Assembly (NCBI GenBank): GCA_951828515.1
Contig: OX639992.1
Coordinates: forward strand, 3,326,217-3,390,216
Direction: 5' to 3'
From: an uncultured Poribacteria bacterium
GTDB taxonomy: Bacteria > Poribacteria > WGA-4E > WGA-3G
Length of the DNA stretch: 64,000 nt
The translations under genes were made by a program, and so were the position numbers. Position 1 is the stretch's first letter, and every line of letters begins with the position of its first letter. The notes under the pieces are model-generated. The model was given only the letters and a program-made list of their open reading frames with translations, was not told the origin of the DNA and made no database searches. Positions 1 to 64,000 of the stretch are shown here, piece by piece.

Positions 1-27
1 ACCGCCAGTAGACGAATAGAAAAAATG

Positions 28-2091
28 CTATTGAAGTAGTTCCACGAACGCTTCGACATCCGTTGTCGGGGCTTGGCAGACGTAATTCTCGCAGACGTAA
101 GCGGTTGCGGTGTTGTCAACTTGGGTCTTGCCAGCGAGAAGCGGTAATGTCTGTCCGTCAGTGGATTCACTGAAAGCGACGATCTTGTTGGGTTGATACG
201 TGCTGTGCAACGCCGTTAACATCGCGTCCGTTTTCGCATCCCCTTTTTCACCAACAATCGCAATCTCTTTCGGTGTTGATAGCAGGAACGCTAACTCACA
301 GAGCAGTTGCCCGGATCCCGCAGGCATCCCCTCTATCTGATGGAAGTAAAGCAACAGGGTCTCAACGGCTTTGTCGTGGAATTCGGGGGTGTCGAGGTGT
401 TTGGCGAGTCGTAAGAGACTGTGAATCGCCATGGATGCCCCGGAAGGCGTGGCACCGTCGTAAGCGGATTTGGATTGGACGATAAGCGTCTCGTGCGCTT
501 TGCCGGTGAAGAAGAATCCGTCGCCTGCGTCGTCCCCGAACTGATCTATCATGATGTGTGCGAGACGTTCGGCTTCAGTAAGCCATCTCGGTTCAAAACT
601 GGCTTCGTAGAGTGCAATTAATCCGGCGATGAAATAGGCGTAGTCCTCAAGATAGGCGTTGAGGTGGCTTTTACCGGCACGATAGGTGCGCAAAAGGAGT
701 CCGTTCTCTTGGGATAGCGTTGTCAAGACAAACTCAGCAGATTTTTCACACGCCTCAAGATATTCCGGTTTCCCGGTCAGTTGATATCCCATCGCCATAC
801 CGCGGATCATGATACCGTTCCAACTGGTGAGGATTTTGTCGTCTAATCCGGGTTTAATCCGCTTTTCCCTCTCATCAAACAGTTTCTGTTTCCCATCTGC
901 GAGGAGAGTTTCCAGTTCTCCGACATCCATCTGCAGCTTTCGGGCAAGAATGTCAGGTGGGGTTTGGACTTGGAGAATGTTTTCTCCTTCAAAGTTGCCT
1001 TGTGGCGTAATGTCGTAATACTCACAGAAGATTTCGGCGTTCGCCTCGCCGATGATGTCTTCTACATCGTTCGGTTCCCAAACGAAGAATTTGCCCTCTA
1101 CACCTTCGCTATCGGCATCTTGCGTTGAATAGAAACCGCCGTTTTCTGCGTCGTACATCTCGCGAAGAACGTAGTCAAGGGTTTCGGTGGCTATATCGCG
1201 GTAGAACGGCTTCTGAGTGGCTTGGTATGCCTCAAAATAGGCAACGACGAGCTGTGCGTTGTCATACAGCATCTTTTCAAAGTGGGGGACGAGCCAGTGT
1301 GCGTCAGTGGAATATCGGTGGAAACCGCCGCCAAGTTGGTCATACATACCACCGCGTGCCATTTTCTCTAACGTGAGTTCGACCATCTCTAAGGCATTGG
1401 CGTTGCCACTGTGATGCCAATAGCGTAGGAGAAAGGGCAACCCCATACTGGGCGGGAATTTCGGGGCATTGCCGAATCCGCCGTGTTGCGAATCGAATTG
1501 GGAACTGTACTGCTGAAAAGCATGGGTCATCAATTCTTCCGTGAGTTCATGGTGGTGTGGGTCAACGACGTTGCCTATCTGTGCGAGGTGTCCGGTAATT
1601 TGGTCTGCTTGCTGCAGGACCTCTACATTCTGATCACTGAACGCCTCGGCAACGGCGTTCATCACCTTTGGGAATCCGGGCCTGCCGTACCGATCGGTCG
1701 GTGGGTAATAGGTTCCGCCGTAGAAGGGTTTCAGGTCAGGGGTGAGGAAGACGGTCATGGGCCAGCCGCCTTGACGCGTCATAATCTGAACGGCGTTCAT
1801 ATAAATTTCATCTAAATCGGGACGCTCTTCTCTATCGACCTTGATGTTGATGAAAAGCTCGTTCATCACCGCGGCGATTTCCTCATTTTCAAAGGATTCG
1901 CGTTCCATGACGTGGCACCAGTGGCAGGCGGAGTAGCCGATACTGAGGAGGATAGGCTTCTGCTCTTGTTTGGCGCGCTCCAAGGCTTCTTCGCCCCACG
2001 GATACCAGTCAACGGGATTATGCGCGTGCTGGAGCAGATAAGGACTTGTTTCATGGATCAGGCGGTTGGTGTGTTGGGGTGTATCGTGCAT
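28..2091 (-). CDS. DUF255 / SPATA20-like thioredoxin-domain protein
   Basis: This is the thioredoxin-fold DUF255 family (YyaL/SPATA20). An N-terminal thioredoxin domain (about residues 5-165 from the chosen start) is followed by an alpha/alpha six-barrel region related to sugar epimerases. The redox motif CHWC lies in SACHWCHVM near residue 57, and the family signatures [14 protein letters not shown] and [12 protein letters not shown] are intact. At 687 residues it has the usual family length. A TTG at 2127 extends the frame, but the ATG at 2091 has a GGAG nine bases upstream and gives the canonical N-terminus, so I start there. It overlaps the end of the upstream small ORF by about 40 bases, which suggests co-transcription with the tRNA unit. 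The cytoplasmic biochemical role of this family is not established; I infer only a thioredoxin-like redox function. Confidence 0.9.
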
Positions 2092-2380
2092 TCGTGTTTT
2101 CTCCAGTCTTGTGGATACTTTGGACAATCAAAAGGTTCTTTTTGTAGGTATAGATTACTCGGTAGATTCCGACTCTCAGTTTAAAATTACCGGCGAAGTT
2201 CCGCTTTTTACCTGCCGCGGTATCCGATTCCGGTTTTTTTTCGAGTGCCAATGCTATGGAAAAGTCCCCTTCATCCGGATTGTAGCGAGAATAGGCATTG
2301 GCAATCAACTGTTCCGCAAAAGCGCGGATAGATCCAAACAACTGGTCTTGGGCTTCTGCCAATGTTTGTTTCGGTTTCAT
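2051..2380 (-). CDS. small RelE/ParE-like protein (putative toxin fold)
   Basis: A 109-residue protein. Its C-terminal half contains [18 protein letters not shown], which resembles the conserved strand region of RelE/ParE toxins (typical pattern LRVGDYRVIY followed by a hydrophobic strand and a basic residue near HK). The ATG at 2380 is preceded by AGAGGA at good distance. Longer readings in this frame run into the tRNA-Glu gene and are rejected. No antitoxin-like small ORF is visible next to it; its neighbours are tRNA-Glu upstream and the DUF255 gene downstream, which it overlaps. Without an antitoxin it may be a solitary or domesticated RelE-fold protein. The similarity is by eye and weak at the N-terminus, so the function is tentative. 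Confidence 0.6.
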
Positions 2381-2457
2381 TTGAAGGCATCCTCTTTGAA
2401 AGTTGTGAAAAAATGAGCGGTCCCGAAGTGTGGCACCGCTCTTACAAGTGAAAAGGA

Positions 2458-2529
2458 TACCGCTACGGGGATTCGAACCCCGGTTTGATGGCTGAGAACC
2501 ATCCGTCCTAACCCCTAGACGATAGCGGC
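2458..2529 (-). tRNA. tRNA-Glu (anticodon CUC)
   Basis: A 72-nt cloverleaf on the minus strand. The acceptor stem GCCGCTA pairs with TAGCGGT, and the anticodon stem GATGG/CCATC encloses the loop TTCTCAG, giving anticodon CUC. The T-arm carries GGTTCGAATCC and the discriminator is A. CCA is not encoded. It lies 23 nt downstream of tRNA-Gln and probably shares its promoter. Confidence 0.95.
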
Positions 2530-2552
2530 ACATTGGCATATAATAGAAAGAA

Positions 2553-2623
2553 CTGCTCGGGAAGGACTCGAACCTTCACTACGTGGTCCAGAGCCACGCG
2601 TCCTACCGTTAGACGACCGAGCA
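2553..2623 (-). tRNA. tRNA-Gln (anticodon CUG)
   Basis: A 71-nt cloverleaf on the minus strand. The acceptor stem TGCTCGG pairs with CCGAGCA, giving the weak U1-A72 pair typical of tRNA-Gln, and the discriminator is G. The anticodon stem CGTGG/CCACG encloses the loop CTCTGGA, giving anticodon CUG. The T-arm has GGTTCGAGTCC. CCA is not encoded. Confidence 0.95.
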
Positions 2624-2656
2624 TTGATCCACATTTGCAGACCCGTTGCGTTTTTA

Positions 2657-2686
2657 AGTATACCTTAATTAATTCGTGTTTGTCAA
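2657..2686 (-). promoter_or_regulatory. sigma70-like promoter of the tRNA-Gln/tRNA-Glu unit
   Basis: On the minus strand TTGACA (2681-2686) and TATACT (2657-2662) are separated by 18 bp. The expected start lies about 30 nt before tRNA-Gln. The next gene upstream, nuoN, ends at 2710, so this promoter makes the tRNA unit independent of the nuo operon. Confidence 0.7.
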
Positions 2687-2709
2687 TTCTTTTTCAAGTT
2701 TTCAAGAAT

Positions 2710-4200
2710 TTACTGCATCGGTATGACCGAGACTGAGATATTGGAAAGGGTATAGAAAATATTGAGGAATCCAATGAGGATCGTTGGGATGACAAAGACG
2801 CTCAAGAGCGCGAACGTGCCGGTAGAAAAGGTGACGCGTGTGATTTCCTCCCCAGCATCTTCGAGAAACATCGCCTTCACAATGCGGGCATAATAGTAGA
2901 GCGAGACGACGCTGTTCAGCAGACCGACGAGTGCGAGCCAATAGTATCCTTGCTCAAGGACAGCCGCAAAGAGTAGCCATTTTCCGAAGAAACCCGCGAA
3001 CGGTGGAATCCCTGTCAACGAAAAGAGGAAAATCGCCATTGCCCAAGCGACCAATGGGGCACGCGAGGCGAGACCTCGGTAGCCCTCAATCATTTCGCTT
3101 CCTTCCTCATTCGCAATCAGGACAACGACATAAAACGCGCCCAAGTTCATAAAGAGATAGACAACGAGGTAGAAGAGGATCGCGCCAATGCCTTCGGAGG
3201 TGAGTAGGACACCCCCCATCAAAAGGTAACCACCGTGTGCAATGCTGGAATACGCTAATAAGCGTTTCACATTCTGTTGTGGCAAAGCGGCGAGGTTTCC
3301 GACAGTCATTGTCAATGCGGAGACTATCGCTAACATGAGGGGCCAATCAACAGCCTGCATCAATTCAGAACTACCAAATCCGGAATAGAAGAACCTGATA
3401 AACAGAGCAAACCCAGCGGATTTTGATGCGACTGACAGAAAGGCGGTTATCGGAATAGGTGCGCCTTCGTAAACGTCAGGGGACCACATGTGGAACGGGA
3501 CTGAGGCTATCTTATAGCCAACACCTGCCAGAACGAAGGTTATCGCAATCAGCACGGCGAGCGGAGCGACTTCCCCAGATGCGAGGAGTTCCGCGAGTCG
3601 CACGCTAATTTGACCGACATCGCCGCTGCCAACCATTCCAAACAGAAGCGACAACCCAAAGAGCATAGTCCCAGAAGCGACTGCGCCATACGTGATGTAT
3701 TTGAATGCGGCTTCACTGGAACGAGGATTATGCGTCAAAAACCCGGCGAGAATATAGGAGGTAAGACTCACCGTTTCCAACGAGATAAATATCATCAGCA
3801 GATTCGTCGACGATGTCATGAGGAACATCCCAAGGGTGATGGCTAACAAGAGTGCGTAGTATTCGCCTTTCAACCGCGCGTCGAGTTCCTCAGAGCGGAG
3901 GGAAAAGAGAATCGTGGCAGCTGTTGCAAGCAGCAACAGGATCTTGAAAAAACTGGAAAACGCATCAAGTTGGATCATTCCTAAGAAGAGGGAAATAGGA
4001 CCTTTATCGCCGAAAGAGAAGTGTGTGATAAGGACAGCAGCGAATACACAAACACACCCTGCGAGAGAGAGATGGGCAACCGCGAAACTATTCCTGTCCT
4101 TCATAACGAGGTCAAGAAGAACAACGGCGGCGGCAAAAATCACAAGAAGGATTTCTGGACTGAAATAAAGGAGGCTTTCGATGTTGCTTAAGGGTTGCAT
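2710..4200 (-). CDS. nuoN: NADH-quinone oxidoreductase subunit N
   Basis: Membrane-arm antiporter-like subunit of respiratory complex I, involved in proton translocation. The 496-residue protein has about 14 hydrophobic segments and the family core with a conserved lysine/histidine-rich stretch (LAGVGYKIASVPFHMWSPDV near residue 230, then NVKRLLAYSSIAHGGYLL). Its length is typical. It is the last gene of the nuo cluster. The start codon is immediately preceded by a copy of the CCGCAAGGTATAATT repeat, in place of an ordinary spacer. Confidence 0.97.
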   Translation of the reverse strand: MQPLSNIESLLYFSPEILLVIFAAAVVLLDLVMKDRNSFAVAHLSLAGCVCVFAAVLITHFSFGDKGPISLFLGMIQLDAFSSFFKILLLLATAATILFSLRSEELDARLKGEYYALLLAITLGMFLMTSSTNLLMIFISLETVSLTSYILAGFLTHNPRSSEAAFKYITYGAVASGTMLFGLSLLFGMVGSGDVGQISVRLAELLASGEVAPLAVLIAITFVLAGVGYKIASVPFHMWSPDVYEGAPIPITAFLSVASKSAGFALFIRFFYSGFGSSELMQAVDWPLMLAIVSALTMTVGNLAALPQQNVKRLLAYSSIAHGGYLLMGGVLLTSEGIGAILFYLVVYLFMNLGAFYVVVLIANEEGSEMIEGYRGLASRAPLVAWAMAIFLFSLTGIPPFAGFFGKWLLFAAVLEQGYYWLALVGLLNSVVSLYYYARIVKAMFLEDAGEEITRVTFSTGTFALLSVFVIPTILIGFLNIFYTLSNISVSVIPMQ

Positions 4201-4318
4201 ATTTTAATTATACCTTGCGGTTCGGTCAGGTGCCTGGGGTCAATAACGTTCATCGGCGTATATCCGCCTGCGTCGTTGTTGCAGGCTTTCTAATTTACCT
4301 GATTGGCGGAATCCGTTT
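4201..4318. other. nuoM-nuoN gap with small hairpin
   Basis: Besides the start-adjacent repeat, this gap holds GCCTGC..GCAGGC (about 4267-4288) in the context tatccgcctgcg. The same stem recurs at about 6002-6030, and similar hairpins (GCCC..GGGC) lie in the nuoI-nuoJ gap. No gene is seen. Confidence 0.5.
4202..4220 (-). repeat. start-adjacent CCGCAAGG repeat upstream of nuoN
   Basis: On the minus strand CCGCAAGGTATAATTAAAA runs straight into the nuoN ATG. AAGG lies 12 nt from the ATG, and a TATAAT hexamer lies between. The same sequence occurs in front of nuoM, nuoJ, nuoI, nuoD and the oxidoreductase gene starting at 63967. Confidence 0.8.
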
Positions 4319-5830
4319 TTAATTTATCTGCAGGACACCGATGAGGTTGGTAACCGACTCTCTGAACATATCAATAGCGAAGTTGGGCCAGACACCGAGT
4401 ACGATTGTCAAGATTCCGAGTGGCACCAGCGTTAGAATTTCGCGTCCATTGATCTCAGGAAGCTCCTCGTATTTGGGGTTGAGTGTCCCTAAGAAAACCC
4501 TTTGGAGCGTCCAGAGGAAATATGCCGCACCAACAACGATACCGATTGTCGACAAGATAGTCAACAGTTTGAATTTATCGTAGGCACCGAGTAAGGAGAG
4601 TGCTTCCCCGACGAATCCGCTCAAGCCGGGCAGTCCCAAAGAAGCCATGAACGCAAGCGTCGTGATGCCGGTGTAAACGGGCATTTTGGCTCCCAGACCA
4701 CCGAACCCATTAATTTCGCGGTGATGTGCTCTGTCGTAGAGGACACCGACGAGTAGGAAGAGCATCGCACTGATAACACCGTGGTTGAACATCTGAAGAA
4801 TTGCACCAGTGATACCGCTGTCATTACGGGCGGCAAGCCCTAAGATAACGAAACCCATGTGTCCGATACTGGAATACGCGACCAGTTTCTTAAAGTCGGT
4901 TTGTGCCAATGCACAGAAGGATCCATAGACGATATTGATAAACCCGAGAAGTGCGAGGCTGTTGCCCCAGAAACCCATTCCATTACAGAAGAAGTCCAAG
5001 CCTTGTGGGAACATCGCCATGTTGACCCGCACCAATCCATAAGTTCCCATCTTTAGGAGAATCCCTGCGAGGATAACACTAATGGCGGTCGGTGCTTCGA
5101 CGTGTGCATCAGGAAGCCATGTATGGAAGGGGAAGATCGGCACCTTAACAGCAAACCCGATAAAGAAACCCACGAAAACCCAGATCTGGAAGTCGAGGTT
5201 ATTAAGGGCGTGTCCTGCTGTAGCTGCTAACGTAATAAGTGTCGGAATATCAAAGGTTCGCGCACCGGGTGCCCCACTGTTGAGATAGACCGCTATCATG
5301 GCGATCAACATCAGAACGCTGCCGAAGAGGGTATAGAGGAAGAATTTAATTGCAGCGTATTCACGACGGGGGCCGCCCCATATACCGATAAGGAAGTACA
5401 TCGGTAGGAGTGTCAATTCAAAGAAGACGTAAAAGAGGAACAGATCCAACGCAGCGAAGAAACCCAGCATTCCTGTCTCAAGCAGTAGGAACAACGCCAT
5501 GTACGCTTTGATACCTTTTTCGATGTTGCGCCAAGAGGCAATAACACAGATGGGACCTAAAAGTGCAGTGAGGAGTAAAAGCGTCACACTGAGTCCGTCA
5601 ATGCCGATGTGATATTGGATATTAAACGCCTGAATCCAAGGAACGTTGACGACGTACTGCGTTCCGGCAGTCGAGCGGTCATAGGATACGAATAAAGCGA
5701 CTGCGAGTGCGAGTGGGATGAGCGTAAAGAGGAGCGTAACGCGTTTAACCAGTTCCTCCGACTCACGCGGTAGAAGTAAAACAACGATCATCCCAAGCAA
5801 CGGGAGAAAAATCATTAGCGACAGTAACAT
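4319..5830 (-). CDS. nuoM: NADH-quinone oxidoreductase subunit M
   Basis: Antiporter-like membrane subunit of complex I, 503 residues with about 14 membrane segments. Characteristic stretches are FFIGFAVKVPIFPFHTWLPD (near residue 230, with the functional lysine and the HTWLPDAH motif) and KKLVAYSSIGHMGFVILG. Length and motif order are standard. A degenerate copy of the CCGCAAGG repeat (CCTTTTTTAA in place of the GC-rich end) precedes the ATG. Confidence 0.97.
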   Translation of the reverse strand: MLLSLMIFLPLLGMIVVLLLPRESEELVKRVTLLFTLIPLALAVALFVSYDRSTAGTQYVVNVPWIQAFNIQYHIGIDGLSVTLLLLTALLGPICVIASWRNIEKGIKAYMALFLLLETGMLGFFAALDLFLFYVFFELTLLPMYFLIGIWGGPRREYAAIKFFLYTLFGSVLMLIAMIAVYLNSGAPGARTFDIPTLITLAATAGHALNNLDFQIWVFVGFFIGFAVKVPIFPFHTWLPDAHVEAPTAISVILAGILLKMGTYGLVRVNMAMFPQGLDFFCNGMGFWGNSLALLGFINIVYGSFCALAQTDFKKLVAYSSIGHMGFVILGLAARNDSGITGAILQMFNHGVISAMLFLLVGVLYDRAHHREINGFGGLGAKMPVYTGITTLAFMASLGLPGLSGFVGEALSLLGAYDKFKLLTILSTIGIVVGAAYFLWTLQRVFLGTLNPKYEELPEINGREILTLVPLGILTIVLGVWPNFAIDMFRESVTNLIGVLQIN

Positions 5831-5831
5831 T

Positions 5832-5850
5832 TTTTAATTATACCTTTTTT
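5832..5850 (-). repeat. degenerate start-adjacent repeat upstream of nuoM
   Basis: On the minus strand AAAAAAGGTATAATTAAAAA precedes the nuoM ATG. The AAGG, the TATAAT and the 12-nt AAGG-to-ATG distance are kept, while the CCGC end is lost. Confidence 0.7.
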
Positions 5851-5854
5851 AATT

Positions 5855-5944
5855 AGGACTTACGCACTGCCCCGGTAGGTGCGGTTTCTAACCGCACCGA
5901 ATCCTGTGAAAATAGGTGAAATTTGGTCATTTTGCGTAAGTCCT
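5855..5944. mobile_element. 90-bp MITE-like element with 12-bp terminal inverted repeats
   Basis: AGGACTTACGCA at 5855-5866 and its exact reverse complement TGCGTAAGTCCT at 5933-5944 bound a 90-bp non-coding segment. Inside lies a perfect palindrome with 9-bp arms (GGTGCGGTT / AACCGCACC, 5878-5898, 3-nt loop). A second element with the same ends but different inside sequence lies at 47338-47450. The same terminal sequence begins a relic near 13016. The element sits in the nuoL-nuoM gap. Confidence 0.75.
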
Positions 5945-5962
5945 ATTAATTATACCTTGCGG
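5945..5962 (-). repeat. CCGCAAGG repeat, intergenic copy
   Basis: CCGCAAGGTATAATTAAT on the minus strand, abutting the MITE-like element and not next to a start codon. It shows that the repeat is not confined to translation starts. Confidence 0.7.
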
Positions 5963-6077
5963 AGTAATGAAGGACGTTTGAACTGTGATATGCGATCCAC
6001 CTATCCGCCTGCGCCGTTGTTGCAGGCTACGGTTTTGGCATCTAACGCCCTCTCTTTACTGATGGCTGACGGACCTA

Positions 6078-6096
6078 TTTTAATTATACCTTGCGG
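6078..6096 (-). repeat. CCGCAAGG repeat, intergenic copy downstream of nuoL
   Basis: CCGCAAGGTATAATTAAAA on the minus strand, just after the nuoL stop codon. It is preceded at about 6050-6072 by CTTTACTGATGGCTGACGG, half of the palindromic repeat also found inside nuoL. Confidence 0.7.
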
Positions 6097-6103
6097 AGTA
6101 CAG

Positions 6104-8371
6104 TTAGAGAACCCGGAAAATCAAGATTAACAACACAATTCCAGCCAGTACAACGAAAAGATAGGTTTGAATCGCGCCTGTCTGGATCCGACGGACTCTG
6201 CCTCCGATTGCCCATGTAACTTCGGCGACCCGATTGACAATTCCATCAACGACACGATTATCAAAAGCACCGATGAACACAGCGAGGAAATCGCGCGTTA
6301 CTTTTCCAACACCGTTGACGATACCATCAACGATTGTTCCATCGAATTGAGCAAAGAGCCGTGCCTTCCACACCGTCAGGGCAACCAACACACCGTCGTA
6401 AAATTCGTCAAAGTAGTATTTGTGCCAAAAGAGATTATAAAGCGGTCGGAAAGTCGTTGCGACAGATTCGGCAGACAAAGTTCGCCTATGATAAAAAAGC
6501 CATGAGAGCAGTATACCCAATCCAGCGGCGCAAATAGATAGCACCATCGCAATGGCATGTGCAGGACCGTGTCCATGATGTGCATCATCCGCGTGTGCGC
6601 CGTGTGTGTCGTGTCCGCCTTCTTCCGCGGCGACTGCTTCAGAAATGCCGAAGAGTGATAGTGTGATTCCTGCCTCACCGGTTTTGCTGTCAGGTGAGAC
6701 GTGCGCATGCTGCGGCGCATGAAGATGTGGTTGTTCTGGTGGTTTAACATAATCTTGGTTAAACCAAAGTATGTTCACGACGGGCAGACTCAGAACCGCC
6801 AGAATAAGGAGCGGCACGGTCATTGACTTCGGGGATTCATGTGCCATGTCGTGCATCTCCTGATTGCGCGGTTCACCGAAAAAGGTCATGAAAATCAGTC
6901 GGAACATATAGAACGCCGTAATTCCAGCGGCAAAGAGTGCTATACCGAATAGGAGATAGTGGTGAACAGAGTTCCATTCCATCGCCCGCCCCAGCACGCC
7001 GCCTAAGATCGCGTCCTTGCTCCAGAACCCGGAGAAGACAAAAGGCACTCCAGAAATAGACAACGTAGCGATGAGCATTGTGACAAAAGTAATTGGCATT
7101 TTGTGGCGCAGCCCACCCATGTTCCGCATGTCCTGATCGGGCGGGATCTCGGGAATGGCTGTCGGCTGTCGGCTGTCGGTTTCCATCAGCAAAGAGGTTT
7201 CTGGTGAAGTGATATCCTCTTGCTGACTGCTGACTGCTGACGGCTGATCGCTACCTTGTGCGTGGTCGTGTTCATCATCATGTCCATGGGCATGCATGGC
7301 GTGAAAGGCGTGGATGACGCTTCCTGAGCCGAGAAACAACAGTGCCTTGAAAAAGGCGTGGGTTGTGAGGTGGAAGAGTCCAGCAACATAACTGCCAGCC
7401 CCGATCCCAAGCATCATATACCCGAGTTGGCTGATCGTGGAGTATGCCAAAACCCGTTTAATGTCAAAGCGGACGATAGCGATAGTCGCGGCGATGAGGG
7501 CAGTGATACCACCGATGTAGGCGATGACTAAAGATGAGGTCTCTGTCAAAATAGGGAACATCCGAGCCGTGAGATACACGCCGGCGGCAACCATCGTGGC
7601 GGCATGGATCAAAGCACTGACGGGTGTGGGACCTTCCATCGCATCAGGAAGCCACGTATGTAGCGGCACCTGTGCCGATTTACCAATAGCCCCACAAAAG
7701 ATGAGGACCCCCGCGATGGAGAGCCATACCATATCGCCGGTATTCAGGCTGGCGACGAGAGCGAAAATACCGCCTTCTCCGTAGAGTGAGAGCGTCTTAA
7801 ACTTAGTAAAGAGCATCATCATGCCGATGAACATACCGACATCACCGACGCGCGTCGTCAAGAACGCTTTTTTACAGGCGTTCGCGGCAGAATCCTTTTC
7901 AAACCAGAAACCGATGAGCAGATAGGAACAGAGTCCAACGAGTTCCCAACCGATATAGATACCGAGCAGGTTATCCGATACAACCAAGAAAAGCATCGAA
8001 AAGGAGAAGAGCGAAAGGTAGGCAAAAAACCGTGGGTATCTCGGATCGCCGTGCATATAGCCCATTGAGAAAATGTGGACGAGGCTACTGACGAGCGTGA
8101 CAACAATCAGCATGATCGCTGTGACACTGTCCAAGTAGAAACCCATAGAGAAGGTAACACCACCGAGCGAGATCCACTTAACTGTATGAGGTGTTGGATC
8201 GGGGACCACCTCTCGCAGAAGCAGGAACGAACAAGCGAGCGCAATGAGCATTGCTGCGGTGGATAGATAATCCTGTCGCGGGAAACTCCGATTTCCCAAG
8301 CCCAAAAGTCCGAAGATCGCAAATGTGGCAAGCGGGCAAAGTAAGATGATACTAATTAATAGAACAACCAT
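6104..8371 (-). CDS. nuoL: NADH-quinone oxidoreductase subunit L
   Basis: The largest antiporter-like membrane subunit of complex I, with the long lateral C-terminal helix. Core motifs are present: GWELVGLCSYLLIGFW, KSAQVPLHTWLPDAMEGPTP and YSTISQLGYMMLGIG. It is long at 755 residues (about 610-650 is usual). The excess lies in two loops: a histidine/acid-rich loop followed by a Ser/Gln/Glu-rich stretch (about residues 355-410), and a second His-rich loop (about 545-610, HDTHGAHADDAHHGHGPAH). The DNA of the first stretch is a repeat also found between other genes, so that part looks acquired. ATG at 8371, 14 nt after nuoK. Confidence 0.95.
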   Translation of the reverse strand: MVVLLISIILLCPLATFAIFGLLGLGNRSFPRQDYLSTAAMLIALACSFLLLREVVPDPTPHTVKWISLGGVTFSMGFYLDSVTAIMLIVVTLVSSLVHIFSMGYMHGDPRYPRFFAYLSLFSFSMLFLVVSDNLLGIYIGWELVGLCSYLLIGFWFEKDSAANACKKAFLTTRVGDVGMFIGMMMLFTKFKTLSLYGEGGIFALVASLNTGDMVWLSIAGVLIFCGAIGKSAQVPLHTWLPDAMEGPTPVSALIHAATMVAAGVYLTARMFPILTETSSLVIAYIGGITALIAATIAIVRFDIKRVLAYSTISQLGYMMLGIGAGSYVAGLFHLTTHAFFKALLFLGSGSVIHAFHAMHAHGHDDEHDHAQGSDQPSAVSSQQEDITSPETSLLMETDSRQPTAIPEIPPDQDMRNMGGLRHKMPITFVTMLIATLSISGVPFVFSGFWSKDAILGGVLGRAMEWNSVHHYLLFGIALFAAGITAFYMFRLIFMTFFGEPRNQEMHDMAHESPKSMTVPLLILAVLSLPVVNILWFNQDYVKPPEQPHLHAPQHAHVSPDSKTGEAGITLSLFGISEAVAAEEGGHDTHGAHADDAHHGHGPAHAIAMVLSICAAGLGILLSWLFYHRRTLSAESVATTFRPLYNLFWHKYYFDEFYDGVLVALTVWKARLFAQFDGTIVDGIVNGVGKVTRDFLAVFIGAFDNRVVDGIVNRVAEVTWAIGGRVRRIQTGAIQTYLFVVLAGIVLLILIFRVL
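7155..7248 (-). repeat. palindromic repeat inserted in frame in nuoL
   Basis: On the minus strand this holds tandem CAGTCAGCAGTCAGCA, a short inner hairpin (AAGAGG .. CCTCTT) and TGCTGATGG with tandem CCGACAGCCGACAGCC. The same order of parts, with similar spacing, occurs in the non-coding gap at 56678-56826. Half a copy lies at about 6050-6072. In nuoL it encodes the low-complexity stretch around residues 374-405 without breaking the frame. Confidence 0.7.
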
Positions 8372-8385
8372 ACTCTTTTACTTTA

Positions 8386-8694
8386 TCAACCTTTCAAAGT
8401 ATCCATTTCGTTGGGACGGATGCTACCGAACTCGCGGTAGATAGCGAGGATAATCGCCAAAAAGACAGCGGCTTCCGCTGCTGCGAGCACAATCCCGAAA
8501 ATCGCGATAATTTGTCCGCTGATGTCCTCCAGCGGTGTCATAAAACGTGAGAATGCGGCAAAGTTAAGATTACACGAATTGAGAATAAGTTCAATGCCCA
8601 TCAAAATACTAATGGCGTTCCGTCGGGTCAAGACGGCGAAAATGCCGAGTGTGAACAGGATCGCACTGATGACGAGATAGTGTTGTAAAGTCAT
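8386..8694 (-). CDS. nuoK: NADH-quinone oxidoreductase subunit K
   Basis: Small complex I membrane subunit of 102 residues with three membrane segments. The conserved GIELILNSCNLNFAAFSR (glutamate in the second helix) and the acidic residue in the third helix (AEAAVFLAIILAIYREFGS) match the family. Length is typical. Confidence 0.97.
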   Translation of the reverse strand: MTLQHYLVISAILFTLGIFAVLTRRNAISILMGIELILNSCNLNFAAFSRFMTPLEDISGQIIAIFGIVLAAAEAAVFLAIILAIYREFGSIRPNEMDTLKG

Positions 8695-8740
8695 TTTTCT
8701 TTTTTCGGTAGGAGCGATCTCCGAATCGCGACTCCCAGGT

Positions 8741-9259
8741 TTACTCCCTAACCTCCTTTCGAGAAATTAGGGCGGCTCCGATTAACGCGACTAACAGCAG
8801 TACAGAGACGACTTCAAATGGTAGGAGAAATGGTCCGTTCAGAATCAATTCGCCAATGCGTTCTGTTGTCGGTGGAAGCTTGGTGCCATCATCGGTGAGG
8901 TTCTTCCATGCCGGTGTATTCGCAATAACAGTCAAGAGCAGCATGAGCAGTGCCAGCGAAACCACGCCGCCGAGCAGAAGTTGCCCGCGTTCAATACGAA
9001 TGTGCATCTCTAAGCGTCCGCTTGTCATCATGACGCCGAATAGAATGAGAACAAGTATGCCGCCGACGTAGACAATCACTTGTGTTGCGGCAAGAAAATC
9101 AGCCTGTAAAAAGACATAAAGTCCCGCGACACCGAAAAGCGTCACCATGAGCGAAAACGCCGCATGGACAATGTTTCGGACTGTAACAACAACGAGCGCG
9201 GATGCAATTGTCATCAGGGCAAAGCCGTAAAAAATAAAGGTTTTGAGCGTAAATTCCAT
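8741..9259 (-). CDS. nuoJ: NADH-quinone oxidoreductase subunit J
   Basis: Complex I membrane subunit, 172 residues with five membrane segments. The signature AATQVIVYVGGILVLILFGVMM (shown here only in part of its length) carries the pi-bulge helix 3 typical of NuoJ. The start is preceded by the CCGCAAGGTAAAATT repeat at the same 12-nt AAGG-to-ATG distance seen at nuoN. A 46-bp gap with a small GCGAT/ATCGC hairpin separates it from nuoK. Confidence 0.95.
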   Translation of the reverse strand: MEFTLKTFIFYGFALMTIASALVVVTVRNIVHAAFSLMVTLFGVAGLYVFLQADFLAATQVIVYVGGILVLILFGVMMTSGRLEMHIRIERGQLLLGGVVSLALLMLLLTVIANTPAWKNLTDDGTKLPPTTERIGELILNGPFLLPFEVVSVLLLVALIGAALISRKEVRE

Positions 9260-9260
9260 A

Positions 9261-9279
9261 TTTTAATTTTACCTTGCGG
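9261..9279 (-). repeat. start-adjacent CCGCAAGG repeat upstream of nuoJ
   Basis: CCGCAAGGTAAAATTAAAA on the minus strand, ending one base before the nuoJ ATG. The -10-like hexamer here is TAAAAT. Confidence 0.8.
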
Positions 9280-9382
9280 GTCGGTCAGGGAGATTAGATA
9301 CATCACGCTACGCAACGTATATCCGCCCTCCGCTACGCTTACGGGCTACGGATTTGATACTAATACTTTCCCAATTTACCTG

Positions 9383-10102
9383 CTAATCCGCGGCATCCAC
9401 TTCCTCGGTACTCCCTTTATCGTACATCTCCTGCTTGTCAAACTTAAAGATTAAATCTGACCGGTCGAATTTGGAATACTCAATACCTGCGAGTGTATCC
9501 TTCATCGTCAGGCATTCTGTTGGACACACCTCGGTACAAAGCCCACAATACATACAGAGAGACATATCAATATCGAACTGGTCGAGGTAGAAAACAACCG
9601 GGTTTCGGGTGACAACACGCGATACTTCGTCGCTGGAAAAGGTTTGGATTCGATTCTCAATACCTGATGGCTCAAGGCGATCTATGACCTCCTGCGGGCC
9701 TTGGCGAGAGGTGATATTCGTGAGGGTTATCGAATCTTCCGACTTTATCTTTTTATCGTCGCCTTCAATGAGACCGATGATTTCCCGTCCGTCTTTGAGA
9801 TGAACGACGTTCATGCTATCCCAGAGTTGTTCACCTTTCGGGAGTTTAGTGGCATCAATAATGATACAATCGACCGGGCAGATCATCTCGCATTTTTTGC
9901 ATCCGATGCAATCTTCAGTGCGGTTATAAAGCTGCCCGCGATACCCTTTCGGAATCTCCCGGACATTTCGCTTCTTTTCAAAGTCGTGTTCATACGGGTA
10001 TTGATGCGTGACATTCGGTTCAAAAAACTGCCGGATTGTCACCCGCATCCCGACGAGAACGGTATAAACGCCTCTGTAAATGTTTCGTATGTATTTGTCC
10101 AT
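9383..10102 (-). CDS. nuoI: NADH-quinone oxidoreductase subunit I with large insertion
   Basis: Ferredoxin-like subunit that binds clusters N6a and N6b in the peripheral arm. Both 4Fe-4S motifs are present: CIGCKKCEMICP (C65, C68, C71, C75) and CMYCGLCTEVCP (C183, C186, C189, C193). The spacing of 108 residues between C75 and C183 is unusual; about 35-40 is normal in the family. Roughly 70 extra residues (about 95-165) separate the motifs. The insert contains VVHLKDGREIIGLI and ends near SSDEVSRVV, resembling small Sm-like beta domains of the pattern V-x-LKDGR-x-I-x-G. It is preceded by the CCGCAAGG repeat. Confidence 0.93.
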   Translation of the reverse strand: MDKYIRNIYRGVYTVLVGMRVTIRQFFEPNVTHQYPYEHDFEKKRNVREIPKGYRGQLYNRTEDCIGCKKCEMICPVDCIIIDATKLPKGEQLWDSMNVVHLKDGREIIGLIEGDDKKIKSEDSITLTNITSRQGPQEVIDRLEPSGIENRIQTFSSDEVSRVVTRNPVVFYLDQFDIDMSLCMYCGLCTEVCPTECLTMKDTLAGIEYSKFDRSDLIFKFDKQEMYDKGSTEEVDAAD

Positions 10103-10122
10103 TTTTTTAATTTACCTTGCGG
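10103..10122 (-). repeat. start-adjacent CCGCAAGG repeat upstream of nuoI
   Basis: CCGCAAGGTAAATTAAAAAA on the minus strand, running directly into the nuoI ATG with 12 nt between AAGG and ATG. Confidence 0.8.
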
Positions 10123-10260
10123 TTCGGTCAGCTCAGTTTTGCATCTCACGAGCCTTCCCGTAGATCTAGGGAAACACCCAAGCAAAAACCCCTCCGCTAC
10201 GCTTACGGACTACGGATTTTGAGACTTGCCTAAGAGAAACTCTTTGTTAGACGAAAAGCT

Positions 10261-11526
10261 TTAACTCGGTTGGGGTGCGGGTCTCTGTGCGAGACCGCGT
10301 CCAGCGACTTTGTATGCGGCGATAAGTCCAATATAGATAATTGCGCAGCTAATGGCGGTGCTAATCACGGTGTCCTCTGGGAAAATGAGTCCCCAGATGC
10401 CAGTGCCTAAGATGTTAAAGAAGGCGATTGGGATAAAGTATTTCCAACAGAGATTCATCAACTGATCTACCCGTAGGCGCGGCAACGTCCATCTCAACCA
10501 CATCATCAAGAAGACGAGTGCCAAGGATTTGATAACGAAACCGGGGAACCCACCGAGAATATCGTAACCCGGTAAGATGCCTTCCCAACCACCGAGAAAA
10601 AGCGTCACAGCAATTGCGCTCACGGCGAACATGTTAGCATATTCCGCAATGAAGAAAAGTGCGAAGCGCATACCGCTATACTCGGTATGGAAACCCGCCA
10701 CGATTTCAGATTCGGCTTCGGGCAAATCAAACGGTGTCCGGTTTACCTCAGCAATAGAAGAGATAAAGAAAATAAAGAATGCGATAAAGGCAAACGGGGT
10801 TCGGAAAATGAGCCAACTGAAAACGCCATTGGATTGGCTTGCGACAATTTCCCGCATGCTCAAACTTTCGACGAGCATAACAACGGTGAGAATAGAGAGA
10901 CCGAGCGGAATTTCATAACTGACAATCTGAGCGGCGGAGCGGAGCGACCCCAACAGTGACCATTTGCTGTTTGAGGACCAACCCGCCATGATCACCCCCA
11001 TGACAATCACAGAGGAGATCGCCATGATATAGAAGATACCAATATTAAAGTCGCTCACCAATATACCTTGACTGAACGGAATAGCGGCGAAGACAGCGAA
11101 AGAGCAGGCAAAAATGATATAGGGGGCAAGAAGGAAAAGGAGTTTATCGCCTTGTGGGGGGATAAAATCTTCTTTGAAGATGAGTTTTACACCGTCGGCT
11201 AACGTTTGCAGGGTGCCCCACGGTCCGACGCGCATGGGACCCGTTCGGTTCTGAAAACGTGCGGAGACCTTTCGCTCTGCAAGCACCAATACCAAGGGAA
11301 GTAATGGGAAAACTCCAACAAAAACGCCGGCACAGGCAAACATGACGAGAACCGTGCCTATCTCCACAGGAAAATGCGAAGCAACCGCTTCCGGCAACCG
11401 CGGAATTACAACGTTCTGTATAAATTCCTCCGCCCAATTGCGTTGATTCTGTAAGTTTATATTGGGTAAGAAACTTTCAGATATGTTGAAATTTGGGCTT
11501 GCAAACAGTGCCCTAAAATCCGACAT
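10261..11526 (-). CDS. nuoH: NADH-quinone oxidoreductase subunit H
   Basis: Membrane subunit that links the quinone site to the membrane arm; 421 residues with about 8-9 membrane segments. Signatures are ERKVSARFQNRTGPMRVGPWG (cited only as ERKVSARFQNR and GPMRVGPWG), ADGVKLIFKED, and EVNRTPFDLPEAESEIVAGFH in part. The N-terminus is about 50 residues longer than in many homologues (hydrophilic lead MSDFRALFASPNFN). ATG at 11526. It is followed after 158 bp by nuoI. Confidence 0.96.
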   Translation of the reverse strand: MSDFRALFASPNFNISESFLPNINLQNQRNWAEEFIQNVVIPRLPEAVASHFPVEIGTVLVMFACAGVFVGVFPLLPLVLVLAERKVSARFQNRTGPMRVGPWGTLQTLADGVKLIFKEDFIPPQGDKLLFLLAPYIIFACSFAVFAAIPFSQGILVSDFNIGIFYIMAISSVIVMGVIMAGWSSNSKWSLLGSLRSAAQIVSYEIPLGLSILTVVMLVESLSMREIVASQSNGVFSWLIFRTPFAFIAFFIFFISSIAEVNRTPFDLPEAESEIVAGFHTEYSGMRFALFFIAEYANMFAVSAIAVTLFLGGWEGILPGYDILGGFPGFVIKSLALVFLMMWLRWTLPRLRVDQLMNLCWKYFIPIAFFNILGTGIWGLIFPEDTVISTAISCAIIYIGLIAAYKVAGRGLAQRPAPQPS

Positions 11527-11675
11527 CCAATCTCCTTATCTGATTCGGAAATCTGTTATCCCAAAATTAGTATCTGTCTTTTACACTCAGATGCCGTGTA
11601 AGCTATCCTGAAAACAAAAGTTTCCAAATTTGCCAAATTGCTTGCACCATCTTTCAAGTCCCTCATCAAGTGGAT

Positions 11676-12881
11676 TTAGCGATCCACTTCTCCCATTACA
11701 ATATCAATACTGCCGATAATCGCGATAATATCTGCTACCATCAAACCTCGACTGAGTTCCTGCAGTGCGCTCAAAGCACTGAAACAGGGGGAACGTCCCT
11801 TGAGACGGACCGGCTTCGGTGTGCCGTCGCTGACAATGTAGAATCCGAGTTCACCGCGCGGGGCTTCACTGCGGAAATAGATTTCGCCTTTCGGTGGACG
11901 GACGGCTTTTAAATCTGCCATCACTGGACCACCGGGGAGTCCTTCCGCTAAAATCTGTCGTACAATCCGGATAGACTCTTTCATTTCATCCATGCGTATT
12001 TTGTATCGACTCCAGCAATCCCCAACGACCGATCCTAATTCTGGTACGTCCACAGCAACAGGCACATCAAAGTCAAACCTGTCGTAAATAGAGTAGGGTT
12101 CGTCTCGCCGCAGATCCCAATCAACACCGGAACCGCGAAGGTTCGGACCTGTCGCACCGTAGCTGAGTGCCATTTCTGCTGACATGACGGCGACCCGCGT
12201 CGTGCGCTCGGCGAAGATGCTGTTTTTTGTCAAAAGTTCGTTATACTCGTCAATCAACGGTTCAAAGTAGTCTAAAAATGCTTCGATCTCATCCAAAAAA
12301 TTCTGTTCGGTAATAGAACCCGGCTCCATAGGAATAATTTCGGAAACCCCGCCAATGCGTATATAGTTATAGGTGAGCCGTGCGCCGCACACTTTCTCGA
12401 AGAGCAGGAGTAAGCGTTCCCGATCCCGGAAAGCGTAGAGAAACGGGGTAAATGCGCCGATGTCCATCCCGTAGGTTCCAAAAGAGAGGAGATGGCTCGC
12501 AATACGATTCAATTCACAGATAAGTACCCGTAAGTATTCCGCTCGTTCTGGTACCTCGAATTCCTTGCTTTCATCTGCCTTCAACAATTTCTCGACGGCG
12601 AGACAGAATCCCCAATTCTGGTTCATCGCTGCCACGTAATCCATTCGGTCGGTAAAGGGAATAATTTGGGGGTAGGAGAGATTCTCGGAGTGCTTCTCAA
12701 AACAGCGATGCAGATAGCCGATGTGTGGAATTGCTTCCCGAACGACTTCACCATCCAGTTTCAATTCCAAGCGTAACACACCGTGCGTGCTTGGATGCTG
12801 AGGTCCCATATTGACAACCATTTCATCGGCGAACGGTTTGAGTTCTATAATTTTGCTTTCAGTCTGTGGTGTCGTTTCCAT
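11676..12881 (-). CDS. nuoD: NADH-quinone oxidoreductase subunit D
   Basis: The 49-kDa subunit that forms the quinone pocket together with NuoB; 401 residues. Motifs are NMGPQHPSTHGVLRLEL, the HRGLEK-like region here reading IGYLHRCFEKHSE, and ATGPNLRGSGVDWDLRRDEPY in part. The C-terminal end is IIGSIDIVMGEVDR as expected. It is a stand-alone NuoD, not a NuoCD fusion. Its start is preceded by two tandem copies of the CCGCAAGG repeat. Confidence 0.97.
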   Translation of the reverse strand: METTPQTESKIIELKPFADEMVVNMGPQHPSTHGVLRLELKLDGEVVREAIPHIGYLHRCFEKHSENLSYPQIIPFTDRMDYVAAMNQNWGFCLAVEKLLKADESKEFEVPERAEYLRVLICELNRIASHLLSFGTYGMDIGAFTPFLYAFRDRERLLLLFEKVCGARLTYNYIRIGGVSEIIPMEPGSITEQNFLDEIEAFLDYFEPLIDEYNELLTKNSIFAERTTRVAVMSAEMALSYGATGPNLRGSGVDWDLRRDEPYSIYDRFDFDVPVAVDVPELGSVVGDCWSRYKIRMDEMKESIRIVRQILAEGLPGGPVMADLKAVRPPKGEIYFRSEAPRGELGFYIVSDGTPKPVRLKGRSPCFSALSALQELSRGLMVADIIAIIGSIDIVMGEVDR

Positions 12882-12882
12882 T

Positions 12883-12922
12883 CTTTAATTTTACCTTGCG
12901 GACTTTTAATTTTACCTTGCGG
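12883..12922 (-). repeat. two tandem CCGCAAGG repeats upstream of nuoD
   Basis: Copy one (12883-12901) abuts the nuoD start. Copy two (12904-12922) follows directly as CCGCAAGGTAAAATTAAAA on the minus strand. Direct tandem copies show local duplication of the unit. Confidence 0.8.
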
Positions 12923-13316
12923 TTAAAGCAGGGCAGTTTGGTTTATGACGGTCTTTTCTTAAATCCGCTTTCCACTTCGTTTCAAGCTGCGTTTCTTTTT
13001 ACGTAGGACTTACGCGTTCTCTCCTAATTTTTGGACTTTACCCGTATATATGATACCACTTTTGCCATTTAATGTCAAATCTTAACCTGTTTTTTCAGGG
13101 AAGGTTTATGTTGTAATTTGCCTACCATTCCCATAGGAAAATGTTACACTACTGTAACATTGCATGCTTAGCATTCACGTCCCATAAACCTACGTCCTGC
13201 CTGAGTTTGGAAACGTTTTGGGTTCTGTGATTCGCTGCGAAAAAAGCGAAAAAAGATTAAAAGTGTAACATTTTCTGTGTAGCGTCACACAAAACGAAAA
13301 CTCAATCTCTCTATAC
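12923..13316. other. nuoC-nuoD gap without gene
   Basis: About 400 bp with no supported gene. It holds a relic of the MITE end (TAGGACTTACGCG at about 13014), a perfect 8-bp-arm palindrome (13141-13160) and a second GTGTAACAT near 13262. A 90-codon open frame at 13190-13462 overlaps nuoC on the same strand in another frame and is not supported. Confidence 0.6.
13141..13160. promoter_or_regulatory. palindrome ATGTTACA-N4-TGTAACAT
   Basis: Perfect inverted repeat with 8-bp arms and a CTAC centre, and a further half site TGTAACAT at about 13263-13270. The layout would suit a dimeric repressor site, but no regulator is identified, and it lies in a repeat-rich gap inside the nuo cluster. Confidence 0.35.
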
Positions 13317-13802
13317 CTAATAAGGCACACGCATACCGCGATAGAATTCAGGTTCCGTGTAATCCTTACGTAGGGGGTATCCCTCCCAATCATCGGGGAG
13401 CAGGATGCGGCGGAGATCGCTGTGTCCCTCGAATAGAATTCCGTAGAGATCATAAGCTTCACGTTCGTGCCAATCTGCGGTTTTCCATATATGCGAAACG
13501 CTTGAGAGACGCGGATCGGTTTTCGGGACCGTCGTTTTCAGAACTACGCTATGCCGGTGTTGCATGGCATAGATATGATAAACGATAGCAAAATCTTCAT
13601 CCTTGGCACTCAAATCAACACCACTGAGACACATCAGGGAATCAAATGCCAATGTGTCGGTTTCGGCGAGATATTGGCACACATCGGCGATGACTGAGGG
13701 GGCAATGTGTATGTTTGGGTCACCAGCGAGTTCGGTATCAAAACCGAGGATGGCTTCACCGAACTGTTTGGTTAGAACTTCATAGATTTCTTCTATTTTC
13801 AC
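13317..13802 (-). CDS. nuoC: NADH-quinone oxidoreductase subunit C
   Basis: The 30-kDa peripheral-arm subunit, 161 residues. Family signature HIWKTADWHEREAYDLYGI followed by HSDLRRILLPDDWEGYPLRK, with the conserved DW..REAYD and P..W.G.PLRKD features. The start is GTG at 13802 with AGGA four to five bases upstream. It is separated from nuoD by a 435-bp repeat-rich gap, which is unusual for this pair. Confidence 0.96.
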   Translation of the reverse strand: MKIEEIYEVLTKQFGEAILGFDTELAGDPNIHIAPSVIADVCQYLAETDTLAFDSLMCLSGVDLSAKDEDFAIVYHIYAMQHRHSVVLKTTVPKTDPRLSSVSHIWKTADWHEREAYDLYGILFEGHSDLRRILLPDDWEGYPLRKDYTEPEFYRGMRVPY

Positions 13803-13862
13803 GTACTTCCTGCTCCATGATCGCGATTACGAATCACGCTTACCGTTGAACGAACTGGTATT

Positions 13863-14447
13863 TTAGGCGGTAGTTTCAGTCTCATCGCCTTCTTCGGCAG
13901 TTTCAGTACCTTCAATTTCGTACCACTCAGTTTTGGTGAAGAGTCTCTTTAGGAACGGTACATGATCGCGTTTCGCAACAGTCTGGGTTTTAATCTTCTC
14001 TTGTAACTTGAGCAACCCTTCAATAAGTGCTTCTGGGCGCGGTGGACACCCAGGCACATAAACATCAACAGGGATAATCCGATCAACGCCTTTGAGGACG
14101 TGGTATCCGTGTTGCCAATAGGGGCCGCCGCTGGTAGCGCAACTGCCCATCGAAATGACATATTTCGGTTCCGGCATCTGTTCATAAAGGCGTTTGATTC
14201 GGGTTGCCATTTTGAGTGTTACCGTGCCGGAGATCACCATGAGATCGGATTGACGCGGTGTCGCGCGCGGCACACCTGCCCCGAAACGGTCGAGGTCGTA
14301 GTTGGAGGCGGCAGTCGCCATAAATTCAATGGCACAACAGGCGAGTCCGAACGTCATGGGCCAGAGGGCGGAGGAACGTGCCCAGTTGGCGACGGCATCA
14401 ACTGAAGTAACAATAATGTTTTTATCCAGTTTCTCATCAATTATCAT
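13863..14447 (-). CDS. nuoB: NADH-quinone oxidoreductase subunit B
   Basis: PSST subunit that binds the terminal cluster N2; 194 residues. The ligand cysteines are in [11 protein letters not shown] (tandem CC), [10 protein letters not shown] and [12 protein letters not shown], as in the family. The C-terminal tail beyond about residue 165 is acidic and family-variable. The ATG at 14447 lies inside the end of nuoA (11-nt overlap), so the two are translationally coupled. Confidence 0.97.
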
Positions 14448-14847
14448 AACTTTCTTCCCTCCGGACGGATTGGACTTCCAACTGCGTGGATCGGATCCAC
14501 TCCAGATCTCCTTTTGCCCAGACGTATGCCAGCCCGACTAACAGAATAGCGATGAAAACGAGCATCTCCAGAAATGCGAAAAGCCCGAAATCCCGGAAAA
14601 CAACTGCCCACGGGAAAAGGAACACAGTTTCCACATCAAAGATTAGGAAAATGAGCGCGATAACGTAGAAGCGGGTGTTAAACTTGATCCGCGTATCACC
14701 GATCGGATCTTCACCGCATTCATAGGGGATATACTTTTCGCCTGAGAACAGCTTGGTATGCAGGAGGCGAGAGACAGTAAGGTTTAGGACGACAAATACA
14801 CAGCCAACAATCAAGAAGATTAGCACATTTGCGAAGTTAAAAAGCAT
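14437..14847 (-). CDS. nuoA: NADH-quinone oxidoreductase subunit A
   Basis: Small complex I membrane subunit of 136 residues with three membrane segments. The conserved loop [20 protein letters not shown] and the second helix [21 protein letters not shown] (quoted in part) with its ExxxxFPW feature identify it. It is the first gene of the nuo operon, 60-odd nt downstream of a clear promoter. Confidence 0.97.
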
Positions 14848-14915
14848 CTTGGATTATCCTTGGGAACCGCGATATCGCGAAAACTTTCGTGCCTATTACG
14901 ATTTCATTGATTAAA

Positions 14916-14944
14916 ATTATATATCATTTTTCACTAATTTGCAA
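14916..14944 (-). promoter_or_regulatory. sigma70-like promoter of the nuo operon
   Basis: On the minus strand TTGCAA (14939-14944), a 17-bp spacer and TATAAT (14916-14921). The inferred start near 14909 leaves a leader of about 62 nt before nuoA. Confidence 0.75.
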
Positions 14945-15146
14945 GTAAAATTTTTAACGGACGCGAGGGCATTGAGTTCATACCTACTTTTCACGAGAAC
15001 GCCTCTCCAACGTCTGGATTTAGTCTTGGCATTTGATTTCACCCCATGTGGTTGTTAGCAACTGCGGTTGCGGTGAAACGGGCAAAGCTGAAAGTTTTGC
15101 GGCGTACTCGCCCAGATGCGACGTGCATCACGCTACAAAACTTGGA
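14945..15146. other. gap between lipoprotein gene and nuo promoter
   Basis: About 200 bp without a gene. TTTCACC and GGTGAAA (about 15038-15077) form an inverted repeat around a GTTGTTAGCAACTGC-type small stem. No open frame of note. Confidence 0.4.
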
Positions 15147-15872
15147 TTATTCTATTGTCAGGGCAACAGTGTTGGATGTGAGCGATGCCTTACCGAGCAG
15201 TGATTTGACGGGCAGATAAATATTGTTGGACTTCTTTTCAAGGCGTTTAATCTGTTGCTGGAGATCGTTCACTGCGGAACGTTTGTCTGCAGCGGAAACG
15301 TGTGCGTCTGAGACCTTCTGAATCCGCTTAATTTCCTCCTCTAATTCTATCACTTCTGGATGCCGCTTCTTCAAAAAGTCTCGGTAAACCGGTAACGCCA
15401 TCGTGAGTGTGATTGTGTAATTGCCTTTCTGAAATTCATAGTATTTTCGCAAATCCTCTAAGGGGACGACTTGTGTTGTGGCAGATTCCAGTTCAAATCC
15501 TCGGATACACTGGACAGATTTACTCCCTTTTTCGATGAAAATTTCTTCTGTGCTGGGCGGTGTAATTGAACGTTTGGGTTCAACAATGTTGCCGTTGGTA
15601 TCGGTTACTTTCAAGTGTGTGAACACACTGGATGTTGCAACACTGATAAAAGGAACGAGCAGATTAAACTCTCCGCCCCGAATACCGAGTTCAAGTGGGA
15701 TAGCCTCTTTAGAGGTGTAAGTCGACTTAGACGTTTTAAGAGAGAGGATAACACCTGAAGTAGCAGTCGCTACATCGGTTGGTGAAGATTGGGTCTGCAA
15801 ACTTGTGATGCAGCCTGCCGTGCTAAAAATCAGAAGTAGATAAGAAAGCGCGAGATTTTTAAATGTTTTCAT
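15147..15872 (-). CDS. putative lipoprotein, paralogue of the adjacent one
   Basis: A 241-residue protein with a lipoprotein signal (positively charged start, hydrophobic core, lipobox STAGC at about residue 21). The mature part has a beta-rich domain beginning LKTSKSTYTSKEAIPLELGI, then a helical charged segment (about 165-215, EVIELEEEIKRIQKV) likely to form a coiled coil, and ends NIYLPVKSLLGKASLTSNTV. It is clearly paralogous along its whole length to the protein encoded at 15885-16664, 12 bases upstream, so this is a tandem duplication. The beta domain looks like an extracellular Ig-like or intermolecular-binding fold, but I do not recognise a named family. Confidence 0.8.
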   Translation of the reverse strand: MKTFKNLALSYLLLIFSTAGCITSLQTQSSPTDVATATSGVILSLKTSKSTYTSKEAIPLELGIRGGEFNLLVPFISVATSSVFTHLKVTDTNGNIVEPKRSITPPSTEEIFIEKGSKSVQCIRGFELESATTQVVPLEDLRKYYEFQKGNYTITLTMALPVYRDFLKKRHPEVIELEEEIKRIQKVSDAHVSAADKRSAVNDLQQQIKRLEKKSNNIYLPVKSLLGKASLTSNTVALTIE

Positions 15873-15884
15873 GGAGAATGTTCC

Positions 15885-16664
15885 TTACTCTATCATTATT
15901 GTGATCTCGTTGGAGACAAGGGGTGCCTTCCCACGCCGCGATTTGACGGGTAGGTAAATGTCCTTCACCTCATCCTTGTGTCTCTCTTTAATAAATTTAA
16001 TCTGTTCTTGGTAATAGTTGAGAGCGTCCTGCTTTGCAGCGGTTTGAAGATTCGGGTCGCTCTGAATTCGTGCCAGATCCCGTTGCAACTCAACCACTTC
16101 TGGGTGTTCCTCGATTATGGATTCCCGGTAAACCTCCAACTCAATTGCAAGCGTTACGGCGTAAGTGCCGGGTTGTAACTGATAGTATCGCTGAATATCT
16201 TTCAGTGTCAGTTCCTGATTCGCGTCTGCTTTGAAGTCAAATCCGTGAATACATCGGATGGATTTTCCGTCTTGCTTTACATATTTCTGTGGGTTTTCTT
16301 GTGTAATCGCTCGCTTCGGTTCAATAATTTGCCCATTTGTGTCCGTCACTGTTATCTGCGTAAAGGCACCCTTTGTCGCAACACTAAAAGAAGGCACGAG
16401 AAGGTCAAATTTACCGTTCTGAATATTGAGTTCAAGCGGGATCTCTTCCTTGGCAGTATAACTTGTTTTAGGGGTCGAGAGTTGGAGTTCCACGAGCGGA
16501 CGTGGTGATTCTTCCGTCTCTGCTGTGGTGGAAGCAGGCGCGTCGGTTGCTGTTTGCATCGACTGCATATTTCCGAGGCACCCAGCAAGGGTAAAGACAA
16601 GTAGAAAGAGATAAGGATAAATAAATTTTGAGGTAATTTGCTTGTCAAGATTGCGAGGTATCAT
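15885..16664 (-). CDS. putative lipoprotein, paralogue of the adjacent one
   Basis: A 259-residue predicted lipoprotein, lipobox TLAGC at about residue 29 after a hydrophobic core. It shares with its downstream neighbour the segments PLELNIQNGKFDLLVPSFSV, VTDTNGQIIEPKRAIT, a conserved CIHGF cysteine motif and the ending DIYLPVKSRRGKAPLVSNEI. A charged helical segment (about 185-230) precedes that ending. Together they form a two-gene unit, probably anchored in the outer or inner membrane and facing the periplasm. The function is unknown. Confidence 0.8.
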   Translation of the reverse strand: MIPRNLDKQITSKFIYPYLFLLVFTLAGCLGNMQSMQTATDAPASTTAETEESPRPLVELQLSTPKTSYTAKEEIPLELNIQNGKFDLLVPSFSVATKGAFTQITVTDTNGQIIEPKRAITQENPQKYVKQDGKSIRCIHGFDFKADANQELTLKDIQRYYQLQPGTYAVTLAIELEVYRESIIEEHPEVVELQRDLARIQSDPNLQTAAKQDALNYYQEQIKFIKERHKDEVKDIYLPVKSRRGKAPLVSNEITIMIE

Positions 16665-16683
16665 TTGTCACTCCTGATATGTT

Positions 16684-17763
16684 TTAAAGCGTAATGCCGA
16701 GTCCGGTTCGGGAAGGCACTTCAATAAATCCATCAACGATTTCTTCTGGTGGATCAATGAGAGAAGCACGCCAGTCTACTTCTCCCCACGCGTATTCAAG
16801 GATTGCGAAATTCGGGACGCTCGCCATACATTGCACACTCGCGGCAGTTGCAACGGGACCGCTCGGATTGTGAGGTGTTACCATGACGTTTCGCGCAGCT
16901 GCAAGCGTCGCAATTTTTTTCAAACCCGAAATTCCACCAACGTGTTTGACATCCGGCAAAATATAATCAACGTGTGCTTGGGTTAACAACCGATCAAAAT
17001 CTGTGAGGGTTCGTAAACGTTCGCCGGTTGCAATCGGGATACCGATAGAGTGGCTCATATAAGCGAAGGCATCGAGATTATCCAATGACACTGCATCCTC
17101 AATCCAGAAGAGATGCAAGTCCTCCAGTTCCTTAGCGACTTGGATGAGAATACCCGGGTTAAAACGACTATGGCAGTCCACCATTAGATCGATATCCGCA
17201 CCAATCGTGGCTCGAATTGTGCGGATGCGGTCTATTCCGGCGCAGATAGCAGGGGTAAGTGTCCCGCGTGAAACATTCGCGACGGAAACATCGTCAAAAG
17301 GTGCACATTTTATGGCAGTAAACCCCTCCGCAACGGCGCGCTCGGCGTTGGTGGCAAAACCGGAAGGACTGCGATCGAGGGTCGCACGGTTGATATTGGC
17401 GTAAAGCCGTATTTTTTCCCGGCATTTGCCGCCTAATAATTGATAACTCGGCACACCCAGAGCTTTGCCTATCAGATCACACATCGCCTGTTCAATTCCG
17501 CTGAGAGCCGTATGGTAAGTGTGGCTTTCAGAGTCGTGATAGAAACGCTGACGAAATGCCTCGAGTTGAAATGGATTCCAGCCGACGAGCGTAGGTTTGA
17601 GTGTGTTAATGATATGTTGGACGCTCGCGTCATTTTTACCGTGGGAAGCCTCGCCAACACCGATTGTGCCATCGTCGGCATGGGCTTTGACGAAGAGCCA
17701 ATTGCCACGATGGTTTACCTGAACGACTTCAGTCTCTATGTTTGCGATTTTTAGTGTGGGCAT
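16684..17763 (-). CDS. mandelate racemase/muconate lactonizing-type enolase-superfamily enzyme
   Basis: A 359-residue enolase-superfamily member, probably a sugar-acid dehydratase or related lyase. The capping domain is residues 1-120 and a TIM barrel follows. The three metal ligands are visible as VDCHSRF (Asp), FWIEDAV (Glu) and IATGERLR (Glu). A conserved KHVGGISGLKKIA and VTPHNPSGPVATAAS with the HN..GP pattern match the MR/GlcD-type subgroups. A further ATG ten codons upstream lies inside a perfect palindrome (17784-17805), so I take the ATG at 17763 giving MPTLKIANIETEVV. Substrate cannot be read from sequence. Confidence 0.88.
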   Translation of the reverse strand: MPTLKIANIETEVVQVNHRGNWLFVKAHADDGTIGVGEASHGKNDASVQHIINTLKPTLVGWNPFQLEAFRQRFYHDSESHTYHTALSGIEQAMCDLIGKALGVPSYQLLGGKCREKIRLYANINRATLDRSPSGFATNAERAVAEGFTAIKCAPFDDVSVANVSRGTLTPAICAGIDRIRTIRATIGADIDLMVDCHSRFNPGILIQVAKELEDLHLFWIEDAVSLDNLDAFAYMSHSIGIPIATGERLRTLTDFDRLLTQAHVDYILPDVKHVGGISGLKKIATLAAARNVMVTPHNPSGPVATAASVQCMASVPNFAILEYAWGEVDWRASLIDPPEEIVDGFIEVPSRTGLGITL

Positions 17764-17783
17764 TTGGTTTAAGAGGATAAAGC

Positions 17784-17805
17784 GGCGAGGCATGGATGCC
17801 TCGCC
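17784..17805. repeat. 22-bp perfect palindrome
   Basis: Arms GGCGAGGCAT and ATGCCTCGCC with a 2-nt centre, between the enolase-superfamily gene and the ThuA-like gene. It could act as a terminator stem for the upstream gene, but no T-run follows. It looks like a member of the interspersed palindromes of this genome. Confidence 0.6.
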
Positions 17806-17856
17806 ACATAGAATTTTTGGCGTAGCTTGTAGGTTACCAAAACTTGCTATACAAAA

Positions 17857-18504
17857 CTATGATGCTGCTGCCCATTTCACGCCTTGGGTGAGGAATTTCT
17901 GCATTCCGGCGCGCTCGAAGGTCCCCGGTCCGTGTCCTAAAGTGGTATAAAAGACGCGTCCCGAACCGTAAGGTTTCACCCATGCCATCGGGTGCGCCTT
18001 GCCGAACCACTCAGCAGATGCCAACACGTGGATGTGCGGATCGTGGGCGGAGATATAGATTTCATCTTCCACATCAAAATCTTCAATGCCTTCGGTCGTC
18101 GGATGTTCGCTATCCTCAATATGGACAGTGAAAGTCGAGCCGGGCGGATGCCAATTGGAAGCACCACCGATGAGACCCATTGCTTGACCACTGATCCACC
18201 ACGCGGTCCCGTGAATACCGACCAACCCTTTGCCGCTATTGACAAATTGGAACAAGCCGTCTTCTTCAGCGGGTGCTAAATCGGAGACACGAGCGGTGGA
18301 GCCGTCCGCTTGACGTTCTGTACGCGTGAAGCCGGTGCCAAAGACACACGCATCGTAGGTATTCAACTCCGATGATGCTAAAATTTCTTTATCGTCCGTT
18401 AACGTCGCTGAGATATTAGCATCTTCGGAGAGAAAATCGTGAATGATGCTGGCACTTGCATTGAAACCGTGGTTTTCACCTGATAACACGAGAATTTTCG
18501 ACAT
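17857..18504 (-). CDS. ThuA-like domain protein
   Basis: A 215-residue protein of the ThuA family (class I glutamine-amidotransferase-like fold linked to carbohydrate use). Typical features are KILVLSGENHGFNAS at the N-terminus, the core GKGLVGIHGTAWW (the GxVGIHG strand-turn), HPTTEGIEDFDVEDEIY and the C-terminal GRVFYTTLGHGPGTFE. Length is typical of single-domain ThuA proteins. The ATG at 18504 has GGAG six bases upstream, so the ten-codon longer frame is not used. The neighbouring sugar-acid enzyme suggests a shared role in carbohydrate catabolism. Confidence 0.88.
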   Translation of the reverse strand: MSKILVLSGENHGFNASASIIHDFLSEDANISATLTDDKEILASSELNTYDACVFGTGFTRTERQADGSTARVSDLAPAEEDGLFQFVNSGKGLVGIHGTAWWISGQAMGLIGGASNWHPPGSTFTVHIEDSEHPTTEGIEDFDVEDEIYISAHDPHIHVLASAEWFGKAHPMAWVKPYGSGRVFYTTLGHGPGTFERAGMQKFLTQGVKWAAAS

Positions 18505-18686
18505 GAGAGCCTCCAATGTAAAGCAAAGACACATTGCGCCTTAATGGCAGAATTGGGAAACGGCACTAAATCCGCCGCTTACGTTGAAAAATCGAACGCA
18601 AGAACTGCAATTTGTGGAGATAGTTTAATGGAAACTCAAAATTGTGTCAAACCAATTCTCAAAAATTTACCTCTTCACAAAAAATC

Positions 18687-18715
18687 TTGAACTTTATTAA
18701 TCCCTCGTGTATAAT
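18687..18715 (+). promoter_or_regulatory. sigma70-like promoter of the alpha-CTD/helicase locus
   Basis: TTGAAC (18687-18692), 17-bp spacer and TATAAT (18710-18715). The inferred start is about 33 nt before the first alpha-CTD gene. Confidence 0.75.
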
Positions 18716-18754
18716 CCGTAAAAATCTGATATTCCGACTATACGGAGATAGCAC

Positions 18755-19549
18755 ATGAAAATGCCTAAACTCGTCGTTGGATACCTTATGGATGACGAAC
18801 TGTTCGTCAAATCTTTTACGATTCCAGAATCTCACGATTGGATCAAGTGGTTAGCGAACGAGGAACTTGCTCAGTTTTTTGGGGAATTACTGGAATTGAT
18901 GATCCAAATTTCAGAGGAAAAGGAAGATAGCAAAGCACTTCAGACTTTTCTCGACTTTTGGCATGAAATTGCCTTAAGTTGGCGCGAAATGGCCTTAGGC
19001 GGGGAAGATCCTGAGATATTTGAAGAAGATAGCAAGACCCCTCCGACCGTCGTCACCGATTGGAGCGTAGATGCTTTGGAAGCTGCCTTAAAAGGGCAAG
19101 ATCCCGCGACGCTTTTGGATTCTCTTGCTGGTTTCATCGGAAAAGCCATGATCAGTTCTGAACGGGATGCCCTGGCAGATATTTTGGAGGCAGAACAGGA
19201 ATTGGATTCGCCCTGGGTAGATATCGTTGGCATGGAACAGGATTACCCTTCACCCATGCACGCTGGTGATGCTGAACCGGTGATACGTGACGTGACGGAA
19301 GCAGAGCAGGAGAAACATTTAGCATACGACATTTCCAAACTTCAACTCTCTGCTCGCGCCCACAACTGTCTTAAAAATGAAAATATCAAAACCGTCCGAG
19401 AACTCGTCGCAAAAATGGAATGGGACCTCTTGGAATACCAGGGGCTCGGACAAACGACGCTCAACGAAATCAAATCCGAACTCGCTGGCTTGGGGCTTTA
19501 CCTGGGAATGGATCTGTTCGACGAGGACGACGAGGAGGCATCATTCTAA
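18755..19549 (+). CDS. stand-alone alpha-CTD-like protein, copy 1
   Basis: A 264-residue soluble protein. The C-terminal 60 residues (about 193-252) match the RNA polymerase alpha subunit C-terminal domain: LQLSARAHNCLKNENIKTV, then GLGQTTLNEIKSELAGLG and LYLGMDL. Counterparts of the E. coli DNA-contacting residues R265, N268, C269, G296 and E302 are kept; K298 and S299 are both Thr. The alpha N-terminal dimerisation domain is absent. Instead there is a domain of about 180 residues starting KLVVGYLMDDELFVKSF, shared with the second copy at 20563-21249, and an acidic tail. Good ribosome site (GGAG, 7 nt). It ends at the start codon of a helicase gene (TAAATG), so the two were one operon. I infer a DNA- or RNA-polymerase-binding role. 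Confidence 0.85.
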   Translation: MKMPKLVVGYLMDDELFVKSFTIPESHDWIKWLANEELAQFFGELLELMIQISEEKEDSKALQTFLDFWHEIALSWREMALGGEDPEIFEEDSKTPPTVVTDWSVDALEAALKGQDPATLLDSLAGFIGKAMISSERDALADILEAEQELDSPWVDIVGMEQDYPSPMHAGDAEPVIRDVTEAEQEKHLAYDISKLQLSARAHNCLKNENIKTVRELVAKMEWDLLEYQGLGQTTLNEIKSELAGLGLYLGMDLFDEDDEEASF

Positions 19550-20482
19550 ATGCCCCGTATTTTTGATAATATTGACCAACCGCTGCTGCCCGCACTCCAA
19601 CAGACACTTGAAACTGCCACACATGCCGACTTTTGTGTCGGTTATTTCAACCTCCGGGGATGGCGAGGACTTGGATCTTATGTTGGGAATTGGGATGGCG
19701 GTGAAGGCGAATGCTGCCGTTTGCTTGTCGGGATGCAACGCTTGCCTGAAGAAGAACTCCGAGAAGCCAAGAAACTTGCTAAACAAGACAGCGGAATCGA
19801 CAATCAAGCAGCACTCCGTTTAAAACGAGGGTTAGCAGAGGAGTTCCGAGAACAGTTAACCGTCGGTGTGCCGACCCGTGAAGACGAAAGGGGGTTACGG
19901 CAATTGGCGCAGCAGCTTCGTGACGAGAAGGTAAAGGTAAAACTCTTTCTCCGACATACACTCCATGCGAAACTTTATCTAATCTATCGTTCCGACCTTG
20001 TCGCACCGACTGTGGGTTACCTCGGCAGTAGCAACCTGACGCTTTCTGGGCTGTCACATCAGGGAGAACTCAATATTGATGTTGTTGACTCGGATGCTTG
20101 CGAAAAATTGGAAGACTGGTTTGAAGACCGGTGGAATGACAGATGGTGCATTGATATTTCCAAGGAATTGGTTGAGATTATCGATCAGAGTTGGGCGCGT
20201 GAGGAACGCATTCCGCCGTATCACATCTACATCAAAATGGCGTATCATTTGTCACAGGAAGCGCGCGCTGGATTAACCGAATTTCAGATTCCACGCGAAT
20301 TTGAAGACAAACTGTTTGAATTCCAAACCGCTGCCGTGAAAATCGCAGCGCATCACCTCAATAGACGTGGCGGTGTGCTCATAGGCGATGTCGTGGGACT
20401 CGGCAAAACGCTGATGGGAACGGCACTCGCTCGCATACAGGTTCAGCCTTTGAACACAGTGAGTATATTGAGATTGGCGTGA
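19550..20482 (+). pseudogene. truncated PLD-domain SNF2-type helicase
   Basis: A 310-residue remnant of what is normally a protein of about 1000 residues. Residues 1-190 form a phospholipase D-like domain with HAKLYLIYRSD (HxK..D pattern) and GYLGSSNLTLSG. Then EFQTAAVKIAAHHLNRRGG leads into the Walker A motif GDVVGLGKTLMGTALA of an SF2/SNF2 ATPase. The reading stops 16 codons later. After the stop, in a shifted frame (20484-20560), RRYLVRRTRSFITENYAETD can be read, which looks like a later segment of the same helicase family. The simplest reading is an internal deletion that removed the rest of the ATPase core. The PLD domain alone could still be expressed, since the gene is coupled to the alpha-CTD gene. 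Confidence 0.75.
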
Positions 20483-20562
20483 GTTGATGCGCCGATATCT
20501 TGTGCGCCGCACGCGCAGTTTCATCACGGAAAACTATGCCGAAACGGATAAGGAGACTCCAG

Positions 20563-21249
20563 ATGAAAGATGCTAAACTCGTTGTCGGATACCTTATAGA
20601 GGACGAATTGCTTGTCAAATCTGTTCCAATTCCAAAGCCCCACGATTGGGTCAAATGGTTAACAGTAGAAGACCTCGTTGTGTTTTTTAAGGAATTATTC
20701 CAAGTCATAACACAGATTTCAGAGGGAAAGGAAGATAGCGAGACACTTCGGACCTTTCTCGATCGTTGGTGCGAAGCTGCGTCAGAATCGGAGCATTACG
20801 CGAGGATTTGGGAATCGCTCCCTCCTTCGCTCCAAAGAACTTTGCTCAATCCGGAACGGGATGTCTTGGCAGATATTACTGAGGGAGAACAGGAATTGGA
20901 TTCGCCCTGGATAGATATTATCGAGGACCAACATGAACGAGACCTGCTGTTCCCTAACATCTACAGGGAGCCGGAGATCGCTGATGTGACGGAACAGGAG
21001 CGGGATGATTACTTAACCCTATCTATCGCCGCACTCAGACTCCCTACCCGACCCCACAATTGTCTCGAAAGGGCAAACATCTATACCTTGCGCACACTCG
21101 TCGAAAAAACGGAAAAAGAACTACTACTGATCAGTAATTTCGGGATGGGATCGCTCCAAAAAGTCAAAGCAGGACTCGCTCCCATGGGGCTTTACCTCGG
21201 AATGGACCTGGACCCGGAGGAGCTCGATGAGGACGAGGACTACGACTAA
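20563..21249 (+). CDS. stand-alone alpha-CTD-like protein, copy 2
   Basis: A 228-residue paralogue of the protein encoded at 18755-19549. The N-terminal domain starts KLVVGYLIEDELLVKSVPIP and is followed by the shared LADITEGEQELDSPWIDII. A C-terminal alpha-CTD-like domain begins LRLPTRPHNCLERANIYTL and continues NFGMGSLQKVKAGLAPMG, LYLGMDL. The counterparts of R265, N268, C269, G296 and S299 are kept, but K298 is Gly and E302 is Lys. The tail is very acidic. The start at 20563 follows AGGAG by 7-8 bases; that ribosome site lies inside the helicase remnant. The divergence between the copies suggests different binding targets. Confidence 0.83.
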   Translation: MKDAKLVVGYLIEDELLVKSVPIPKPHDWVKWLTVEDLVVFFKELFQVITQISEGKEDSETLRTFLDRWCEAASESEHYARIWESLPPSLQRTLLNPERDVLADITEGEQELDSPWIDIIEDQHERDLLFPNIYREPEIADVTEQERDDYLTLSIAALRLPTRPHNCLERANIYTLRTLVEKTEKELLLISNFGMGSLQKVKAGLAPMGLYLGMDLDPEELDEDEDYD

Positions 21250-21363
21250 AACACTCTCAGAAATTGCTGGGACGCTTTCCACTGAAGGGAATTCTCTAAC
21301 AATCCCAATGCTTTAGCGTTGGGTCGAACCTCGTAATGCTCGTGCTTCTGTGCAAAAAAGGGG

Positions 21364-21393
21364 TTGACATATTGTCAATTTTTATGCTATAAT
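21364..21393 (+). promoter_or_regulatory. strong promoter of the structured RNA
   Basis: Consensus TTGACA (21364-21369), 18-bp spacer and TATAAT (21388-21393), with TGC making an extended -10. Transcription should start at about 21399, immediately before the first stem of the structured RNA. Confidence 0.75.
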
Positions 21394-21398
21394 TAGAG

Positions 21399-21745
21399 TA
21401 TCAAGCAGTGGGAGTCAATGCTATCTTCGCGAACCTTTTGCGAAGTGACTCCCCGTCCAAATAGCATAGAGGACTCTGCTTGTTGCTTGGAACAGAACCC
21501 GATTTAGATAACTACACCCCCAAGAGGACGCGTGTAGCCTAAACAAAGAAAACAAGAATACTGACGGGACAGATTCTCATTGACAGCAACCGTGATTGCG
21601 TCAAGTATCAGGGTGTTCCACATTCAAAACTCACCCTGTAGTTGCATAAGTGGTGCGTGTCGTAGACCCTTGCATTGTCTACGTGACTTAGGTTTCATTG
21701 TTACCCTTTGGGAACATATACCTTTGGAGTCGCTATAAGCGATAA
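21399..21745 (+). ncRNA. large structured RNA with pseudoknot (possible omega-RNA/HEARO-like)
   Basis: About 350 nt with at least eight exact helices. They are CAAGCAG/CTGCTTG (21402-21408 with 21476-21482), GGGAGTCA/TGACTCCC (21410-21417 with 21446-21453), CTTCGC/GCGAAG (21425-21430 with 21440-21445), CTACAC/GTGTAG (21512-21517 with 21532-21537), TTGAC+GCAA with TTGC+GTCAA (21580-21604), CAGGGTG/CACCCTG (21609-21615 with 21632-21638), CGTAGAC/GTCTACG (21661-21667 with 21677-21683) and TCGCT/AGCGA (21730-21742). The bulge ATGCTAT (21418-21424) pairs exactly with ATAGCAT (21461-21467), forming a pseudoknot. The IS605-like hairpins around it and the 3' segment GGGAACATATACC recall the HEARO/omega-RNA of IscB elements, but no IscB gene is present. 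The identity is a suggestion. Confidence 0.6.
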
Positions 21746-21839
21746 AACGCTGTCCGTATGCCTTGTGGAGGCGGATCTTCGTAAGAAGCCCACTGCTTTA
21801 GCTGTGGGAGTGCATCACCATGACAAAAGGAAGATACTA

Positions 21840-21980
21840 ATGCTTAACGTCCGAGAAACACGTCACGAAGACCTTATGAAAGAACGTTTTATTGCTGATT
21901 TATGTGATAAAGACTTTAAATTCATTTCGGGCATTATAAAAAACTTGACAGACGTTGACCTCGCTTTGGATTGGGTATGA
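21840..21980 (+). CDS. 46-codon ORF, possible 3' remnant of an interrupted gene
   Basis: An open frame from the ATG at 21840 encodes a charged 46-residue peptide ending LTDVDLALDWV. It lies just outside the right hairpin of the element, and the open frame continues back into the element as the sequence RKKPTALAVGV, which is simply the translated hairpin. It may be the tail of a gene broken by the insertion. No family is recognised. Confidence 0.25.
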   Translation: MLNVRETRHEDLMKERFIADLCDKDFKFISGIIKNLTDVDLALDWV

Positions 21981-22070
21981 TAATGTTCAATCGCCTGAAG
22001 TTCCTGTCATTCGAGCCAACCATCTTATAGAAAACGTGAGTTTGAAAATAAAATCTGACTCGTGGCGATG

Positions 22071-22137
22071 TCGCCCCTACGGGGCTTAGGGGCTCGGGAG
22101 AACCATTTTTCTACAGAAATATCGTCCCTACGGGACT
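22071..22137. repeat. two short CCTACGG hairpins
   Basis: TCGCCCCTACGGGGCT (22071-22086) and TCGTCCCTACGGGACT (22122-22137) are related hairpins with a TAC loop, separated by 35 bp. They form a small repeat module just upstream of the membrane ORF at 22151. Confidence 0.55.
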
Positions 22138-22150
22138 AAACGCACGCGGT

Positions 22151-22447
22151 TTGTTAGAACCTGTCGCCTTCTTGCGGATTTATCACACTCACGTTATCTC
22201 TAACGAAATTAAAACCGTCAACGTCACAATCGCGGAAACGGACAAACGTCTGAACCAGATTTTTACATTGGTAATTGCTTTAGTTGCTTTTATTGCGGTG
22301 GTTATTGGTGTGCTACAGATCCTCGTCGCATTGCAGCGAAAAGACATGCGTGCACAAGACGAAAAGATTAGCGAACAGCAAAAACAGATCGAAGCATTGC
22401 AACAGGAAATGGAAATGTACAGACAGGAACGCATTGCCAGACCTTAA
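22151..22447 (+). CDS. small single-pass membrane protein with coiled coil
   Basis: Up to 98 residues from a TTG start; no ATG is available before the membrane segment, so the N-terminus may be missing or the start uncertain. One clear membrane helix (about residues 37-59, LVIALVAFIAVVIGVLQIL) is followed by a basic QRKDMRAQ stretch and a glutamine/glutamate-rich coiled coil (EKISEQQKQIEALQQEMEMY). The stop lies 7 nt before the ATG of the AlbA_2 gene, so they probably share a transcript. The sequence just upstream is a repeat module, which could have replaced the original 5' end. Confidence 0.5.
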   Translation: MLEPVAFLRIYHTHVISNEIKTVNVTIAETDKRLNQIFTLVIALVAFIAVVIGVLQILVALQRKDMRAQDEKISEQQKQIEALQQEMEMYRQERIARP

Positions 22448-22454
22448 AAAAACT

Positions 22455-23834
22455 ATGGAAACCGCTGATCTTAAACAACGCATTGCACAAGGCGAAAATG
22501 CCGCAACTGAATTCAAAGAAAACTTCGATCAGGAAGTAATTGAGACGGCTGTTGCGTTTGCTAATACCAATGGAGGTATCATCTTTATCGGTGTCTCTGA
22601 TAGAGGGGACATCAGCGGAATTACCGTAGGAAAAGAGACCCTTAGAGATGTATCAAATCGGATCGCCCAAGCAACTGAACCGCGGGTAATCGTAGACGTT
22701 GAATCAGTGGACGTAGTAGAAAAATCGGTGCTGGTGGTACATATCGCGGAAGCTTCCATAAAACCTGTTTCCGTTAGAGGTAGATGCTATAAGAGAGTCG
22801 GGAATAGCAATCGCGTCATGTCTCCGCAAGAAATTGCCCAGATGTATCTCAACGCCACTGGACAGAGTTGGGATCAACTTTTAGTCACACGTGCTGGAAT
22901 TGATGATATAGATGAGAAAAAAGTTGAATGGTATCTGACCCGTAGAGAAACGACCCGAAATGTAGCAAAGCCACAGGACATGAGTCAGACTGCATTGTTA
23001 AGGAATATTGATGGGCTCAGCGATGAAGATATCCCAACCCATGCCGGTATTCTCTTCTTTAGCAAGTACCCCCAAAGATTCTTCCAAAACGCGCAGCTTC
23101 GGGTTGTTAGATTTAAAGGAATATCGGTTACCCATCCTGTCATTAATCGACTGGATTGCTCTGGGGCACTTTGGGAAATGGTCGATGCTGCGGAGGAATT
23201 CATCAGGAAAAATATTCGCCTCCTAAGTCTTCGGACTTCAAGGAGTTTCCAACGAGACGATAAGTTTGAATATCCGTTGGCTGCACTGCGGGAGGCAATT
23301 ATCAATGCCTTAATTCATCGCAACTATCAAAAACACTCGGATGTCCGAGTCTTTATATTCGATAACCGCGTTGAGATTATTAATCCTGGCACTTTTCCAG
23401 AAGGGGTCAGCCCAGACACGCCAGTCCATGAACCGGTAAATCCCATCTTAAGCCGATTCATGTACGATATTGGTTTCATTGAGCGTTACGGCTCTGGTAT
23501 CAGGATGATGAAAAGGCTCTCTGCGGAATGGGGAAACAAGGAACCGCGTTATGAGTTTCATCCACTTCAAACCACAATCATCTTTGATTCGCCGATTCAA
23601 GAGAGCACTTTTGTAGAAATCGACGATATTTCAGAACAGTTAAACGAGCGTCAAAAGAACGCTTTTTCCTATGTGCAAAGACACGGGCAAATCACGAGAA
23701 AGGAATACATAGAGATTAATCATGTCTCAGTCCGAATCGCCTATGAGGAACTAAAAGATCTAACAAATAAAGGATTATTACATGTAGTAGGCAAGGGACG
23801 AGGGACTAAGTACGTACAAAAGGTAAACGATTAG
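22455..23834 (+). CDS. AlbA_2 (Schlafen-type) domain ATP-binding regulator
   Basis: A 459-residue protein of the AlbA_2/divergent AAA-4 group. Residues about 10-125 form the AlbA_2 domain (GENAATEFKENFDQEVIETA, AFANTNGGIIFIGVSDRGDI). Residues about 285-375 form an HATPase-like part (ALREAIINALIHRNYQK, VEIINPGTFPEGVSP, GSGIRMMKRL). A C-terminal winged helix (about 400-455, LNERQKNAFSYVQRHGQITR) completes the usual architecture. The ATG at 22455 gives the standard N-terminus; a longer frame from 22284 is rejected because it overlaps the membrane ORF. Such proteins are often transcription regulators or components of defence islands, which fits the neighbouring alpha-CTD/helicase locus. Confidence 0.85.
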   Translation: METADLKQRIAQGENAATEFKENFDQEVIETAVAFANTNGGIIFIGVSDRGDISGITVGKETLRDVSNRIAQATEPRVIVDVESVDVVEKSVLVVHIAEASIKPVSVRGRCYKRVGNSNRVMSPQEIAQMYLNATGQSWDQLLVTRAGIDDIDEKKVEWYLTRRETTRNVAKPQDMSQTALLRNIDGLSDEDIPTHAGILFFSKYPQRFFQNAQLRVVRFKGISVTHPVINRLDCSGALWEMVDAAEEFIRKNIRLLSLRTSRSFQRDDKFEYPLAALREAIINALIHRNYQKHSDVRVFIFDNRVEIINPGTFPEGVSPDTPVHEPVNPILSRFMYDIGFIERYGSGIRMMKRLSAEWGNKEPRYEFHPLQTTIIFDSPIQESTFVEIDDISEQLNERQKNAFSYVQRHGQITRKEYIEINHVSVRIAYEELKDLTNKGLLHVVGKGRGTKYVQKVND

Positions 23835-23868
23835 GTAAACGATTAGGTAAGCGATTAGGTAAGCGATT
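23821..23868. repeat. 12-bp tandem repeat, four copies
   Basis: Four direct copies of AGGTAAACGATT or AGGTAAGCGATT overlap the stop codon of the AlbA_2 gene. Each unit after the first keeps an in-frame TAG, so the stop is repeated. Confidence 0.85.
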
Positions 23869-23930
23869 AATTGCGTGATTAACTACGCGAACGTAAGCAG
23901 TAGAACCTGCATGAAGGATACTAACAGTAA

Positions 23931-24614
23931 GTGACGCAGGCAATCCAACACATCACACAAAAAGACACGAATTATCCAACAGGATTGAGGCAGTATTTAA
24001 AAACGGAGACACCGGGAACGATCTGGACACGCGGGAGTGTTGACCTGTTACCTGGGCAAAACGCCACCTTAAACGGAGACCTCTGGGCGCTTTTCTGCTC
24101 CAGTAAATGCCCGGGAGAGATTATCCTGAAAGCGCATGACTTGGCACAAGAATTTAGAGAAGCAGGTATCCCAACGATCGGCGGGTATCACTCTCCAGTT
24201 GAGCAGGAGTGCCTACGCGTTTTACTACGTGGCTCACAGCCGATTCTCATAAGTCCGGCGCGGAGCATCGAAAACATGCGACTGAAATCGGCGTGGAAGG
24301 ATGCGTTGTCTGAGGAGCGTCTATTAATCCTATCTATTTTTGGGAGTCGCCATCAGCGATCAACAGCGGCATTGGCGCACCAACGCAACCTCTTTGTTGC
24401 AGCACTTGCGGACAAAATCTGTATTGCGCACGCTGCAGAGGATAGTAAGATTTTGGAATTTGCGCGGATAGTGTTGGCGTGGGGCAAACCCGTTTTTACC
24501 TTTGAAACACCAGCAAACGATTCACTTTTTCAACTTGGGGCGCGATGGATTCAAACGTCCCTATCGGAATTCCCTCCTACAGAAGGCCTAAATGACCCTA
24601 CAGAAAATAGATGA
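23931..24614 (+). CDS. DprA/Smf-like Rossmann-fold protein
   Basis: A 227-residue protein starting with GTG at 23931. It resembles a single-domain version of the DNA-processing protein DprA/Smf: a Rossmann-type core with IGGYHSPVEQECLRVLLRG, a loop with ILSIFGSRHQRSTAALAHQR, NLFVAALADKICIAHAAEDS and VLAWGKPVFTFETP. Full DprA is about 300-370 residues with additional SAM and winged-helix domains, which are missing here. It may bind single-stranded DNA or a nucleotide ligand (SLOG-superfamily fold), but transformation genes are not nearby. It is followed by a promoter, so it may be the last gene of the preceding unit. Confidence 0.7.
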   Translation: MTQAIQHITQKDTNYPTGLRQYLKTETPGTIWTRGSVDLLPGQNATLNGDLWALFCSSKCPGEIILKAHDLAQEFREAGIPTIGGYHSPVEQECLRVLLRGSQPILISPARSIENMRLKSAWKDALSEERLLILSIFGSRHQRSTAALAHQRNLFVAALADKICIAHAAEDSKILEFARIVLAWGKPVFTFETPANDSLFQLGARWIQTSLSEFPPTEGLNDPTENR

Positions 24615-24621
24615 GATAACT

Positions 24622-24650
24622 TTGACAATAATGTGGCATCGTGATACAAT
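24622..24650 (+). promoter_or_regulatory. sigma70-like promoter of the purF-purM unit
   Basis: TTGACA (24622-24627), 17-bp spacer, TACAAT (24645-24650), located 35 nt before the membrane-protein gene that begins the unit. Confidence 0.75.
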
Positions 24651-24684
24651 AGAATTAAGATTTTAAACAGAGAGTCGGGAGCGC

Positions 24685-25230
24685 ATGGAAACCAAAAATA
24701 ACATTACATTAACGTTTGGGCAAATTGTTGCGGGGAGTATCATCGGGCTGGTAGGTGGCTGGATTTGCCTGCTGATATTTGAGAAACTTATTTGGCAGTT
24801 ACTATTTGGGAATCGAGTCGACCACGGCTTCTGGGTCGGTTTATTTCTCCTTATCTCACTGAGCGTCACATACGGGGTTGTGATTGTAGGGGCAAGCACA
24901 GGGATCCGTTTTGTGAGTCAAAAATTTGGCACCGATATTCCTCTAAAACCACTTTGTTCGGGTGCATTTTTGGGACCCCCTGCTGTCGTCGGTTTGCTGG
25001 CACTGCTTAACGTTCCGTGGGAAATATTTGGCAGACCGAATCTGATCTTGGCATTGCTCCTTCCCGTTCTTAAAACACTTGCGTATATTATCTCATTACC
25101 GATGCGCGGATGGGTATACCTCGGTTTGCCAGTCGAAATCTGGTACATTCTTGCTGTTCCTATCGGTGCAATATTAGGATACAGGTTAACACCTGTAGAA
25201 AACATGGAAATGCGCGCAGAGCAGGCTTAA
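24685..25230 (+). CDS. multi-pass membrane protein of unknown function
   Basis: A 181-residue protein with about five hydrophobic segments (about residues 12-32, 48-70, 90-108, 118-136 and 147-165). No motif of a named family is recognised. It starts at the ATG 24685 just after a clear promoter and ends 72 bp before purF, so it is the first gene of the unit that contains purF and purM. Its role there is unknown. Confidence 0.7.
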   Translation: METKNNITLTFGQIVAGSIIGLVGGWICLLIFEKLIWQLLFGNRVDHGFWVGLFLLISLSVTYGVVIVGASTGIRFVSQKFGTDIPLKPLCSGAFLGPPAVVGLLALLNVPWEIFGRPNLILALLLPVLKTLAYIISLPMRGWVYLGLPVEIWYILAVPIGAILGYRLTPVENMEMRAEQA

Positions 25231-25302
25231 ATTCAGGAGAGTCGTCTTTAATGAACAATTGCGAAAATCCAAGCGTGCACGCTGGAGGTTTCACCCGTCA
25301 AA

Positions 25303-26712
25303 ATGCAATACGATGATAAACCAAAGGACGAATGCGGTGTGTTCGGCGTTTTCGGTCATCCAAAAGCGGTAGAGTTGACGTATTTAGGGTTACGCGCCCT
25401 TCAGCATCGAGGTCAGGAAAGTAGCGGTATTGTCGCATCGGATGGTGAGAAGTTCACATACCACCACGGTATGGGGCTCGTTCATTCTGTCTTCACCCCT
25501 GAGGCTTTAGCGGGACTGAAAGGGCATATCGCTATCGGACATAACCGGTATTCAACAGCAGGGGCAAGCACGCTTGAAAACGCGCAACCTTTGGTTCGGA
25601 ACTACAAGCAAGGTCCCCTGGCACTGGGTCATAATGGTAATCTCGTCAATGCGCCGCAAGTTCGGAATCATTTAGAGAATGCCGGTTCCATCTTTAGCAC
25701 GAGTTTGGATACTGAAGTCATTTTCCACTTGATAGCGCACTCGCGGAAGCAGGCGTTGGAATATAGAATTATTGACGCGCTGCGAAGTATTGAGGGTGCG
25801 TATTCATTTGTATGCATGGATAAAAACACACTCATAGGTGCCCGCGATGCCCACGGATTTCGACCGCTCTGGCTCGGTAAACTCGGTGAGGCATACGTGT
25901 TAACTTCGGAGACGTGTGCCTTTGATGTAATTGAGGCGGAACCGATACGTGAGGTGGAGCCAGGGGAGTTGATATTTACACGCTCCATACATCGGGGTGT
26001 CGAGTCATTTCGTTTTCATCAAAAACAATCACAATTATCACAGTGCATCTTTGAATATATCTATTTGGCGCGACCAGATAGTATGATGTTTGGGCAGAGT
26101 GTGAACAACACGCGTCGCGAATTCGGCAGGCAGCTCGCCCGCGAACACCCCGTTAAAGCAGATGTTGTTATCCCAGTGCCTGATTCTGCAACAATCGCTG
26201 CCCTCGGATATGCCGAGGAGTCTGGCATCCCCTTCGATTTAGGATTGTCTCGGAACACTTTTGTCGGTCGTTCTTTCATGAACCCGACGCAGGATATCCG
26301 GGAATTGATGGTGAAAGTGAAATTGAACCCAGTGCGTGACGTGCTGCGCGGCAAACGGGTTGTACTTGTAGATGACTCGATTATGCGAGGGACAAACAGC
26401 AGGAAACTCATCAAAATCGTTCGGCAAGGCGGCGCGACAGCTGTCCATCTCCGAATTGCGTCCCCTCCGAATAAATTCGCATGCTTCTATGGGGTAGACA
26501 CACCAACCCGTGGTGAATTAATTGCGAGTTCACATACAATTGAGGAAATTCGCAAATACATCCGTGCTGACAGTCTGGGGTATCTGAGTATTGAAGGACT
26601 GCTCCAATCAGTGGAAACACCTCAGGATTTTTGTACGACCTGTTTCGATGGAAAATATCCGATTCCATTTGTGGAAGAATCCTCACAACAACTCCCCTTA
26701 ATCGTAGATTAA
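25303..26712 (+). CDS. purF: amidophosphoribosyltransferase
   Basis: First committed enzyme of purine synthesis (PRPP + glutamine to phosphoribosylamine). The 469-residue protein has a ten-residue propeptide and then the catalytic Cys11 (DECGVFGVFGHP) of the class II glutaminase domain. The PRPP site VVLVDDSIMRGTNSRK is intact. Cysteines that match the four iron-sulfur ligands of the B. subtilis-type enzyme are seen in SQCIFEYIYLARPD, KFACFYGVD and FCTTCFDGKYP, so this is the Fe-S form. It lies in one unit with purM. Confidence 0.97.
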   Translation: MQYDDKPKDECGVFGVFGHPKAVELTYLGLRALQHRGQESSGIVASDGEKFTYHHGMGLVHSVFTPEALAGLKGHIAIGHNRYSTAGASTLENAQPLVRNYKQGPLALGHNGNLVNAPQVRNHLENAGSIFSTSLDTEVIFHLIAHSRKQALEYRIIDALRSIEGAYSFVCMDKNTLIGARDAHGFRPLWLGKLGEAYVLTSETCAFDVIEAEPIREVEPGELIFTRSIHRGVESFRFHQKQSQLSQCIFEYIYLARPDSMMFGQSVNNTRREFGRQLAREHPVKADVVIPVPDSATIAALGYAEESGIPFDLGLSRNTFVGRSFMNPTQDIRELMVKVKLNPVRDVLRGKRVVLVDDSIMRGTNSRKLIKIVRQGGATAVHLRIASPPNKFACFYGVDTPTRGELIASSHTIEEIRKYIRADSLGYLSIEGLLQSVETPQDFCTTCFDGKYPIPFVEESSQQLPLIVD

Positions 26713-26761
26713 ATCCGGTCTTAATATGGACTTGGAAGTGAGCCTCACAAGGGAAATTTTT

Positions 26762-27067
26762 ATGCAGTATAGACAACGTGGCAAACCGAAAAAACCGAGT
26801 CCGATAGGTACAGCGCAAGGCCGACATACGCTTATCTCCCTACTTGGGTGCGCAATTCTCGGCATGGTTTTGAGCAGAATTCTACCGTTCTTGATCGCGA
26901 AGTTGAGACCGAACATGAGAGCAGACGAGGCGGAAGAGATTGGTGTTCTCGTAGCTTTAGGCATAAGTGGTATCGTGTTAGTCGTTAGTCTCTTAAGACC
27001 GAGGAGAGACACTTCGCCCCTTCGTAGACAATTATTAAAGGAACAAGAAAAATCAGATGGCAGATAG
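26762..27067 (+). CDS. small two-segment membrane protein
   Basis: A 101-residue protein with two hydrophobic segments (about residues 25-46 and 60-80 of the chosen frame) and basic ends. A start at 26726 is possible, but the ATG at 26762 has AGGGA at proper distance. It overlaps the first bases of purM by 11 nt. No family is recognised. A link to purine synthesis is not implied by sequence. Confidence 0.6.
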   Translation: MQYRQRGKPKKPSPIGTAQGRHTLISLLGCAILGMVLSRILPFLIAKLRPNMRADEAEEIGVLVALGISGIVLVVSLLRPRRDTSPLRRQLLKEQEKSDGR

Positions 27068-28097
27068 AAAGCCTTCGACGTACGCCGATGCTGGCGTTTC
27101 ATTTGAAGCGGAATCCGAGGCAATATCACGGCTTAAACGCCTCGTTCGAACCACCTATCGACCTGAAGTTCTTAGTGATGTCGGCAGTTTCGGCGGGCTT
27201 TTTGCACTCAAAACCTATCAAGAACCGATTCTTGTTTCCAGTACGGATAGCGTTGGCACAAAACTAAAGGTCGCCTTTAAAGTCGGGCGACACGACACGG
27301 TCGGTTTTGATATTGTAGCACATTGCGGTAACGACATCGTCGTGCAGGGAGCAGAACCCCTCTTTTTTTTAGATTACATCGGTATTAGTAAGGTAGCACC
27401 TGCGGTAATTGAAGATATCGTAACAGGCCTCGCGTCGGGATGTCGAGAGATTGGTTGTGCCTTAATCGGTGGTGAAATCGCGGAGTTGTCAGATATTTAT
27501 ACACTCGGTGAATACGACTTGGTGGGGACGATTGTGGGGGCTGTTGAAAAAGCCGACGTGATTACCGGAGAGAAAATTGCGCCGGGAGATCAACTCATCG
27601 GTTTAGGGGCTGCGGGTTTACATACAAACGGCTTTACATTAGCTCGGCATATTCTGTTTGACAGGTGCGGTTACGGCGTAGACACCTATCTGCCCGAACT
27701 CTCCGCAACAGTCGGCGAAGCATTGCTTGCCTGCCACAAAAGTTACGTGAATTCTATTCTATCCCTTCGTAAAGTATGCGACATTAAAGGGCTTGCCCAT
27801 ATCACCGGAGGCGGTCTACCAGCAAATGTCGCGCGAATTCTCCCAGATGGATGTACTGCCTATATTCGGAACGGCGCATGGGAGATTCTACCTGTTTTCT
27901 CGTTTTTGCAGGCGAAAGGGGACGTTGAAGCGGCAGAAATGTACAGAGTTTTCAATATGGGAGTTGGGATGGTAGTGATAGTCGCGTCTGATGCCGTTGA
28001 TGTTGCTTTGGAGTCTCTTGAAGCGTCTGGAGAATCCGCTTATCGCATTGGTGAAGTAATCGCGGGAGAAAAGGGGGTACACGGTGTCCCTTCCTAG
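27057..28097 (+). CDS. purM: phosphoribosylformylglycinamidine cyclo-ligase
   Basis: AIR synthase, fifth step of purine synthesis (FGAM + ATP to AIR). 346 residues with the typical N-terminus STYADAGVSFEAESEAI, the DSVGTKLKVAFKVGRHDTVG phosphate-binding region, CGNDIVVQGAEPLFFLDYI, LIGGEIAELSDIY and AHITGGGLPANVARILP. Length is standard. The ATG at 27057 overlaps the preceding small membrane gene, and the gene's end overlaps the next gene by 14 nt, showing tight coupling. Confidence 0.97.
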   Translation: MADRKPSTYADAGVSFEAESEAISRLKRLVRTTYRPEVLSDVGSFGGLFALKTYQEPILVSSTDSVGTKLKVAFKVGRHDTVGFDIVAHCGNDIVVQGAEPLFFLDYIGISKVAPAVIEDIVTGLASGCREIGCALIGGEIAELSDIYTLGEYDLVGTIVGAVEKADVITGEKIAPGDQLIGLGAAGLHTNGFTLARHILFDRCGYGVDTYLPELSATVGEALLACHKSYVNSILSLRKVCDIKGLAHITGGGLPANVARILPDGCTAYIRNGAWEILPVFSFLQAKGDVEAAEMYRVFNMGVGMVVIVASDAVDVALESLEASGESAYRIGEVIAGEKGVHGVPS

Positions 28098-28848
28098 TAC
28101 AGACTCGCAGGCTGCCCCCACCTTTTTAGATGAAGCGGCCCTGCAAGAACTGACAGACTTGCTTGACGAAACGCATCCACAAGTAGCGTTGGCAGCATTC
28201 CAAAGTGTTGACGATAACGATGCCGCAGTGTTTTTAGTTATGTGTACGCACTTGAAAAGTGAATCCACAGGGGATGCGCTCGCCGCGCATGCGGGAAAAC
28301 TTTTTGCGCAACTACCTTTTGACAAACAGGTGAGTATTGCTGAGAAGGTGACGATGACAGAGACAGTTGACTCCGAACACGCGAGGCACATTTGGAATGA
28401 ACAGATCGCTCGGATTAAGGAAGCAATCCAAAAAACCGCCTTCTTGGGTGAAGGTACAGCGAATCTGGCAAAATTGTTATCATATCTGGGTATAATGGAA
28501 CAGAATGAATTGCTGGAAGCGTTAGGCGAGAAGCGACCTGGAGTGGTGGATAGTGTCTCTGAACGGCTGCTTACGTTTGAGGACTTGGAGAATCTGGAGG
28601 ATGAAGCGATCAGAACAATCTTACAAGTGCTGGACAAACCGACCTTAGCCCTTGCCCTACACAACGCTCCGGCTGCCGTACACGACCGATTTTTTGAAAA
28701 TATGTCGGCATCACAGGCAGAAGCCATTAAAGCAGAAACCGCTCAGCTCACATTTGAACAGACACAAATAGCCGACACAGCACGCCAGTCGGTTGTGAAC
28801 TTGGTTCGTAACTTCGCGGCAAAAGGCTTGCTAAAAATGGGCTTTTGA
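28084..28848 (+). CDS. FliG C-domain-like protein in a purine operon
   Basis: A 254-residue protein starting with GTG inside the end of purM. Its C-terminal 120 residues match the flagellar motor switch protein FliG middle/C-terminal region: ERLLTFEDLENLEDEAIRTI, LQVLDKPTLALALHNAP, VHDRFFENMSASQAEAIKAE, and an ending like the FliG QQEIVxxARRL helix (ARQSVVNLVRNFAAKGLL). The conserved DDR..IQ charge pattern of the torque helix is altered to EDEAIR, so the motor function is probably not kept. No flagellar gene lies in the window. A stand-alone FliG-like helical-repeat protein of unknown role is the best description. Confidence 0.7.
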   Translation: MSLPSTDSQAAPTFLDEAALQELTDLLDETHPQVALAAFQSVDDNDAAVFLVMCTHLKSESTGDALAAHAGKLFAQLPFDKQVSIAEKVTMTETVDSEHARHIWNEQIARIKEAIQKTAFLGEGTANLAKLLSYLGIMEQNELLEALGEKRPGVVDSVSERLLTFEDLENLEDEAIRTILQVLDKPTLALALHNAPAAVHDRFFENMSASQAEAIKAETAQLTFEQTQIADTARQSVVNLVRNFAAKGLLKMGF

Positions 28849-28921
28849 TTTATGGGTTCCTGACGTTTCGCGTAGGTCTTCGGTCGCGAGATACGGATTT
28901 TTGATGTAGCGTATTGCGCCA

Positions 28922-28952
28922 GGGCAGTCACAAGGACTGCCTTTAGACTTTT
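28922..28952. terminator. bidirectional intrinsic terminator
   Basis: GGCAGTC / GACTGCC (28923-28929 with 28935-28941), loop ACAAG, followed by a T-rich tract. It lies between the convergent FliG-like and TonB genes. Confidence 0.7.
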
Positions 28953-28967
28953 AAGATAGATAACCCA

Positions 28968-29921
28968 CTACTTGTCTTTAAGCGTAAAAGAGTAAGGGAT
29001 CTCAACCTGAAGGCTGATCGGGTTACCCCCTTTTGTGGCAGGACGGAAAGTTGTTTTCTTCAACGCTGCAATCGCCGCTTCCTCAAACCCAAACCCAATA
29101 TCTGTCTTCGCTATAATATCCTGAGGAATGCCCTTCTCATCGATGGTCGCCTGTAGGAGGACCTGACCCTCCTTGCCTGCCTTTGAGGCAGCTTCGGGAT
29201 ATTTGGGTTCCGCCTTGAACTTGTATTGTGGTCTAACGACGCCGGGTTCGCTCTCAAAATTAACGCTACCCAACCCAAGTGAATCATCGGGAGCAGGCGT
29301 GTCGAGTTTGTCGATCAGCGTTGGTGCCTCACGCTGTATCTCAAAACCGGGTGCCGTCGTTTGGGGTTCCACCGTCGTTGTGGGCTGTACAAAGTCGCGT
29401 TGGGTATCTATAAGTCGTGGTCCCTCATCAGAGCCGGGTGTTGTGAGGTCTCCCGTAGTTTCGGGACCCTGGTGGATTGCAAACGCATCATTCGATAACG
29501 GCTGGTCAGTGATAGTCGTCACTGGTCGTTGGATAACGAGTTTTTGCTGACTCTGTTTTGCCTGATTAAATTTCGGTGCTTCCCTACGTATGAACCGGCG
29601 TTTGGTTTTTGCATCTTCTGTGACGATACTAACATCAAACGTCTCTTGTTCAAGTTCAATCCGATCGACGATATAGAAGATACCGATGATAATCGCTATA
29701 AGGCCGTGAAACACCATTGCGACTGCAAACGCGACGGAACTCCGTCCAACGTGCATTTGTGTGATAGGATGCTTCGGTATATTCGTTTGTGCCGTAGAAA
29801 TGTTGTGCTGCTGGCTGGCATCAAGTGAAACCTTTTTCAATGCGACAAAACGTTTCGGTTTTTTTCGTTCTGCTCGGCGCTGCTGCATCTGACTGAGCAT
29901 ACCGGAAGTTCTACTATTCAT
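28968..29921 (-). CDS. tonB: TonB-family energy transducer
   Basis: A 317-residue protein with a basic cytoplasmic N-terminus, one membrane helix (about residues 60-85, AFAVAMVFHGLIAIIIGIFY) and a long periplasmic linker. A C-terminal TonB domain (about 230-315) reads EPKYPEAASKAGKEGQVLLQ, ATIDEKGIPQDI, AAIAALKKTTFRPATKGG and ends in VEIPYSFTLKD. The linker lacks the usual long Pro-Lys repeats. It energises outer-membrane receptors; two receptors lie downstream on the same strand 3-7 kb away. Its own promoter lies at 30083-30111. Confidence 0.92.
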   Translation of the reverse strand: MNSRTSGMLSQMQQRRAERKKPKRFVALKKVSLDASQQHNISTAQTNIPKHPITQMHVGRSSVAFAVAMVFHGLIAIIIGIFYIVDRIELEQETFDVSIVTEDAKTKRRFIRREAPKFNQAKQSQQKLVIQRPVTTITDQPLSNDAFAIHQGPETTGDLTTPGSDEGPRLIDTQRDFVQPTTTVEPQTTAPGFEIQREAPTLIDKLDTPAPDDSLGLGSVNFESEPGVVRPQYKFKAEPKYPEAASKAGKEGQVLLQATIDEKGIPQDIIAKTDIGFGFEEAAIAALKKTTFRPATKGGNPISLQVEIPYSFTLKDK

Positions 29922-30082
29922 CTGTGTTTCCTCCTATGAAAAAAAAAGAGGGATAGTCTTGGTCTCAGCATACTGCTCGTTCGTGTTTCCTATATTAAGA
30001 AGTCAACTAAAGTAAGTTTTACAAAAAATACCTAATGATTATTCGCAATTCATGAGCCTACTTTTACGGTAGGCATACTTTA

Positions 30083-30111
30083 ATTGTAACACATTTTCGG
30101 TTTTGTGTCAA
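30083..30111 (-). promoter_or_regulatory. sigma70-like promoter of tonB
   Basis: On the minus strand TTGACA (30106-30111), 17-bp spacer and TACAAT (30083-30088). A hairpin GCCTAC/GTAGGC (30056-30061 with 30069-30074) lies at the 5' end of the transcript, followed by a leader of about 155 nt. Confidence 0.75.
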
Positions 30112-30142
30112 TTTTTGTATTAAGGCAGTCTCGTTTCTCGGA

Positions 30143-32413
30143 TTATGGGTTCCACCAATATGTTACCTTCCCAACGACCGTCGAATCCAATAGACGCGAT
30201 CGAGTGGTGCCGTTGGTATCATACGTTTGATTGAAAACGAAGTAGAAATCGCTTCCTGGGCGATAGATATAATTGATGAGGAAGTTGGTGGATACAACAT
30301 TCGTATCGGCGTTCCATTGTGCAAATAGTTTTGCAAAGAGTCCCGTAGTGAAGGAATAGTCGAGTCGCCCTCTGAAAAGGTTGACGTAAACAGGACGCGG
30401 GTTTCCATCAGTGAAATACGCTGTGGGTAGGTTAACCACCTGATTAAGTTGATACTGGGCACTCACACTCAGATGACCGTTCGGTTTAACCGTGGTTTGT
30501 ATGTACGCCCTGCGCACTTCGCCATTGTAGAAATCTTCAAGACCACCACCGAGTGTTGTACTGATCGGACGGCTATCACTACTGGAGAGCCGTACACTAT
30601 ACGCGTTGAACGAGTAGTCACCTATCGGAATCTCTACGCCGTCCCTAAAATCGAAAACATCGTTCAGGCGTTCAAAACTGCGTCTCCCATTGAAAAGAAT
30701 ATAATCTCCAGAGTCAAATTCAAACCAGTTCGTGTAAGAAATGTTCCACTCTTCCAATTCGTTGTCGTGATTGAGAAGATAGTTAACCTCTGGACCGGTC
30801 CAAATTTGTCGGATTCCGAATCTTTGGGGCATCGGTACCCAGCGCATTTCACCACGGAATTGTCGGACACCGGTACGTCTGACATATCCGACTGCGGGGT
30901 TGAAATCCTCATCAATGTCGGTATACGAACCTTCCACACGAAACCGATTGCTCCGCCAATTGGAACCGATGTACCATGCATTATTTCGTCCAGAAGCATC
31001 CGGTTCAAACGTGCGAGACCACAGTCCTCGCACATCCACACTATCGTTGGGACGGTATTCAAAGTCGAAACCGCCTGCGCGATTGTAGTCGCCAATTTCG
31101 TCTTTATTGACAGCAATCATGCCAATGCGGGAACCCGAGGCGATGTCCTTCGTGATTCGCATTACAGAATAATTGGTGCGCGGGATGTCAAGTGGATCAT
31201 CTTCCGTATCAGCATCGTGGAATTCATCCGTCAAAACATTGAGGAACCCTACGCCGTAAGAACCGATCTTGCCACTCGTTTTTCCACCGAAGATAATCGG
31301 AATCGCGTTTCCTTCGGCAAGTCCAATGCGGCGGCTATAGAAAAGGAGCATCGGTGGCGGTCGGCGAAAACTGGTCCGTGGTATCCCAAAATCGAAGAGG
31401 CCAGCACCCTCCAAAAAGAACGGACGCTTTTCAGGGAAAAAGAGACTAAATCGGGTCAGGTTCACCTGTTCCTCATCAGCTTCAACCTGCGCGAAGTCAG
31501 TGTTATAAGTGATGTCTGCGGTGAGATTAGAGGTAATGCCGTATTTGACATCAGCACCAATCTTGAACTTGCCTTCGGTTTCAAGCCCTGTATCATCTTC
31601 GTTAATTTGGGTCACGCCGGGAAGGATGTATGGCAGCACTTCTAAGTTCCGAGAAGGGGCAATGCCTGAGAGCCCCGTAAGTCTTCCAAGGTTAGCAGTT
31701 CGGTACTTTGCCATGCCCCCATAAGATGCTGGAACGGGGACCCATATCATATCTTCTTGGTTTCGGGCGAGTTCACGACCGGTATTTATCCCCCATACTA
31801 TCTGATCGCTCTGCTTGAAACGAAGTTGACTAAATGGAATACTCAACTCGGAAGTCCAATAAGTATCGTTGATTTTCGATTTACATTCTACAACGGCGTC
31901 CCAATCCCTGTTAAGCGTGTCGCCACTGTTTGTTACGGCTCTGTCCTGTATCGCACCGAGAGCGTTCATGCGGAAAAAGAAGCCGCTCCGTTTGTCGTCG
32001 TATGTGTCCAATATCAGAAACACGGTGTCGTTGTCGTGCAAGTCGCGGGAATCACGGCGCATCTCATTCGCGACCAACTTTGATATCTCTGTATCGAAAC
32101 AGGTAAAGCCGAAATAGATGTTCTCGTTATCGTAAAGGATCCTAACTTCCATTGATTCAGAACCGATCTCGCCTTCATACGGTTCAATTTGCACAAACTC
32201 GTTGATTGGTTCGGCGTGTTTCCAATCCTCTTCCGTTAAATCACCATCAATCTCAATACTCTGGTAGGTGCGATATGCCTTAACTTGGTGATCGTGGGAT
32301 TCGGCGTGAACGTTGGTGACAACGGCGTGCAACAGCGTAATAAGGGATAGAGGAACTATGATCCATCGGGATTTCAGTGAAAGTGAAGAAGGTAGATAGT
32401 CGTCCAAAAACAT
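30143..32413 (-). CDS. DUF5916 outer-membrane protein with N-terminal CBM9-like domain
   Basis: A 756-residue secreted protein. A signal peptide (RWIIVPLSLITLLHAVVTNVHA) is followed by a carbohydrate-binding family 9-like beta domain (about 45-225, SIEIDGDLTEEDWKHAEPIN, DNENIYFGFTCFD). A DUF5916 beta-barrel part then has strand patterns ending in TYWWNP. The motif FFPEKRPFFLEGAGLFDFG is typical of this family. Start: ATG 32413 has AGGAGG only 2 nt upstream; the TTG two codons later (32407) has the better 8-nt spacing. Either leaves the signal peptide intact. A 787-codon longer frame is not supported. The role is unknown, probably glycan- or surface-related; it lies between tonB and two receptors. 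Confidence 0.85.
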   Translation of the reverse strand: MFLDDYLPSSLSLKSRWIIVPLSLITLLHAVVTNVHAESHDHQVKAYRTYQSIEIDGDLTEEDWKHAEPINEFVQIEPYEGEIGSESMEVRILYDNENIYFGFTCFDTEISKLVANEMRRDSRDLHDNDTVFLILDTYDDKRSGFFFRMNALGAIQDRAVTNSGDTLNRDWDAVVECKSKINDTYWTSELSIPFSQLRFKQSDQIVWGINTGRELARNQEDMIWVPVPASYGGMAKYRTANLGRLTGLSGIAPSRNLEVLPYILPGVTQINEDDTGLETEGKFKIGADVKYGITSNLTADITYNTDFAQVEADEEQVNLTRFSLFFPEKRPFFLEGAGLFDFGIPRTSFRRPPPMLLFYSRRIGLAEGNAIPIIFGGKTSGKIGSYGVGFLNVLTDEFHDADTEDDPLDIPRTNYSVMRITKDIASGSRIGMIAVNKDEIGDYNRAGGFDFEYRPNDSVDVRGLWSRTFEPDASGRNNAWYIGSNWRSNRFRVEGSYTDIDEDFNPAVGYVRRTGVRQFRGEMRWVPMPQRFGIRQIWTGPEVNYLLNHDNELEEWNISYTNWFEFDSGDYILFNGRRSFERLNDVFDFRDGVEIPIGDYSFNAYSVRLSSSDSRPISTTLGGGLEDFYNGEVRRAYIQTTVKPNGHLSVSAQYQLNQVVNLPTAYFTDGNPRPVYVNLFRGRLDYSFTTGLFAKLFAQWNADTNVVSTNFLINYIYRPGSDFYFVFNQTYDTNGTTRSRLLDSTVVGKVTYWWNP

Positions 32414-32646
32414 TGCCTCCTTTCGAGAAAGAGATGTGATTAATATATAACCCAAGTTGTTACTTAGGTTTAGACAGACATACACCGTTTTTGATTGCAA
32501 ATACAAAGAATTTTCTCTAATTCTGGTGTGCTGCGGTGCCCTGCCTCTCTAATTTTTGTTTTCTATAAGGTGGTAACTTAAGGTTAATATATAGACGCAA
32601 AAGGAAGCAAAGTGGAGTAAATAAAATTTAAATTCGGATGGGTTTA

Positions 32647-34983
32647 TCAAAAGTCCAGCGTTATCGCCAGAAATGGGATAATTGGTAATTGCGAAATAGG
32701 TTCCTCTTTTGTGAAATTCCGACTGTATCGAACTTCAAGTATATTGTTGCGGTTGTAAACGTTCCATATCTCAAGGACAAACCCTAATTCCCAACCATGA
32801 TCTTCTAAATCACCGAACAGTTGGAAGTGGAGACTGAGGTCTAACCGGTGATACGGCGGTTTACGCTTCCATTCTCCGTAGAGCGGTTGCCATTTTTTCT
32901 CTTTCGTCCGAAAGTTCGTAAAGGGAGTACGGCCTACTAAAGGTGCATAGAGTACGCCGCTCTGGTATTGCCACTTTGCGTTTATATCTAACGATTCGAT
33001 GAGAGGGATTGAGAGAAGTAGCCCCTGAGGCGCGCTGTAATTCGTTGCCAAAGTTAGAACATGCGGACTATTATAAGTATAAAACCGATGGAATTTTTCA
33101 GGAAAATCGTGGCGTTTGGAAACGGTGTAAGCGTATGCCATCCACCCATTAAAGGTATCGGAAATTTTGTGTTCATAAGAAACTTCAAACCCACGCACGA
33201 ATCCTTTCTGGCCGTTCTGATACTGCTTTTCATCTTTATTGTAGAGTATCAGATCTTGCAGTGTTTTGTAATAGCCAGCAATATTCACTTGCGCACCGAA
33301 GGGTAACGTCTGTCGCAACTCAAGAACGTAATGCGTTGCGAGACTCTGTGCGAGGGACGCGTTTGGTGTTACACCCAGCAGAAACTGGTCTAATCGTGGA
33401 TTTTGTGCATAACGTCCATAACTGAAGTTCAGGGATGCGTCTTGCCATGGAAGACTATAATGGAGTTGTGCGCGTGGCTGAACGGATAGGTTATCCGTGA
33501 GATTAAAGTAACTCGCTCGCATTCCGACAGTGCCCAAAACGTTAGAAGTGAAGAGATTTTGCCGAGCCTGGAGATACCCTTCTAAACGATGGAGATTTCG
33601 GGTCTCCGTGACATTGACTTTTTTCAGTTTGTGCCAAATTCGGAATTCATAATCAGGATCTCCCTCTTCAACTCGGCGCGCACCGTGACTGATAACCGTT
33701 GACGGGGTACTTGAAAGCAAGTAGCCGAATTCTACATCGGTGTTCTCAGAAGATGTGGTATAAGTGAAATCATTTCGGAGTGCGTAGACAGAGGCGGCTG
33801 TCCGGTAGTAGTACCCTTCACCAAAGGCGATTTCATTTTCTGTAAATGAGCGGGTTAATGACAGAATAGACCTGAATCGTGGCAATAACCGAGAGTAAAG
33901 GTGAATTCCTTGGACATCGAAAGGATTTTCTGAAATCCAAGGACCTTGGAGATCGCTGTCGTGAACTTCATTCGGCCCCAATTGCAATTTAGATGCGTCA
34001 TACGCCGTGACAGTGTTAAGCACTAATCCGTGTGTCTTATTGAGTTTATAAACACCCTTTAGTTGATAACTCCAAAAACGTGGCACCTGTCGAAAGAGGT
34101 CTTCAAGTTCCACTAATCTCGAAGCCAATTCAAAAAATGGTTCCAAATGGCTGCGTCTGCCGAAAGCGTACCAATAGCCTTGCCCGGGTAACACGCTGTT
34201 TTCTAAAAATTCTTGATCAGTGCTCGCCGGTTTCTCATTTGTTTCGTCCGCTTTTTCTAAAGATTCTTGGTCGGTACTCGCTGGTGTTTCGCTCGTTTTG
34301 TCTGCATCTCTGCCGAATATCTGGGCATCGCCGAGGAGTATATCCTTGGAAAGATGGGAAATAGACGGTTTTTTATCCGTTTCGTTTGGAGCATTGGCTG
34401 CGGGATGCTTTCGGAAGGATAAAGCACCACTGAGAGAACCTTCGAGATGGATAAAACTCGGTTTTAGCATTCCATCCAGCGACCCTAAAGACTCCAGTTT
34501 CTGTGGATGGGAATGTATATCAATCACCGCCTGTGAATCCGCGCCAAACTCAGCACCAAATCCACCGGGATACACATCTATTTTCCCGATGGTCTCGGAA
34601 CTCACCACCGAGACAATCCCGAGGAGATGATACGGGTATCCTAACGGCAATCGATCGAAGTAGTAGAGATTATCTCCCGGCGCGCCACCCCTTACAGAGA
34701 GTGCCCCAAAGAAATCGTTAACTGTACCAATGCTCGGAAGGCGGGCTATTCCGCGAATTGGATCGCCAGCACTGCCCGGCGCGCGCCTGAGCAAGTCTCC
34801 GCTCAACGTCCGTTTGGGTTTCATTTTCAAGCGTGTTGTTTCGACTGTTATCTCATCTAAAGTAACAACGGATTGTGAGGCTTCATCCTTTGCAGCATCT
34901 GACTCGGCGGTATCATCCGCATCAGTCTGCCCGAAGGCACTCAAGGGTAGTATGAGCATTAGAAGGATTAGTATCCGTTTCAG
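32647..34983 (-). CDS. TonB-dependent outer-membrane receptor
   Basis: An outer-membrane receptor of about 778 residues with a plug domain (about 50-170, LSVRGGAPGDNLYYFDRLPL, GFGAEFGADSQAVIDIHS) and a C-terminal beta barrel ending in aromatic FLAITLDF. The first ATG in frame (34959) would give a truncated signal. Upstream in frame, CTG at 34983 yields KNLKRILILLMLILPLSAFG with GAGGAG eight bases before it, so I place the start there as a non-canonical CTG. An acidic repeat-like insert (ESLEKADETNEKPASTDQE) lies near residues 210-250. It is paralogous to the receptor at 35007-37229. It lacks the carboxypeptidase-like N-terminal domain of that one. Confidence 0.85.
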   Translation of the reverse strand: MKRILILLMLILPLSAFGQTDADDTAESDAAKDEASQSVVTLDEITVETTRLKMKPKRTLSGDLLRRAPGSAGDPIRGIARLPSIGTVNDFFGALSVRGGAPGDNLYYFDRLPLGYPYHLLGIVSVVSSETIGKIDVYPGGFGAEFGADSQAVIDIHSHPQKLESLGSLDGMLKPSFIHLEGSLSGALSFRKHPAANAPNETDKKPSISHLSKDILLGDAQIFGRDADKTSETPASTDQESLEKADETNEKPASTDQEFLENSVLPGQGYWYAFGRRSHLEPFFELASRLVELEDLFRQVPRFWSYQLKGVYKLNKTHGLVLNTVTAYDASKLQLGPNEVHDSDLQGPWISENPFDVQGIHLYSRLLPRFRSILSLTRSFTENEIAFGEGYYYRTAASVYALRNDFTYTTSSENTDVEFGYLLSSTPSTVISHGARRVEEGDPDYEFRIWHKLKKVNVTETRNLHRLEGYLQARQNLFTSNVLGTVGMRASYFNLTDNLSVQPRAQLHYSLPWQDASLNFSYGRYAQNPRLDQFLLGVTPNASLAQSLATHYVLELRQTLPFGAQVNIAGYYKTLQDLILYNKDEKQYQNGQKGFVRGFEVSYEHKISDTFNGWMAYAYTVSKRHDFPEKFHRFYTYNSPHVLTLATNYSAPQGLLLSIPLIESLDINAKWQYQSGVLYAPLVGRTPFTNFRTKEKKWQPLYGEWKRKPPYHRLDLSLHFQLFGDLEDHGWELGFVLEIWNVYNRNNILEVRYSRNFTKEEPISQLPIIPFLAITLDF

Positions 34984-35006
34984 ATTTTTGTCTCCTCGGC
35001 AAACGT

Positions 35007-37229
35007 CTAAAATTCCGCTGTAATCCCCAAATAAGGGATGATGGGCAATTGATTGACATCTTCGCGCTTTGTGTAGTTCTCGCTATATCTGTAATCGAGC
35101 AAATTCTGTCGGTTATAAGCATTTAGGAGTTCAAAGAAGGTTCCGAGTTTCCATCCGTCAAACTGGAAGGTTTTACTGACGCGCAGGTCGAGTCTGTGAT
35201 ACGGAGGTAACCGATCAGAGTTGGTTTCAGCATAAATGGGGACGTAAATGGGTTCTCCGTTTCTTGGATCAAATCGGATTATTGCGTCTTCAACAGGCGT
35301 ATATGGATTTCCAGTCCGGTACTGCCACTTCGCGCCAAACTCCCACGTAGAGGTCAGGTTGTAACTCGCGGCGAACGTAGCGACATGCGTCTGATCAAAC
35401 GAATAGAAGCGATAGGGTTCGTCAGGGCGATCCCTCCGTTTAGACAGGGCATACGCGTAAGAAATCCATCCAAAAAATCGGTCGCCACCCCGATGCCGTA
35501 GAAATATCTCGGTGCCCTGCGCATAACCGGCACCTTGATTGAGATAACCGGCTTCTTCGTCCGCAGTCACTAAGTCAGCAAAGTCTTTGTAATAGGCTGC
35601 CATTTTGATTTCTGTATCTGGTGAAAGTGGCCGTTTAAGTTCCAAAATGTAATGATTTGCCTGACTCGACTTCAAGGCAGGATTCCCAATACTTGGAGAG
35701 AGTTGCGGCGGTTGCGGTTTCTGATTGTAGAGCCCATAGGCAAATTGGAGTTCGGAACTGTTGGGAAGTTGCACGAGCACACTGCCGCGCGGCTGGACAG
35801 ATAGTTGATTAATAGTATTGAAGTAATCAAATCTCAGTCCAAAGACAACTGACAAAAACGGCAGCAGTGTGTATCTGTCTTGCAAATAGGCTTCGACGCG
35901 ATACCCGCGCACAGATTCGTCCAAGGATACTTTTTCCTCGAACCGGATGTCATAATCAACTTCACCTTCATCAGGAATCCGAGCGAAGGTTCCAGTAACC
36001 CGTCCGGGTTCAAATCCGAGGATTAGCCCAGATTCCAACCGGTGCTTTGCGTTTAACTCATAAGTGATATCCTCGCGAAGCACATAATCTGGAGCATCAA
36101 CTTCAAGCGAAAGTGTTGGACCGAAATTGACATCAAATAGAAACTTTGAACGGGTCAATGATAGATAGGAAGTGAGTCTTTCTGTCAAGAAGGAGCGGAC
36201 GTGGATTCCACCTCCCTCAAAGCCACTTTCAAAACTCACATTTCCTTGAAAATCTTCGTCTACATTTTCGCCGTCTAACTTCAGGGCAAACCGATCACCA
36301 GAAGCAAAGACATTAAAAAAGAGTTGGTGCTTTTCATTGAAGTCATAGCCCGATTTTAGTTGGTAATCCCAGAAACGCGGGAAGGCAGTGATTGCCCCGG
36401 TATTAAATGACAGGGATCCGATGAAGAGATCAATGTAACTTCTGCGTCCTGCGGCATACCAGTAGCCCTTTTCGCCGACTTTGCCTTGAAGCAATCCCTC
36501 TGAAAAGAGAAGATTGAGGTTAAATTTTCCGCGTAAATTTGCTGGACTGCTGTCCTGTGAGTAGATGTCAATTACGGCTTGGGAATCTACACCGTACTCG
36601 GCACCGTAGCCGCCTGCATAGACATCAATTCGGTCAATAATTTCGGAACTCAAGGACGAGACGATCCCGCCAAAGTGGTATGGGTAACCAACAGGCACTC
36701 GGTCGAAATAGTAGAGGTTATCTTCATCGGAACCGCCACGAATATAGAGGGCACCGCTAAAATCATTCGCGACACCGATACCGGGAATTGCTGGGAGTGC
36801 GCGAAGAGCATCACCGGCTGTACCGGGCAGGCGTGTAATTTCCTGTGCTTGAAGGCTTTTTTTACTGATAGTCTTCGGGGCACTTTCACCGGTTACCTCG
36901 ACACCTTCGAGGCGATACTGTGATGCTTCCACATAGATCTCAGGTTCCAGCGTCTCTTCTGCCGTAACGACAATCGAAGTGCGTTGCGACAACTCAGTAT
37001 CGGGCACCGTGGTAATTAAAGTATAGGTTCCTGCAGGGATAGCACTAAAAACGAACTTTCCATTTTCATCAGTTTTCTGACGTGTGTCGGTTTCAACGAG
37101 GAAAACTTCTGCCCCTGCTAATGGTTTTTTCGTACTATTGTTATAAACAGTGCCTTGAATTGTGCCTGTCTGGGAAAAGGCAAATGTGGGAATCCAAAAT
37201 ACCATTAGTAGGCAAAAAAGAGTCTTCAT
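35007..37229 (-). CDS. TonB-dependent receptor with carboxypeptidase-regulatory-like domain
   Basis: A 740-residue receptor. The signal peptide MKTLFCLLMVFWIPTFAFSQ is followed by a carboxypeptidase-regulatory-like Ig domain (about 25-105, GTIQGTVYNNSTKKPLAGAE). A plug (about 110-240, YIRGGSDEDNLYYFDRVPVG, GGYGAEYGVDSQAVIDIYS) and a beta barrel ending in IPYLGITAEF complete it. An ATG at 37229 is used; an upstream TTG overlaps the ribosome site. The plug sequence is nearly parallel to that of its downstream paralogue, so the two receptors arose by duplication. The substrate is unknown; the DUF5916 and TonB genes nearby suggest an import or surface unit. Confidence 0.9.
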   Translation of the reverse strand: MKTLFCLLMVFWIPTFAFSQTGTIQGTVYNNSTKKPLAGAEVFLVETDTRQKTDENGKFVFSAIPAGTYTLITTVPDTELSQRTSIVVTAEETLEPEIYVEASQYRLEGVEVTGESAPKTISKKSLQAQEITRLPGTAGDALRALPAIPGIGVANDFSGALYIRGGSDEDNLYYFDRVPVGYPYHFGGIVSSLSSEIIDRIDVYAGGYGAEYGVDSQAVIDIYSQDSSPANLRGKFNLNLLFSEGLLQGKVGEKGYWYAAGRRSYIDLFIGSLSFNTGAITAFPRFWDYQLKSGYDFNEKHQLFFNVFASGDRFALKLDGENVDEDFQGNVSFESGFEGGGIHVRSFLTERLTSYLSLTRSKFLFDVNFGPTLSLEVDAPDYVLREDITYELNAKHRLESGLILGFEPGRVTGTFARIPDEGEVDYDIRFEEKVSLDESVRGYRVEAYLQDRYTLLPFLSVVFGLRFDYFNTINQLSVQPRGSVLVQLPNSSELQFAYGLYNQKPQPPQLSPSIGNPALKSSQANHYILELKRPLSPDTEIKMAAYYKDFADLVTADEEAGYLNQGAGYAQGTEIFLRHRGGDRFFGWISYAYALSKRRDRPDEPYRFYSFDQTHVATFAASYNLTSTWEFGAKWQYRTGNPYTPVEDAIIRFDPRNGEPIYVPIYAETNSDRLPPYHRLDLRVSKTFQFDGWKLGTFFELLNAYNRQNLLDYRYSENYTKREDVNQLPIIPYLGITAEF

Positions 37230-37668
37230 GAAAATTGGCAACTCCTATCCGTGTGAGAAAATTGTCTGTGATATATACAACGTGAGTCCGATTTAAGGGT
37301 TTACAGCATGCGATCAGGAGGTTCAGTTGCTTCTATTCAGTAAGAAAAAGAAGGAGAAAACAGAACGTGCGAATGCTATGTAGGTCGTCCCTTGCACCGT
37401 GCTTGGGTGTTCTTTGATGTTCTTATACGGAATTCACGTTATCCTATAAAAGTATACAATTTTTCTTTTCAGAATTGCCAAAGAAATATGGGGTTTCTAT
37501 AGTAAAATCTGCAATTATTTGGACATTGCGGCGTGAGGTAAGACAGAACTGCCACGCTCTGAAACGTTGACATGTTTCTGGATTTTTATGGAGGTTTGGA
37601 AGGATGAGCATCTAATCCTAAATGCTCATGAAAGGCGGGCAGCGTTGCCCGCCCTTCGTGTTTTTATG
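37230..37668. other. gap upstream of the second receptor
   Basis: About 440 bp without a supported gene, containing the 37634-37653 terminator-like palindrome. No clear -10/-35 pair was found for the receptor; AT-rich sequence lies at about 37440-37520. Confidence 0.45.
37634..37653. terminator. palindrome GGCGGGCA-N4-TGCCCGCC
   Basis: Perfect 8-bp GC-rich stem with a GCGT loop. On the plus strand it is followed by CTTCGTGTTTTT, and on the minus strand by TTTCATG. It lies just downstream of the PhyH gene stop and may terminate that transcript. Confidence 0.5.
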
Positions 37669-38517
37669 TTAGCGCGCAACCGCGTCAGAACCGAGGTTTT
37701 CCTGAATCCACGCGCGAAGTGGCACATCCTTTTCACCGGGGGAGGTAAAGCCGTGTCCACCTGTGCTTTTGCCCATAATTTGTTGACGAATCGGGTCAGA
37801 GTGTTCCATGTAATGCTCCACTGTCATGTCATCCCGCGGCTGCAACCATCGGTAACTGTAGCCGTAAAACAGCACTTTTCGGGTGATGTCAGAGGTATTC
37901 CGTCCTACGGAATGCCAGAGCCTGCGATCGAAAAAGACAGCCGTTCCCGGTTTGGCAAATACAGGTGTCGCGCCCTCGGGATCCGCCGTAGGGTCATCAG
38001 GCATTTCTAACGTATTCGATTTCTGGCTGCCCGGCACTACGGAGAAATTACCGCGTCCCGGCACAGATGTATCGGTGAGGAAAAATGCGACTTTCAACGA
38101 TACGCGGGGTCGCGGGTCTCCCTCCAATTCAAAATTGAGTCTACCACTATCTTGGTGCCAACCGAGGCGTTGGGATTTGTCGCGCTCTTCGGATGGCAGC
38201 GGCGGTAACACAATCAGATGTGAATGGTAGAGTTTGATGTTCCATCCCAAAATTCCCCAGACCTTCGGAAATGTTGTGTGCCAGTCAAGCAGCTCGATAA
38301 AGCTATCGTCTCTGCCGACAAAATCGAGAAGGTTGAAACGCGCATCGGACGGGAGCTCATTTTTGCCCAGATGCTCTGCCCCGACTCGGTCTACAGCGGC
38401 GATCAACTTATCAACCATCTCCTGTCGGATGGCATCCTCAACCACAAAGAAACCGTTGTCTTCAAATTGCTGTTTTTCTGTTTCGGTCAAACAGTGTTCC
38501 AAACATAGCGGATTCAT
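37669..38517 (-). CDS. phytanoyl-CoA dioxygenase (PhyH) family protein
   Basis: A 282-residue Fe(II)/2-oxoglutarate-dependent oxygenase of the PhyH family. The iron-binding pattern is visible as GWHQDSGR (His-x-Asp) and the distal His in RRLWHSVGRN, with the 2-oxoglutarate-binding Arg following in ITRKVLFYGYSYRW. The length suits a single-domain member. Poribacteria-like genomes carry many paralogues acting on varied small molecules, so the substrate cannot be deduced. The ATG at 38517 is the only reasonable start. Confidence 0.9.
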   Translation of the reverse strand: MNPLCLEHCLTETEKQQFEDNGFFVVEDAIRQEMVDKLIAAVDRVGAEHLGKNELPSDARFNLLDFVGRDDSFIELLDWHTTFPKVWGILGWNIKLYHSHLIVLPPLPSEERDKSQRLGWHQDSGRLNFELEGDPRPRVSLKVAFFLTDTSVPGRGNFSVVPGSQKSNTLEMPDDPTADPEGATPVFAKPGTAVFFDRRLWHSVGRNTSDITRKVLFYGYSYRWLQPRDDMTVEHYMEHSDPIRQQIMGKSTGGHGFTSPGEKDVPLRAWIQENLGSDAVAR

Positions 38518-38612
38518 CGTTTTTCCCCTATAGAAGCGACTTGAGGTCGCAATGCTTGAGTTTACGAAAAGTTTACACTGAATCTAAATTTTGGTCAACG
38601 CTAAAAATACCT

Positions 38613-39692
38613 CTAATGAGAAGGTAGGAAACTTTCAGACGCCACTTGCTTTGATCGCTTTACTGCACGCCACCTTCGCCAGAAATTCACACTGGCACTG
38701 AAAAGAAATCCAATACCGATGACCCCTGCGGTGATACCACCCAACACCAGCTCAGGATTTACCACAATACTATAAACCCCGCCACCGATGAGCAGAGCAG
38801 CAATGAGCGTATCTTTGAGGCTGTTCTTTTCTGTCCGTTTTTGAAGGAGACGCAGGTTACTTAACTTCCGTTGCTTTACATAGTCAGCGAGTGGTTCCAC
38901 AGGGACATGCACCGATTCGGTTTGTTCGGGGGGTGCCTCGCGCACACAGCGAAAACCAATATTTCCGGCGGCATAGTCTGGCGGCGCATGTAAGCGATTG
39001 GCACACCGAAAATAGCGTTCCGCTGTGCCATCACGCACTTCTAACCATGACCCGCCACGTAAGGCTTTCTGTTTATCATCCGTTCCCTGTTTAAGTGTTG
39101 GACGTTTTGGATCAGAATATGGTTGATACCAATCGGCAGTCCATTCCCAAACATTTCCTGCCGCGTCACCAACCCCGTAAGGGCTTACTGTGGCGGGACG
39201 AACGCCTACAGGCGTGAGGGACGTTGTCAAAATCTGTAAAGTTTCCGCGGGGGTTTCTGTCGATTCAGATTCATCAGGAACGAAGACATTACCCCACGGA
39301 TAGATCCGTCCATCGGGACCGCGGCAGGCTTTCTCCCATTCTGCCTCTGTCGGTAGTTGCTTGCCTGCCCATTGTGCATACGCGGCACTATCATGCCAAC
39401 TTACATGAACGACTGGGAGGTTTGCCTCTTCAGGTGCGAAGTCGCCGTTTTTCCAATGTGGCGGGAACGGATGTTTCGTTTCCTGTACGAAAGCGGCGTA
39501 CTCGGCGTTTGTTACTGGGTACTCGTCTATGAGATATGCTCCCAAAAAACGGATGTGCATCGGTGCTTCATCAAGTTTAGCATGCTCCGAATTGGCTAAG
39601 GCAGTTCCGTAGAACGCTTCAATATCGGTACCCATGATGAACGCACCCTGTGGAATGAGTACAATGTTGGCAGGTTTAGCTTCCTGACGCAT
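38613..39692 (-). CDS. SUMF1/FGE-like domain protein with C-terminal membrane segments
   Basis: A 359-residue protein. Residues 1-255 form a formylglycine-generating-enzyme (SUMF1)-type domain: MVLIPQGAFIMGTD-like start, EYPVTNAEYAAFVQETKHPF, PVVHVSWHDSAAYAQWAGKQ, LPTEAEWEKACRG, GDAAGNVWEWTADWY and GNIGFRCVRE. The catalytic cysteine positions of the human enzyme (SYMCHRSYC) read WLEVRDGTAE here, so the two active-site cysteines are absent and the sulfatase-activating reaction is unlikely. Two membrane segments (about 300-340, AALLIGGGVYSIVVNPELVL) follow. It overlaps the lipoate-ligase-like gene by 17 nt. No ribosome site is seen, consistent with coupling. Confidence 0.85.
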   Translation of the reverse strand: MRQEAKPANIVLIPQGAFIMGTDIEAFYGTALANSEHAKLDEAPMHIRFLGAYLIDEYPVTNAEYAAFVQETKHPFPPHWKNGDFAPEEANLPVVHVSWHDSAAYAQWAGKQLPTEAEWEKACRGPDGRIYPWGNVFVPDESESTETPAETLQILTTSLTPVGVRPATVSPYGVGDAAGNVWEWTADWYQPYSDPKRPTLKQGTDDKQKALRGGSWLEVRDGTAERYFRCANRLHAPPDYAAGNIGFRCVREAPPEQTESVHVPVEPLADYVKQRKLSNLRLLQKRTEKNSLKDTLIAALLIGGGVYSIVVNPELVLGGITAGVIGIGFLFSASVNFWRRWRAVKRSKQVASESFLPSH

Positions 39693-40476
39693 TTATATTA
39701 AAATTCCACGCTGCTGTGGCGTATTTGGTTTCAGACAAAGTTTCTGCTTGCGCTCGCTCCATCATTGACAGTTCTCCTGCATTAAACGCAATTCCGATTT
39801 CAAATGTTTCACAGGCAGCTTGGATGAGCGCGTCTCTTGTTATAAGACGTCCACCTACATTGATAGCAGTTGACTTTTCGCGGACACTCTGTTGGACCGC
39901 TGGATCCTTTGACACGCGATCGAGAATAGAAGTAGGTGGCATATCTAACGAAATATATCCCTGAAACAGTATCCCGTCTCGGTTCCGTCTCACAGAAACA
40001 CCCGCTAACTTCTTGTCGTCAAACATAACGTCATAATCAGCAGGATTTGTCAAGCAGATATTTGGAGCGGCTTCGGAGGAATCGGGGCACGCAGCGTAGC
40101 ACTGCGCGGGGACACCGAGTTTTTGAAGAGCCTTCATAAGAGATTGTCCGATGCATCGATACGCGTCGGAAATACCCATTTCTGCGACAGCCCGTGGGAG
40201 AATCAGCGTATACGTCAATTCCCATCCATGCACGACAGTCCCACCGCCGGTCATCCGTTTCACCAATTCGATGCCGTCTGCACAGCACGCCTCCACATCG
40301 ACTTCTGAAGCAATATCTTGAAAGTAGCCGAAACTGAAAGCGGGGGACGACCATTCATAAAACCGCAGCGTTGGGTTCGGTTGTTCCTTCTGCGCAAGCA
40401 GAATCGCCTCGTCAATCGCCATATTCATCGCGGCGGGATTTGCCCCCATATTCAGGAGTCTGCCGATCGCTGCCAT
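39676..40476 (-). CDS. lipoate-protein ligase A family (BPL/LplA/LipB fold) protein
   Basis: A 266-residue member of the biotin/lipoate ligase fold. Motifs are MNMAIDEAIL, the adenylate-binding VKRMTGGGTVVHGWELTYTL (the RRxTGGGxVxH pattern) and the lysine loop DDKKLAGVSVRRNRDGILFQ. An internal LITRDALIQAACETFEIG completes the small-domain end. It may ligate lipoate or octanoate to an acceptor, or transfer it, but this family includes distant relatives. The ATG at 40476 lies 2 nt after the stop codon of the beta-propeller gene; no ribosome site precedes it, so translation is probably coupled. A longer frame overlapping that gene is rejected. Confidence 0.88.
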   Translation of the reverse strand: MAAIGRLLNMGANPAAMNMAIDEAILLAQKEQPNPTLRFYEWSSPAFSFGYFQDIASEVDVEACCADGIELVKRMTGGGTVVHGWELTYTLILPRAVAEMGISDAYRCIGQSLMKALQKLGVPAQCYAACPDSSEAAPNICLTNPADYDVMFDDKKLAGVSVRRNRDGILFQGYISLDMPPTSILDRVSKDPAVQQSVREKSTAINVGGRLITRDALIQAACETFEIGIAFNAGELSMMERAQAETLSETKYATAAWNFNINASGS

Positions 40477-40478
40477 GA

Positions 40479-41111
40479 TTAGGATAATGCCACACGGCAC
40501 ACCGCAGTTGTGTGCGCATCGCAATACCAGAAATACCCATCCCAGTAAGTCATTCCGTGGGGTTCAGGATGTGGTTCCGGTATCTCGATTTTGTTGAGGT
40601 GGCTGCCATCTTCTGGATTGAGATGAAAGATTGCGCGATGGTTCGTCTCAACACACCAGAGATCATCGCCTATCCATGCGATCCCGTGGGGTCGATCGCC
40701 GGGGGCAGGGAGCGTGTGAATCACTTTGAAACCGTCTTCAACATCGACCTGATAGATGGTGGCAGATGGCGGGACCGCCAGCCAGAGTTTATTGTCGCGC
40801 CATTCTAAGCCGTGTGCGCCGGTTTGACCTGCACCGGGTGTTTCATAAGAAGCGAGCGTTTTGCCGTTTTCTGGATCGGTTGAGAGGATTTCGCAACTGT
40901 AGGTGGATGCGAGCCAGAGCGTGTCGCCTGTATCTGTAACGCCGCTCCCTCTATCGGAGCCAGTGGCGAGTGTCTTTTTCACAACGCCATCATAAGAGAC
41001 GAGATGTGCCTCGTTGGTCTGTTGGTCGAGAATCCAGAGCCCCTCTTTGGTGGCTTGCATTCCGTTGGGTTGGGGTCCTGGGGAGTCAAAAACTTTTTCG
41101 ATTGTCGGCAT
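40479..41111 (-). CDS. beta-propeller (NHL/SMP-30-like) protein
   Basis: A 210-residue protein with repeated strand patterns such as GLWILDQQTNEAHLVSYDGV, TLWLASTYSCEILSTDPENG, KLWLAVPPSATIYQVDVEDG, DLWCVETNHRAIFHLNPEDG and GYFWYCDAHTTAVCRVALS. These are five blades of a propeller of the NHL/SMP-30 kind. The ATG at 41111 has GGAGG six bases upstream; the longer 244-codon frame is not supported. It is the first gene of a coupled unit with the lipoate-ligase-like and SUMF1-like genes. It may act as a soluble binding or hydrolase-like protein. Confidence 0.8.
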   Translation of the reverse strand: MPTIEKVFDSPGPQPNGMQATKEGLWILDQQTNEAHLVSYDGVVKKTLATGSDRGSGVTDTGDTLWLASTYSCEILSTDPENGKTLASYETPGAGQTGAHGLEWRDNKLWLAVPPSATIYQVDVEDGFKVIHTLPAPGDRPHGIAWIGDDLWCVETNHRAIFHLNPEDGSHLNKIEIPEPHPEPHGMTYWDGYFWYCDAHTTAVCRVALS

Positions 41112-41194
41112 GAGAAACCTCCGTATAAAACATACATTGCTTGGAGTTGCATTGTATACAGTTTCGGGAAGGATGTCAAGGATTTTTTGGCGGG

Positions 41195-42710
41195 ATTTAG
41201 TCAATGTACCCAAGCCTAAAGACTTGTTCCTGTAGCAAAAAGCAATAACTGTCTTGCGTTTTGCAAGCCCGTGTCTCGTGCTTCGTTCTTGTTTCTCGTT
41301 TCAGTGAGGTCGGTAACCCAACGCTCTCCACGAAGGGCGCAAGCCGCCCTTAAAAGTATGTTTAATGCAGCATTGTGGTCTCGGTCTAACGAAGTTCCAC
41401 AAAACTGGCAGTTAAAGGTTCGTATCGCAAGAGAGAGTTTCTTTTGCGATTTCTCACCACAAGCGGAGCAGGTTTGCGAGGTGTTCTTCGGATCAACTTG
41501 GTGGAAATGGAAACCGTCTCTTTCGGCTATGTTCCCACACCACTCAAAGAAGGTGCTCCAAGACGCATCGGAAATGCTCTTGCTGAGGTGTTTGTTCTTC
41601 ACCATATTAGAGGTATTTAGATTCTCGGCGACCAATACATTATTTTTCTGATGGTGGTAAAGTTTATAAACGAGTTTACCAATAAAGTCTTTGCGTCTGT
41701 TGACTGTTCGCTCATGGTGTAAAGCGAGTTTGTGTTGTTGTTTCTTTCTCCGATTGCTACCTTTTTTCTTTCGAGAAAGGTCTTTCGAGTGTTTTCGGAG
41801 CAATCCTTCTGCTTGACGATACCAGCGGGGATTGTCCTCTGTTTCACCTTCAGAGGTGGTCAGGTAGTGTATCGTGCCAACGTCAACAGCGATAGCGTCA
41901 GTCGGTTCAACTTTCGGCGTATCTTCTATATCGCAACTGATATGGGCATACCAACCAGAGGCTTTCTTGACGAGTGTGACTTCTTTCGGGTCGCCTTGTA
42001 AGGGTCGGTGCATGCGTATCTTGACTTCGCCTAACTTTGGCACTTTCAAGCGGTTATGGCGAAAGGTCGTTTCTATTATGGGATTCTCACGGACGCGTAT
42101 CGTCTGTTTTTCAGGGTCCTTCGTCTTTTTACGAACGACTTTGGTATATTTTCGGAGGCTCCATGTTAGAGAACGGACACGTTTTTTATAGCGAGGATAC
42201 CCTTTTTTCTCAGCGTTTTCTTTACAACGTTTACGGAAGGCAGTAAACGCTTTATCGTTTCTGCGGAGGGCGTGATTCTGGAAATCTTGGGGAACTTCAC
42301 GGAAATCGTCATACGTCTCACGGGCTGTCTTGAGAAGCGACTGCTGGTCAGAAAGCGAAACAAAAACGCCTTCCGTCTCATACGCAACAAGTCTATCGTG
42401 GCGAGCAGAGTTCTGAAGCTCACACAAGTGGTCAAGCCATCTTTCTAATGTTGTTTCTTGTTCCTGGGTCGGATACACAGGATATATGAATGTTAATCTC
42501 ATGGTCTATCAGGTATCAGGTATTTATCCCCTGTTGAGTGGGAGGCAGACACATCACCAAGCGGTAATGCTAAACACTGTCGGTTTCCAACCTGATGCTT
42601 TCATTATACCACAATTTCGGACCAAGTGTCAAGGAAAAAATGAACGCTTTGGTCCTTTCCAAGAGGGCGATTTTTCCTCCCAAACCTAAAGGATTGGGAG
42701 GAAAAACCGA
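41195..42710 (-). mobile_element. TnpB-only IS200/IS605-family element (IS1341-like)
   Basis: An element carrying only tnpB, without the TnpA transposase. The left-end hairpin, a perfect 13-bp stem (TTTTTCCTCCCAA / TTGGGAGGAAAAA), lies at 42671-42706. The right-end palindrome ACCCAAGCCTAAAGACTTG lies at about 41208. Ends are approximate. The second element in the window (45084-46524) has related ends. Confidence 0.7.
41216..42502 (-). CDS. tnpB: TnpB family RNA-guided nuclease (IS200/IS605), intact
   Basis: A 428-residue TnpB. The N-terminal helix-rich part (MRLTFIYPVYPTQEQETTLE) is followed by a RuvC-like nuclease with the three acids in AIAVDVGTIHYL, NVLVAENLNTSN and SLDRDHNAALNIL. A zinc finger (CSACG near residue 348, CQFCG near 370) precedes the last acid. 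Motif set and length are intact, so the protein may be active as an omega-RNA-guided endonuclease. It is encoded in an element without TnpA. Confidence 0.93.
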   Translation of the reverse strand: MRLTFIYPVYPTQEQETTLERWLDHLCELQNSARHDRLVAYETEGVFVSLSDQQSLLKTARETYDDFREVPQDFQNHALRRNDKAFTAFRKRCKENAEKKGYPRYKKRVRSLTWSLRKYTKVVRKKTKDPEKQTIRVRENPIIETTFRHNRLKVPKLGEVKIRMHRPLQGDPKEVTLVKKASGWYAHISCDIEDTPKVEPTDAIAVDVGTIHYLTTSEGETEDNPRWYRQAEGLLRKHSKDLSRKKKGSNRRKKQQHKLALHHERTVNRRKDFIGKLVYKLYHHQKNNVLVAENLNTSNMVKNKHLSKSISDASWSTFFEWCGNIAERDGFHFHQVDPKNTSQTCSACGEKSQKKLSLAIRTFNCQFCGTSLDRDHNAALNILLRAACALRGERWVTDLTETRNKNEARDTGLQNARQLLLFATGTSL

Positions 42711-42876
42711 CAATTCCCTTGAGGGAATTTAAATCGAATTTAATGATATTATATGCGTTTTTATTATATTATTATGCAAATTATTGTATTTTTATGCATA
42801 ATTATGCAAATTATGCTATAATTATGCATGATAATGATATATTATGCAATAATATAAGGTTTTTTGAGGAATCCCT
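42503..42876. other. gap between tnpB element and mod
   Basis: About 370 bp without gene: tnpB left end and hairpin (42503-42710), then the AT-rich control region of mod with phased TTATGCA repeats and an extended -10 box. No further open frame is supported. Confidence 0.6.
42772..42848. promoter_or_regulatory. helically phased TTATGCA repeats upstream of mod
   Basis: TTATGCA (one TTATGCT) occurs at 42772, 42792, 42802, 42811, 42822 and 42842, at spacings of 20, 10, 9, 11 and 20 bp, so all lie on about the same helical face. They overlap an extended -10 box TGCTATAAT (42814-42822). A cooperatively binding regulator, or an iteron-like array, could account for them. Confidence 0.55.
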
Positions 42877-44571
42877 ATGCCCTCACTCGATTTCAAAGGT
42901 AAACAGTTCATTTACGGACACCACCTTACCGTCCCCATCCGCACCCTGCAAATAGATGCAGACAAATCCCTGACTGACGAAAGCGACCCATCCCTAAACG
43001 ATAACCTCATCATCCACGGTGACAACTTGCACGCCTTAAAAGCACTCCTTCCGAAATACGCTGGCAAAGTCAAGTGTATCTACATTGATCCGCCATATAA
43101 TACAGGTAGTCAGGCATGGGTGTACAATGACCGCGTGAATAGCCCTTTGATGCAAGCGTGGTTTGCTCAAAACAGCCCGGTTGATGGTGAAGACCTTGAA
43201 CTCCATGACAAATGGCTTTGCATGATGTGGCCTCGCCTACATTTATTACGAGAATTGCTTTCCGATGATGGTGTTATTTTCGTTTCTATTGACCATCATG
43301 AGCAGCATCATTTGCGAATGATCATGGACGAAATATTTGGGGCTGAGACGTTTATTGCCTGCCTTGCAGCGGTTCTTAATCTAAAAGGAAGTCGTGACAA
43401 TAGAGGTTTCACTACTACCCATGAAAGCGTACTTGTTTATGAGAAAGTTGCTAGATCAGCATTGTTACATGAAGTGCCCTTGCATGATGACGAAATTGAT
43501 GATTGGATTGAGGACAATGTCGGATGGTATAAAAAAGGGGCTAATCTGAAGTACAGCGGAGAAAATGCTCCTAGAGAAAAAAGACCGAATCTCTTTTATC
43601 CGATATATGTGTATGAAGATGGGACAGTAGGAGTAGAGCCAAAATCTGGGACATCAACAGAACTTTGGCCGATTGCTGATGGAAATAAAGAAGTTACTTG
43701 GCGCTGGGGCCGAGATACTGTGGCAGCAAATCCAGGCGAGATTTTGGCTATCCGGTCGGAAAATAGTTGGACATTACATAAGAAACAGCGACCTCCGACT
43801 GGAGTTATCCCGTCAAAAAAACCAAAATCAACATTTTATTCACCCAAATATTCTGCCACTACTGCAACGACTACTGTAAAAGAAATTTTTGACAGCACAA
43901 GAATATTTGATTATCCAAAATCTCCGCATTTCTTACATGACTTAATCAGCATTTCCGGTGCTGACCCTGGAGACATCATTTTGGATTCTTTTGCTGGCAG
44001 TGGCACCACCGCCCATGCTGTTCTCGCCCTCAACAAAGAGGATGGCGGTAACCGAAAGTTTATCCTTATTGAGTGCGAAGATTACGCAGACACCACCACC
44101 GCTGAACGCGTCCGACGCGTCATCAACGGCGTTGAAAATGCCAGAGATAAAACCCTCCGAGACGGGCTTGGCGGTTCCTTTACCTACTGCACCCTCGGTG
44201 AACCGATTGACGAAGAAGGCATGCTCACCGGCGAAAATCTCCCCACCTACATGGCTTTAGCCGACTATATCGCTTATACTGCCACGGGCAATGCGTTAGC
44301 CGCAATCTCGGAACGGGAAGATTACTGTTTTGGTGAAACCGATGCCTTCCGTTTCTATCTCATCTATAAACCGACACTACAATTTTTGGAGAGCAACGCG
44401 TCTGCATTAGATGGGGACCGTGCCGAGCAGATTGCTAAAGCGTGCAAAGAGACGGGTAAAAAGGCGTATGTCTACGCGCCACAGAAATTCATCAGTCAGA
44501 AAGAGTTGACAGATATGGGGATCACTTTCTGCCAGCTGCCCTACAATATCCATCGCATTGCAGAGGTGTAG
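42877..44571 (+). CDS. type III restriction-modification Mod-like adenine methyltransferase
   Basis: A 564-residue DNA N6-adenine methyltransferase of the beta class. The catalytic DPPYNTG motif lies at about residues 71-77 (KCIYIDPPYNTGSQAWVYND), and the AdoMet-binding motif FAGSGTTAHAVLALN at about 373. A C-terminal region with a probable target-recognition part follows. The N-terminus resembles known type III Mod proteins (SLDFKGKQFIYGHH). RBS GAGGA 7 nt before the ATG. Together with the Res-like gene at 48132 it would form a type III system, although the two genes are separated by 3.6 kb. It protects host DNA and, as part of a type III complex, gives sequence recognition. Confidence 0.9.
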   Translation: MPSLDFKGKQFIYGHHLTVPIRTLQIDADKSLTDESDPSLNDNLIIHGDNLHALKALLPKYAGKVKCIYIDPPYNTGSQAWVYNDRVNSPLMQAWFAQNSPVDGEDLELHDKWLCMMWPRLHLLRELLSDDGVIFVSIDHHEQHHLRMIMDEIFGAETFIACLAAVLNLKGSRDNRGFTTTHESVLVYEKVARSALLHEVPLHDDEIDDWIEDNVGWYKKGANLKYSGENAPREKRPNLFYPIYVYEDGTVGVEPKSGTSTELWPIADGNKEVTWRWGRDTVAANPGEILAIRSENSWTLHKKQRPPTGVIPSKKPKSTFYSPKYSATTATTTVKEIFDSTRIFDYPKSPHFLHDLISISGADPGDIILDSFAGSGTTAHAVLALNKEDGGNRKFILIECEDYADTTTAERVRRVINGVENARDKTLRDGLGGSFTYCTLGEPIDEEGMLTGENLPTYMALADYIAYTATGNALAAISEREDYCFGETDAFRFYLIYKPTLQFLESNASALDGDRAEQIAKACKETGKKAYVYAPQKFISQKELTDMGITFCQLPYNIHRIAEV

Positions 44572-44658
44572 AGAGGTTTATGTTGTTCATATTTGCTGTG
44601 AAAACTATGGAAACGGGTGTGAGACTGCCGCAATCTCAATGAAAATCAAGGAGAGAGT

Positions 44659-45219
44659 ATGGAAGAAAAAGATTCCCAAAAAGTGTTCATTGTACATGGG
44701 CATGATGAGACAGCAAAATTCGCTGTCGCAAGGTTCGTAGAAAGGCTTGATTTAGATGTAGTCATACTTGATGAACAATCCAGTGAAAGTTTGACGATCA
44801 TTGAAAAGTTTGAAAAACACGCTGGAAGTGCCGACTTTGCAATTGTTCTGATAACTCCCGACGATGTTGGTGCTTCGATTGAAAGGAAAAGCGATCTCAA
44901 ACTCAGAGCCCGACAGAACGTCATTTTTGAACTCGGCTATTTTTTCCATGCGTTAGGACGTGGAGGCGTTTGTGCACTCTACAAAGAAGGCGTTGAGCTC
45001 CCTTCGGATATTTATGGCGTTGTGTATGTACTCATGGATGAGTTTGATGCTTGGCAACTGACGCTGGCGAGAGAAGTCAAGGCACCCAAACCTGAAGGGT
45101 TGGGCTTGTGCTTCGTAGCAGTTCGCGTTTTCGAGAAAACGTCTTACATCTGCTCCACAGAGGGACCCAAGGCGGCCCTCAAAATGTTTATCGCAGCGTT
45201 TACGTCCCTGTCGTGGTGA
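44659..45219 (+). CDS. TIR-like nucleotide-binding protein, 3' end interrupted by IS
   Basis: Open frame of 186 codons; residues 1-142 are a predicted nucleotide-binding TIR-like protein (COG4271 type; CAP12-like effectors). Motifs are KVFIVHGHDETAKFAVARFV, IIEKFEKHAGSADFAIVLIT, PDDVG, LRARQNVIFELGYFFHALGR and GVCALYKEGVELPSDI. It breaks off at codon 142 (45083) after LAREVKA, where the TnpB element begins, and runs on into element-derived residues. The missing codons AGLSFDANKLL-stop are found at 46527-46562 beyond the element. AGGAG with good spacing precedes the ATG. It stands 88 nt after mod. Confidence 0.8.
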   Translation: MEEKDSQKVFIVHGHDETAKFAVARFVERLDLDVVILDEQSSESLTIIEKFEKHAGSADFAIVLITPDDVGASIERKSDLKLRARQNVIFELGYFFHALGRGGVCALYKEGVELPSDIYGVVYVLMDEFDAWQLTLAREVKAPKPEGLGLCFVAVRVFEKTSYICSTEGPKAALKMFIAAFTSLSW

Positions 45220-46524
45220 GAGCCACATTCAGGACACGTCCACTGTCTATCCGAAAGAGAAAGATTTTCGTTGTGATGTCCGCACTCCGAACAAGGCTTT
45301 GTTGTCGGTGTCCACTGCCCTATTTGTAGGAACGCACGCTTATGTTTGAAACACTTAAACTTCAGTATCTGAACAAACTCGTAGAAGGCGAGGTCAGAGA
45401 CTTTGCGTCCCCACAGGCGTTTCATACCCTCAAGATTCAGCGTCTCGGTAACGACGGTATCAAACCTTTTGCACAGGTCTGTCGCACGCTTGTAGTGCCA
45501 ATCTCTGCGTTGGTTCGTGATGTGCCTGTAGAGCCGTGCGAGTTCATGGACAGCACGCCACCAATTGTGAGAACCTTTGACTTTACGGCTCAGTGCCTTA
45601 CTGAGGGTTCGGAGTTCTTTCAAGGACTGTTTCAAAGGTTGTGGATGTTGAATCTTCTCACCGTTACTGAGTGTCAGATAGGTTTCCATACCGAAGTCTA
45701 TTCCTACGCTCTCACCTGTAGCAGAATAGGGTTCGGTCGTGGAGTCGTCTGTGATGACATAAAGCCAATAAGTACCAACCGAGTCGCGAAGGATTTGGAT
45801 ATAGCGGACAGTTCCATTCCATTCGCGATGTTGATGAAAAGAAAACCAGCGTTTGTTGAATTTAAAGGTTTGCGAGGATTCATCCCACGCTTTGAAAGAG
45901 AGTCTGACACGCCCCTCTTCTATGAGATACGCCGATTGGAATTTGGCAGAACGGTATCGGTCTTTGCGCTTGAACTTCGGCAGTCCGCCGAGACCGTCAA
46001 AAAAACGGTCATACATAATATGGATACGGGCAATCACCTCATCAAGCGTGTCGCGAGGTATCCAAGCCCAGTGTTGCTTGGTACGCTTAAGCAACTTCGT
46101 CAAGTGCGGTTGCAGGCGAAAACGACCTGCGTATTTTCCATAGATGCGGTAATATCGCTTTTCCAAAGCAAGGAAGTGATTATGCACGTCACCCAAGTCA
46201 TCAAGCATATTGCCCAAGCGTTTGTTTTTTGGATGTTCGCGTATCTGATACTTGTATACGCGGCGCGTGCGTTTTTGTTTTCGCTTTCGCTTTTTCGTCA
46301 TTGGATTTCACGTATCACGTCTTTAACCCCTAACCAGTGGGTGGCAGACACGTTGCCAAGCGGCAACGCTGGTTATGTCTGCCAACGTGATACATCTATT
46401 AAACCACAATTCGCTTAGAATGTCAAGTGTTTTTTCAAAAAAAACGCTATGGTCTCACACACGAGGGCGGACTTTCCTCCCAAGCCTAAAGGATGGGATC
46501 TCCAGTCCGTATTTTAGATGAGAC
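45084..46524 (-). mobile_element. TnpB-only IS element inserted in the TIR-like gene
   Basis: An element with tnpB on the minus strand, a right-end hairpin CCCAA..TTGGG (about 45085-45102) and a left-end hairpin TCCCA..TGGGA (about 46478-46498). Rejoining the flanks at 45083/46529 restores the reading frame of the TIR-like gene. A 4-bp AGGC is shared by both junctions. Confidence 0.75.
45144..46301 (-). CDS. tnpB: TnpB family RNA-guided nuclease (IS200/IS605), intact
   Basis: A 385-residue TnpB. A basic N-terminus (TKKRKRKQKRTRRVYKYQIR) is followed by a RuvC-like nuclease with acids in ESVGIDFGMETYL, VVTETLNLEGMK and HHDRDVNAAINIL. A zinc finger (CSECG near residue 336, CPECG near 356) lies before the last acid. 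All catalytic features are intact. It differs in sequence from the tnpB at 41216, sharing only the family motifs, so the two elements are different members of the family. Confidence 0.92.
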   Translation of the reverse strand: MTKKRKRKQKRTRRVYKYQIREHPKNKRLGNMLDDLGDVHNHFLALEKRYYRIYGKYAGRFRLQPHLTKLLKRTKQHWAWIPRDTLDEVIARIHIMYDRFFDGLGGLPKFKRKDRYRSAKFQSAYLIEEGRVRLSFKAWDESSQTFKFNKRWFSFHQHREWNGTVRYIQILRDSVGTYWLYVITDDSTTEPYSATGESVGIDFGMETYLTLSNGEKIQHPQPLKQSLKELRTLSKALSRKVKGSHNWWRAVHELARLYRHITNQRRDWHYKRATDLCKRFDTVVTETLNLEGMKRLWGRKVSDLAFYEFVQILKFKCFKHKRAFLQIGQWTPTTKPCSECGHHNENLSLSDRQWTCPECGSHHDRDVNAAINILRAALGPSVEQM

Positions 46525-46526
46525 AG

Positions 46527-46562
46527 GCGGGACTATCCTTCGATGCAAACAAACTTTTATAG
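46527..46562 (+). pseudogene. displaced 3' end of the TIR-like gene
   Basis: Read as codons from 46529 this gives AGLSFDANKLL followed by the stop TAG at 46560-46562 (the Ala codon completed by bases from 45082-45083). It parallels AGLPVDMSRAL at the end of the intact paralogue at 46724. It shows the TIR-like gene was whole before the IS arrived. Confidence 0.75.
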
Positions 46563-46621
46563 AACATGGAATGTGAAACTCTTGGCAGGATTCTTGTAAG
46601 ATTATCCTTCCAGAATTGAGT

Positions 46622-46651
46622 TTGACGCTACCAACGGATTAATGTTATAAT
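46622..46651 (+). promoter_or_regulatory. sigma70-like promoter of the second TIR-like gene
   Basis: TTGACG (46622-46627), 18-bp spacer and TATAAT (46646-46651), about 73 nt before the ATG at 46724. The second TIR-like gene therefore has its own promoter, while the first depends on the mod transcript. Confidence 0.6.
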
Positions 46652-46723
46652 CAACATAGTGTTCTCACCTTATACGAATGGATGTCTCTCCACGCCACAT
46701 CGGCATAAGAATGGAGGAAAATC

Positions 46724-47182
46724 ATGGATGCGAAAAATCAGCCGAAAGTGTTTATCTCCCATGGACATGACCGGGAAGTTATAACAACTGTTGCTAAGTT
46801 CGTAGAGGCATTAGGTTTAAAGCCAACTGTTCTTCACGAACAACCTAAGAAAGGACAAACAATCATTGATAAGTTTGAGGAACAGGCAGATGAAGCGGGT
46901 TTTGCAATCGTCCTATTGACTCCCGACGATGTTGGTTCCTCAAAAGCCACAGGAAAACGCAAGCCCAGAGCACGCCAAGATGTTATCTTTGAACTCGGTT
47001 ATCTCCTCCGGGGATTAGGTGACGAACGGGTGTGTGCCCTCTATAAAGAAGGCGTTGAGTTACCATCGGGTATTCGTGACGTAGCCTATGTGCCCATGGA
47101 TAGTGCCGATGATTGGAAACTGAAACTCAGTCAAGGTATGCGAAAAGCGGGACTGCCTGTTGATATGAGTCGGGCACTGTAG
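46724..47182 (+). CDS. TIR-like nucleotide-binding protein, intact paralogue
   Basis: A 152-residue protein of the same COG4271-like family as the interrupted gene at 44659. Motifs are KVFISHGHDREVITTVAKFV, TVLHEQPKKGQTIIDKFEEQ, FAIVLLTPDDVG, RARQDVIFELGYLLRGLGDE and VCALYKEGVELPSGI, ending MRKAGLPVDMSRAL. Such TIR-like domains act as effectors that degrade NAD+ or bind a nucleotide signal in anti-phage systems (established for family members, not shown here). It lies inside the type III RM cluster. Confidence 0.87.
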   Translation: MDAKNQPKVFISHGHDREVITTVAKFVEALGLKPTVLHEQPKKGQTIIDKFEEQADEAGFAIVLLTPDDVGSSKATGKRKPRARQDVIFELGYLLRGLGDERVCALYKEGVELPSGIRDVAYVPMDSADDWKLKLSQGMRKAGLPVDMSRAL

Positions 47183-47472
47183 GAGGGATAAACCTATAGA
47201 GCCGTGGCCCCGTGCTCGCCTGCTTTTCGTAACATGCCCAAATTAATCCTATGCTTATTAAAGCATCTCAACTGGAAAATTATGTAAAATAATGGCAGAA
47301 TTTGTGCAATCGTGTTTTATACTTAACAGGACTTACGCAAATGGGTTAGAAAAAGGGATATTTAGACGCGAAAAACTGAAGTGTTGACGAGACGATTGCA
47401 TTGTCATAATACGAAAGTATAACACATTTTTAAATTACTGCGTAAGTCCTAATTTTAAAGGGGGAAAAACAG
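47183..47472. other. gap with MITE-like element
   Basis: About 290 bp without a gene, containing the MITE at 47338-47450 with TGCGTAAGTCCT ends. The ribosome site AAAGGGGG of the nuclease-like gene follows right after it. Confidence 0.6.
47338..47450. mobile_element. 113-bp MITE-like element
   Basis: AGGACTTACGCA (47338-47349) and TGCGTAAGTCCT (47439-47450) are exact inverted repeats bounding 113 bp that code for no protein. The ends are identical to those of the element at 5855-5944, but the interiors differ. It lies directly upstream of the nuclease-like gene. Confidence 0.75.
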
Positions 47473-48087
47473 ATGGCATTTACGGATTTCACATCCATTG
47501 CACAGGTTCAGGAAACCTTCGACATTAAATATATGGAAGATGACTACATCCAATATAATGTTCATATTGAACCCTCCGCAGCGTTTTTGGAAGAGTTTAG
47601 GTTTAGCCAGCAATATATTGACGTGTTTGCATCAGAAACGTCCCGTTGTGAGAATGTTATCTATCCGGTTCTCAGGGATGTTTACAAAAACTATGTCGAC
47701 TGTTTTTCGCTGTGGAGCGATAAATCTATTGCCTATGATGCCCAATTGAGTGGTAGTCCTGACTACCTCATTTCAACAAAATCGGCGTTGGGGAAAACGG
47801 TGCTTGGCACCCCTATCATCGTTGTCGTTGAGGCGAAACGAAATAACTTCATAGAAGGCTGGGGGCAGTGTTTGGCGGAATTGGTTGCGGTTCAGCGGAT
47901 CAATGATGACACTCTAAAGCCTGTTTATGGTATTGTAACGGATGGTGAAATGTGGCAATTCGGTAAATTGACTGAGGATCTGTTTACACGGCACAAAACA
48001 CCACTTACAATCGGCGAGTTGAAAAAGGTATTTGGTGCGATTGGGCATTTAATGCATGCCAATTTACCGGCAACTGAAATTGGTTAA
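47473..48087 (+). CDS. putative PD-(D/E)XK-type nuclease in RM cluster
   Basis: A 204-residue protein with a pattern typical of PD-(D/E)XK nucleases: SGSPDYLISTKSALG (the PD), then IIVVVEAKRNNFIEGWGQCL (the ExK) and a following helix with a conserved Gln (GQCLAEL). The downstream strand TLKPVYGIVTDGEMWQFGKL resembles type I/III restriction-associated endonuclease proteins that sense DNA ends. It sits between the TIR-like gene and res. Whether it is an accessory nuclease of the type III system or an independent defence protein is not known. Confidence 0.7.
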   Translation: MAFTDFTSIAQVQETFDIKYMEDDYIQYNVHIEPSAAFLEEFRFSQQYIDVFASETSRCENVIYPVLRDVYKNYVDCFSLWSDKSIAYDAQLSGSPDYLISTKSALGKTVLGTPIIVVVEAKRNNFIEGWGQCLAELVAVQRINDDTLKPVYGIVTDGEMWQFGKLTEDLFTRHKTPLTIGELKKVFGAIGHLMHANLPATEIG

Positions 48088-48096
48088 GAAACCCCT

Positions 48097-48165
48097 ATGC
48101 CCACACTCCACTTTATTATAAGTGATTACACATGGAACTCAAAGATTATCAGCAACAAGCATTAG
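48097..48165 (+). other. vestigial mod-like translation start before res
   Basis: Between the nuclease-like gene and res an out-of-frame ATG starts MPTLHF, similar to the mod N-terminus MPSLDF, with the same CCCCTATGCCC context as mod (TCCCTATGCCC). The frame is short and stops inside res. It looks like a leftover of a former mod start. Confidence 0.35.
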
Positions 48166-50762
48166 ATACGTTGGACCGCTATCTGGAAGCACTCAAGGAG
48201 GCGCGCCAGAAAGCCGATGAATGGGCGGCCCTATTATCATCAAAAGAGATTTCGGATACTTTGGGTGAGACTGCTCTTGCAGTCACCAGAGATGTAGAGA
48301 ATTATCCGCATCAAGCATGGGAACGCTTGCGAAAAGCATCGGTATTACCGGGCATTGCAGATGCGCAAGGACAAAACCTAATTCCAGAACACATTTCGCG
48401 TGAGAGTACCGCTGGTGAACCGATTCCGCATGTGTGTCTGAAAGTCCCGACAGGTGGCGGGAAGACCCTGTTAGGTGTGGAGGCAGTCCGGCACTTGAAA
48501 CTCGGTACAGGTTTTGTGCTCTGGCTTGTCCCAACCAAAGCCATCTATACACAGACGTGGGACGCTTTTCGCAACAAAGAGCATCCGTATCGACAAATTC
48601 TGGAGCGTGCTTCCGGTGGACGCGTCAAGTTGCTCCAAAAAGACGACAGATTCACAAAGCAGGATATTGAGAACCATCTCTGTGTGATGCTCCTCATGCT
48701 CCCCGCCGCAAACCGGAACCGAAATAAGGAGTTCCTCAAGATCTTCCGAGATAGCAGCGGCTACGCATCGTTTTTTCCCGTTGAGGATGACGTGCGGGAG
48801 CATCAGGCACTCTCAGAAAAACATCCTGACCTTGAAACGGCAGGAGATGATCAAACCGCGCAACCCCGGCTTGCCAGAAACCCCAAAGACACGCTCATCA
48901 AACAGAGCCTTTTTAACGTCCTGAAACTGCTCCATCCAACAGTGATTTTAGATGAAGCACATAAGGCTTACGGAAGTCCTGACATGGTCCGTAATAAAGG
49001 CTTTGTAGAATCGGTAAATCGGCTCAATCCTCGTTTTGTCTTGGAACTCTCCGCGACGCCGAAACTCGGCATCAGCAACATCCTCGTCAACGTTTCCGGT
49101 CTCGCCTTGAAGGAAGAGGAGATGATTAAACTCCCGATTCAACTCCGAAATTTCCCGAATTCAGATTGGAGATATACGCTTGCGCAGACGAAGGTAGAAC
49201 GCGATAGACTTGAAGAGGTAGCAAAGCAATTTCAGCAAGCGGAAGATCGCTATATCCGTCCTATTGCCGTGATTCGTGTGGACCGCACCGGCAAAAACCA
49301 GCGCGACGGTGTGAAGGTCCACGCCGAGGATGCTCGCGAAGAACTCATTGATGCATTGGGTGTTCCAGCCGAACAGATCAAGGTGAAATCGTCGGAACAA
49401 GATGAACTTTCGGGAATTGACCTCATGAGTCCGTTCTGTCCCGTCCGCTATATCATCACGAAAGATGCCTTGAAGGAGGGATGGGATTGTCCGTTTGCTT
49501 ACCTCCTTGCCCTTCTCGACAACACCACGGCAGCGACGGCGATGACGCAACTCATCGGGAGAGTGATGCGCCAACCCTATGCCCGTGTCACAGACCGCTC
49601 GGAACTGGATAGTTGTTATATTTTTTCCTACAATCAGAAAGTCAAGACGGCGGTCGCGAATGTCAAGAAAGGATTAGAGGCAGAAGGGTTAACAGGATTA
49701 GGCGACTTTGTTGAAGGGACAGGGGTAGAGCGTGTTCAACGAACTATTGGACGTAAACAGGGATACCGTGATGTAGACATTTTTTTACCGCGTGTCCTTC
49801 ATAAACAAGGACGAAACTGGCGAGAACTCAATTACGAACGTGACATTCTCAGCGTAATTGACTGGCATCAACTCGGTCCGGTAGCACCTATCAATTTAGG
49901 CGAGGCGGCACAACTTCAGGAGATCCGTGCCACTATTCACCTCCAAGACGAAGCGGTAATTGATAAAAAGTTGCAAGAGAGTGCGGCACACAACTTGGAG
50001 GTAGCGTTTTTCGTTCGGCGACTCGGCGATGTGCTGCCGAATCCATGGCACGCCGCACGCATCGTGAAAGCAACGCTTGCTGCCTACCGTGAAGAAGGTG
50101 TTGACGAAGAAACGTTGTATACACACCGTTTGTACCTTTCGGAGTACCTGAAACGTCGTTTGCACAATCGCGTTGATAAACTCGCTGAGATCGTATTCAG
50201 AGAAAAGTTGGAAGCCCGGAAAATCCAGTTTAACCTACAAACAGATGGTGCGTTAAACTATGAGATGGAAAAAACGCTTGTGGTCAGCCTTACACCTGAA
50301 GCAAAACCGATGACGCATCCACACGGCGATCCGTTACAACAGAACCTTTTTGAAAAAGTATTTGAAGCAGAATTTAATAATCTGGAAACAGATTTCGCGC
50401 TCTACTTAGACAAACAGAACGCAATTCAGTGGTGGCACCGCATCGCCGCGAAACAGGGCTATTTCTTACAAGGGTGGCGACGCGACCGCGTCTACCCCGA
50501 TTTTATTGCGTGTCTCCAACGGAGTGAAACGGGACCACAACGGCTCTGCCTCTTTGAAACCAAGGGGCAGCACCTTGAAGGGAATAGCGACACTACCTAT
50601 AAACAGCAGCTGATCGCAACCTTAGAAACAGTATATCGAAACGCTACACAGCACGGCACGATGGATATCACCGCACCTAATAACAAAACGATGTCTTTCC
50701 GCATGCTATTTGAAGACTCATGGCGTGAGACGGTGAATGAGACAATAGCGGATGTTTATTAG
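48132..50762 (+). CDS. type III restriction Res-like helicase-nuclease
   Basis: An 876-residue SF2 helicase fused to a nuclease. Walker A PTGGGKT at about residues 106-112, Walker B DEAH at about 275 (ILDEAHKAYG), ELSATPK (motif III) and MTQLIGRVMRQPYARV (motif VI). A C-terminal PD-(D/E)XK-like part has YPDFIACLQRS near 788 and LFETKGQHLEGN near 808. Architecture and size match type III Res subunits, which translocate along DNA and cut near the methylation site. The start at 48132 follows the end of the nuclease-like gene by 44 bp. Confidence 0.9.
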   Translation: MELKDYQQQALDTLDRYLEALKEARQKADEWAALLSSKEISDTLGETALAVTRDVENYPHQAWERLRKASVLPGIADAQGQNLIPEHISRESTAGEPIPHVCLKVPTGGGKTLLGVEAVRHLKLGTGFVLWLVPTKAIYTQTWDAFRNKEHPYRQILERASGGRVKLLQKDDRFTKQDIENHLCVMLLMLPAANRNRNKEFLKIFRDSSGYASFFPVEDDVREHQALSEKHPDLETAGDDQTAQPRLARNPKDTLIKQSLFNVLKLLHPTVILDEAHKAYGSPDMVRNKGFVESVNRLNPRFVLELSATPKLGISNILVNVSGLALKEEEMIKLPIQLRNFPNSDWRYTLAQTKVERDRLEEVAKQFQQAEDRYIRPIAVIRVDRTGKNQRDGVKVHAEDAREELIDALGVPAEQIKVKSSEQDELSGIDLMSPFCPVRYIITKDALKEGWDCPFAYLLALLDNTTAATAMTQLIGRVMRQPYARVTDRSELDSCYIFSYNQKVKTAVANVKKGLEAEGLTGLGDFVEGTGVERVQRTIGRKQGYRDVDIFLPRVLHKQGRNWRELNYERDILSVIDWHQLGPVAPINLGEAAQLQEIRATIHLQDEAVIDKKLQESAAHNLEVAFFVRRLGDVLPNPWHAARIVKATLAAYREEGVDEETLYTHRLYLSEYLKRRLHNRVDKLAEIVFREKLEARKIQFNLQTDGALNYEMEKTLVVSLTPEAKPMTHPHGDPLQQNLFEKVFEAEFNNLETDFALYLDKQNAIQWWHRIAAKQGYFLQGWRRDRVYPDFIACLQRSETGPQRLCLFETKGQHLEGNSDTTYKQQLIATLETVYRNATQHGTMDITAPNNKTMSFRMLFEDSWRETVNETIADVY

Positions 50763-51087
50763 AGTAGGTGTGCTCTGTGTGTTGTTTGGTTGTATGAAGG
50801 TGTATTCACTCGGATGGGTTTAAAAAAGGAGTTGGCGAGCAGCAGAGAGGATGCGCTTCTGGAGTTTCCTCGCTGTGCTCTGCCAAATCTCCTTTTATAT
50901 TTAATTTTAATATGACTGAAATCATAATGACGTATGATATATGAATGGATTTCAATCATATTTTAATTATACATCAATTAATTCGGTTTTGCAAAAAAAA
51001 AATACAATTTTTGTATTAAATTTTGTAAAAAAATCTTATTTTGATGGATTTTATGCAAAAAATGCGCTTTGAAAGGAGAGTTCCCGA
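50763..51087. other. AT-rich gap between convergent genes
   Basis: About 325 bp with no gene and an AT-rich core (50880-51060). An imperfect inverted repeat of 12 bp (TATGACTGAAAT at 50911-50922 and ATTTCAATCATA at 50949-50960) and poly-A/T runs are present; these may act as terminator or binding site. It separates res from the unassigned 1008-residue protein. Confidence 0.45.
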
Positions 51088-54000
51088 CTATGCCAAGGCG
51101 TAAACACCGCGCTGAACCCTTATGATCTCGCCCGTTTCCACAAGATGGGTGAGTTCGTTTTTAATGGAACCCGGATTCCCCTGGATTGATTCAAGGATTT
51201 CAGATGTTGTTTTCTCTCCATCCGAGAGCAGTTCAAAAATCTGCACGTGAAATGGAATCCGCTCGATTTTACTGCCCCTCAACCTCATCAAGATACGATT
51301 CGCTTGCGACTTAGAAACCCCAAGCAAATATTCAATGCGTTCTCGACTCCAAGATGCATCCATGTTTGCGTATTCAGCCTCGTACCCCTCGCGTATCCGA
51401 ATCGTCTCTGAAAGTTCATCCAATCCGTCAGCGATTTCAAAGTCTTCCCAATCGAACAATTCCGTCTCTGGTGCATCGGTGACAGTGGGTATCCGTAAAG
51501 CTGTGTTGAGAATCAACGTTTTATCTGATGCCTCATTGAATCCAGCGATATGGATAATTTGTGTCAGGGTGCCTACAGCATTCTGTTCGTAGAGTTCCTG
51601 TATCCGTTCATCTTCAAATTGATAAGGGTTCATTGTTAAGTTATAATTTAACGGCTCCGCTTGGTTTCCAAACAGTATTTTCGCTTGTTCCCAGATGAAT
51701 TGTGGGGGCCAATAGGGCGTGCCAACGATCCAGACAACATCAGCAGCCTCAAAGATGGATCGTAGAGCATTGATGCGGTTGTCGTAAACGTCAGCAGTTT
51801 CAAAAGTGGGTCGCAAATCCTCGGGGTGTGCCGGGGTGTCTTTGATGAGATCATAGTAGCTGATAATTTTATCAAAAACATTTTTCAACATTATTGCCGC
51901 GCTTGTGCTCGAGATAACGACATGATTGCGATCCGGAAGCCGCTTCATTTCTTGATGGATGCCGCGAAAAAATCGACTCGCAATTTCAGAAAGGCTAAAC
52001 ACGTCCCAATTAACCTCGTAGTTTGCGATTGCATAGGAGATATGCGGTGCACTCCGCAGCTGAAAAGCCTGATTCCCTGAAAGCGATGTTTTTTGCGATT
52101 CAACCCGTCTTACCGAAACAGTCTCTTCAGGAAACGCTTCTTTGAAATAATCTTCTGAGAATGCTGGCGATATGAACACAAGCTTCTGAATTGTTTGATG
52201 AATCCTTGGTGGTAACCAGAACCGCAAAATCCCATCATTGACAAACATCGGAGCATCGATATCGCGCGTGTAATACCCAAAAAATGTCTTCAACTGATGC
52301 CATAACGTCCACTCCGGGTCGCGGTACACATTTGGAATCTTCGCTATGTTTTCTGGGATCGATATATCCAACATCCCAGGCTGGATCGCACTATCAGTAT
52401 CTGTTGCAATCCTGCTACCCTCTTTATCTGTACAATTTACCTGACACATCTGCTGAACAATGCTATCTTCTAACCCTTCAAACGCTTGAACAACAGTGCG
52501 AATCCGCTTAGCGATATCGCCATGTTGACTGTCTGTAATCCGAATAGCATTCAGCATTGTTTTCGCGAATTGACCCAACACCGCACCACTCCAATTAATG
52601 AGCCAGCCTTCAAGGATTTCGGAGGACAGATGATACTTTGAAAAGAGCTTCGTGAGTTGGGATTCAGAATCATTCGTGATACAGGTCTGGTTGGGAACAA
52701 TCAACGCATCTACAAACGCCGCATACCGTCGATCCAGAAAGAGATTCGGAATTTCTGATACAATGACCTGCTTCTCCTTGAGCGTCTCGAATTGAGAAAG
52801 ATACCCGCGTTCTTGACACGCGTCATAAACGGGACAACTCGGGCAGATACTTTTATTTGGATCACCGCCTTTCTGCTCTAATATATCACATCTTTCGGCA
52901 TCTTCGCAGACGTTCTGATACGCAAAAGGGTTCTGCATCCGTTTAGCAATCGATATCCACTGCGCCTGCCCCCAACGATAGTTTCTCGGTTTCCAACGTG
53001 CTACTGAAACACCCAGCCCTTCATAATACCGCTCTGCCTCTTCAGCATCATGTGCGGTATTAGTGTTGATCCATATAGGTTCAGTATCAAGAAACGTGGC
53101 TTCGATTTCACGTTTTTTTTCAGTGCTTATAGAGCCCGTCACAAGCCCAAGAATACGTTCCTCACCTTCAGAGAGGTTTCTCTCATCCTTCGCCGTATCG
53201 GGTTCCACTTTTTCAAGGAGCGGTCTTGGTCGTTTAATTCCGATCGGACTTACCTCGTTGCGTCGTACCGCAAGGCTACTTTCATTCACAATTTGCTCTG
53301 TTTCTAACGATTCTATGACACCGAAATCGTCGAAATCCTGTGTATCCACGAGCACTTCATCCGTCGTATCTAATTCCGATGTCGGGGCGGATTCATGTAG
53401 GAACTCTCGTAAGACATCAAGAAACGCAAAAAGCACGTCTTTAGAAATGGTGGGCGGGTCTAATAAGTTACCCGTAAGAATCTCATAGCGAGCATCCCAG
53501 CGAGTAAAGTCTTTATCCCCAATGATCCTAACATACACATCACGATCGTGCTGGTGGTTTGTATCAGGTAGATGCTTATGAACATACTGCTTGGCATCCG
53601 TAGTATGCGGATGAAGATAGTCCGGCACTCGACACGAAAACCGCAAACCTCCACGCCTGAGTAAGGTAAGTAGCGGATTCATAACGGCGTTGACGAGCGC
53701 GTCCACACATGCAACAACTGCATCAGGTGCGTCTCGGATCGCTTTGTAGGTGAATTCGATGTCGTGCCAGTTCGCGCCGTCGCGTGCAGATGGCATTCCT
53801 GTGTAGACCTGAATACCCCAAGACGAAAACCATCGTCTCGGCTCCCAGTTGAATGTGCCTTGTCGTCTTAAAAGGCGCGTGCCGCCACGGTACACTGGAC
53901 CCTGATCAAATTCCGGTGCCTGTCCAATCGGCATGAACGAAATATCTGCTTGTTCAAGGTCATGCGAAAGCAACGGATACTGACGCGCACAATAAACAAT

Positions 54001-54114
54001 ATAGTGGTAAGGGTACTCACCGTGCAATGTGGGTGAGACAATCGTCTCCCGTTGGTGCAGCTCTTTTCCTCGCCGTTCATGGCACTGTTGGATAATATCC
54101 TTTACAGATTCCAT
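51088..54114 (-). CDS. 1008-residue unassigned protein with cysteine cluster and winged helix
   Basis: A large protein that I do not recognise. It starts at ATG 54114 with GGAG ten bases upstream. A cluster of cysteines at about residues 405-432 (CEDAERCDILEQKGG, then ICPSCPVYDACQERGYLSQF) resembles an Fe-S or zinc module, followed by a stretch KQVIVSEIPNLFLDRRYAAF. That layout is reminiscent of Fe-S helicases or primase-helicases, but no Walker A GxGKT or clear DEAD box could be found. The C-terminus (about 920-1005) forms two winged-helix-like units (EYLLGVSKSQANRILMRLRG, TSEILESIQGNPGSIKNELT). It lies on the opposite strand to the RM island with its own strong promoter, next to AT-rich flanks. 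Confidence 0.7.
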   Translation of the reverse strand: MESVKDIIQQCHERRGKELHQRETIVSPTLHGEYPYHYIVYCARQYPLLSHDLEQADISFMPIGQAPEFDQGPVYRGGTRLLRRQGTFNWEPRRWFSSWGIQVYTGMPSARDGANWHDIEFTYKAIRDAPDAVVACVDALVNAVMNPLLTLLRRGGLRFSCRVPDYLHPHTTDAKQYVHKHLPDTNHQHDRDVYVRIIGDKDFTRWDARYEILTGNLLDPPTISKDVLFAFLDVLREFLHESAPTSELDTTDEVLVDTQDFDDFGVIESLETEQIVNESSLAVRRNEVSPIGIKRPRPLLEKVEPDTAKDERNLSEGEERILGLVTGSISTEKKREIEATFLDTEPIWINTNTAHDAEEAERYYEGLGVSVARWKPRNYRWGQAQWISIAKRMQNPFAYQNVCEDAERCDILEQKGGDPNKSICPSCPVYDACQERGYLSQFETLKEKQVIVSEIPNLFLDRRYAAFVDALIVPNQTCITNDSESQLTKLFSKYHLSSEILEGWLINWSGAVLGQFAKTMLNAIRITDSQHGDIAKRIRTVVQAFEGLEDSIVQQMCQVNCTDKEGSRIATDTDSAIQPGMLDISIPENIAKIPNVYRDPEWTLWHQLKTFFGYYTRDIDAPMFVNDGILRFWLPPRIHQTIQKLVFISPAFSEDYFKEAFPEETVSVRRVESQKTSLSGNQAFQLRSAPHISYAIANYEVNWDVFSLSEIASRFFRGIHQEMKRLPDRNHVVISSTSAAIMLKNVFDKIISYYDLIKDTPAHPEDLRPTFETADVYDNRINALRSIFEAADVVWIVGTPYWPPQFIWEQAKILFGNQAEPLNYNLTMNPYQFEDERIQELYEQNAVGTLTQIIHIAGFNEASDKTLILNTALRIPTVTDAPETELFDWEDFEIADGLDELSETIRIREGYEAEYANMDASWSRERIEYLLGVSKSQANRILMRLRGSKIERIPFHVQIFELLSDGEKTTSEILESIQGNPGSIKNELTHLVETGEIIRVQRGVYALA

Positions 54115-54306
54115 GTGAGGGGATCTCCATCAGAAAACGTAGGTTATTAGGTTTTCAGGAACCTTAAAAAAACGAGTTGAGAAAGTCGTGTGAAAAATGT
54201 GAACTTAACGCCGTTTGTGAGAGGATGAGGGAAAAGTATCTCGCTACCATCTCTTTCTCAGGTTTGTTGCTCCGGATGGAGTAGGGGTCGTCACACGATT
54301 AAAACC

Positions 54307-54335
54307 ATTATACTATAAAAGCGATGAATTGTCAA
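54307..54335 (-). promoter_or_regulatory. consensus promoter of the 1008-residue gene
   Basis: On the minus strand TTGACA (54330-54335), 17-bp spacer and TATAAT (54307-54312), both perfect consensus. The leader to the ATG at 54114 would be about 185 nt. Confidence 0.75.
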
Positions 54336-54366
54336 ATACATCTTTATTAGATGTCTCAATATTGCT

Positions 54367-54395
54367 TTGCAAGCGTCCCCAAAAAGTGGTATAAT
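54367..54395 (+). promoter_or_regulatory. sigma70-like promoter of argG
   Basis: TTGCAA (54367-54372), 17-bp spacer and TATAAT (54390-54395), about 33 nt before the ribosome site of argG. It is divergent from the promoter of the 1008-residue gene in the same gap. Confidence 0.75.
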
Positions 54396-54434
54396 TCCAT
54401 CATAGTTTAATACACAATACCTTGGAGACTGCTT

Positions 54435-55673
54435 TTGAACATTGATACATTAAAAGGAAAAACGGTTGGTGCGGCTGTTTCGGGTGGCTTAGATAGTTGT
54501 ACCATCACGAAATGGTTGGTCGATAACGGGGTCAAGGTCGTCTGTTTTACGGCGGACCTCGGACAACCTGACGAACGGGACGTTTCTGAAATTCGGGAAC
54601 GGATGTTGGCATGCGGGGCTGAAGATGCTATTATTGTCGACGCGAAAGACGCCCTTGCGGAAGCAGGCATCCGCCTCGTCCAGTGTCAAGCCATGTATGA
54701 AGGTGGGTATTGGAATACGACTGGCATTGCAAGACATGTCACCGTGAAAGCACTCCTGCCAGAGATGGAAAAACGCGGCATTGCTATCTTAACGCACGGT
54801 GCAACCGGTAGAGGCAACGATCAGGTGCGGTTTCAACTCGCTACCAATATGCTCAATCCACACTTTGCTGTCTACGCACCCTGGCGAGACCCGAACTTCC
54901 TCAAAGTGTTCGGGGGTAGGAAAGAGATGATAGACTTCTGCCAAGCGCACAGCCTACCGATTACTGCTACACACGAAAAACCTTACTCAACCGACGCGAA
55001 TCTGCTGGGACTTACACATGAAGCTGGACGACTTGAGTCACTGAAAACTCCGGCAAGTTTTATTACCCCGGGCATGGGAGTCCATCCAAAAGACGCGCCT
55101 GATGACGTGGAGCACTTTACGGTCACCTTTGCACGCGGGACACCTGTTGAGGTTAACGGGAGTCCTGTCACACCGCTTCAGAGTCTATTAGAGGCAAATC
55201 ACATCGGTGGACGCAATGGTGTCGGGATCGGCATTCACACCGTTGAAAACCGATTTGTCGGGATTAAAAGTCGTGGTGTTTATGAATCTCCGGGAATGGA
55301 ATTGCTTGGGAAGTGTTACGAGTTTCTGCTACAGTTGATTTTAGACAGACGCGCTCGTCGGCACTTTGATGACGTAGCCGTCACGATTGCGGAACAGATA
55401 TATCAAGGATACTGGTTTGATGCGGCGACACAAGCACTATTGGCTTCTATTGAACCGATCACTCACTTAGCGAGTGGGACCGTTACAGTTGCACTCTACA
55501 AAGGGAACGTCGCGTTCTATGCCGCAGGCGGAGCACCGCATTCGCTCTATTCTGAAGAGACAGCGTCTATGGAGGCGATTGGCAATTTCGATCACGCCGA
55601 TTCAGAAGGTTTCTTAGCAGTCCTTGGTGTAGGGGCACGGGCATCGGCTGTCGCGGGACAGACAGAGGAATAG
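54435..55673 (+). CDS. argG: argininosuccinate synthase
   Basis: Condenses citrulline and aspartate in arginine synthesis. 412 residues with the ATP-loop AAVSGGLDSCTITKWL, the ILTHGATGRGNDQVRF signature and the substrate-binding region EKPYSTDANLLGLTHEAG. Length is typical. The start is TTG at 54435, with GGAG eight bases upstream; no ATG is available in frame near it. It is a single-gene unit with its own promoter and ends 4 bp from the convergent moxR stop. No other arginine genes are in the window. Confidence 0.97.
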   Translation: MNIDTLKGKTVGAAVSGGLDSCTITKWLVDNGVKVVCFTADLGQPDERDVSEIRERMLACGAEDAIIVDAKDALAEAGIRLVQCQAMYEGGYWNTTGIARHVTVKALLPEMEKRGIAILTHGATGRGNDQVRFQLATNMLNPHFAVYAPWRDPNFLKVFGGRKEMIDFCQAHSLPITATHEKPYSTDANLLGLTHEAGRLESLKTPASFITPGMGVHPKDAPDDVEHFTVTFARGTPVEVNGSPVTPLQSLLEANHIGGRNGVGIGIHTVENRFVGIKSRGVYESPGMELLGKCYEFLLQLILDRRARRHFDDVAVTIAEQIYQGYWFDAATQALLASIEPITHLASGTVTVALYKGNVAFYAAGGAPHSLYSEETASMEAIGNFDHADSEGFLAVLGVGARASAVAGQTEE

Positions 55674-55677
55674 ACGT

Positions 55678-56670
55678 TTAAGGCACTTCAATCTTTGCGA
55701 TAACTTGCGAAATGATGCTTTCAACGTCACGTCCGTCTGCCTCTGCTTCGTAACTGATAATGACCCTGTGTCTTAGAACGTCCATGCCGACTGCATGGAT
55801 GTCTTCAGGGGTAACGTAACCGCGTTGAGAGAGGAATGCTCGCGCCCTCGCCGCAAAGGCAAGAAAAATGGTCGCACGCGGTGAGGCACCGTATTCAATT
55901 AACGTGCTGAGTTCATCTAACTGATACGCTTCCGGCGCGCGCGTCGCACACACCAAATCGACAATATAATTCTCTAACTGCTCTGCCATATAGATGTTTC
56001 TGACTATCTCTCGGAATCGGATAATATCTTCCGGGGAAATCACGGGTTGAATGGAAGATATCTCTTCAGTCGTCATTCGTCGGAGAATTTGCAATTCCTC
56101 TGAATGCGACGGATAGTTAACCTTAATCTTTAGCATAAATCTATCCATTTGCGCTTCGGGAAGCGGATAGGTGCCCTCATGCTCAATCGGGTTTTGGGTC
56201 GCCAGAACGAGAAACGGATCGTCAAGTGGATAGGTCGTCCCGCCAATTGTTACTTGCCGTTCCTGCATCGCTTCAAGTAAGGCGCTTTGCACTTTGGCGG
56301 GTGCACGATTTATCTCATCTGCGAGGATAATGTTGGCGAAAACAGGTCCTTTTTTCGTGTAAAAATCACCCTTTTGTTGATCGTAGATGAGTGTACCAAC
56401 GAGGTCGGCTGGGAGCAGGTCGGGTGTGAACTGCAGACGGCTAAAAGAAGCATCAATCGTCTGGGCAAGGGCACTCACAGCAGTCGTCTTTGCGAGTCCG
56501 GGTACGCCTTCAAGTAGAATATGCCCGTTGCAGAGCAACCCTATCACCAGCCCCTCTAATAACGCCTTTTGCCCGACGATGACTTTTGCTGTCTCTGTGA
56601 GGATCTGCTGTATAAGCCCACTATCCGCTTGGATACGGGCATTCATCGCTTCTAAATCGTAGTTTTTCAT
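55678..56670 (-). CDS. MoxR-family AAA+ ATPase
   Basis: A 330-residue MoxR-type AAA+ ATPase with Walker A LLEGVPGLAKTTAVSALAQT, Walker B NIILADEINRAPAKVQSALL, VLATQNPIEHEGTYPLPEAQ (the sensor 1 region), LDRFMLK-like DRFMLKIKV and sensor 2 YGASPRATIFLAFAARARAF. MoxR proteins act as chaperones in assembly of complexes, often with VWA proteins. A VWA-domain gene lies 1.6 kb upstream in the same direction, with a sulfatase gene between. The usual DUF58 partner is missing. Confidence 0.95.
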   Translation of the reverse strand: MKNYDLEAMNARIQADSGLIQQILTETAKVIVGQKALLEGLVIGLLCNGHILLEGVPGLAKTTAVSALAQTIDASFSRLQFTPDLLPADLVGTLIYDQQKGDFYTKKGPVFANIILADEINRAPAKVQSALLEAMQERQVTIGGTTYPLDDPFLVLATQNPIEHEGTYPLPEAQMDRFMLKIKVNYPSHSEELQILRRMTTEEISSIQPVISPEDIIRFREIVRNIYMAEQLENYIVDLVCATRAPEAYQLDELSTLIEYGASPRATIFLAFAARARAFLSQRGYVTPEDIHAVGMDVLRHRVIISYEAEADGRDVESIISQVIAKIEVP

Positions 56671-56677
56671 TTTTTAA

Positions 56678-56826
56678 TGGCTATCAGCCGTCAGATGTTT
56701 TGCTTAGATGTTTCCCCAGATTGCTACGCAACCCTTTCAGCCGTCGGTTAAGAGGTTCTCATTTAACAAAATCTCTTGTGCCTGATTGCTGATTACTGAC
56801 TGCTGACTGCTTCTTTGCTGACTGCT
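56678..56826 (-). repeat. palindromic repeat, intergenic copy of the nuoL insert type
   Basis: On the minus strand repeated CAGTCAGC-type units, then AAGAG .. CCTCTTAACCGACGGCTGA and CATCTGACGGCTGATAGCC. The same order of parts is present in nuoL at 7155-7248. It fills the gap between moxR and the sulfatase gene. Confidence 0.65.
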
Positions 56827-56828
56827 AT

Positions 56829-58187
56829 TTAAGTGAAAAAAGGTTGCGTTTCACCTTCCTGAAAGGACTGCTCAAGCCACGGATCCTCGGTTTTCTGACG
56901 GAATTCGATGACCTTTTGACGCATTTCGTTGGCTATGTTTTGTAATTCTGGCACATCAATGAGATTTTGCGACTCCGCTGGGTCGTTCTGCATATCATAC
57001 AAAGCCTCACGACCTTGCTGTAGAAATTCGGTCCGTTGTCGCTCACCGAGTTGCTGAACGTTGTCGTTCCGCACCGCTGTCCATGAGATTGAACGGAACA
57101 GGTCGCTTGGGAGAGGGGTCTCCAGTTGGTATGCCAGATTACGGACGTATTTATACCGTCTACCCCGCAGCACGCGATATGGATAGTAGTTCGTCACCTC
57201 ATGGAAACAGTGAGAAAAATATGTTTCCTCCCAGTTGCCGTTGCCGGGATGTGGATGATCGTCCTCCAAGACAGTGAGCAACGATCTACCCGGAAGTGCC
57301 GCTGTTCCATCGGGGTGTGCAACGCCACACCAATCCAACATTGTTGGACAGAAATCTACCCAGTTGACGAGTGCTTGATTGTGGAAACCGCGTTTCTGTT
57401 GCGTCGGACTGGCAATAAGCAGTGGACAGTGATGTCCACTATCAAAACTGGATGCCTTCGCGCCCGGAAATGGCATCGCGTGATCGGTCGTAACAAAGAC
57501 GAGGGTTTCATCTGCGCGCCCCGAAGCGTCAAGTGCCTCCAAAACCGCACCTACCACAGCATCCCAACGCGAAACGCTTTCGTAGTAATCAGCGAGGTCT
57601 TCGCGGACAGCGGGTATGTCCGGCAGGAAATTCGGTACAATGATTTCCTCTGGGGCATAAGGACTCGGTTGAATGCCAGCGTGTGTCCGGTCATTCCCAA
57701 ATCCTTTGCCAGCACGGTGTGGATAACTACTGCCGATATGGAGATAAAAGGGCGTATCTGCATTCTCGTTGAGAAATTGTGTGGCTTTCGCTGCTATGTC
57801 CGCAGGGCTTCGGGAATCGACTTTCGGTTCAAAATCGAAGGGATAGACACTTTCGGGTTCAACGTGTTTCTTCCCAATGCATGCGGTAGCAAATCCGTGT
57901 GCTTTTAGGATTTTCGGCACCGATTGTGTATGTTCGTGCGTGCGGAATCCGTGAATGCCGTGACAGTGTCCGTATTGCCCATGTGTATGGCTGTGTTGTC
58001 CCGTGAGAATACAGGCGCGACTTACGGCACATGAGGGGCTTGTGCAGAATGCGTGGTCAAACACGACACCGCGTTCGGCAAAGGCATCGATGTGCGGCGT
58101 TCGGATAACCTCATTTCCGTAGCATTTCGCGATGCGGCTCCAATCGTCGGCGATGACAAACATAACATTTTTATAGGAATTGTTCAT
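56829..58187 (-). CDS. sulfatase (arylsulfatase/N-sulfatase type)
   Basis: A 452-residue sulfatase of the alkaline phosphatase superfamily. Metal and core motifs: MFVIADDWS (the tandem Asp), IRTPHIDAFAERGVVFDHAF and the formylglycine site region CTSPSCAVSRACILTGQ, plus VFVTTDHAMPFPG with distal Asp-His. The maturation motif normally reads C-x-P-x-R (or C-x-A-x-R); here it reads CAVSR with Val at the third position, so activation may differ. The ATG at 58187 has a GGAG 5-6 nt upstream; the 34 residues before it in the frame are not part of a sulfatase. The family cleaves sulfate esters or N-sulfates of glycans. No secretion signal is visible. Confidence 0.9.
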   Translation of the reverse strand: MNNSYKNVMFVIADDWSRIAKCYGNEVIRTPHIDAFAERGVVFDHAFCTSPSCAVSRACILTGQHSHTHGQYGHCHGIHGFRTHEHTQSVPKILKAHGFATACIGKKHVEPESVYPFDFEPKVDSRSPADIAAKATQFLNENADTPFYLHIGSSYPHRAGKGFGNDRTHAGIQPSPYAPEEIIVPNFLPDIPAVREDLADYYESVSRWDAVVGAVLEALDASGRADETLVFVTTDHAMPFPGAKASSFDSGHHCPLLIASPTQQKRGFHNQALVNWVDFCPTMLDWCGVAHPDGTAALPGRSLLTVLEDDHPHPGNGNWEETYFSHCFHEVTNYYPYRVLRGRRYKYVRNLAYQLETPLPSDLFRSISWTAVRNDNVQQLGERQRTEFLQQGREALYDMQNDPAESQNLIDVPELQNIANEMRQKVIEFRQKTEDPWLEQSFQEGETQPFFT

Positions 58188-58255
58188 AATTCTCCGTATA
58201 TCCTGTGGGACGAGGACCCCTGCCTTGACAGGTTCCGTGATGGTGGGTTTTGCTG

Positions 58256-60676
58256 CTACACCAGGCCCCCGCGTTTTCTTAAGAACCACTCGAACCCAAG
58301 TAGCGCGATAACCGCGCCGAAGATGAGAGGCATATCCCAGATATCGACATCCGTAATCTTTGAGGTTGCACTTTCGACAAGCGGAATCTGATTTACAAGT
58401 TGCGGTGCTTCTTCCAGGGTGTAGTACTTGCCTCCGCTCCCGTCAGCAAGCGTTTTGAGAAGTGCGACGTTCAGCTCAGCATTACTAAACTCGGCGTAAG
58501 ATGTTTTTACCTCAAAAAGGGTCTGTTGTTCGCCCAAATTTTTGCCATCAAGGGTTCCAGTTGCGGTGATAGTATATTCACCGTAACGATTTGGAATAAA
58601 ACGTGCTGTGTAGCGTCCATCTTTACCGAGGATCTGTTCCAGTTTTAACTCTCTGCGTTTCCCCGCTTCATCAAGCACCACGGCTCGGATTTTCGCGTTG
58701 TTTGTCAACTGAAACTGTTGATCCGTAGCGGTGACCTCAATGACGACAGGTTCTTTCAAAGCGTAAGCCGTTTTTGCGATGTTGAGTGTAATATGCTCCT
58801 TCGGGGCAGTTGTCAACCACTTTGCAACCTGTCGCCAGAACCGTTCAGGAGTATCCTCTTGGTGCCAGAATCGTTGATCCCCATCTTCGTGAGAAGGTAG
58901 CATCTGCCAACGCCAGGAACTGTGCGGTGTAAATACCATTACGCGTCCGGCATTGTAATTATGCGTTGCGATAAGAATTCGATTGCCGAATTCGTTCCGA
59001 TCGGTTGGATGCTCTGCCAAAACAAGTGCTCCCGCTTTGGCGCGTTTCACTTTACTATACCCCTTCAACGCTGGTAATATCTGCCAGCGTTCCAAATTCT
59101 CGACAGGCATATCCGCCAGAGCCATCAAAGTTTCGACTTTCCCCTCCGGTGTGAGTTGCAATTTATAGTCCTTGTTTCTAATAGGCTGCGAACTCGTGAT
59201 TGATCTGCCGAGTCGCCTCGGTGCCAATGGAGGTTGCGCGGATCCAAGCTCCAATTCTACTGGGAGACATTGCGCAATCGGCGTGTTGATATAGGACCCC
59301 GAAAGCTCATGGTTACCTAAAGAACTGGAACCGCCCAGCATGAGCAGTCCACCGCCTCGGGTGCGTACAAACTCAACTGTATTTTCCAGTTGCGACAGTG
59401 TAAATTGGGATGCATCCACGTTGCCTAAAATGATGGCATCAAAGTCAAAAAGCGTCTCCTTATCGTCCGGATAAAGTTTAGAATCATTGAATGCCTCAGT
59501 GAGGGTACCGCCGTATGTTGGACGCCCCTCAGTAGTGAAGCCTTTCAAAAACCGATCGGTCAATTGGATGTTCGGATCATTTTTCAAGGCACGCTTTATA
59601 AAGCCGAGTTCATAACGGGGTTTACCATCAACAAATAGGATTTTCACACGTTTGGTAGGTGCCACCCTGAGTAAGAATGTTTTCGCGTTGTTTTGTGGAA
59701 CGGCTTCCGTTTCTCCCAACTCTGCATGTACTTCAAATTTTTGGGTGCCGGCTTCGCGAGGGGTAAATTTAAGCAGGACGCGTTCCGCCTTGGTATCAGA
59801 AACCGAGTCTGTTCCACCGAGTTGCGACATCCAGGAGGTACCTTCATCCATATCAACGGACTCGGTTTTCAGCACCCGTCCGTTGCTTGTGAGTTGGATG
59901 TTTACCTTCTTTCCCTTAAATCCTTTCCGTTGTAGTGTTGCCCATACCTCGACAGGAAAATCCTCTTCTGCGGTCCGAGGTACATTGACCTTGACAAGCT
60001 CCAGGTCTGGGTTGCCCTCTTCTGCGCCAATGCCAACGGTATGGATCGGCAGTTTCCGCTCTCGGATTTGCATTGCGAACTTTGCAATATCAATACCACT
60101 TCTGTCTACGCCATCGGTTAGCAGTACAGCACCCGAGAGTGGGATTCCCTGCAAGTCATCAAGTGCTTCGTTTAACGCCTGTGGGATATCCGTGCTTTCC
60201 CCTTCTGATTTAGTCAACGTCTCGCTCGGAATTCGTTTTGCCGTAGTGTCGAACGCGAAAAGTCTAACTTTGAATTTGGCGTTCAGTTCTTCAAGCAGTC
60301 CCTCTTCTTCCGAAAAGAGTAGGTCGTTGGCGCGGTGCAACCGCGTCGTTAAATCAGCAGAATCGGTAATCTGCATACTTTTGGACCGATCAACCATCAC
60401 CAATAGGTAGGAATCATCAGGGTTTGTTTGATAAATTGTTAGAAAAGGTTTAAGGAGGCAGAAGGCAAGCAGGCAGAGTACAATTACGCGGAGAAAGATG
60501 AGAAAGCCCCGAAAGACGCGTTGGATGCGTCCTTGGGTACTCCGATATGCCCAGATTGTAGCGACGAAAAGCGCGACGAGTAGGACAGCTATCAGAAGCC
60601 CTGGTAATGGTACCCCAAACGAGAAATTTCCCTCTCGGAAAACGTCAATGGGGTACTTCATCATTTTTTCAAACAT
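58256..60676 (-). CDS. VWA-domain membrane protein with glutamine-amidotransferase-like part
   Basis: An 806-residue membrane protein with two N-terminal membrane segments (about 20-40, 52-75) and one at the C-terminus (MPLIFGAVIALLGFEWFL). The VWA domain (about 85-250) carries a complete MIDAS: LVMVDRSKSM (DxSxS) and VLLTDGVD. Then follow an Ig-like part and a class I amidotransferase-like region (about 370-480, KRVKILFVDGKPRYELGFIK, FDAIILGNVDASQFTLSQLE) as in BatA-type proteins. The ATG at 60676 is used because upstream codons overlap the oxidoreductase gene. It may act with the MoxR ATPase at 55678 in complex assembly. Confidence 0.85.
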   Translation of the reverse strand: MFEKMMKYPIDVFREGNFSFGVPLPGLLIAVLLVALFVATIWAYRSTQGRIQRVFRGFLIFLRVIVLCLLAFCLLKPFLTIYQTNPDDSYLLVMVDRSKSMQITDSADLTTRLHRANDLLFSEEEGLLEELNAKFKVRLFAFDTTAKRIPSETLTKSEGESTDIPQALNEALDDLQGIPLSGAVLLTDGVDRSGIDIAKFAMQIRERKLPIHTVGIGAEEGNPDLELVKVNVPRTAEEDFPVEVWATLQRKGFKGKKVNIQLTSNGRVLKTESVDMDEGTSWMSQLGGTDSVSDTKAERVLLKFTPREAGTQKFEVHAELGETEAVPQNNAKTFLLRVAPTKRVKILFVDGKPRYELGFIKRALKNDPNIQLTDRFLKGFTTEGRPTYGGTLTEAFNDSKLYPDDKETLFDFDAIILGNVDASQFTLSQLENTVEFVRTRGGGLLMLGGSSSLGNHELSGSYINTPIAQCLPVELELGSAQPPLAPRRLGRSITSSQPIRNKDYKLQLTPEGKVETLMALADMPVENLERWQILPALKGYSKVKRAKAGALVLAEHPTDRNEFGNRILIATHNYNAGRVMVFTPHSSWRWQMLPSHEDGDQRFWHQEDTPERFWRQVAKWLTTAPKEHITLNIAKTAYALKEPVVIEVTATDQQFQLTNNAKIRAVVLDEAGKRRELKLEQILGKDGRYTARFIPNRYGEYTITATGTLDGKNLGEQQTLFEVKTSYAEFSNAELNVALLKTLADGSGGKYYTLEEAPQLVNQIPLVESATSKITDVDIWDMPLIFGAVIALLGFEWFLRKRGGLV

Positions 60677-60711
60677 TTTTATCTCTTGGGCTCCTTCACC
60701 GATTGAAAACT

Positions 60712-61707
60712 TTATGCAGGGAGTTTGATGCACTGACCTGTGTGTGCGGATTCGTGTAATGCGTCAATGACACGCATATTTCCAAGTGCGTCCGATATTG
60801 GTAAGTGAGTTGGGGCACCGGTCTCCACCGCTCGGCATAAATCCAAAATTTCAGCGGCATAAGGGTTTACACCATTAGCAACACGAATAGTTTCGCCATT
60901 TACTGTAAAGTGGGATTCGCCTTCTGAGTTGCCCCACGCACTCTGAACAAAGAGCGTTCCATCCGTTCCCGCGACCTCATAAGATTCGCGCCACGTCCAA
61001 CCGAAACTGCAATCCAATTGCCCGGTAAGACCATCGCCAAAGTCTAAGGTTCCAATCAGAGTTTCCCAGACGTTATTCATCGCTTCAAACTTGCCGGTTG
61101 CCCATACGGACTGTGGTTCTCGCCCGACGAGATGGCGGATGATATTGATACAATAACAGCCTAAATCCATGACGGCACCACCACCGAGATCGCCTCTTAA
61201 TCGCCAATTTCGTCGGTCCATGAGTCCTGTGGAAAAAGTAGAACGTGCATAGCGTACCTCTCCGATTGCCCCTTCCTCGATTTTCTGTTTCACGGCGAGC
61301 GTCAAGGGATGGTGTCGATACATGAAGGCTTCCATTAATCGGATGTCGGCGCGCTCTGTAACTTGGATTATCTGTTCCAGTTGTGTGGTGTTAACTGTAA
61401 TCGGTTTCTCAACAAGGATACCTTTGACACCCCACCGCACTGCTTCCAAGACATTTTTCAGATGATTCGAGGGCCACGTTGCAACCACTAAAACATCAGG
61501 TTGCTGCTTTTCCAGCATCTGTCGGAGGTCGTTGTAGGTGTTCTGGACGTTATACTCCGTAGAAAAACGCTTCAGCGGTTCAAGCTTCTCGTCGCAGGCA
61601 CCCACAATTTCAATTTCTGGTAGATTCCGCCACGCGTTGCCGTGTGCGTTAGAGATACCACCGCACCCAACGATGGCGACACGATATTTTGGGGAAGTTT
61701 GTGACAT
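60712..61707 (-). CDS. Gfo/Idh/MocA-family oxidoreductase
   Basis: A 331-residue NAD(P)-dependent oxidoreductase. The N-terminal Rossmann fold starts YRVAIVGCGGISNAHGNAWR, with VLVVATWPSNHLKNVLEAVR. The catalytic Lys is in ILVEKPITVNTTQ, and GLMDRRNWRLRGDLGGGAVM with DLGCYCINIIRHLVG follows in the substrate domain. The ATG at 61707 has GGAG 7 nt upstream; the longer frame overlaps the next gene and is rejected. The family acts on inositol, sugars or sugar acids. It is the third of three related oxidoreductases in this operon. Confidence 0.93.
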   Translation of the reverse strand: MSQTSPKYRVAIVGCGGISNAHGNAWRNLPEIEIVGACDEKLEPLKRFSTEYNVQNTYNDLRQMLEKQQPDVLVVATWPSNHLKNVLEAVRWGVKGILVEKPITVNTTQLEQIIQVTERADIRLMEAFMYRHHPLTLAVKQKIEEGAIGEVRYARSTFSTGLMDRRNWRLRGDLGGGAVMDLGCYCINIIRHLVGREPQSVWATGKFEAMNNVWETLIGTLDFGDGLTGQLDCSFGWTWRESYEVAGTDGTLFVQSAWGNSEGESHFTVNGETIRVANGVNPYAAEILDLCRAVETGAPTHLPISDALGNMRVIDALHESAHTGQCIKLPA

Positions 61708-61744
61708 AACCAACTCCTTTGTAGGACAGGTCAGGAAAGTATCC

Positions 61745-62719
61745 TCACAAAATCTCTGAAATGGCGATAGGTCTGTTTTCTTGGGCAGACTGATTCGCTG
61801 CCAGTGATATTGCAAGTGTCTTAACTGCATCACTGTAAGGACTCAAGATTGAAGAAGCATCACCGTTACGTACCGCGTCCACGAAAACCTCGTCAATTGT
61901 TGGACTCGGTTCTGTTTTATCCACCCAGTCGCCATCTTCCTGTACCAAGACCCTTGATGGATTCCAATTCAATAACTCTCCCTCATACAATAGATCCAGG
62001 ATATTCGCGTTCGACCAGTCCCCTGCGTAAGCCCAAGTCGCAGTCAGAGACCCGATGGCACCACTCGCAAACTGGAGAGAGACACTGTTGGCATCAGGAC
62101 AATCTGTCTCTTTGAGAAACCGGTTCGCCTGCATGGCATAGACGGTTTCCACTTCTCCACATAAGTAACGTATCATGTCGATGGTGTGTGTTGCTTGTTC
62201 GACGAGTTGACCGCCGGATCTGCCCATCTGTCGGAGCCATGCATTTGGGTCCCCATGTCCTGTGCTACACCAGTACTTACCAACGACCATGTTAATCGTT
62301 CTATCCTGCAGGATCTGCTGCGTTATTTTTGTCGAACCGAGGTACCGGAGTTGATAACCGACACAAGTTATGAGTCCAGCATTCGCCACCGCGGCTTCAA
62401 CCTCACGGGCGATATCCATATTGATGGCGACGGGCTTCTCAACCAAAAATGGTAAACCTCGTTCAATGACATCCAACTCTGGTTGTCCGTGCGCAAAAAC
62501 TGGGAGACTCAGATAGACTGCATCTAAGTCATCACGTTCGAGGAGGACTTGGTGTGCGGTATAGGGGTCTGCATTATGTTTCTCGGCGGCACTTTGGGCG
62601 CGTTCAGCTTGAATGTCACAGACAGCCACGACACGCGCGCCCTCGATTCCGGCTAATTGGTTCATGTGTCCATTGGCATTGCCGCCACATCCGATAAACC
62701 CGATTTTAATTTCTCTCAT
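61745..62719 (-). CDS. Gfo/Idh/MocA-family oxidoreductase
   Basis: A 324-residue oxidoreductase with GFIGCGGNANGHMNQLAGIE at the start, DLDAVYLSLPVFAHGQPELD, the catalytic-lysine motif PFLVEKPVAINMDIAREVEA and GRSGGQLVEQATHTIDMIRY in the substrate domain. Length and motif order are standard. It lies 37 bp before the oxidoreductase at 60712 and 33 bp after that at 62753, indicating one operon. The substrate is unknown. Confidence 0.94.
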   Translation of the reverse strand: MREIKIGFIGCGGNANGHMNQLAGIEGARVVAVCDIQAERAQSAAEKHNADPYTAHQVLLERDDLDAVYLSLPVFAHGQPELDVIERGLPFLVEKPVAINMDIAREVEAAVANAGLITCVGYQLRYLGSTKITQQILQDRTINMVVGKYWCSTGHGDPNAWLRQMGRSGGQLVEQATHTIDMIRYLCGEVETVYAMQANRFLKETDCPDANSVSLQFASGAIGSLTATWAYAGDWSNANILDLLYEGELLNWNPSRVLVQEDGDWVDKTEPSPTIDEVFVDAVRNGDASSILSPYSDAVKTLAISLAANQSAQENRPIAISEIL

Positions 62720-62752
62720 TTTTTCCTCTATAAGTGCGATATTTACTTCAAA

Positions 62753-63967
62753 CTAACGTGCTTTGAAATTAACTCGTAACGCTTTTTCAATATTTTCGCG
62801 TGGGTGAACACCAAACTGGACTTCAAAATCGCGGTCAAATGCGGCTTCTTCAGCGGGATCAGGTTCAAGAGGGAGTTCGATAGGCTGTCGATTCATGTCG
62901 ATTGACCGATGTGCCGCAATCACCATCTCTTGGTCTGCCCTGCCCATTTCACCCGTCCACAGCGGTTGTGTGTCTTCTCGGACAGCGCGAGCGATACCGT
63001 CAAGCATTGTCGCCAATGAGATACCTGTCTCTGAAATATCTGTCTGTCCATAAGGATTTACCCACTCTACGGTACCACCTAAAGACGCTGGGAGTTCCAC
63101 AAAAATACGTTGCAAAGTGCCGCTGTCACTATATTCTCTCTGGAATTCGTATGTCTGTGCCCTTCCGGCGTTCTTGACGAGATCTTCGTCCGTGCAAACG
63201 TTAATCGTTTCACCCCCCGACGCACCTTGATTCCCGTTCGTGATAACCGTGCCTCGCTCGCCACAGGTCTCGAAACCGACGAGCTTGTTTCGTCCGAGGC
63301 AGCCATTCTTGTTCCCCACCATGGCGATGCCGATACCGCCATTCTCAAAATCTACGGCATAAAACTCAAGACCTTCCCGATTGTGGTCCCGTTTTGCCCT
63401 GTCAACGTAGGGAGAAACAGACATCGTATGCCCGATGCTACTGACCGTTTTGGGTGGGGCATCCATTCGGCACCGTATTGCGGCAAGCCCATGATAGCCG
63501 GTTGTGGAGAAGAGTCGGTAACACTTGTGGACTTTTCCAATTACGTCTTCCTTAATGAGTTTACACACGAATTGTTCCACAGGAACGAACGGGAAATTTT
63601 CCGATGTCTGAAGTTTTACGCCATTCTCGGCAGCATCGGTTATCATCATATCCATCAAACCGAGTGTTGGCGCAAGGCCTGTCTCTACATTATGTGAGAT
63701 GCCACATCGGGAGAGGTAGCAGGAAACGACATGATGTAAAGGCATAGGCACGACAACATCGCAGACATCCGGTGATGTCTCGTCAATCATTTTCCTGACA
63801 TCGGTATAGGCTTTGACGCCAAGTTTCGCCGCACCTACCTCTGCGGATTCTGCGTGGGCATCACATACAGCAACTACGTCAAAGGTGTCCTTTAATATAG
63901 TGGCTGTTGACAGATGTGCTGCCCCGCGTCTACCGTGGCCAATTAAGGCGTATTTTAGACGTGACAT
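62753..63967 (-). CDS. Gfo/Idh/MocA-like protein without the EKP lysine
   Basis: A 404-residue member of the family with the Rossmann start KYALIGHGRRGAAHLSTATI and DVVAVCDAHAESAEVG. At the position of the catalytic EKP motif it reads VETGLAPT, so the usual lysine is missing, and it may not be a classical dehydrogenase. The C-terminal half keeps family features (GKVHKCYRLFSTTGYHGLAA, GISLATMLDGIARAVREDTQ). It is the first gene of a three-gene oxidoreductase unit. The ATG at 63967 is directly preceded by a CCGCAAGG-type repeat. Confidence 0.9.
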   Translation of the reverse strand: MSRLKYALIGHGRRGAAHLSTATILKDTFDVVAVCDAHAESAEVGAAKLGVKAYTDVRKMIDETSPDVCDVVVPMPLHHVVSCYLSRCGISHNVETGLAPTLGLMDMMITDAAENGVKLQTSENFPFVPVEQFVCKLIKEDVIGKVHKCYRLFSTTGYHGLAAIRCRMDAPPKTVSSIGHTMSVSPYVDRAKRDHNREGLEFYAVDFENGGIGIAMVGNKNGCLGRNKLVGFETCGERGTVITNGNQGASGGETINVCTDEDLVKNAGRAQTYEFQREYSDSGTLQRIFVELPASLGGTVEWVNPYGQTDISETGISLATMLDGIARAVREDTQPLWTGEMGRADQEMVIAAHRSIDMNRQPIELPLEPDPAEEAAFDRDFEVQFGVHPRENIEKALRVNFKAR

Positions 63968-63986
63968 TTTTTAACATTCCTTGCGG
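63968..63986 (-). repeat. start-adjacent CCGCAAGG repeat at the window end
   Basis: On the minus strand CCGCAAGGAATGTTAAAAA precedes the ATG at 63967. It is a diverged copy (GGAATGTTA in place of GGTAWAATT), 11 nt between AAGG and ATG instead of 12. Confidence 0.65.
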
Positions 63987-64000
63987 TTAAACAGTGTGTA

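Follow-up and report, generated by a model that had tools for sequence, protein, structure and literature searches.

What are two genes for the C-terminal domain of the RNA polymerase α subunit (α-CTD) doing beside a broken helicase gene? The question is raised by a locus of an uncultured Poribacteria bacterium, whose genome is a single contig of 5.85 Mb, and by the window we refer to the whole stretch of 64,000 nucleotides that was analysed. The answer which we prefer, and to which we assign about an even chance, is that genes 1 and 2 encode antitoxin-derived DNA-binding regulators of a helicase/methylase operon.

Two α-CTD genes and a helicase remnant

Both proteins score well above the cut-off of 23.8 bits for RNA_pol_A_CTD (PF03118), protein 1 with 68.6 and protein 2 with 57.0 bits, and the domain furthermore matches solved α-CTDs by sequence (E 8e-14), while neither RNA_pol_L nor RNA_pol_A_bac, the Pfam families of the α N-terminal domain (α-NTD), is matched in either protein. 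The counterparts of R265, N268, C269 and G296 are retained in both proteins (R201, N204, C205 and G232 in protein 1), and an earlier note on this DNA, which had described two paralogous α-CTD genes with these residues and without the α-NTD, is thereby borne out. At the position of K298 protein 1 has T, as does the RpoA of the host, and protein 2 has G, and at that of E302 the residues are E and K, respectively. The genuine rpoA of the host is found elsewhere (C1, about 70 kb; L004). A structure model of protein 1 based on a four-row alignment was too poor for use (pLDDT 39). Gene 1 has orthologues of 92, 77 and 69% identity, and gene 2 has orthologues in loci L049 and L051, where the methylase or its remnant comes next.

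Table 1. Features of the locus, in window coordinates
Feature	Position	Strand	Evidence or remark
Gene 1 promoter and leader	18679..18754	+	Same architecture before N-family genes of both forms (33/50)
Promoter parts	A-tract 18679-18684; TTGAAC 18687-18692; extended -10 GTGTATAAT ending 18715		Conserved leader to ATG
Gene 1, 264 aa: N-domain, linker with 'ELDSPW' motif, α-CTD	18755..19549	+	Pfam PF03118, E 3.8e-19
Gene 1 N-terminal domain (aa 1-74), common to the 109-aa antitoxin-like short form	18755..18976	+	57% identity to L006 short form
Gene 1 α-CTD (aa 181-255)	19295..19519	+	
PLD-SNF2 helicase remnant, 310-aa ORF	19550..20482	+	94.6% identity to aa 1-297 of intact 1131-aa L006 helicase; PLDc_2, E 3.3e-10
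First deletion junction, 415 bp lost relative to L006 (L006 4474|4890)	20441..20442	.	blastn break
Second deletion junction, remnant (L006 5006) joined to gene 2 leader	20557..20562	.	blastn against L006; promoter missing
Gene 2, 228 aa: paralogous N-domain and α-CTD	20563..21249	+	Pfam PF03118, E 1.6e-15
532-bp insertion	21287..21818		

The stop codon of gene 1 abuts the start codon of the helicase at 19550 (TAA-ATG), just as had been noted earlier. What survives of the helicase includes the PLD domain with its HAK motif as well as Walker A, and a deletion that spares Walker A was indeed found; the gene was however broken by two deletions and not by one. The first, of 415 bp, causes a frameshift that ends in a stop at 20480-20482, and the second removed the end of the helicase, the promoter of gene 2 and intergenic DNA, so that gene 2 now has lost its promoter in the window. 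Gene 2 was previously thought to start within the remnant, but this holds only for a TTG at 20500, and the true start is the ATG at 20563. The 1131-aa helicase is intact in the 92% identical orthologue, and the break is far beyond chance. A tblastn search of the window yielded no methylase remnant, and there is no other helicase copy in the host genome. With the helicase destroyed and the methylase lost, genes 1 and 2 are orphans of a decayed operon; both remain open reading frames, although neither a toxin nor a helicase or methylase was found here as an intact partner for them. As a separate matter, the remnant with its PLD nuclease domain and HAK motif could in principle represent a free-standing nuclease.

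The order mandelate racemase-like gene, ThuA-like gene, locus is common to the window, L006, L049, L050 and L051, the first two labels being ones that we take from sequence resemblance, and the four other loci represent different stages of gain and loss at this site. Downstream of gene 2 there is an insertion of 532 bp, which L049 and L051 lack at the same site and of which the genome holds three near-full copies and one partial copy, this one counted. Its ends are hairpin-like and reminiscent of IS200/IS605-type elements, and it contains an internal TTGACA/TATAAT promoter-like sequence and has a stable RNA fold (z -3.2), with no match to this RNA-like insert in Rfam. It is probably the RNA element which the earlier note had assigned to an accessory island, and is better regarded as a separate mobile insertion. 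Elsewhere in the window, two adjacent paralogous lipoprotein-like ORFs of 241 and 259 aa are found on the minus strand (15147-16664).

An antitoxin-like family in a helicase/methylase operon

A survey of 85 genomes of the phylum revealed that the first 74 residues of the proteins define a Poribacteria family (the N-family) that occurs in two forms. The short form has 109 aa and a tail, GGG-x-x-W-x-x-x-K-x-E-I-G, that is strongly conserved among 35 aligned sequences, and where the toxin survives, its gene overlaps a ParE/RelE-superfamily toxin gene, the match to ParE_toxin (PF05016) being just above the cut-off in the three members scanned. Beside those short forms that are linked to the helicase, the toxin is in many cases truncated or gone. 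The long form, sampled as 16 genes in 14 loci, shares the N-domain and has the α-CTD in place of the antitoxin-like tail, which is reduced to approximately EL-x-SP-x-I with loss of the GGGK...KKEIGL part. The N-domain itself gave no PDB profile match and no Pfam family above cut-off, and a helix-turn-helix (HTH) was not matched for these proteins in Pfam or NCBIfam. The short form was modelled with a mean pLDDT of 82.7 in one good model out of five, the others being much poorer, and this model, a β-hairpin followed by a pair of long helices and, at the C-terminus, a helix-strand-helix tail, had no fold match in the PDB. No relatives of the family were found in viral contigs, and phage and plasmid records yielded RpoA-like α-CTD matches only, with the N-domain unmatched.

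By its domain the long form is thus kin to an antitoxin-like gene that overlaps a toxin gene, but of the traits of a type II antitoxin it lacks an adjacent toxin of its own and an intact toxin-binding tail. It might still neutralise a ParE/RelE-type toxin encoded elsewhere, with the α-CTD as a mere added DNA-binding module, and the N-domain common to both forms and the vestige EL-x-SP-x-I, present in nearly all long forms, would agree with this. We nevertheless regard it as very doubtful, for the remainder of the tail is lost, no toxin directly follows a long form (the one in L006 belongs to the short-form gene) and no N-family toxin was found in the genomes G053, G058, G076 and G057, while the host genome gave a single match of 28% identity that is interrupted by a stop. 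In this genome in particular an antitoxin role is unlikely, since there is neither an intact N-family toxin nor another helicase.

The intact unit in the phylum is a restriction-modification-like operon, in which the helicase (about 1130 aa) comes first, a small gene may come next, and a DNA methylase of Eco57I type (about 1080 aa) comes last. At the threshold used the helicase is present in 28 of the 85 genomes, and relatives with 36-60% identity among the listed matches are found on plasmids of cyanobacteria, Pelobacter and actinobacteria; a large DNA methylase follows the helicase in most loci inspected, and is of Eco57I type where scanned. In Poribacteria the gap between the two genes is occupied by a short form, which may or may not come with a toxin, or by a long form (L051, L052, L057), or is empty, and in Synechocystis PCC 6803, PCC 7338 and Picosynechococcus it holds an antitoxin/VapC pair. 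One and the same slot hence presents a series of antitoxin with toxin, antitoxin without toxin, and antitoxin domain with α-CTD. A link to the Synechocystis slr6095 system was considered and set aside, as the published slr6095-6097 are a type I M/S set and not this helicase/methylase pair.

About 17 of some 50 family genes share the strand of a helicase and are no more than 1 kb away from it, while a rough estimate scaled to genome size suggests that far fewer than one of them would do so by chance. The linkage proposed in the earlier note is therefore real, with five long-form and about a dozen short-form genes adjoining intact helicases, but its two-protein unit of α-CTD protein and helicase is not, the unit being helicase and Eco57I-type methylase with the antitoxin-like gene as an option. 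Nor do α-CTD genes regularly precede the helicase, a point that the earlier note had put as a question: the long form lies just upstream in two loci (L006, L053) but downstream in three, and in roughly one half of its loci no helicase is close by. It may also be mentioned that a permease gene, of the xanthine/uracil family in L054, precedes helicase/methylase, α-CTD, AlbA_2 and AAA genes in L054, L055, L056, L059, L060 and L091, which suggests that this site is an insertion hotspot for defence-like genes.

Capture, exchange and promoter of the α-CTD genes

Fifteen stand-alone α-CTDs form one clade (support 99/99) that is nested within the RpoA of the Poribacteria host family (83/98) and apart from the RpoA of other orders and classes, although with few columns the tree leaves the exact sister undecided. 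By this phylogeny the α-CTD was captured once, from the host family's own RpoA. The residues of the DNA-contact core are conserved in the long forms (R265 in 16/16, N268 in 15/16, C269 in 15/16, G296 in 16/16, and S or T at 299 in 16/16), whereas E261, R297, N301 and E302, invariant in 32 RpoA sequences of the genus, are variable; the sigma-contact position E261 is thus E in 32/32 genus RpoA but Q, R, E, G or P in long forms. A distinct Poribacteria protein of 610 aa, in which α-CTD domain(s) occur together with a match to sigma-70 region 4, was also observed (L106, 4392-6224), adjoining AAA-ATPase and trypsin/TPR genes.

That the domain was taken from the host's own RpoA, and that its setting is defence-like, could mean that it serves as a bait, luring or sensing phage proteins that attack the α-CTD of the host polymerase, and phage proteins acting on α do exist, such as Rac of phiKMV-like phages (PMC7552054). 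A bait should however mimic the surface of the target, but at the majority of surface positions the stand-alone domains depart from the host RpoA, which is invariant, and no linked effector was found with the long form, which makes this explanation improbable.

The α-CTD also has a history separate from that of the N-domain. Between L006_a and L049_a1 synonymous differences amount to 6/90 in N-domain plus linker and to 19/53 in the α-CTD (p 2e-5), between L052 and L055 to 7/84 and 17/54, respectively (p 9e-4), and the N-part of L055 groups with L052 (98/95), its α-CTD with L058 (100/98). By these patterns the α-CTD was exchanged between copies by recombination, and diversifying selection as the sole cause of its divergence is rejected because synonymous differences rise in it as well. 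A swapped DNA-binding part would also be expected of a specificity or recruitment subunit, whose N-domain binds helicase or methylase and whose α-CTD takes the enzyme to DNA in the way of target-recognition domains, and the position of the gene beside helicase and methylase and its TAA-ATG coupling to the former are consistent with such a role. It is rather unlikely, however, since seven intact helicase/methylase pairs (L089, L090, L091, L096, L098, L099, L100) do without an N-family gene, which is therefore not needed; furthermore long forms persist without helicase, and short antitoxin-like forms take the same slot.

With helicase and methylase gone from the window and the promoter of gene 2 lost, the genes could alternatively be non-functional relics, decaying fusions left by a lost operon. 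This we find quite improbable, as none of the 16 long-form genes sampled contains a stop and dN/dS is below 1 for every domain in every pair examined, helicase-less loci included; L049_a1 and L050_a, both from loci without helicase, give 0.26 for the N-domain, 0.31 for the linker and 0.59 for the α-CTD. By these ratios purifying selection acts on the long forms, those of helicase-less loci included.

Upstream, 33 of 50 family genes have a promoter of the TTG(A)/TATAAT type, in most cases with an extended -10. The leader that follows it is short and conserved, and at -42 to -38 there is an A-tract, which going by E. coli promoters we take to be a proximal UP site for the polymerase α-CTD. A search for a regulon of this promoter returned a few MazEF-like modules, so named by sequence resemblance. 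One of them is a pair of this genome (L162 around 1520; G000:C1:412322) with nearly identical promoter and leader, and others are found in G080 (L159, L161). Since similar promoters and leaders precede MazEF-like modules, the N-family promoter probably serves toxin-antitoxin genes of these bacteria in general, and being common to short forms and a MazEF-like module, the A-tract promoter is not specific to the α-CTD. The idea of a dedicated α-CTD operator is weakened accordingly.

A proposed regulator compared with known systems

For the regulator that we favour the following history may be envisaged. The ancestor would have been a Poribacteria-specific antitoxin-like protein of N-domain and toxin-binding tail, partner of a ParE/RelE-type toxin and encoded mostly in the gap between PLD-SNF2 helicase and Eco57I-type methylase; the toxin was presumably lost, and the α-CTD of the host polymerase took, on one occasion, the place of the tail, an order of steps that we infer. 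The product retains those α-CTD residues with which the minor groove of DNA is entered but lacks the conserved sigma-contact residue, and it is not expected to assemble into RNA polymerase, because the α-NTD is absent. Most likely it would bind to the A-tract of its own promoter, perhaps also to such tracts at other promoters, possibly as an oligomer formed through the N-domain, and the bound protein would compete with or stand in for the polymerase α-CTD. It might thus regulate itself and, by repression or by activation, set the dose of the restriction-like operon that is its presumed target, in the manner of a controller protein; as about every second long-form locus lacks a nearby helicase, this operon need not be the sole target.

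Kinship with antitoxins, a promoter of its own, the DNA-contact core, the lost sigma-contact residue, the missing toxin in this genome and persistence without helicase all favour a regulator. Against it stands an N-domain without recognisable DNA-binding fold. A bolder proposal, unlikely though worth stating, is that the captured α-CTD is an exchangeable DNA-recognition module that rivals the polymerase α-CTD for UP-element-like A-tracts, and hence makes the protein a polymerase-mimicking regulator or a sensor of phage attack for the restriction-like operon. Antitoxins and regulators of defence operons usually bind DNA through standard folds. Here a tail of the host polymerase was acquired in a single event, has been maintained by selection and has passed between copies, all in a toxin-antitoxin and restriction context; should it bind UP-element-like DNA, it would represent a natural separation-of-function α-CTD and a new control of restriction-like systems. 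Defence proteins with α-CTD-like domains are already known, as are restriction islands that contain toxin-antitoxin modules, and a limited literature search found no report of an α-CTD fused to an antitoxin-family domain.

Compared with RpoA, the long forms have the same C-terminal domain with the DNA-contact core kept, but they are without α-NTD, are changed at E261 and much of the surface, and are fused to the N-domain of an antitoxin family. PglW of type 2 BREX likewise carries a domain structurally similar to the α-CTD (PMC12839542), but it is a protein of 1400-1600 aa with kinase, NERD and wHTH domains, none of which is found in the protein here. Indeed P0001 matches the PADLOC PglW model over aa 77-243 only, with 29 bits, and reaches 24.4 against 990 with NCBIfam, and the NERD, kinase and iSTAND domains are absent.

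The ATP-dependent restriction enzymes SauUSI, CglI and NgoAVII likewise combine a PLD nuclease with an SF2 motor, and CglI and NgoAVII also have a methylase (PMC7913695, PMC4267653). The present helicase differs from these in having PLD domain and SNF2 motor in one chain of about 1130 aa with an Eco57I-type methylase as partner. It belongs neither to phospholipD_antiphage (NF042964), for which the L006 helicase scores 155.5 bits against a cut-off of 1100, nor to DISARM, as it reaches 125 bits against 610 for DrmD and its scanned partner, among neighbours that were partly scanned, is the Eco57I-type methylase.

The controller (C) proteins of restriction-modification systems are small HTH regulators, and with no HTH matched here the proposed likeness would be one of function only. 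Type II toxin-antitoxin systems with ParE/RelE toxins resemble the short form, an antitoxin-like gene overlapping a ParE_toxin-family gene, whereas the long form is without toxin-binding tail and toxin and has gained the α-CTD. A parallel in arrangement is the RptR/DarTG2 system of E. coli, a toxin-antitoxin module in a type I restriction-modification island with a dedicated small repressor (PMC12255303). As in the present case, a toxin-antitoxin module resides in a restriction operon; the families of regulator and toxin differ, however, and in Poribacteria the putative regulator and the antitoxin-like gene are relatives that occupy the same slot.
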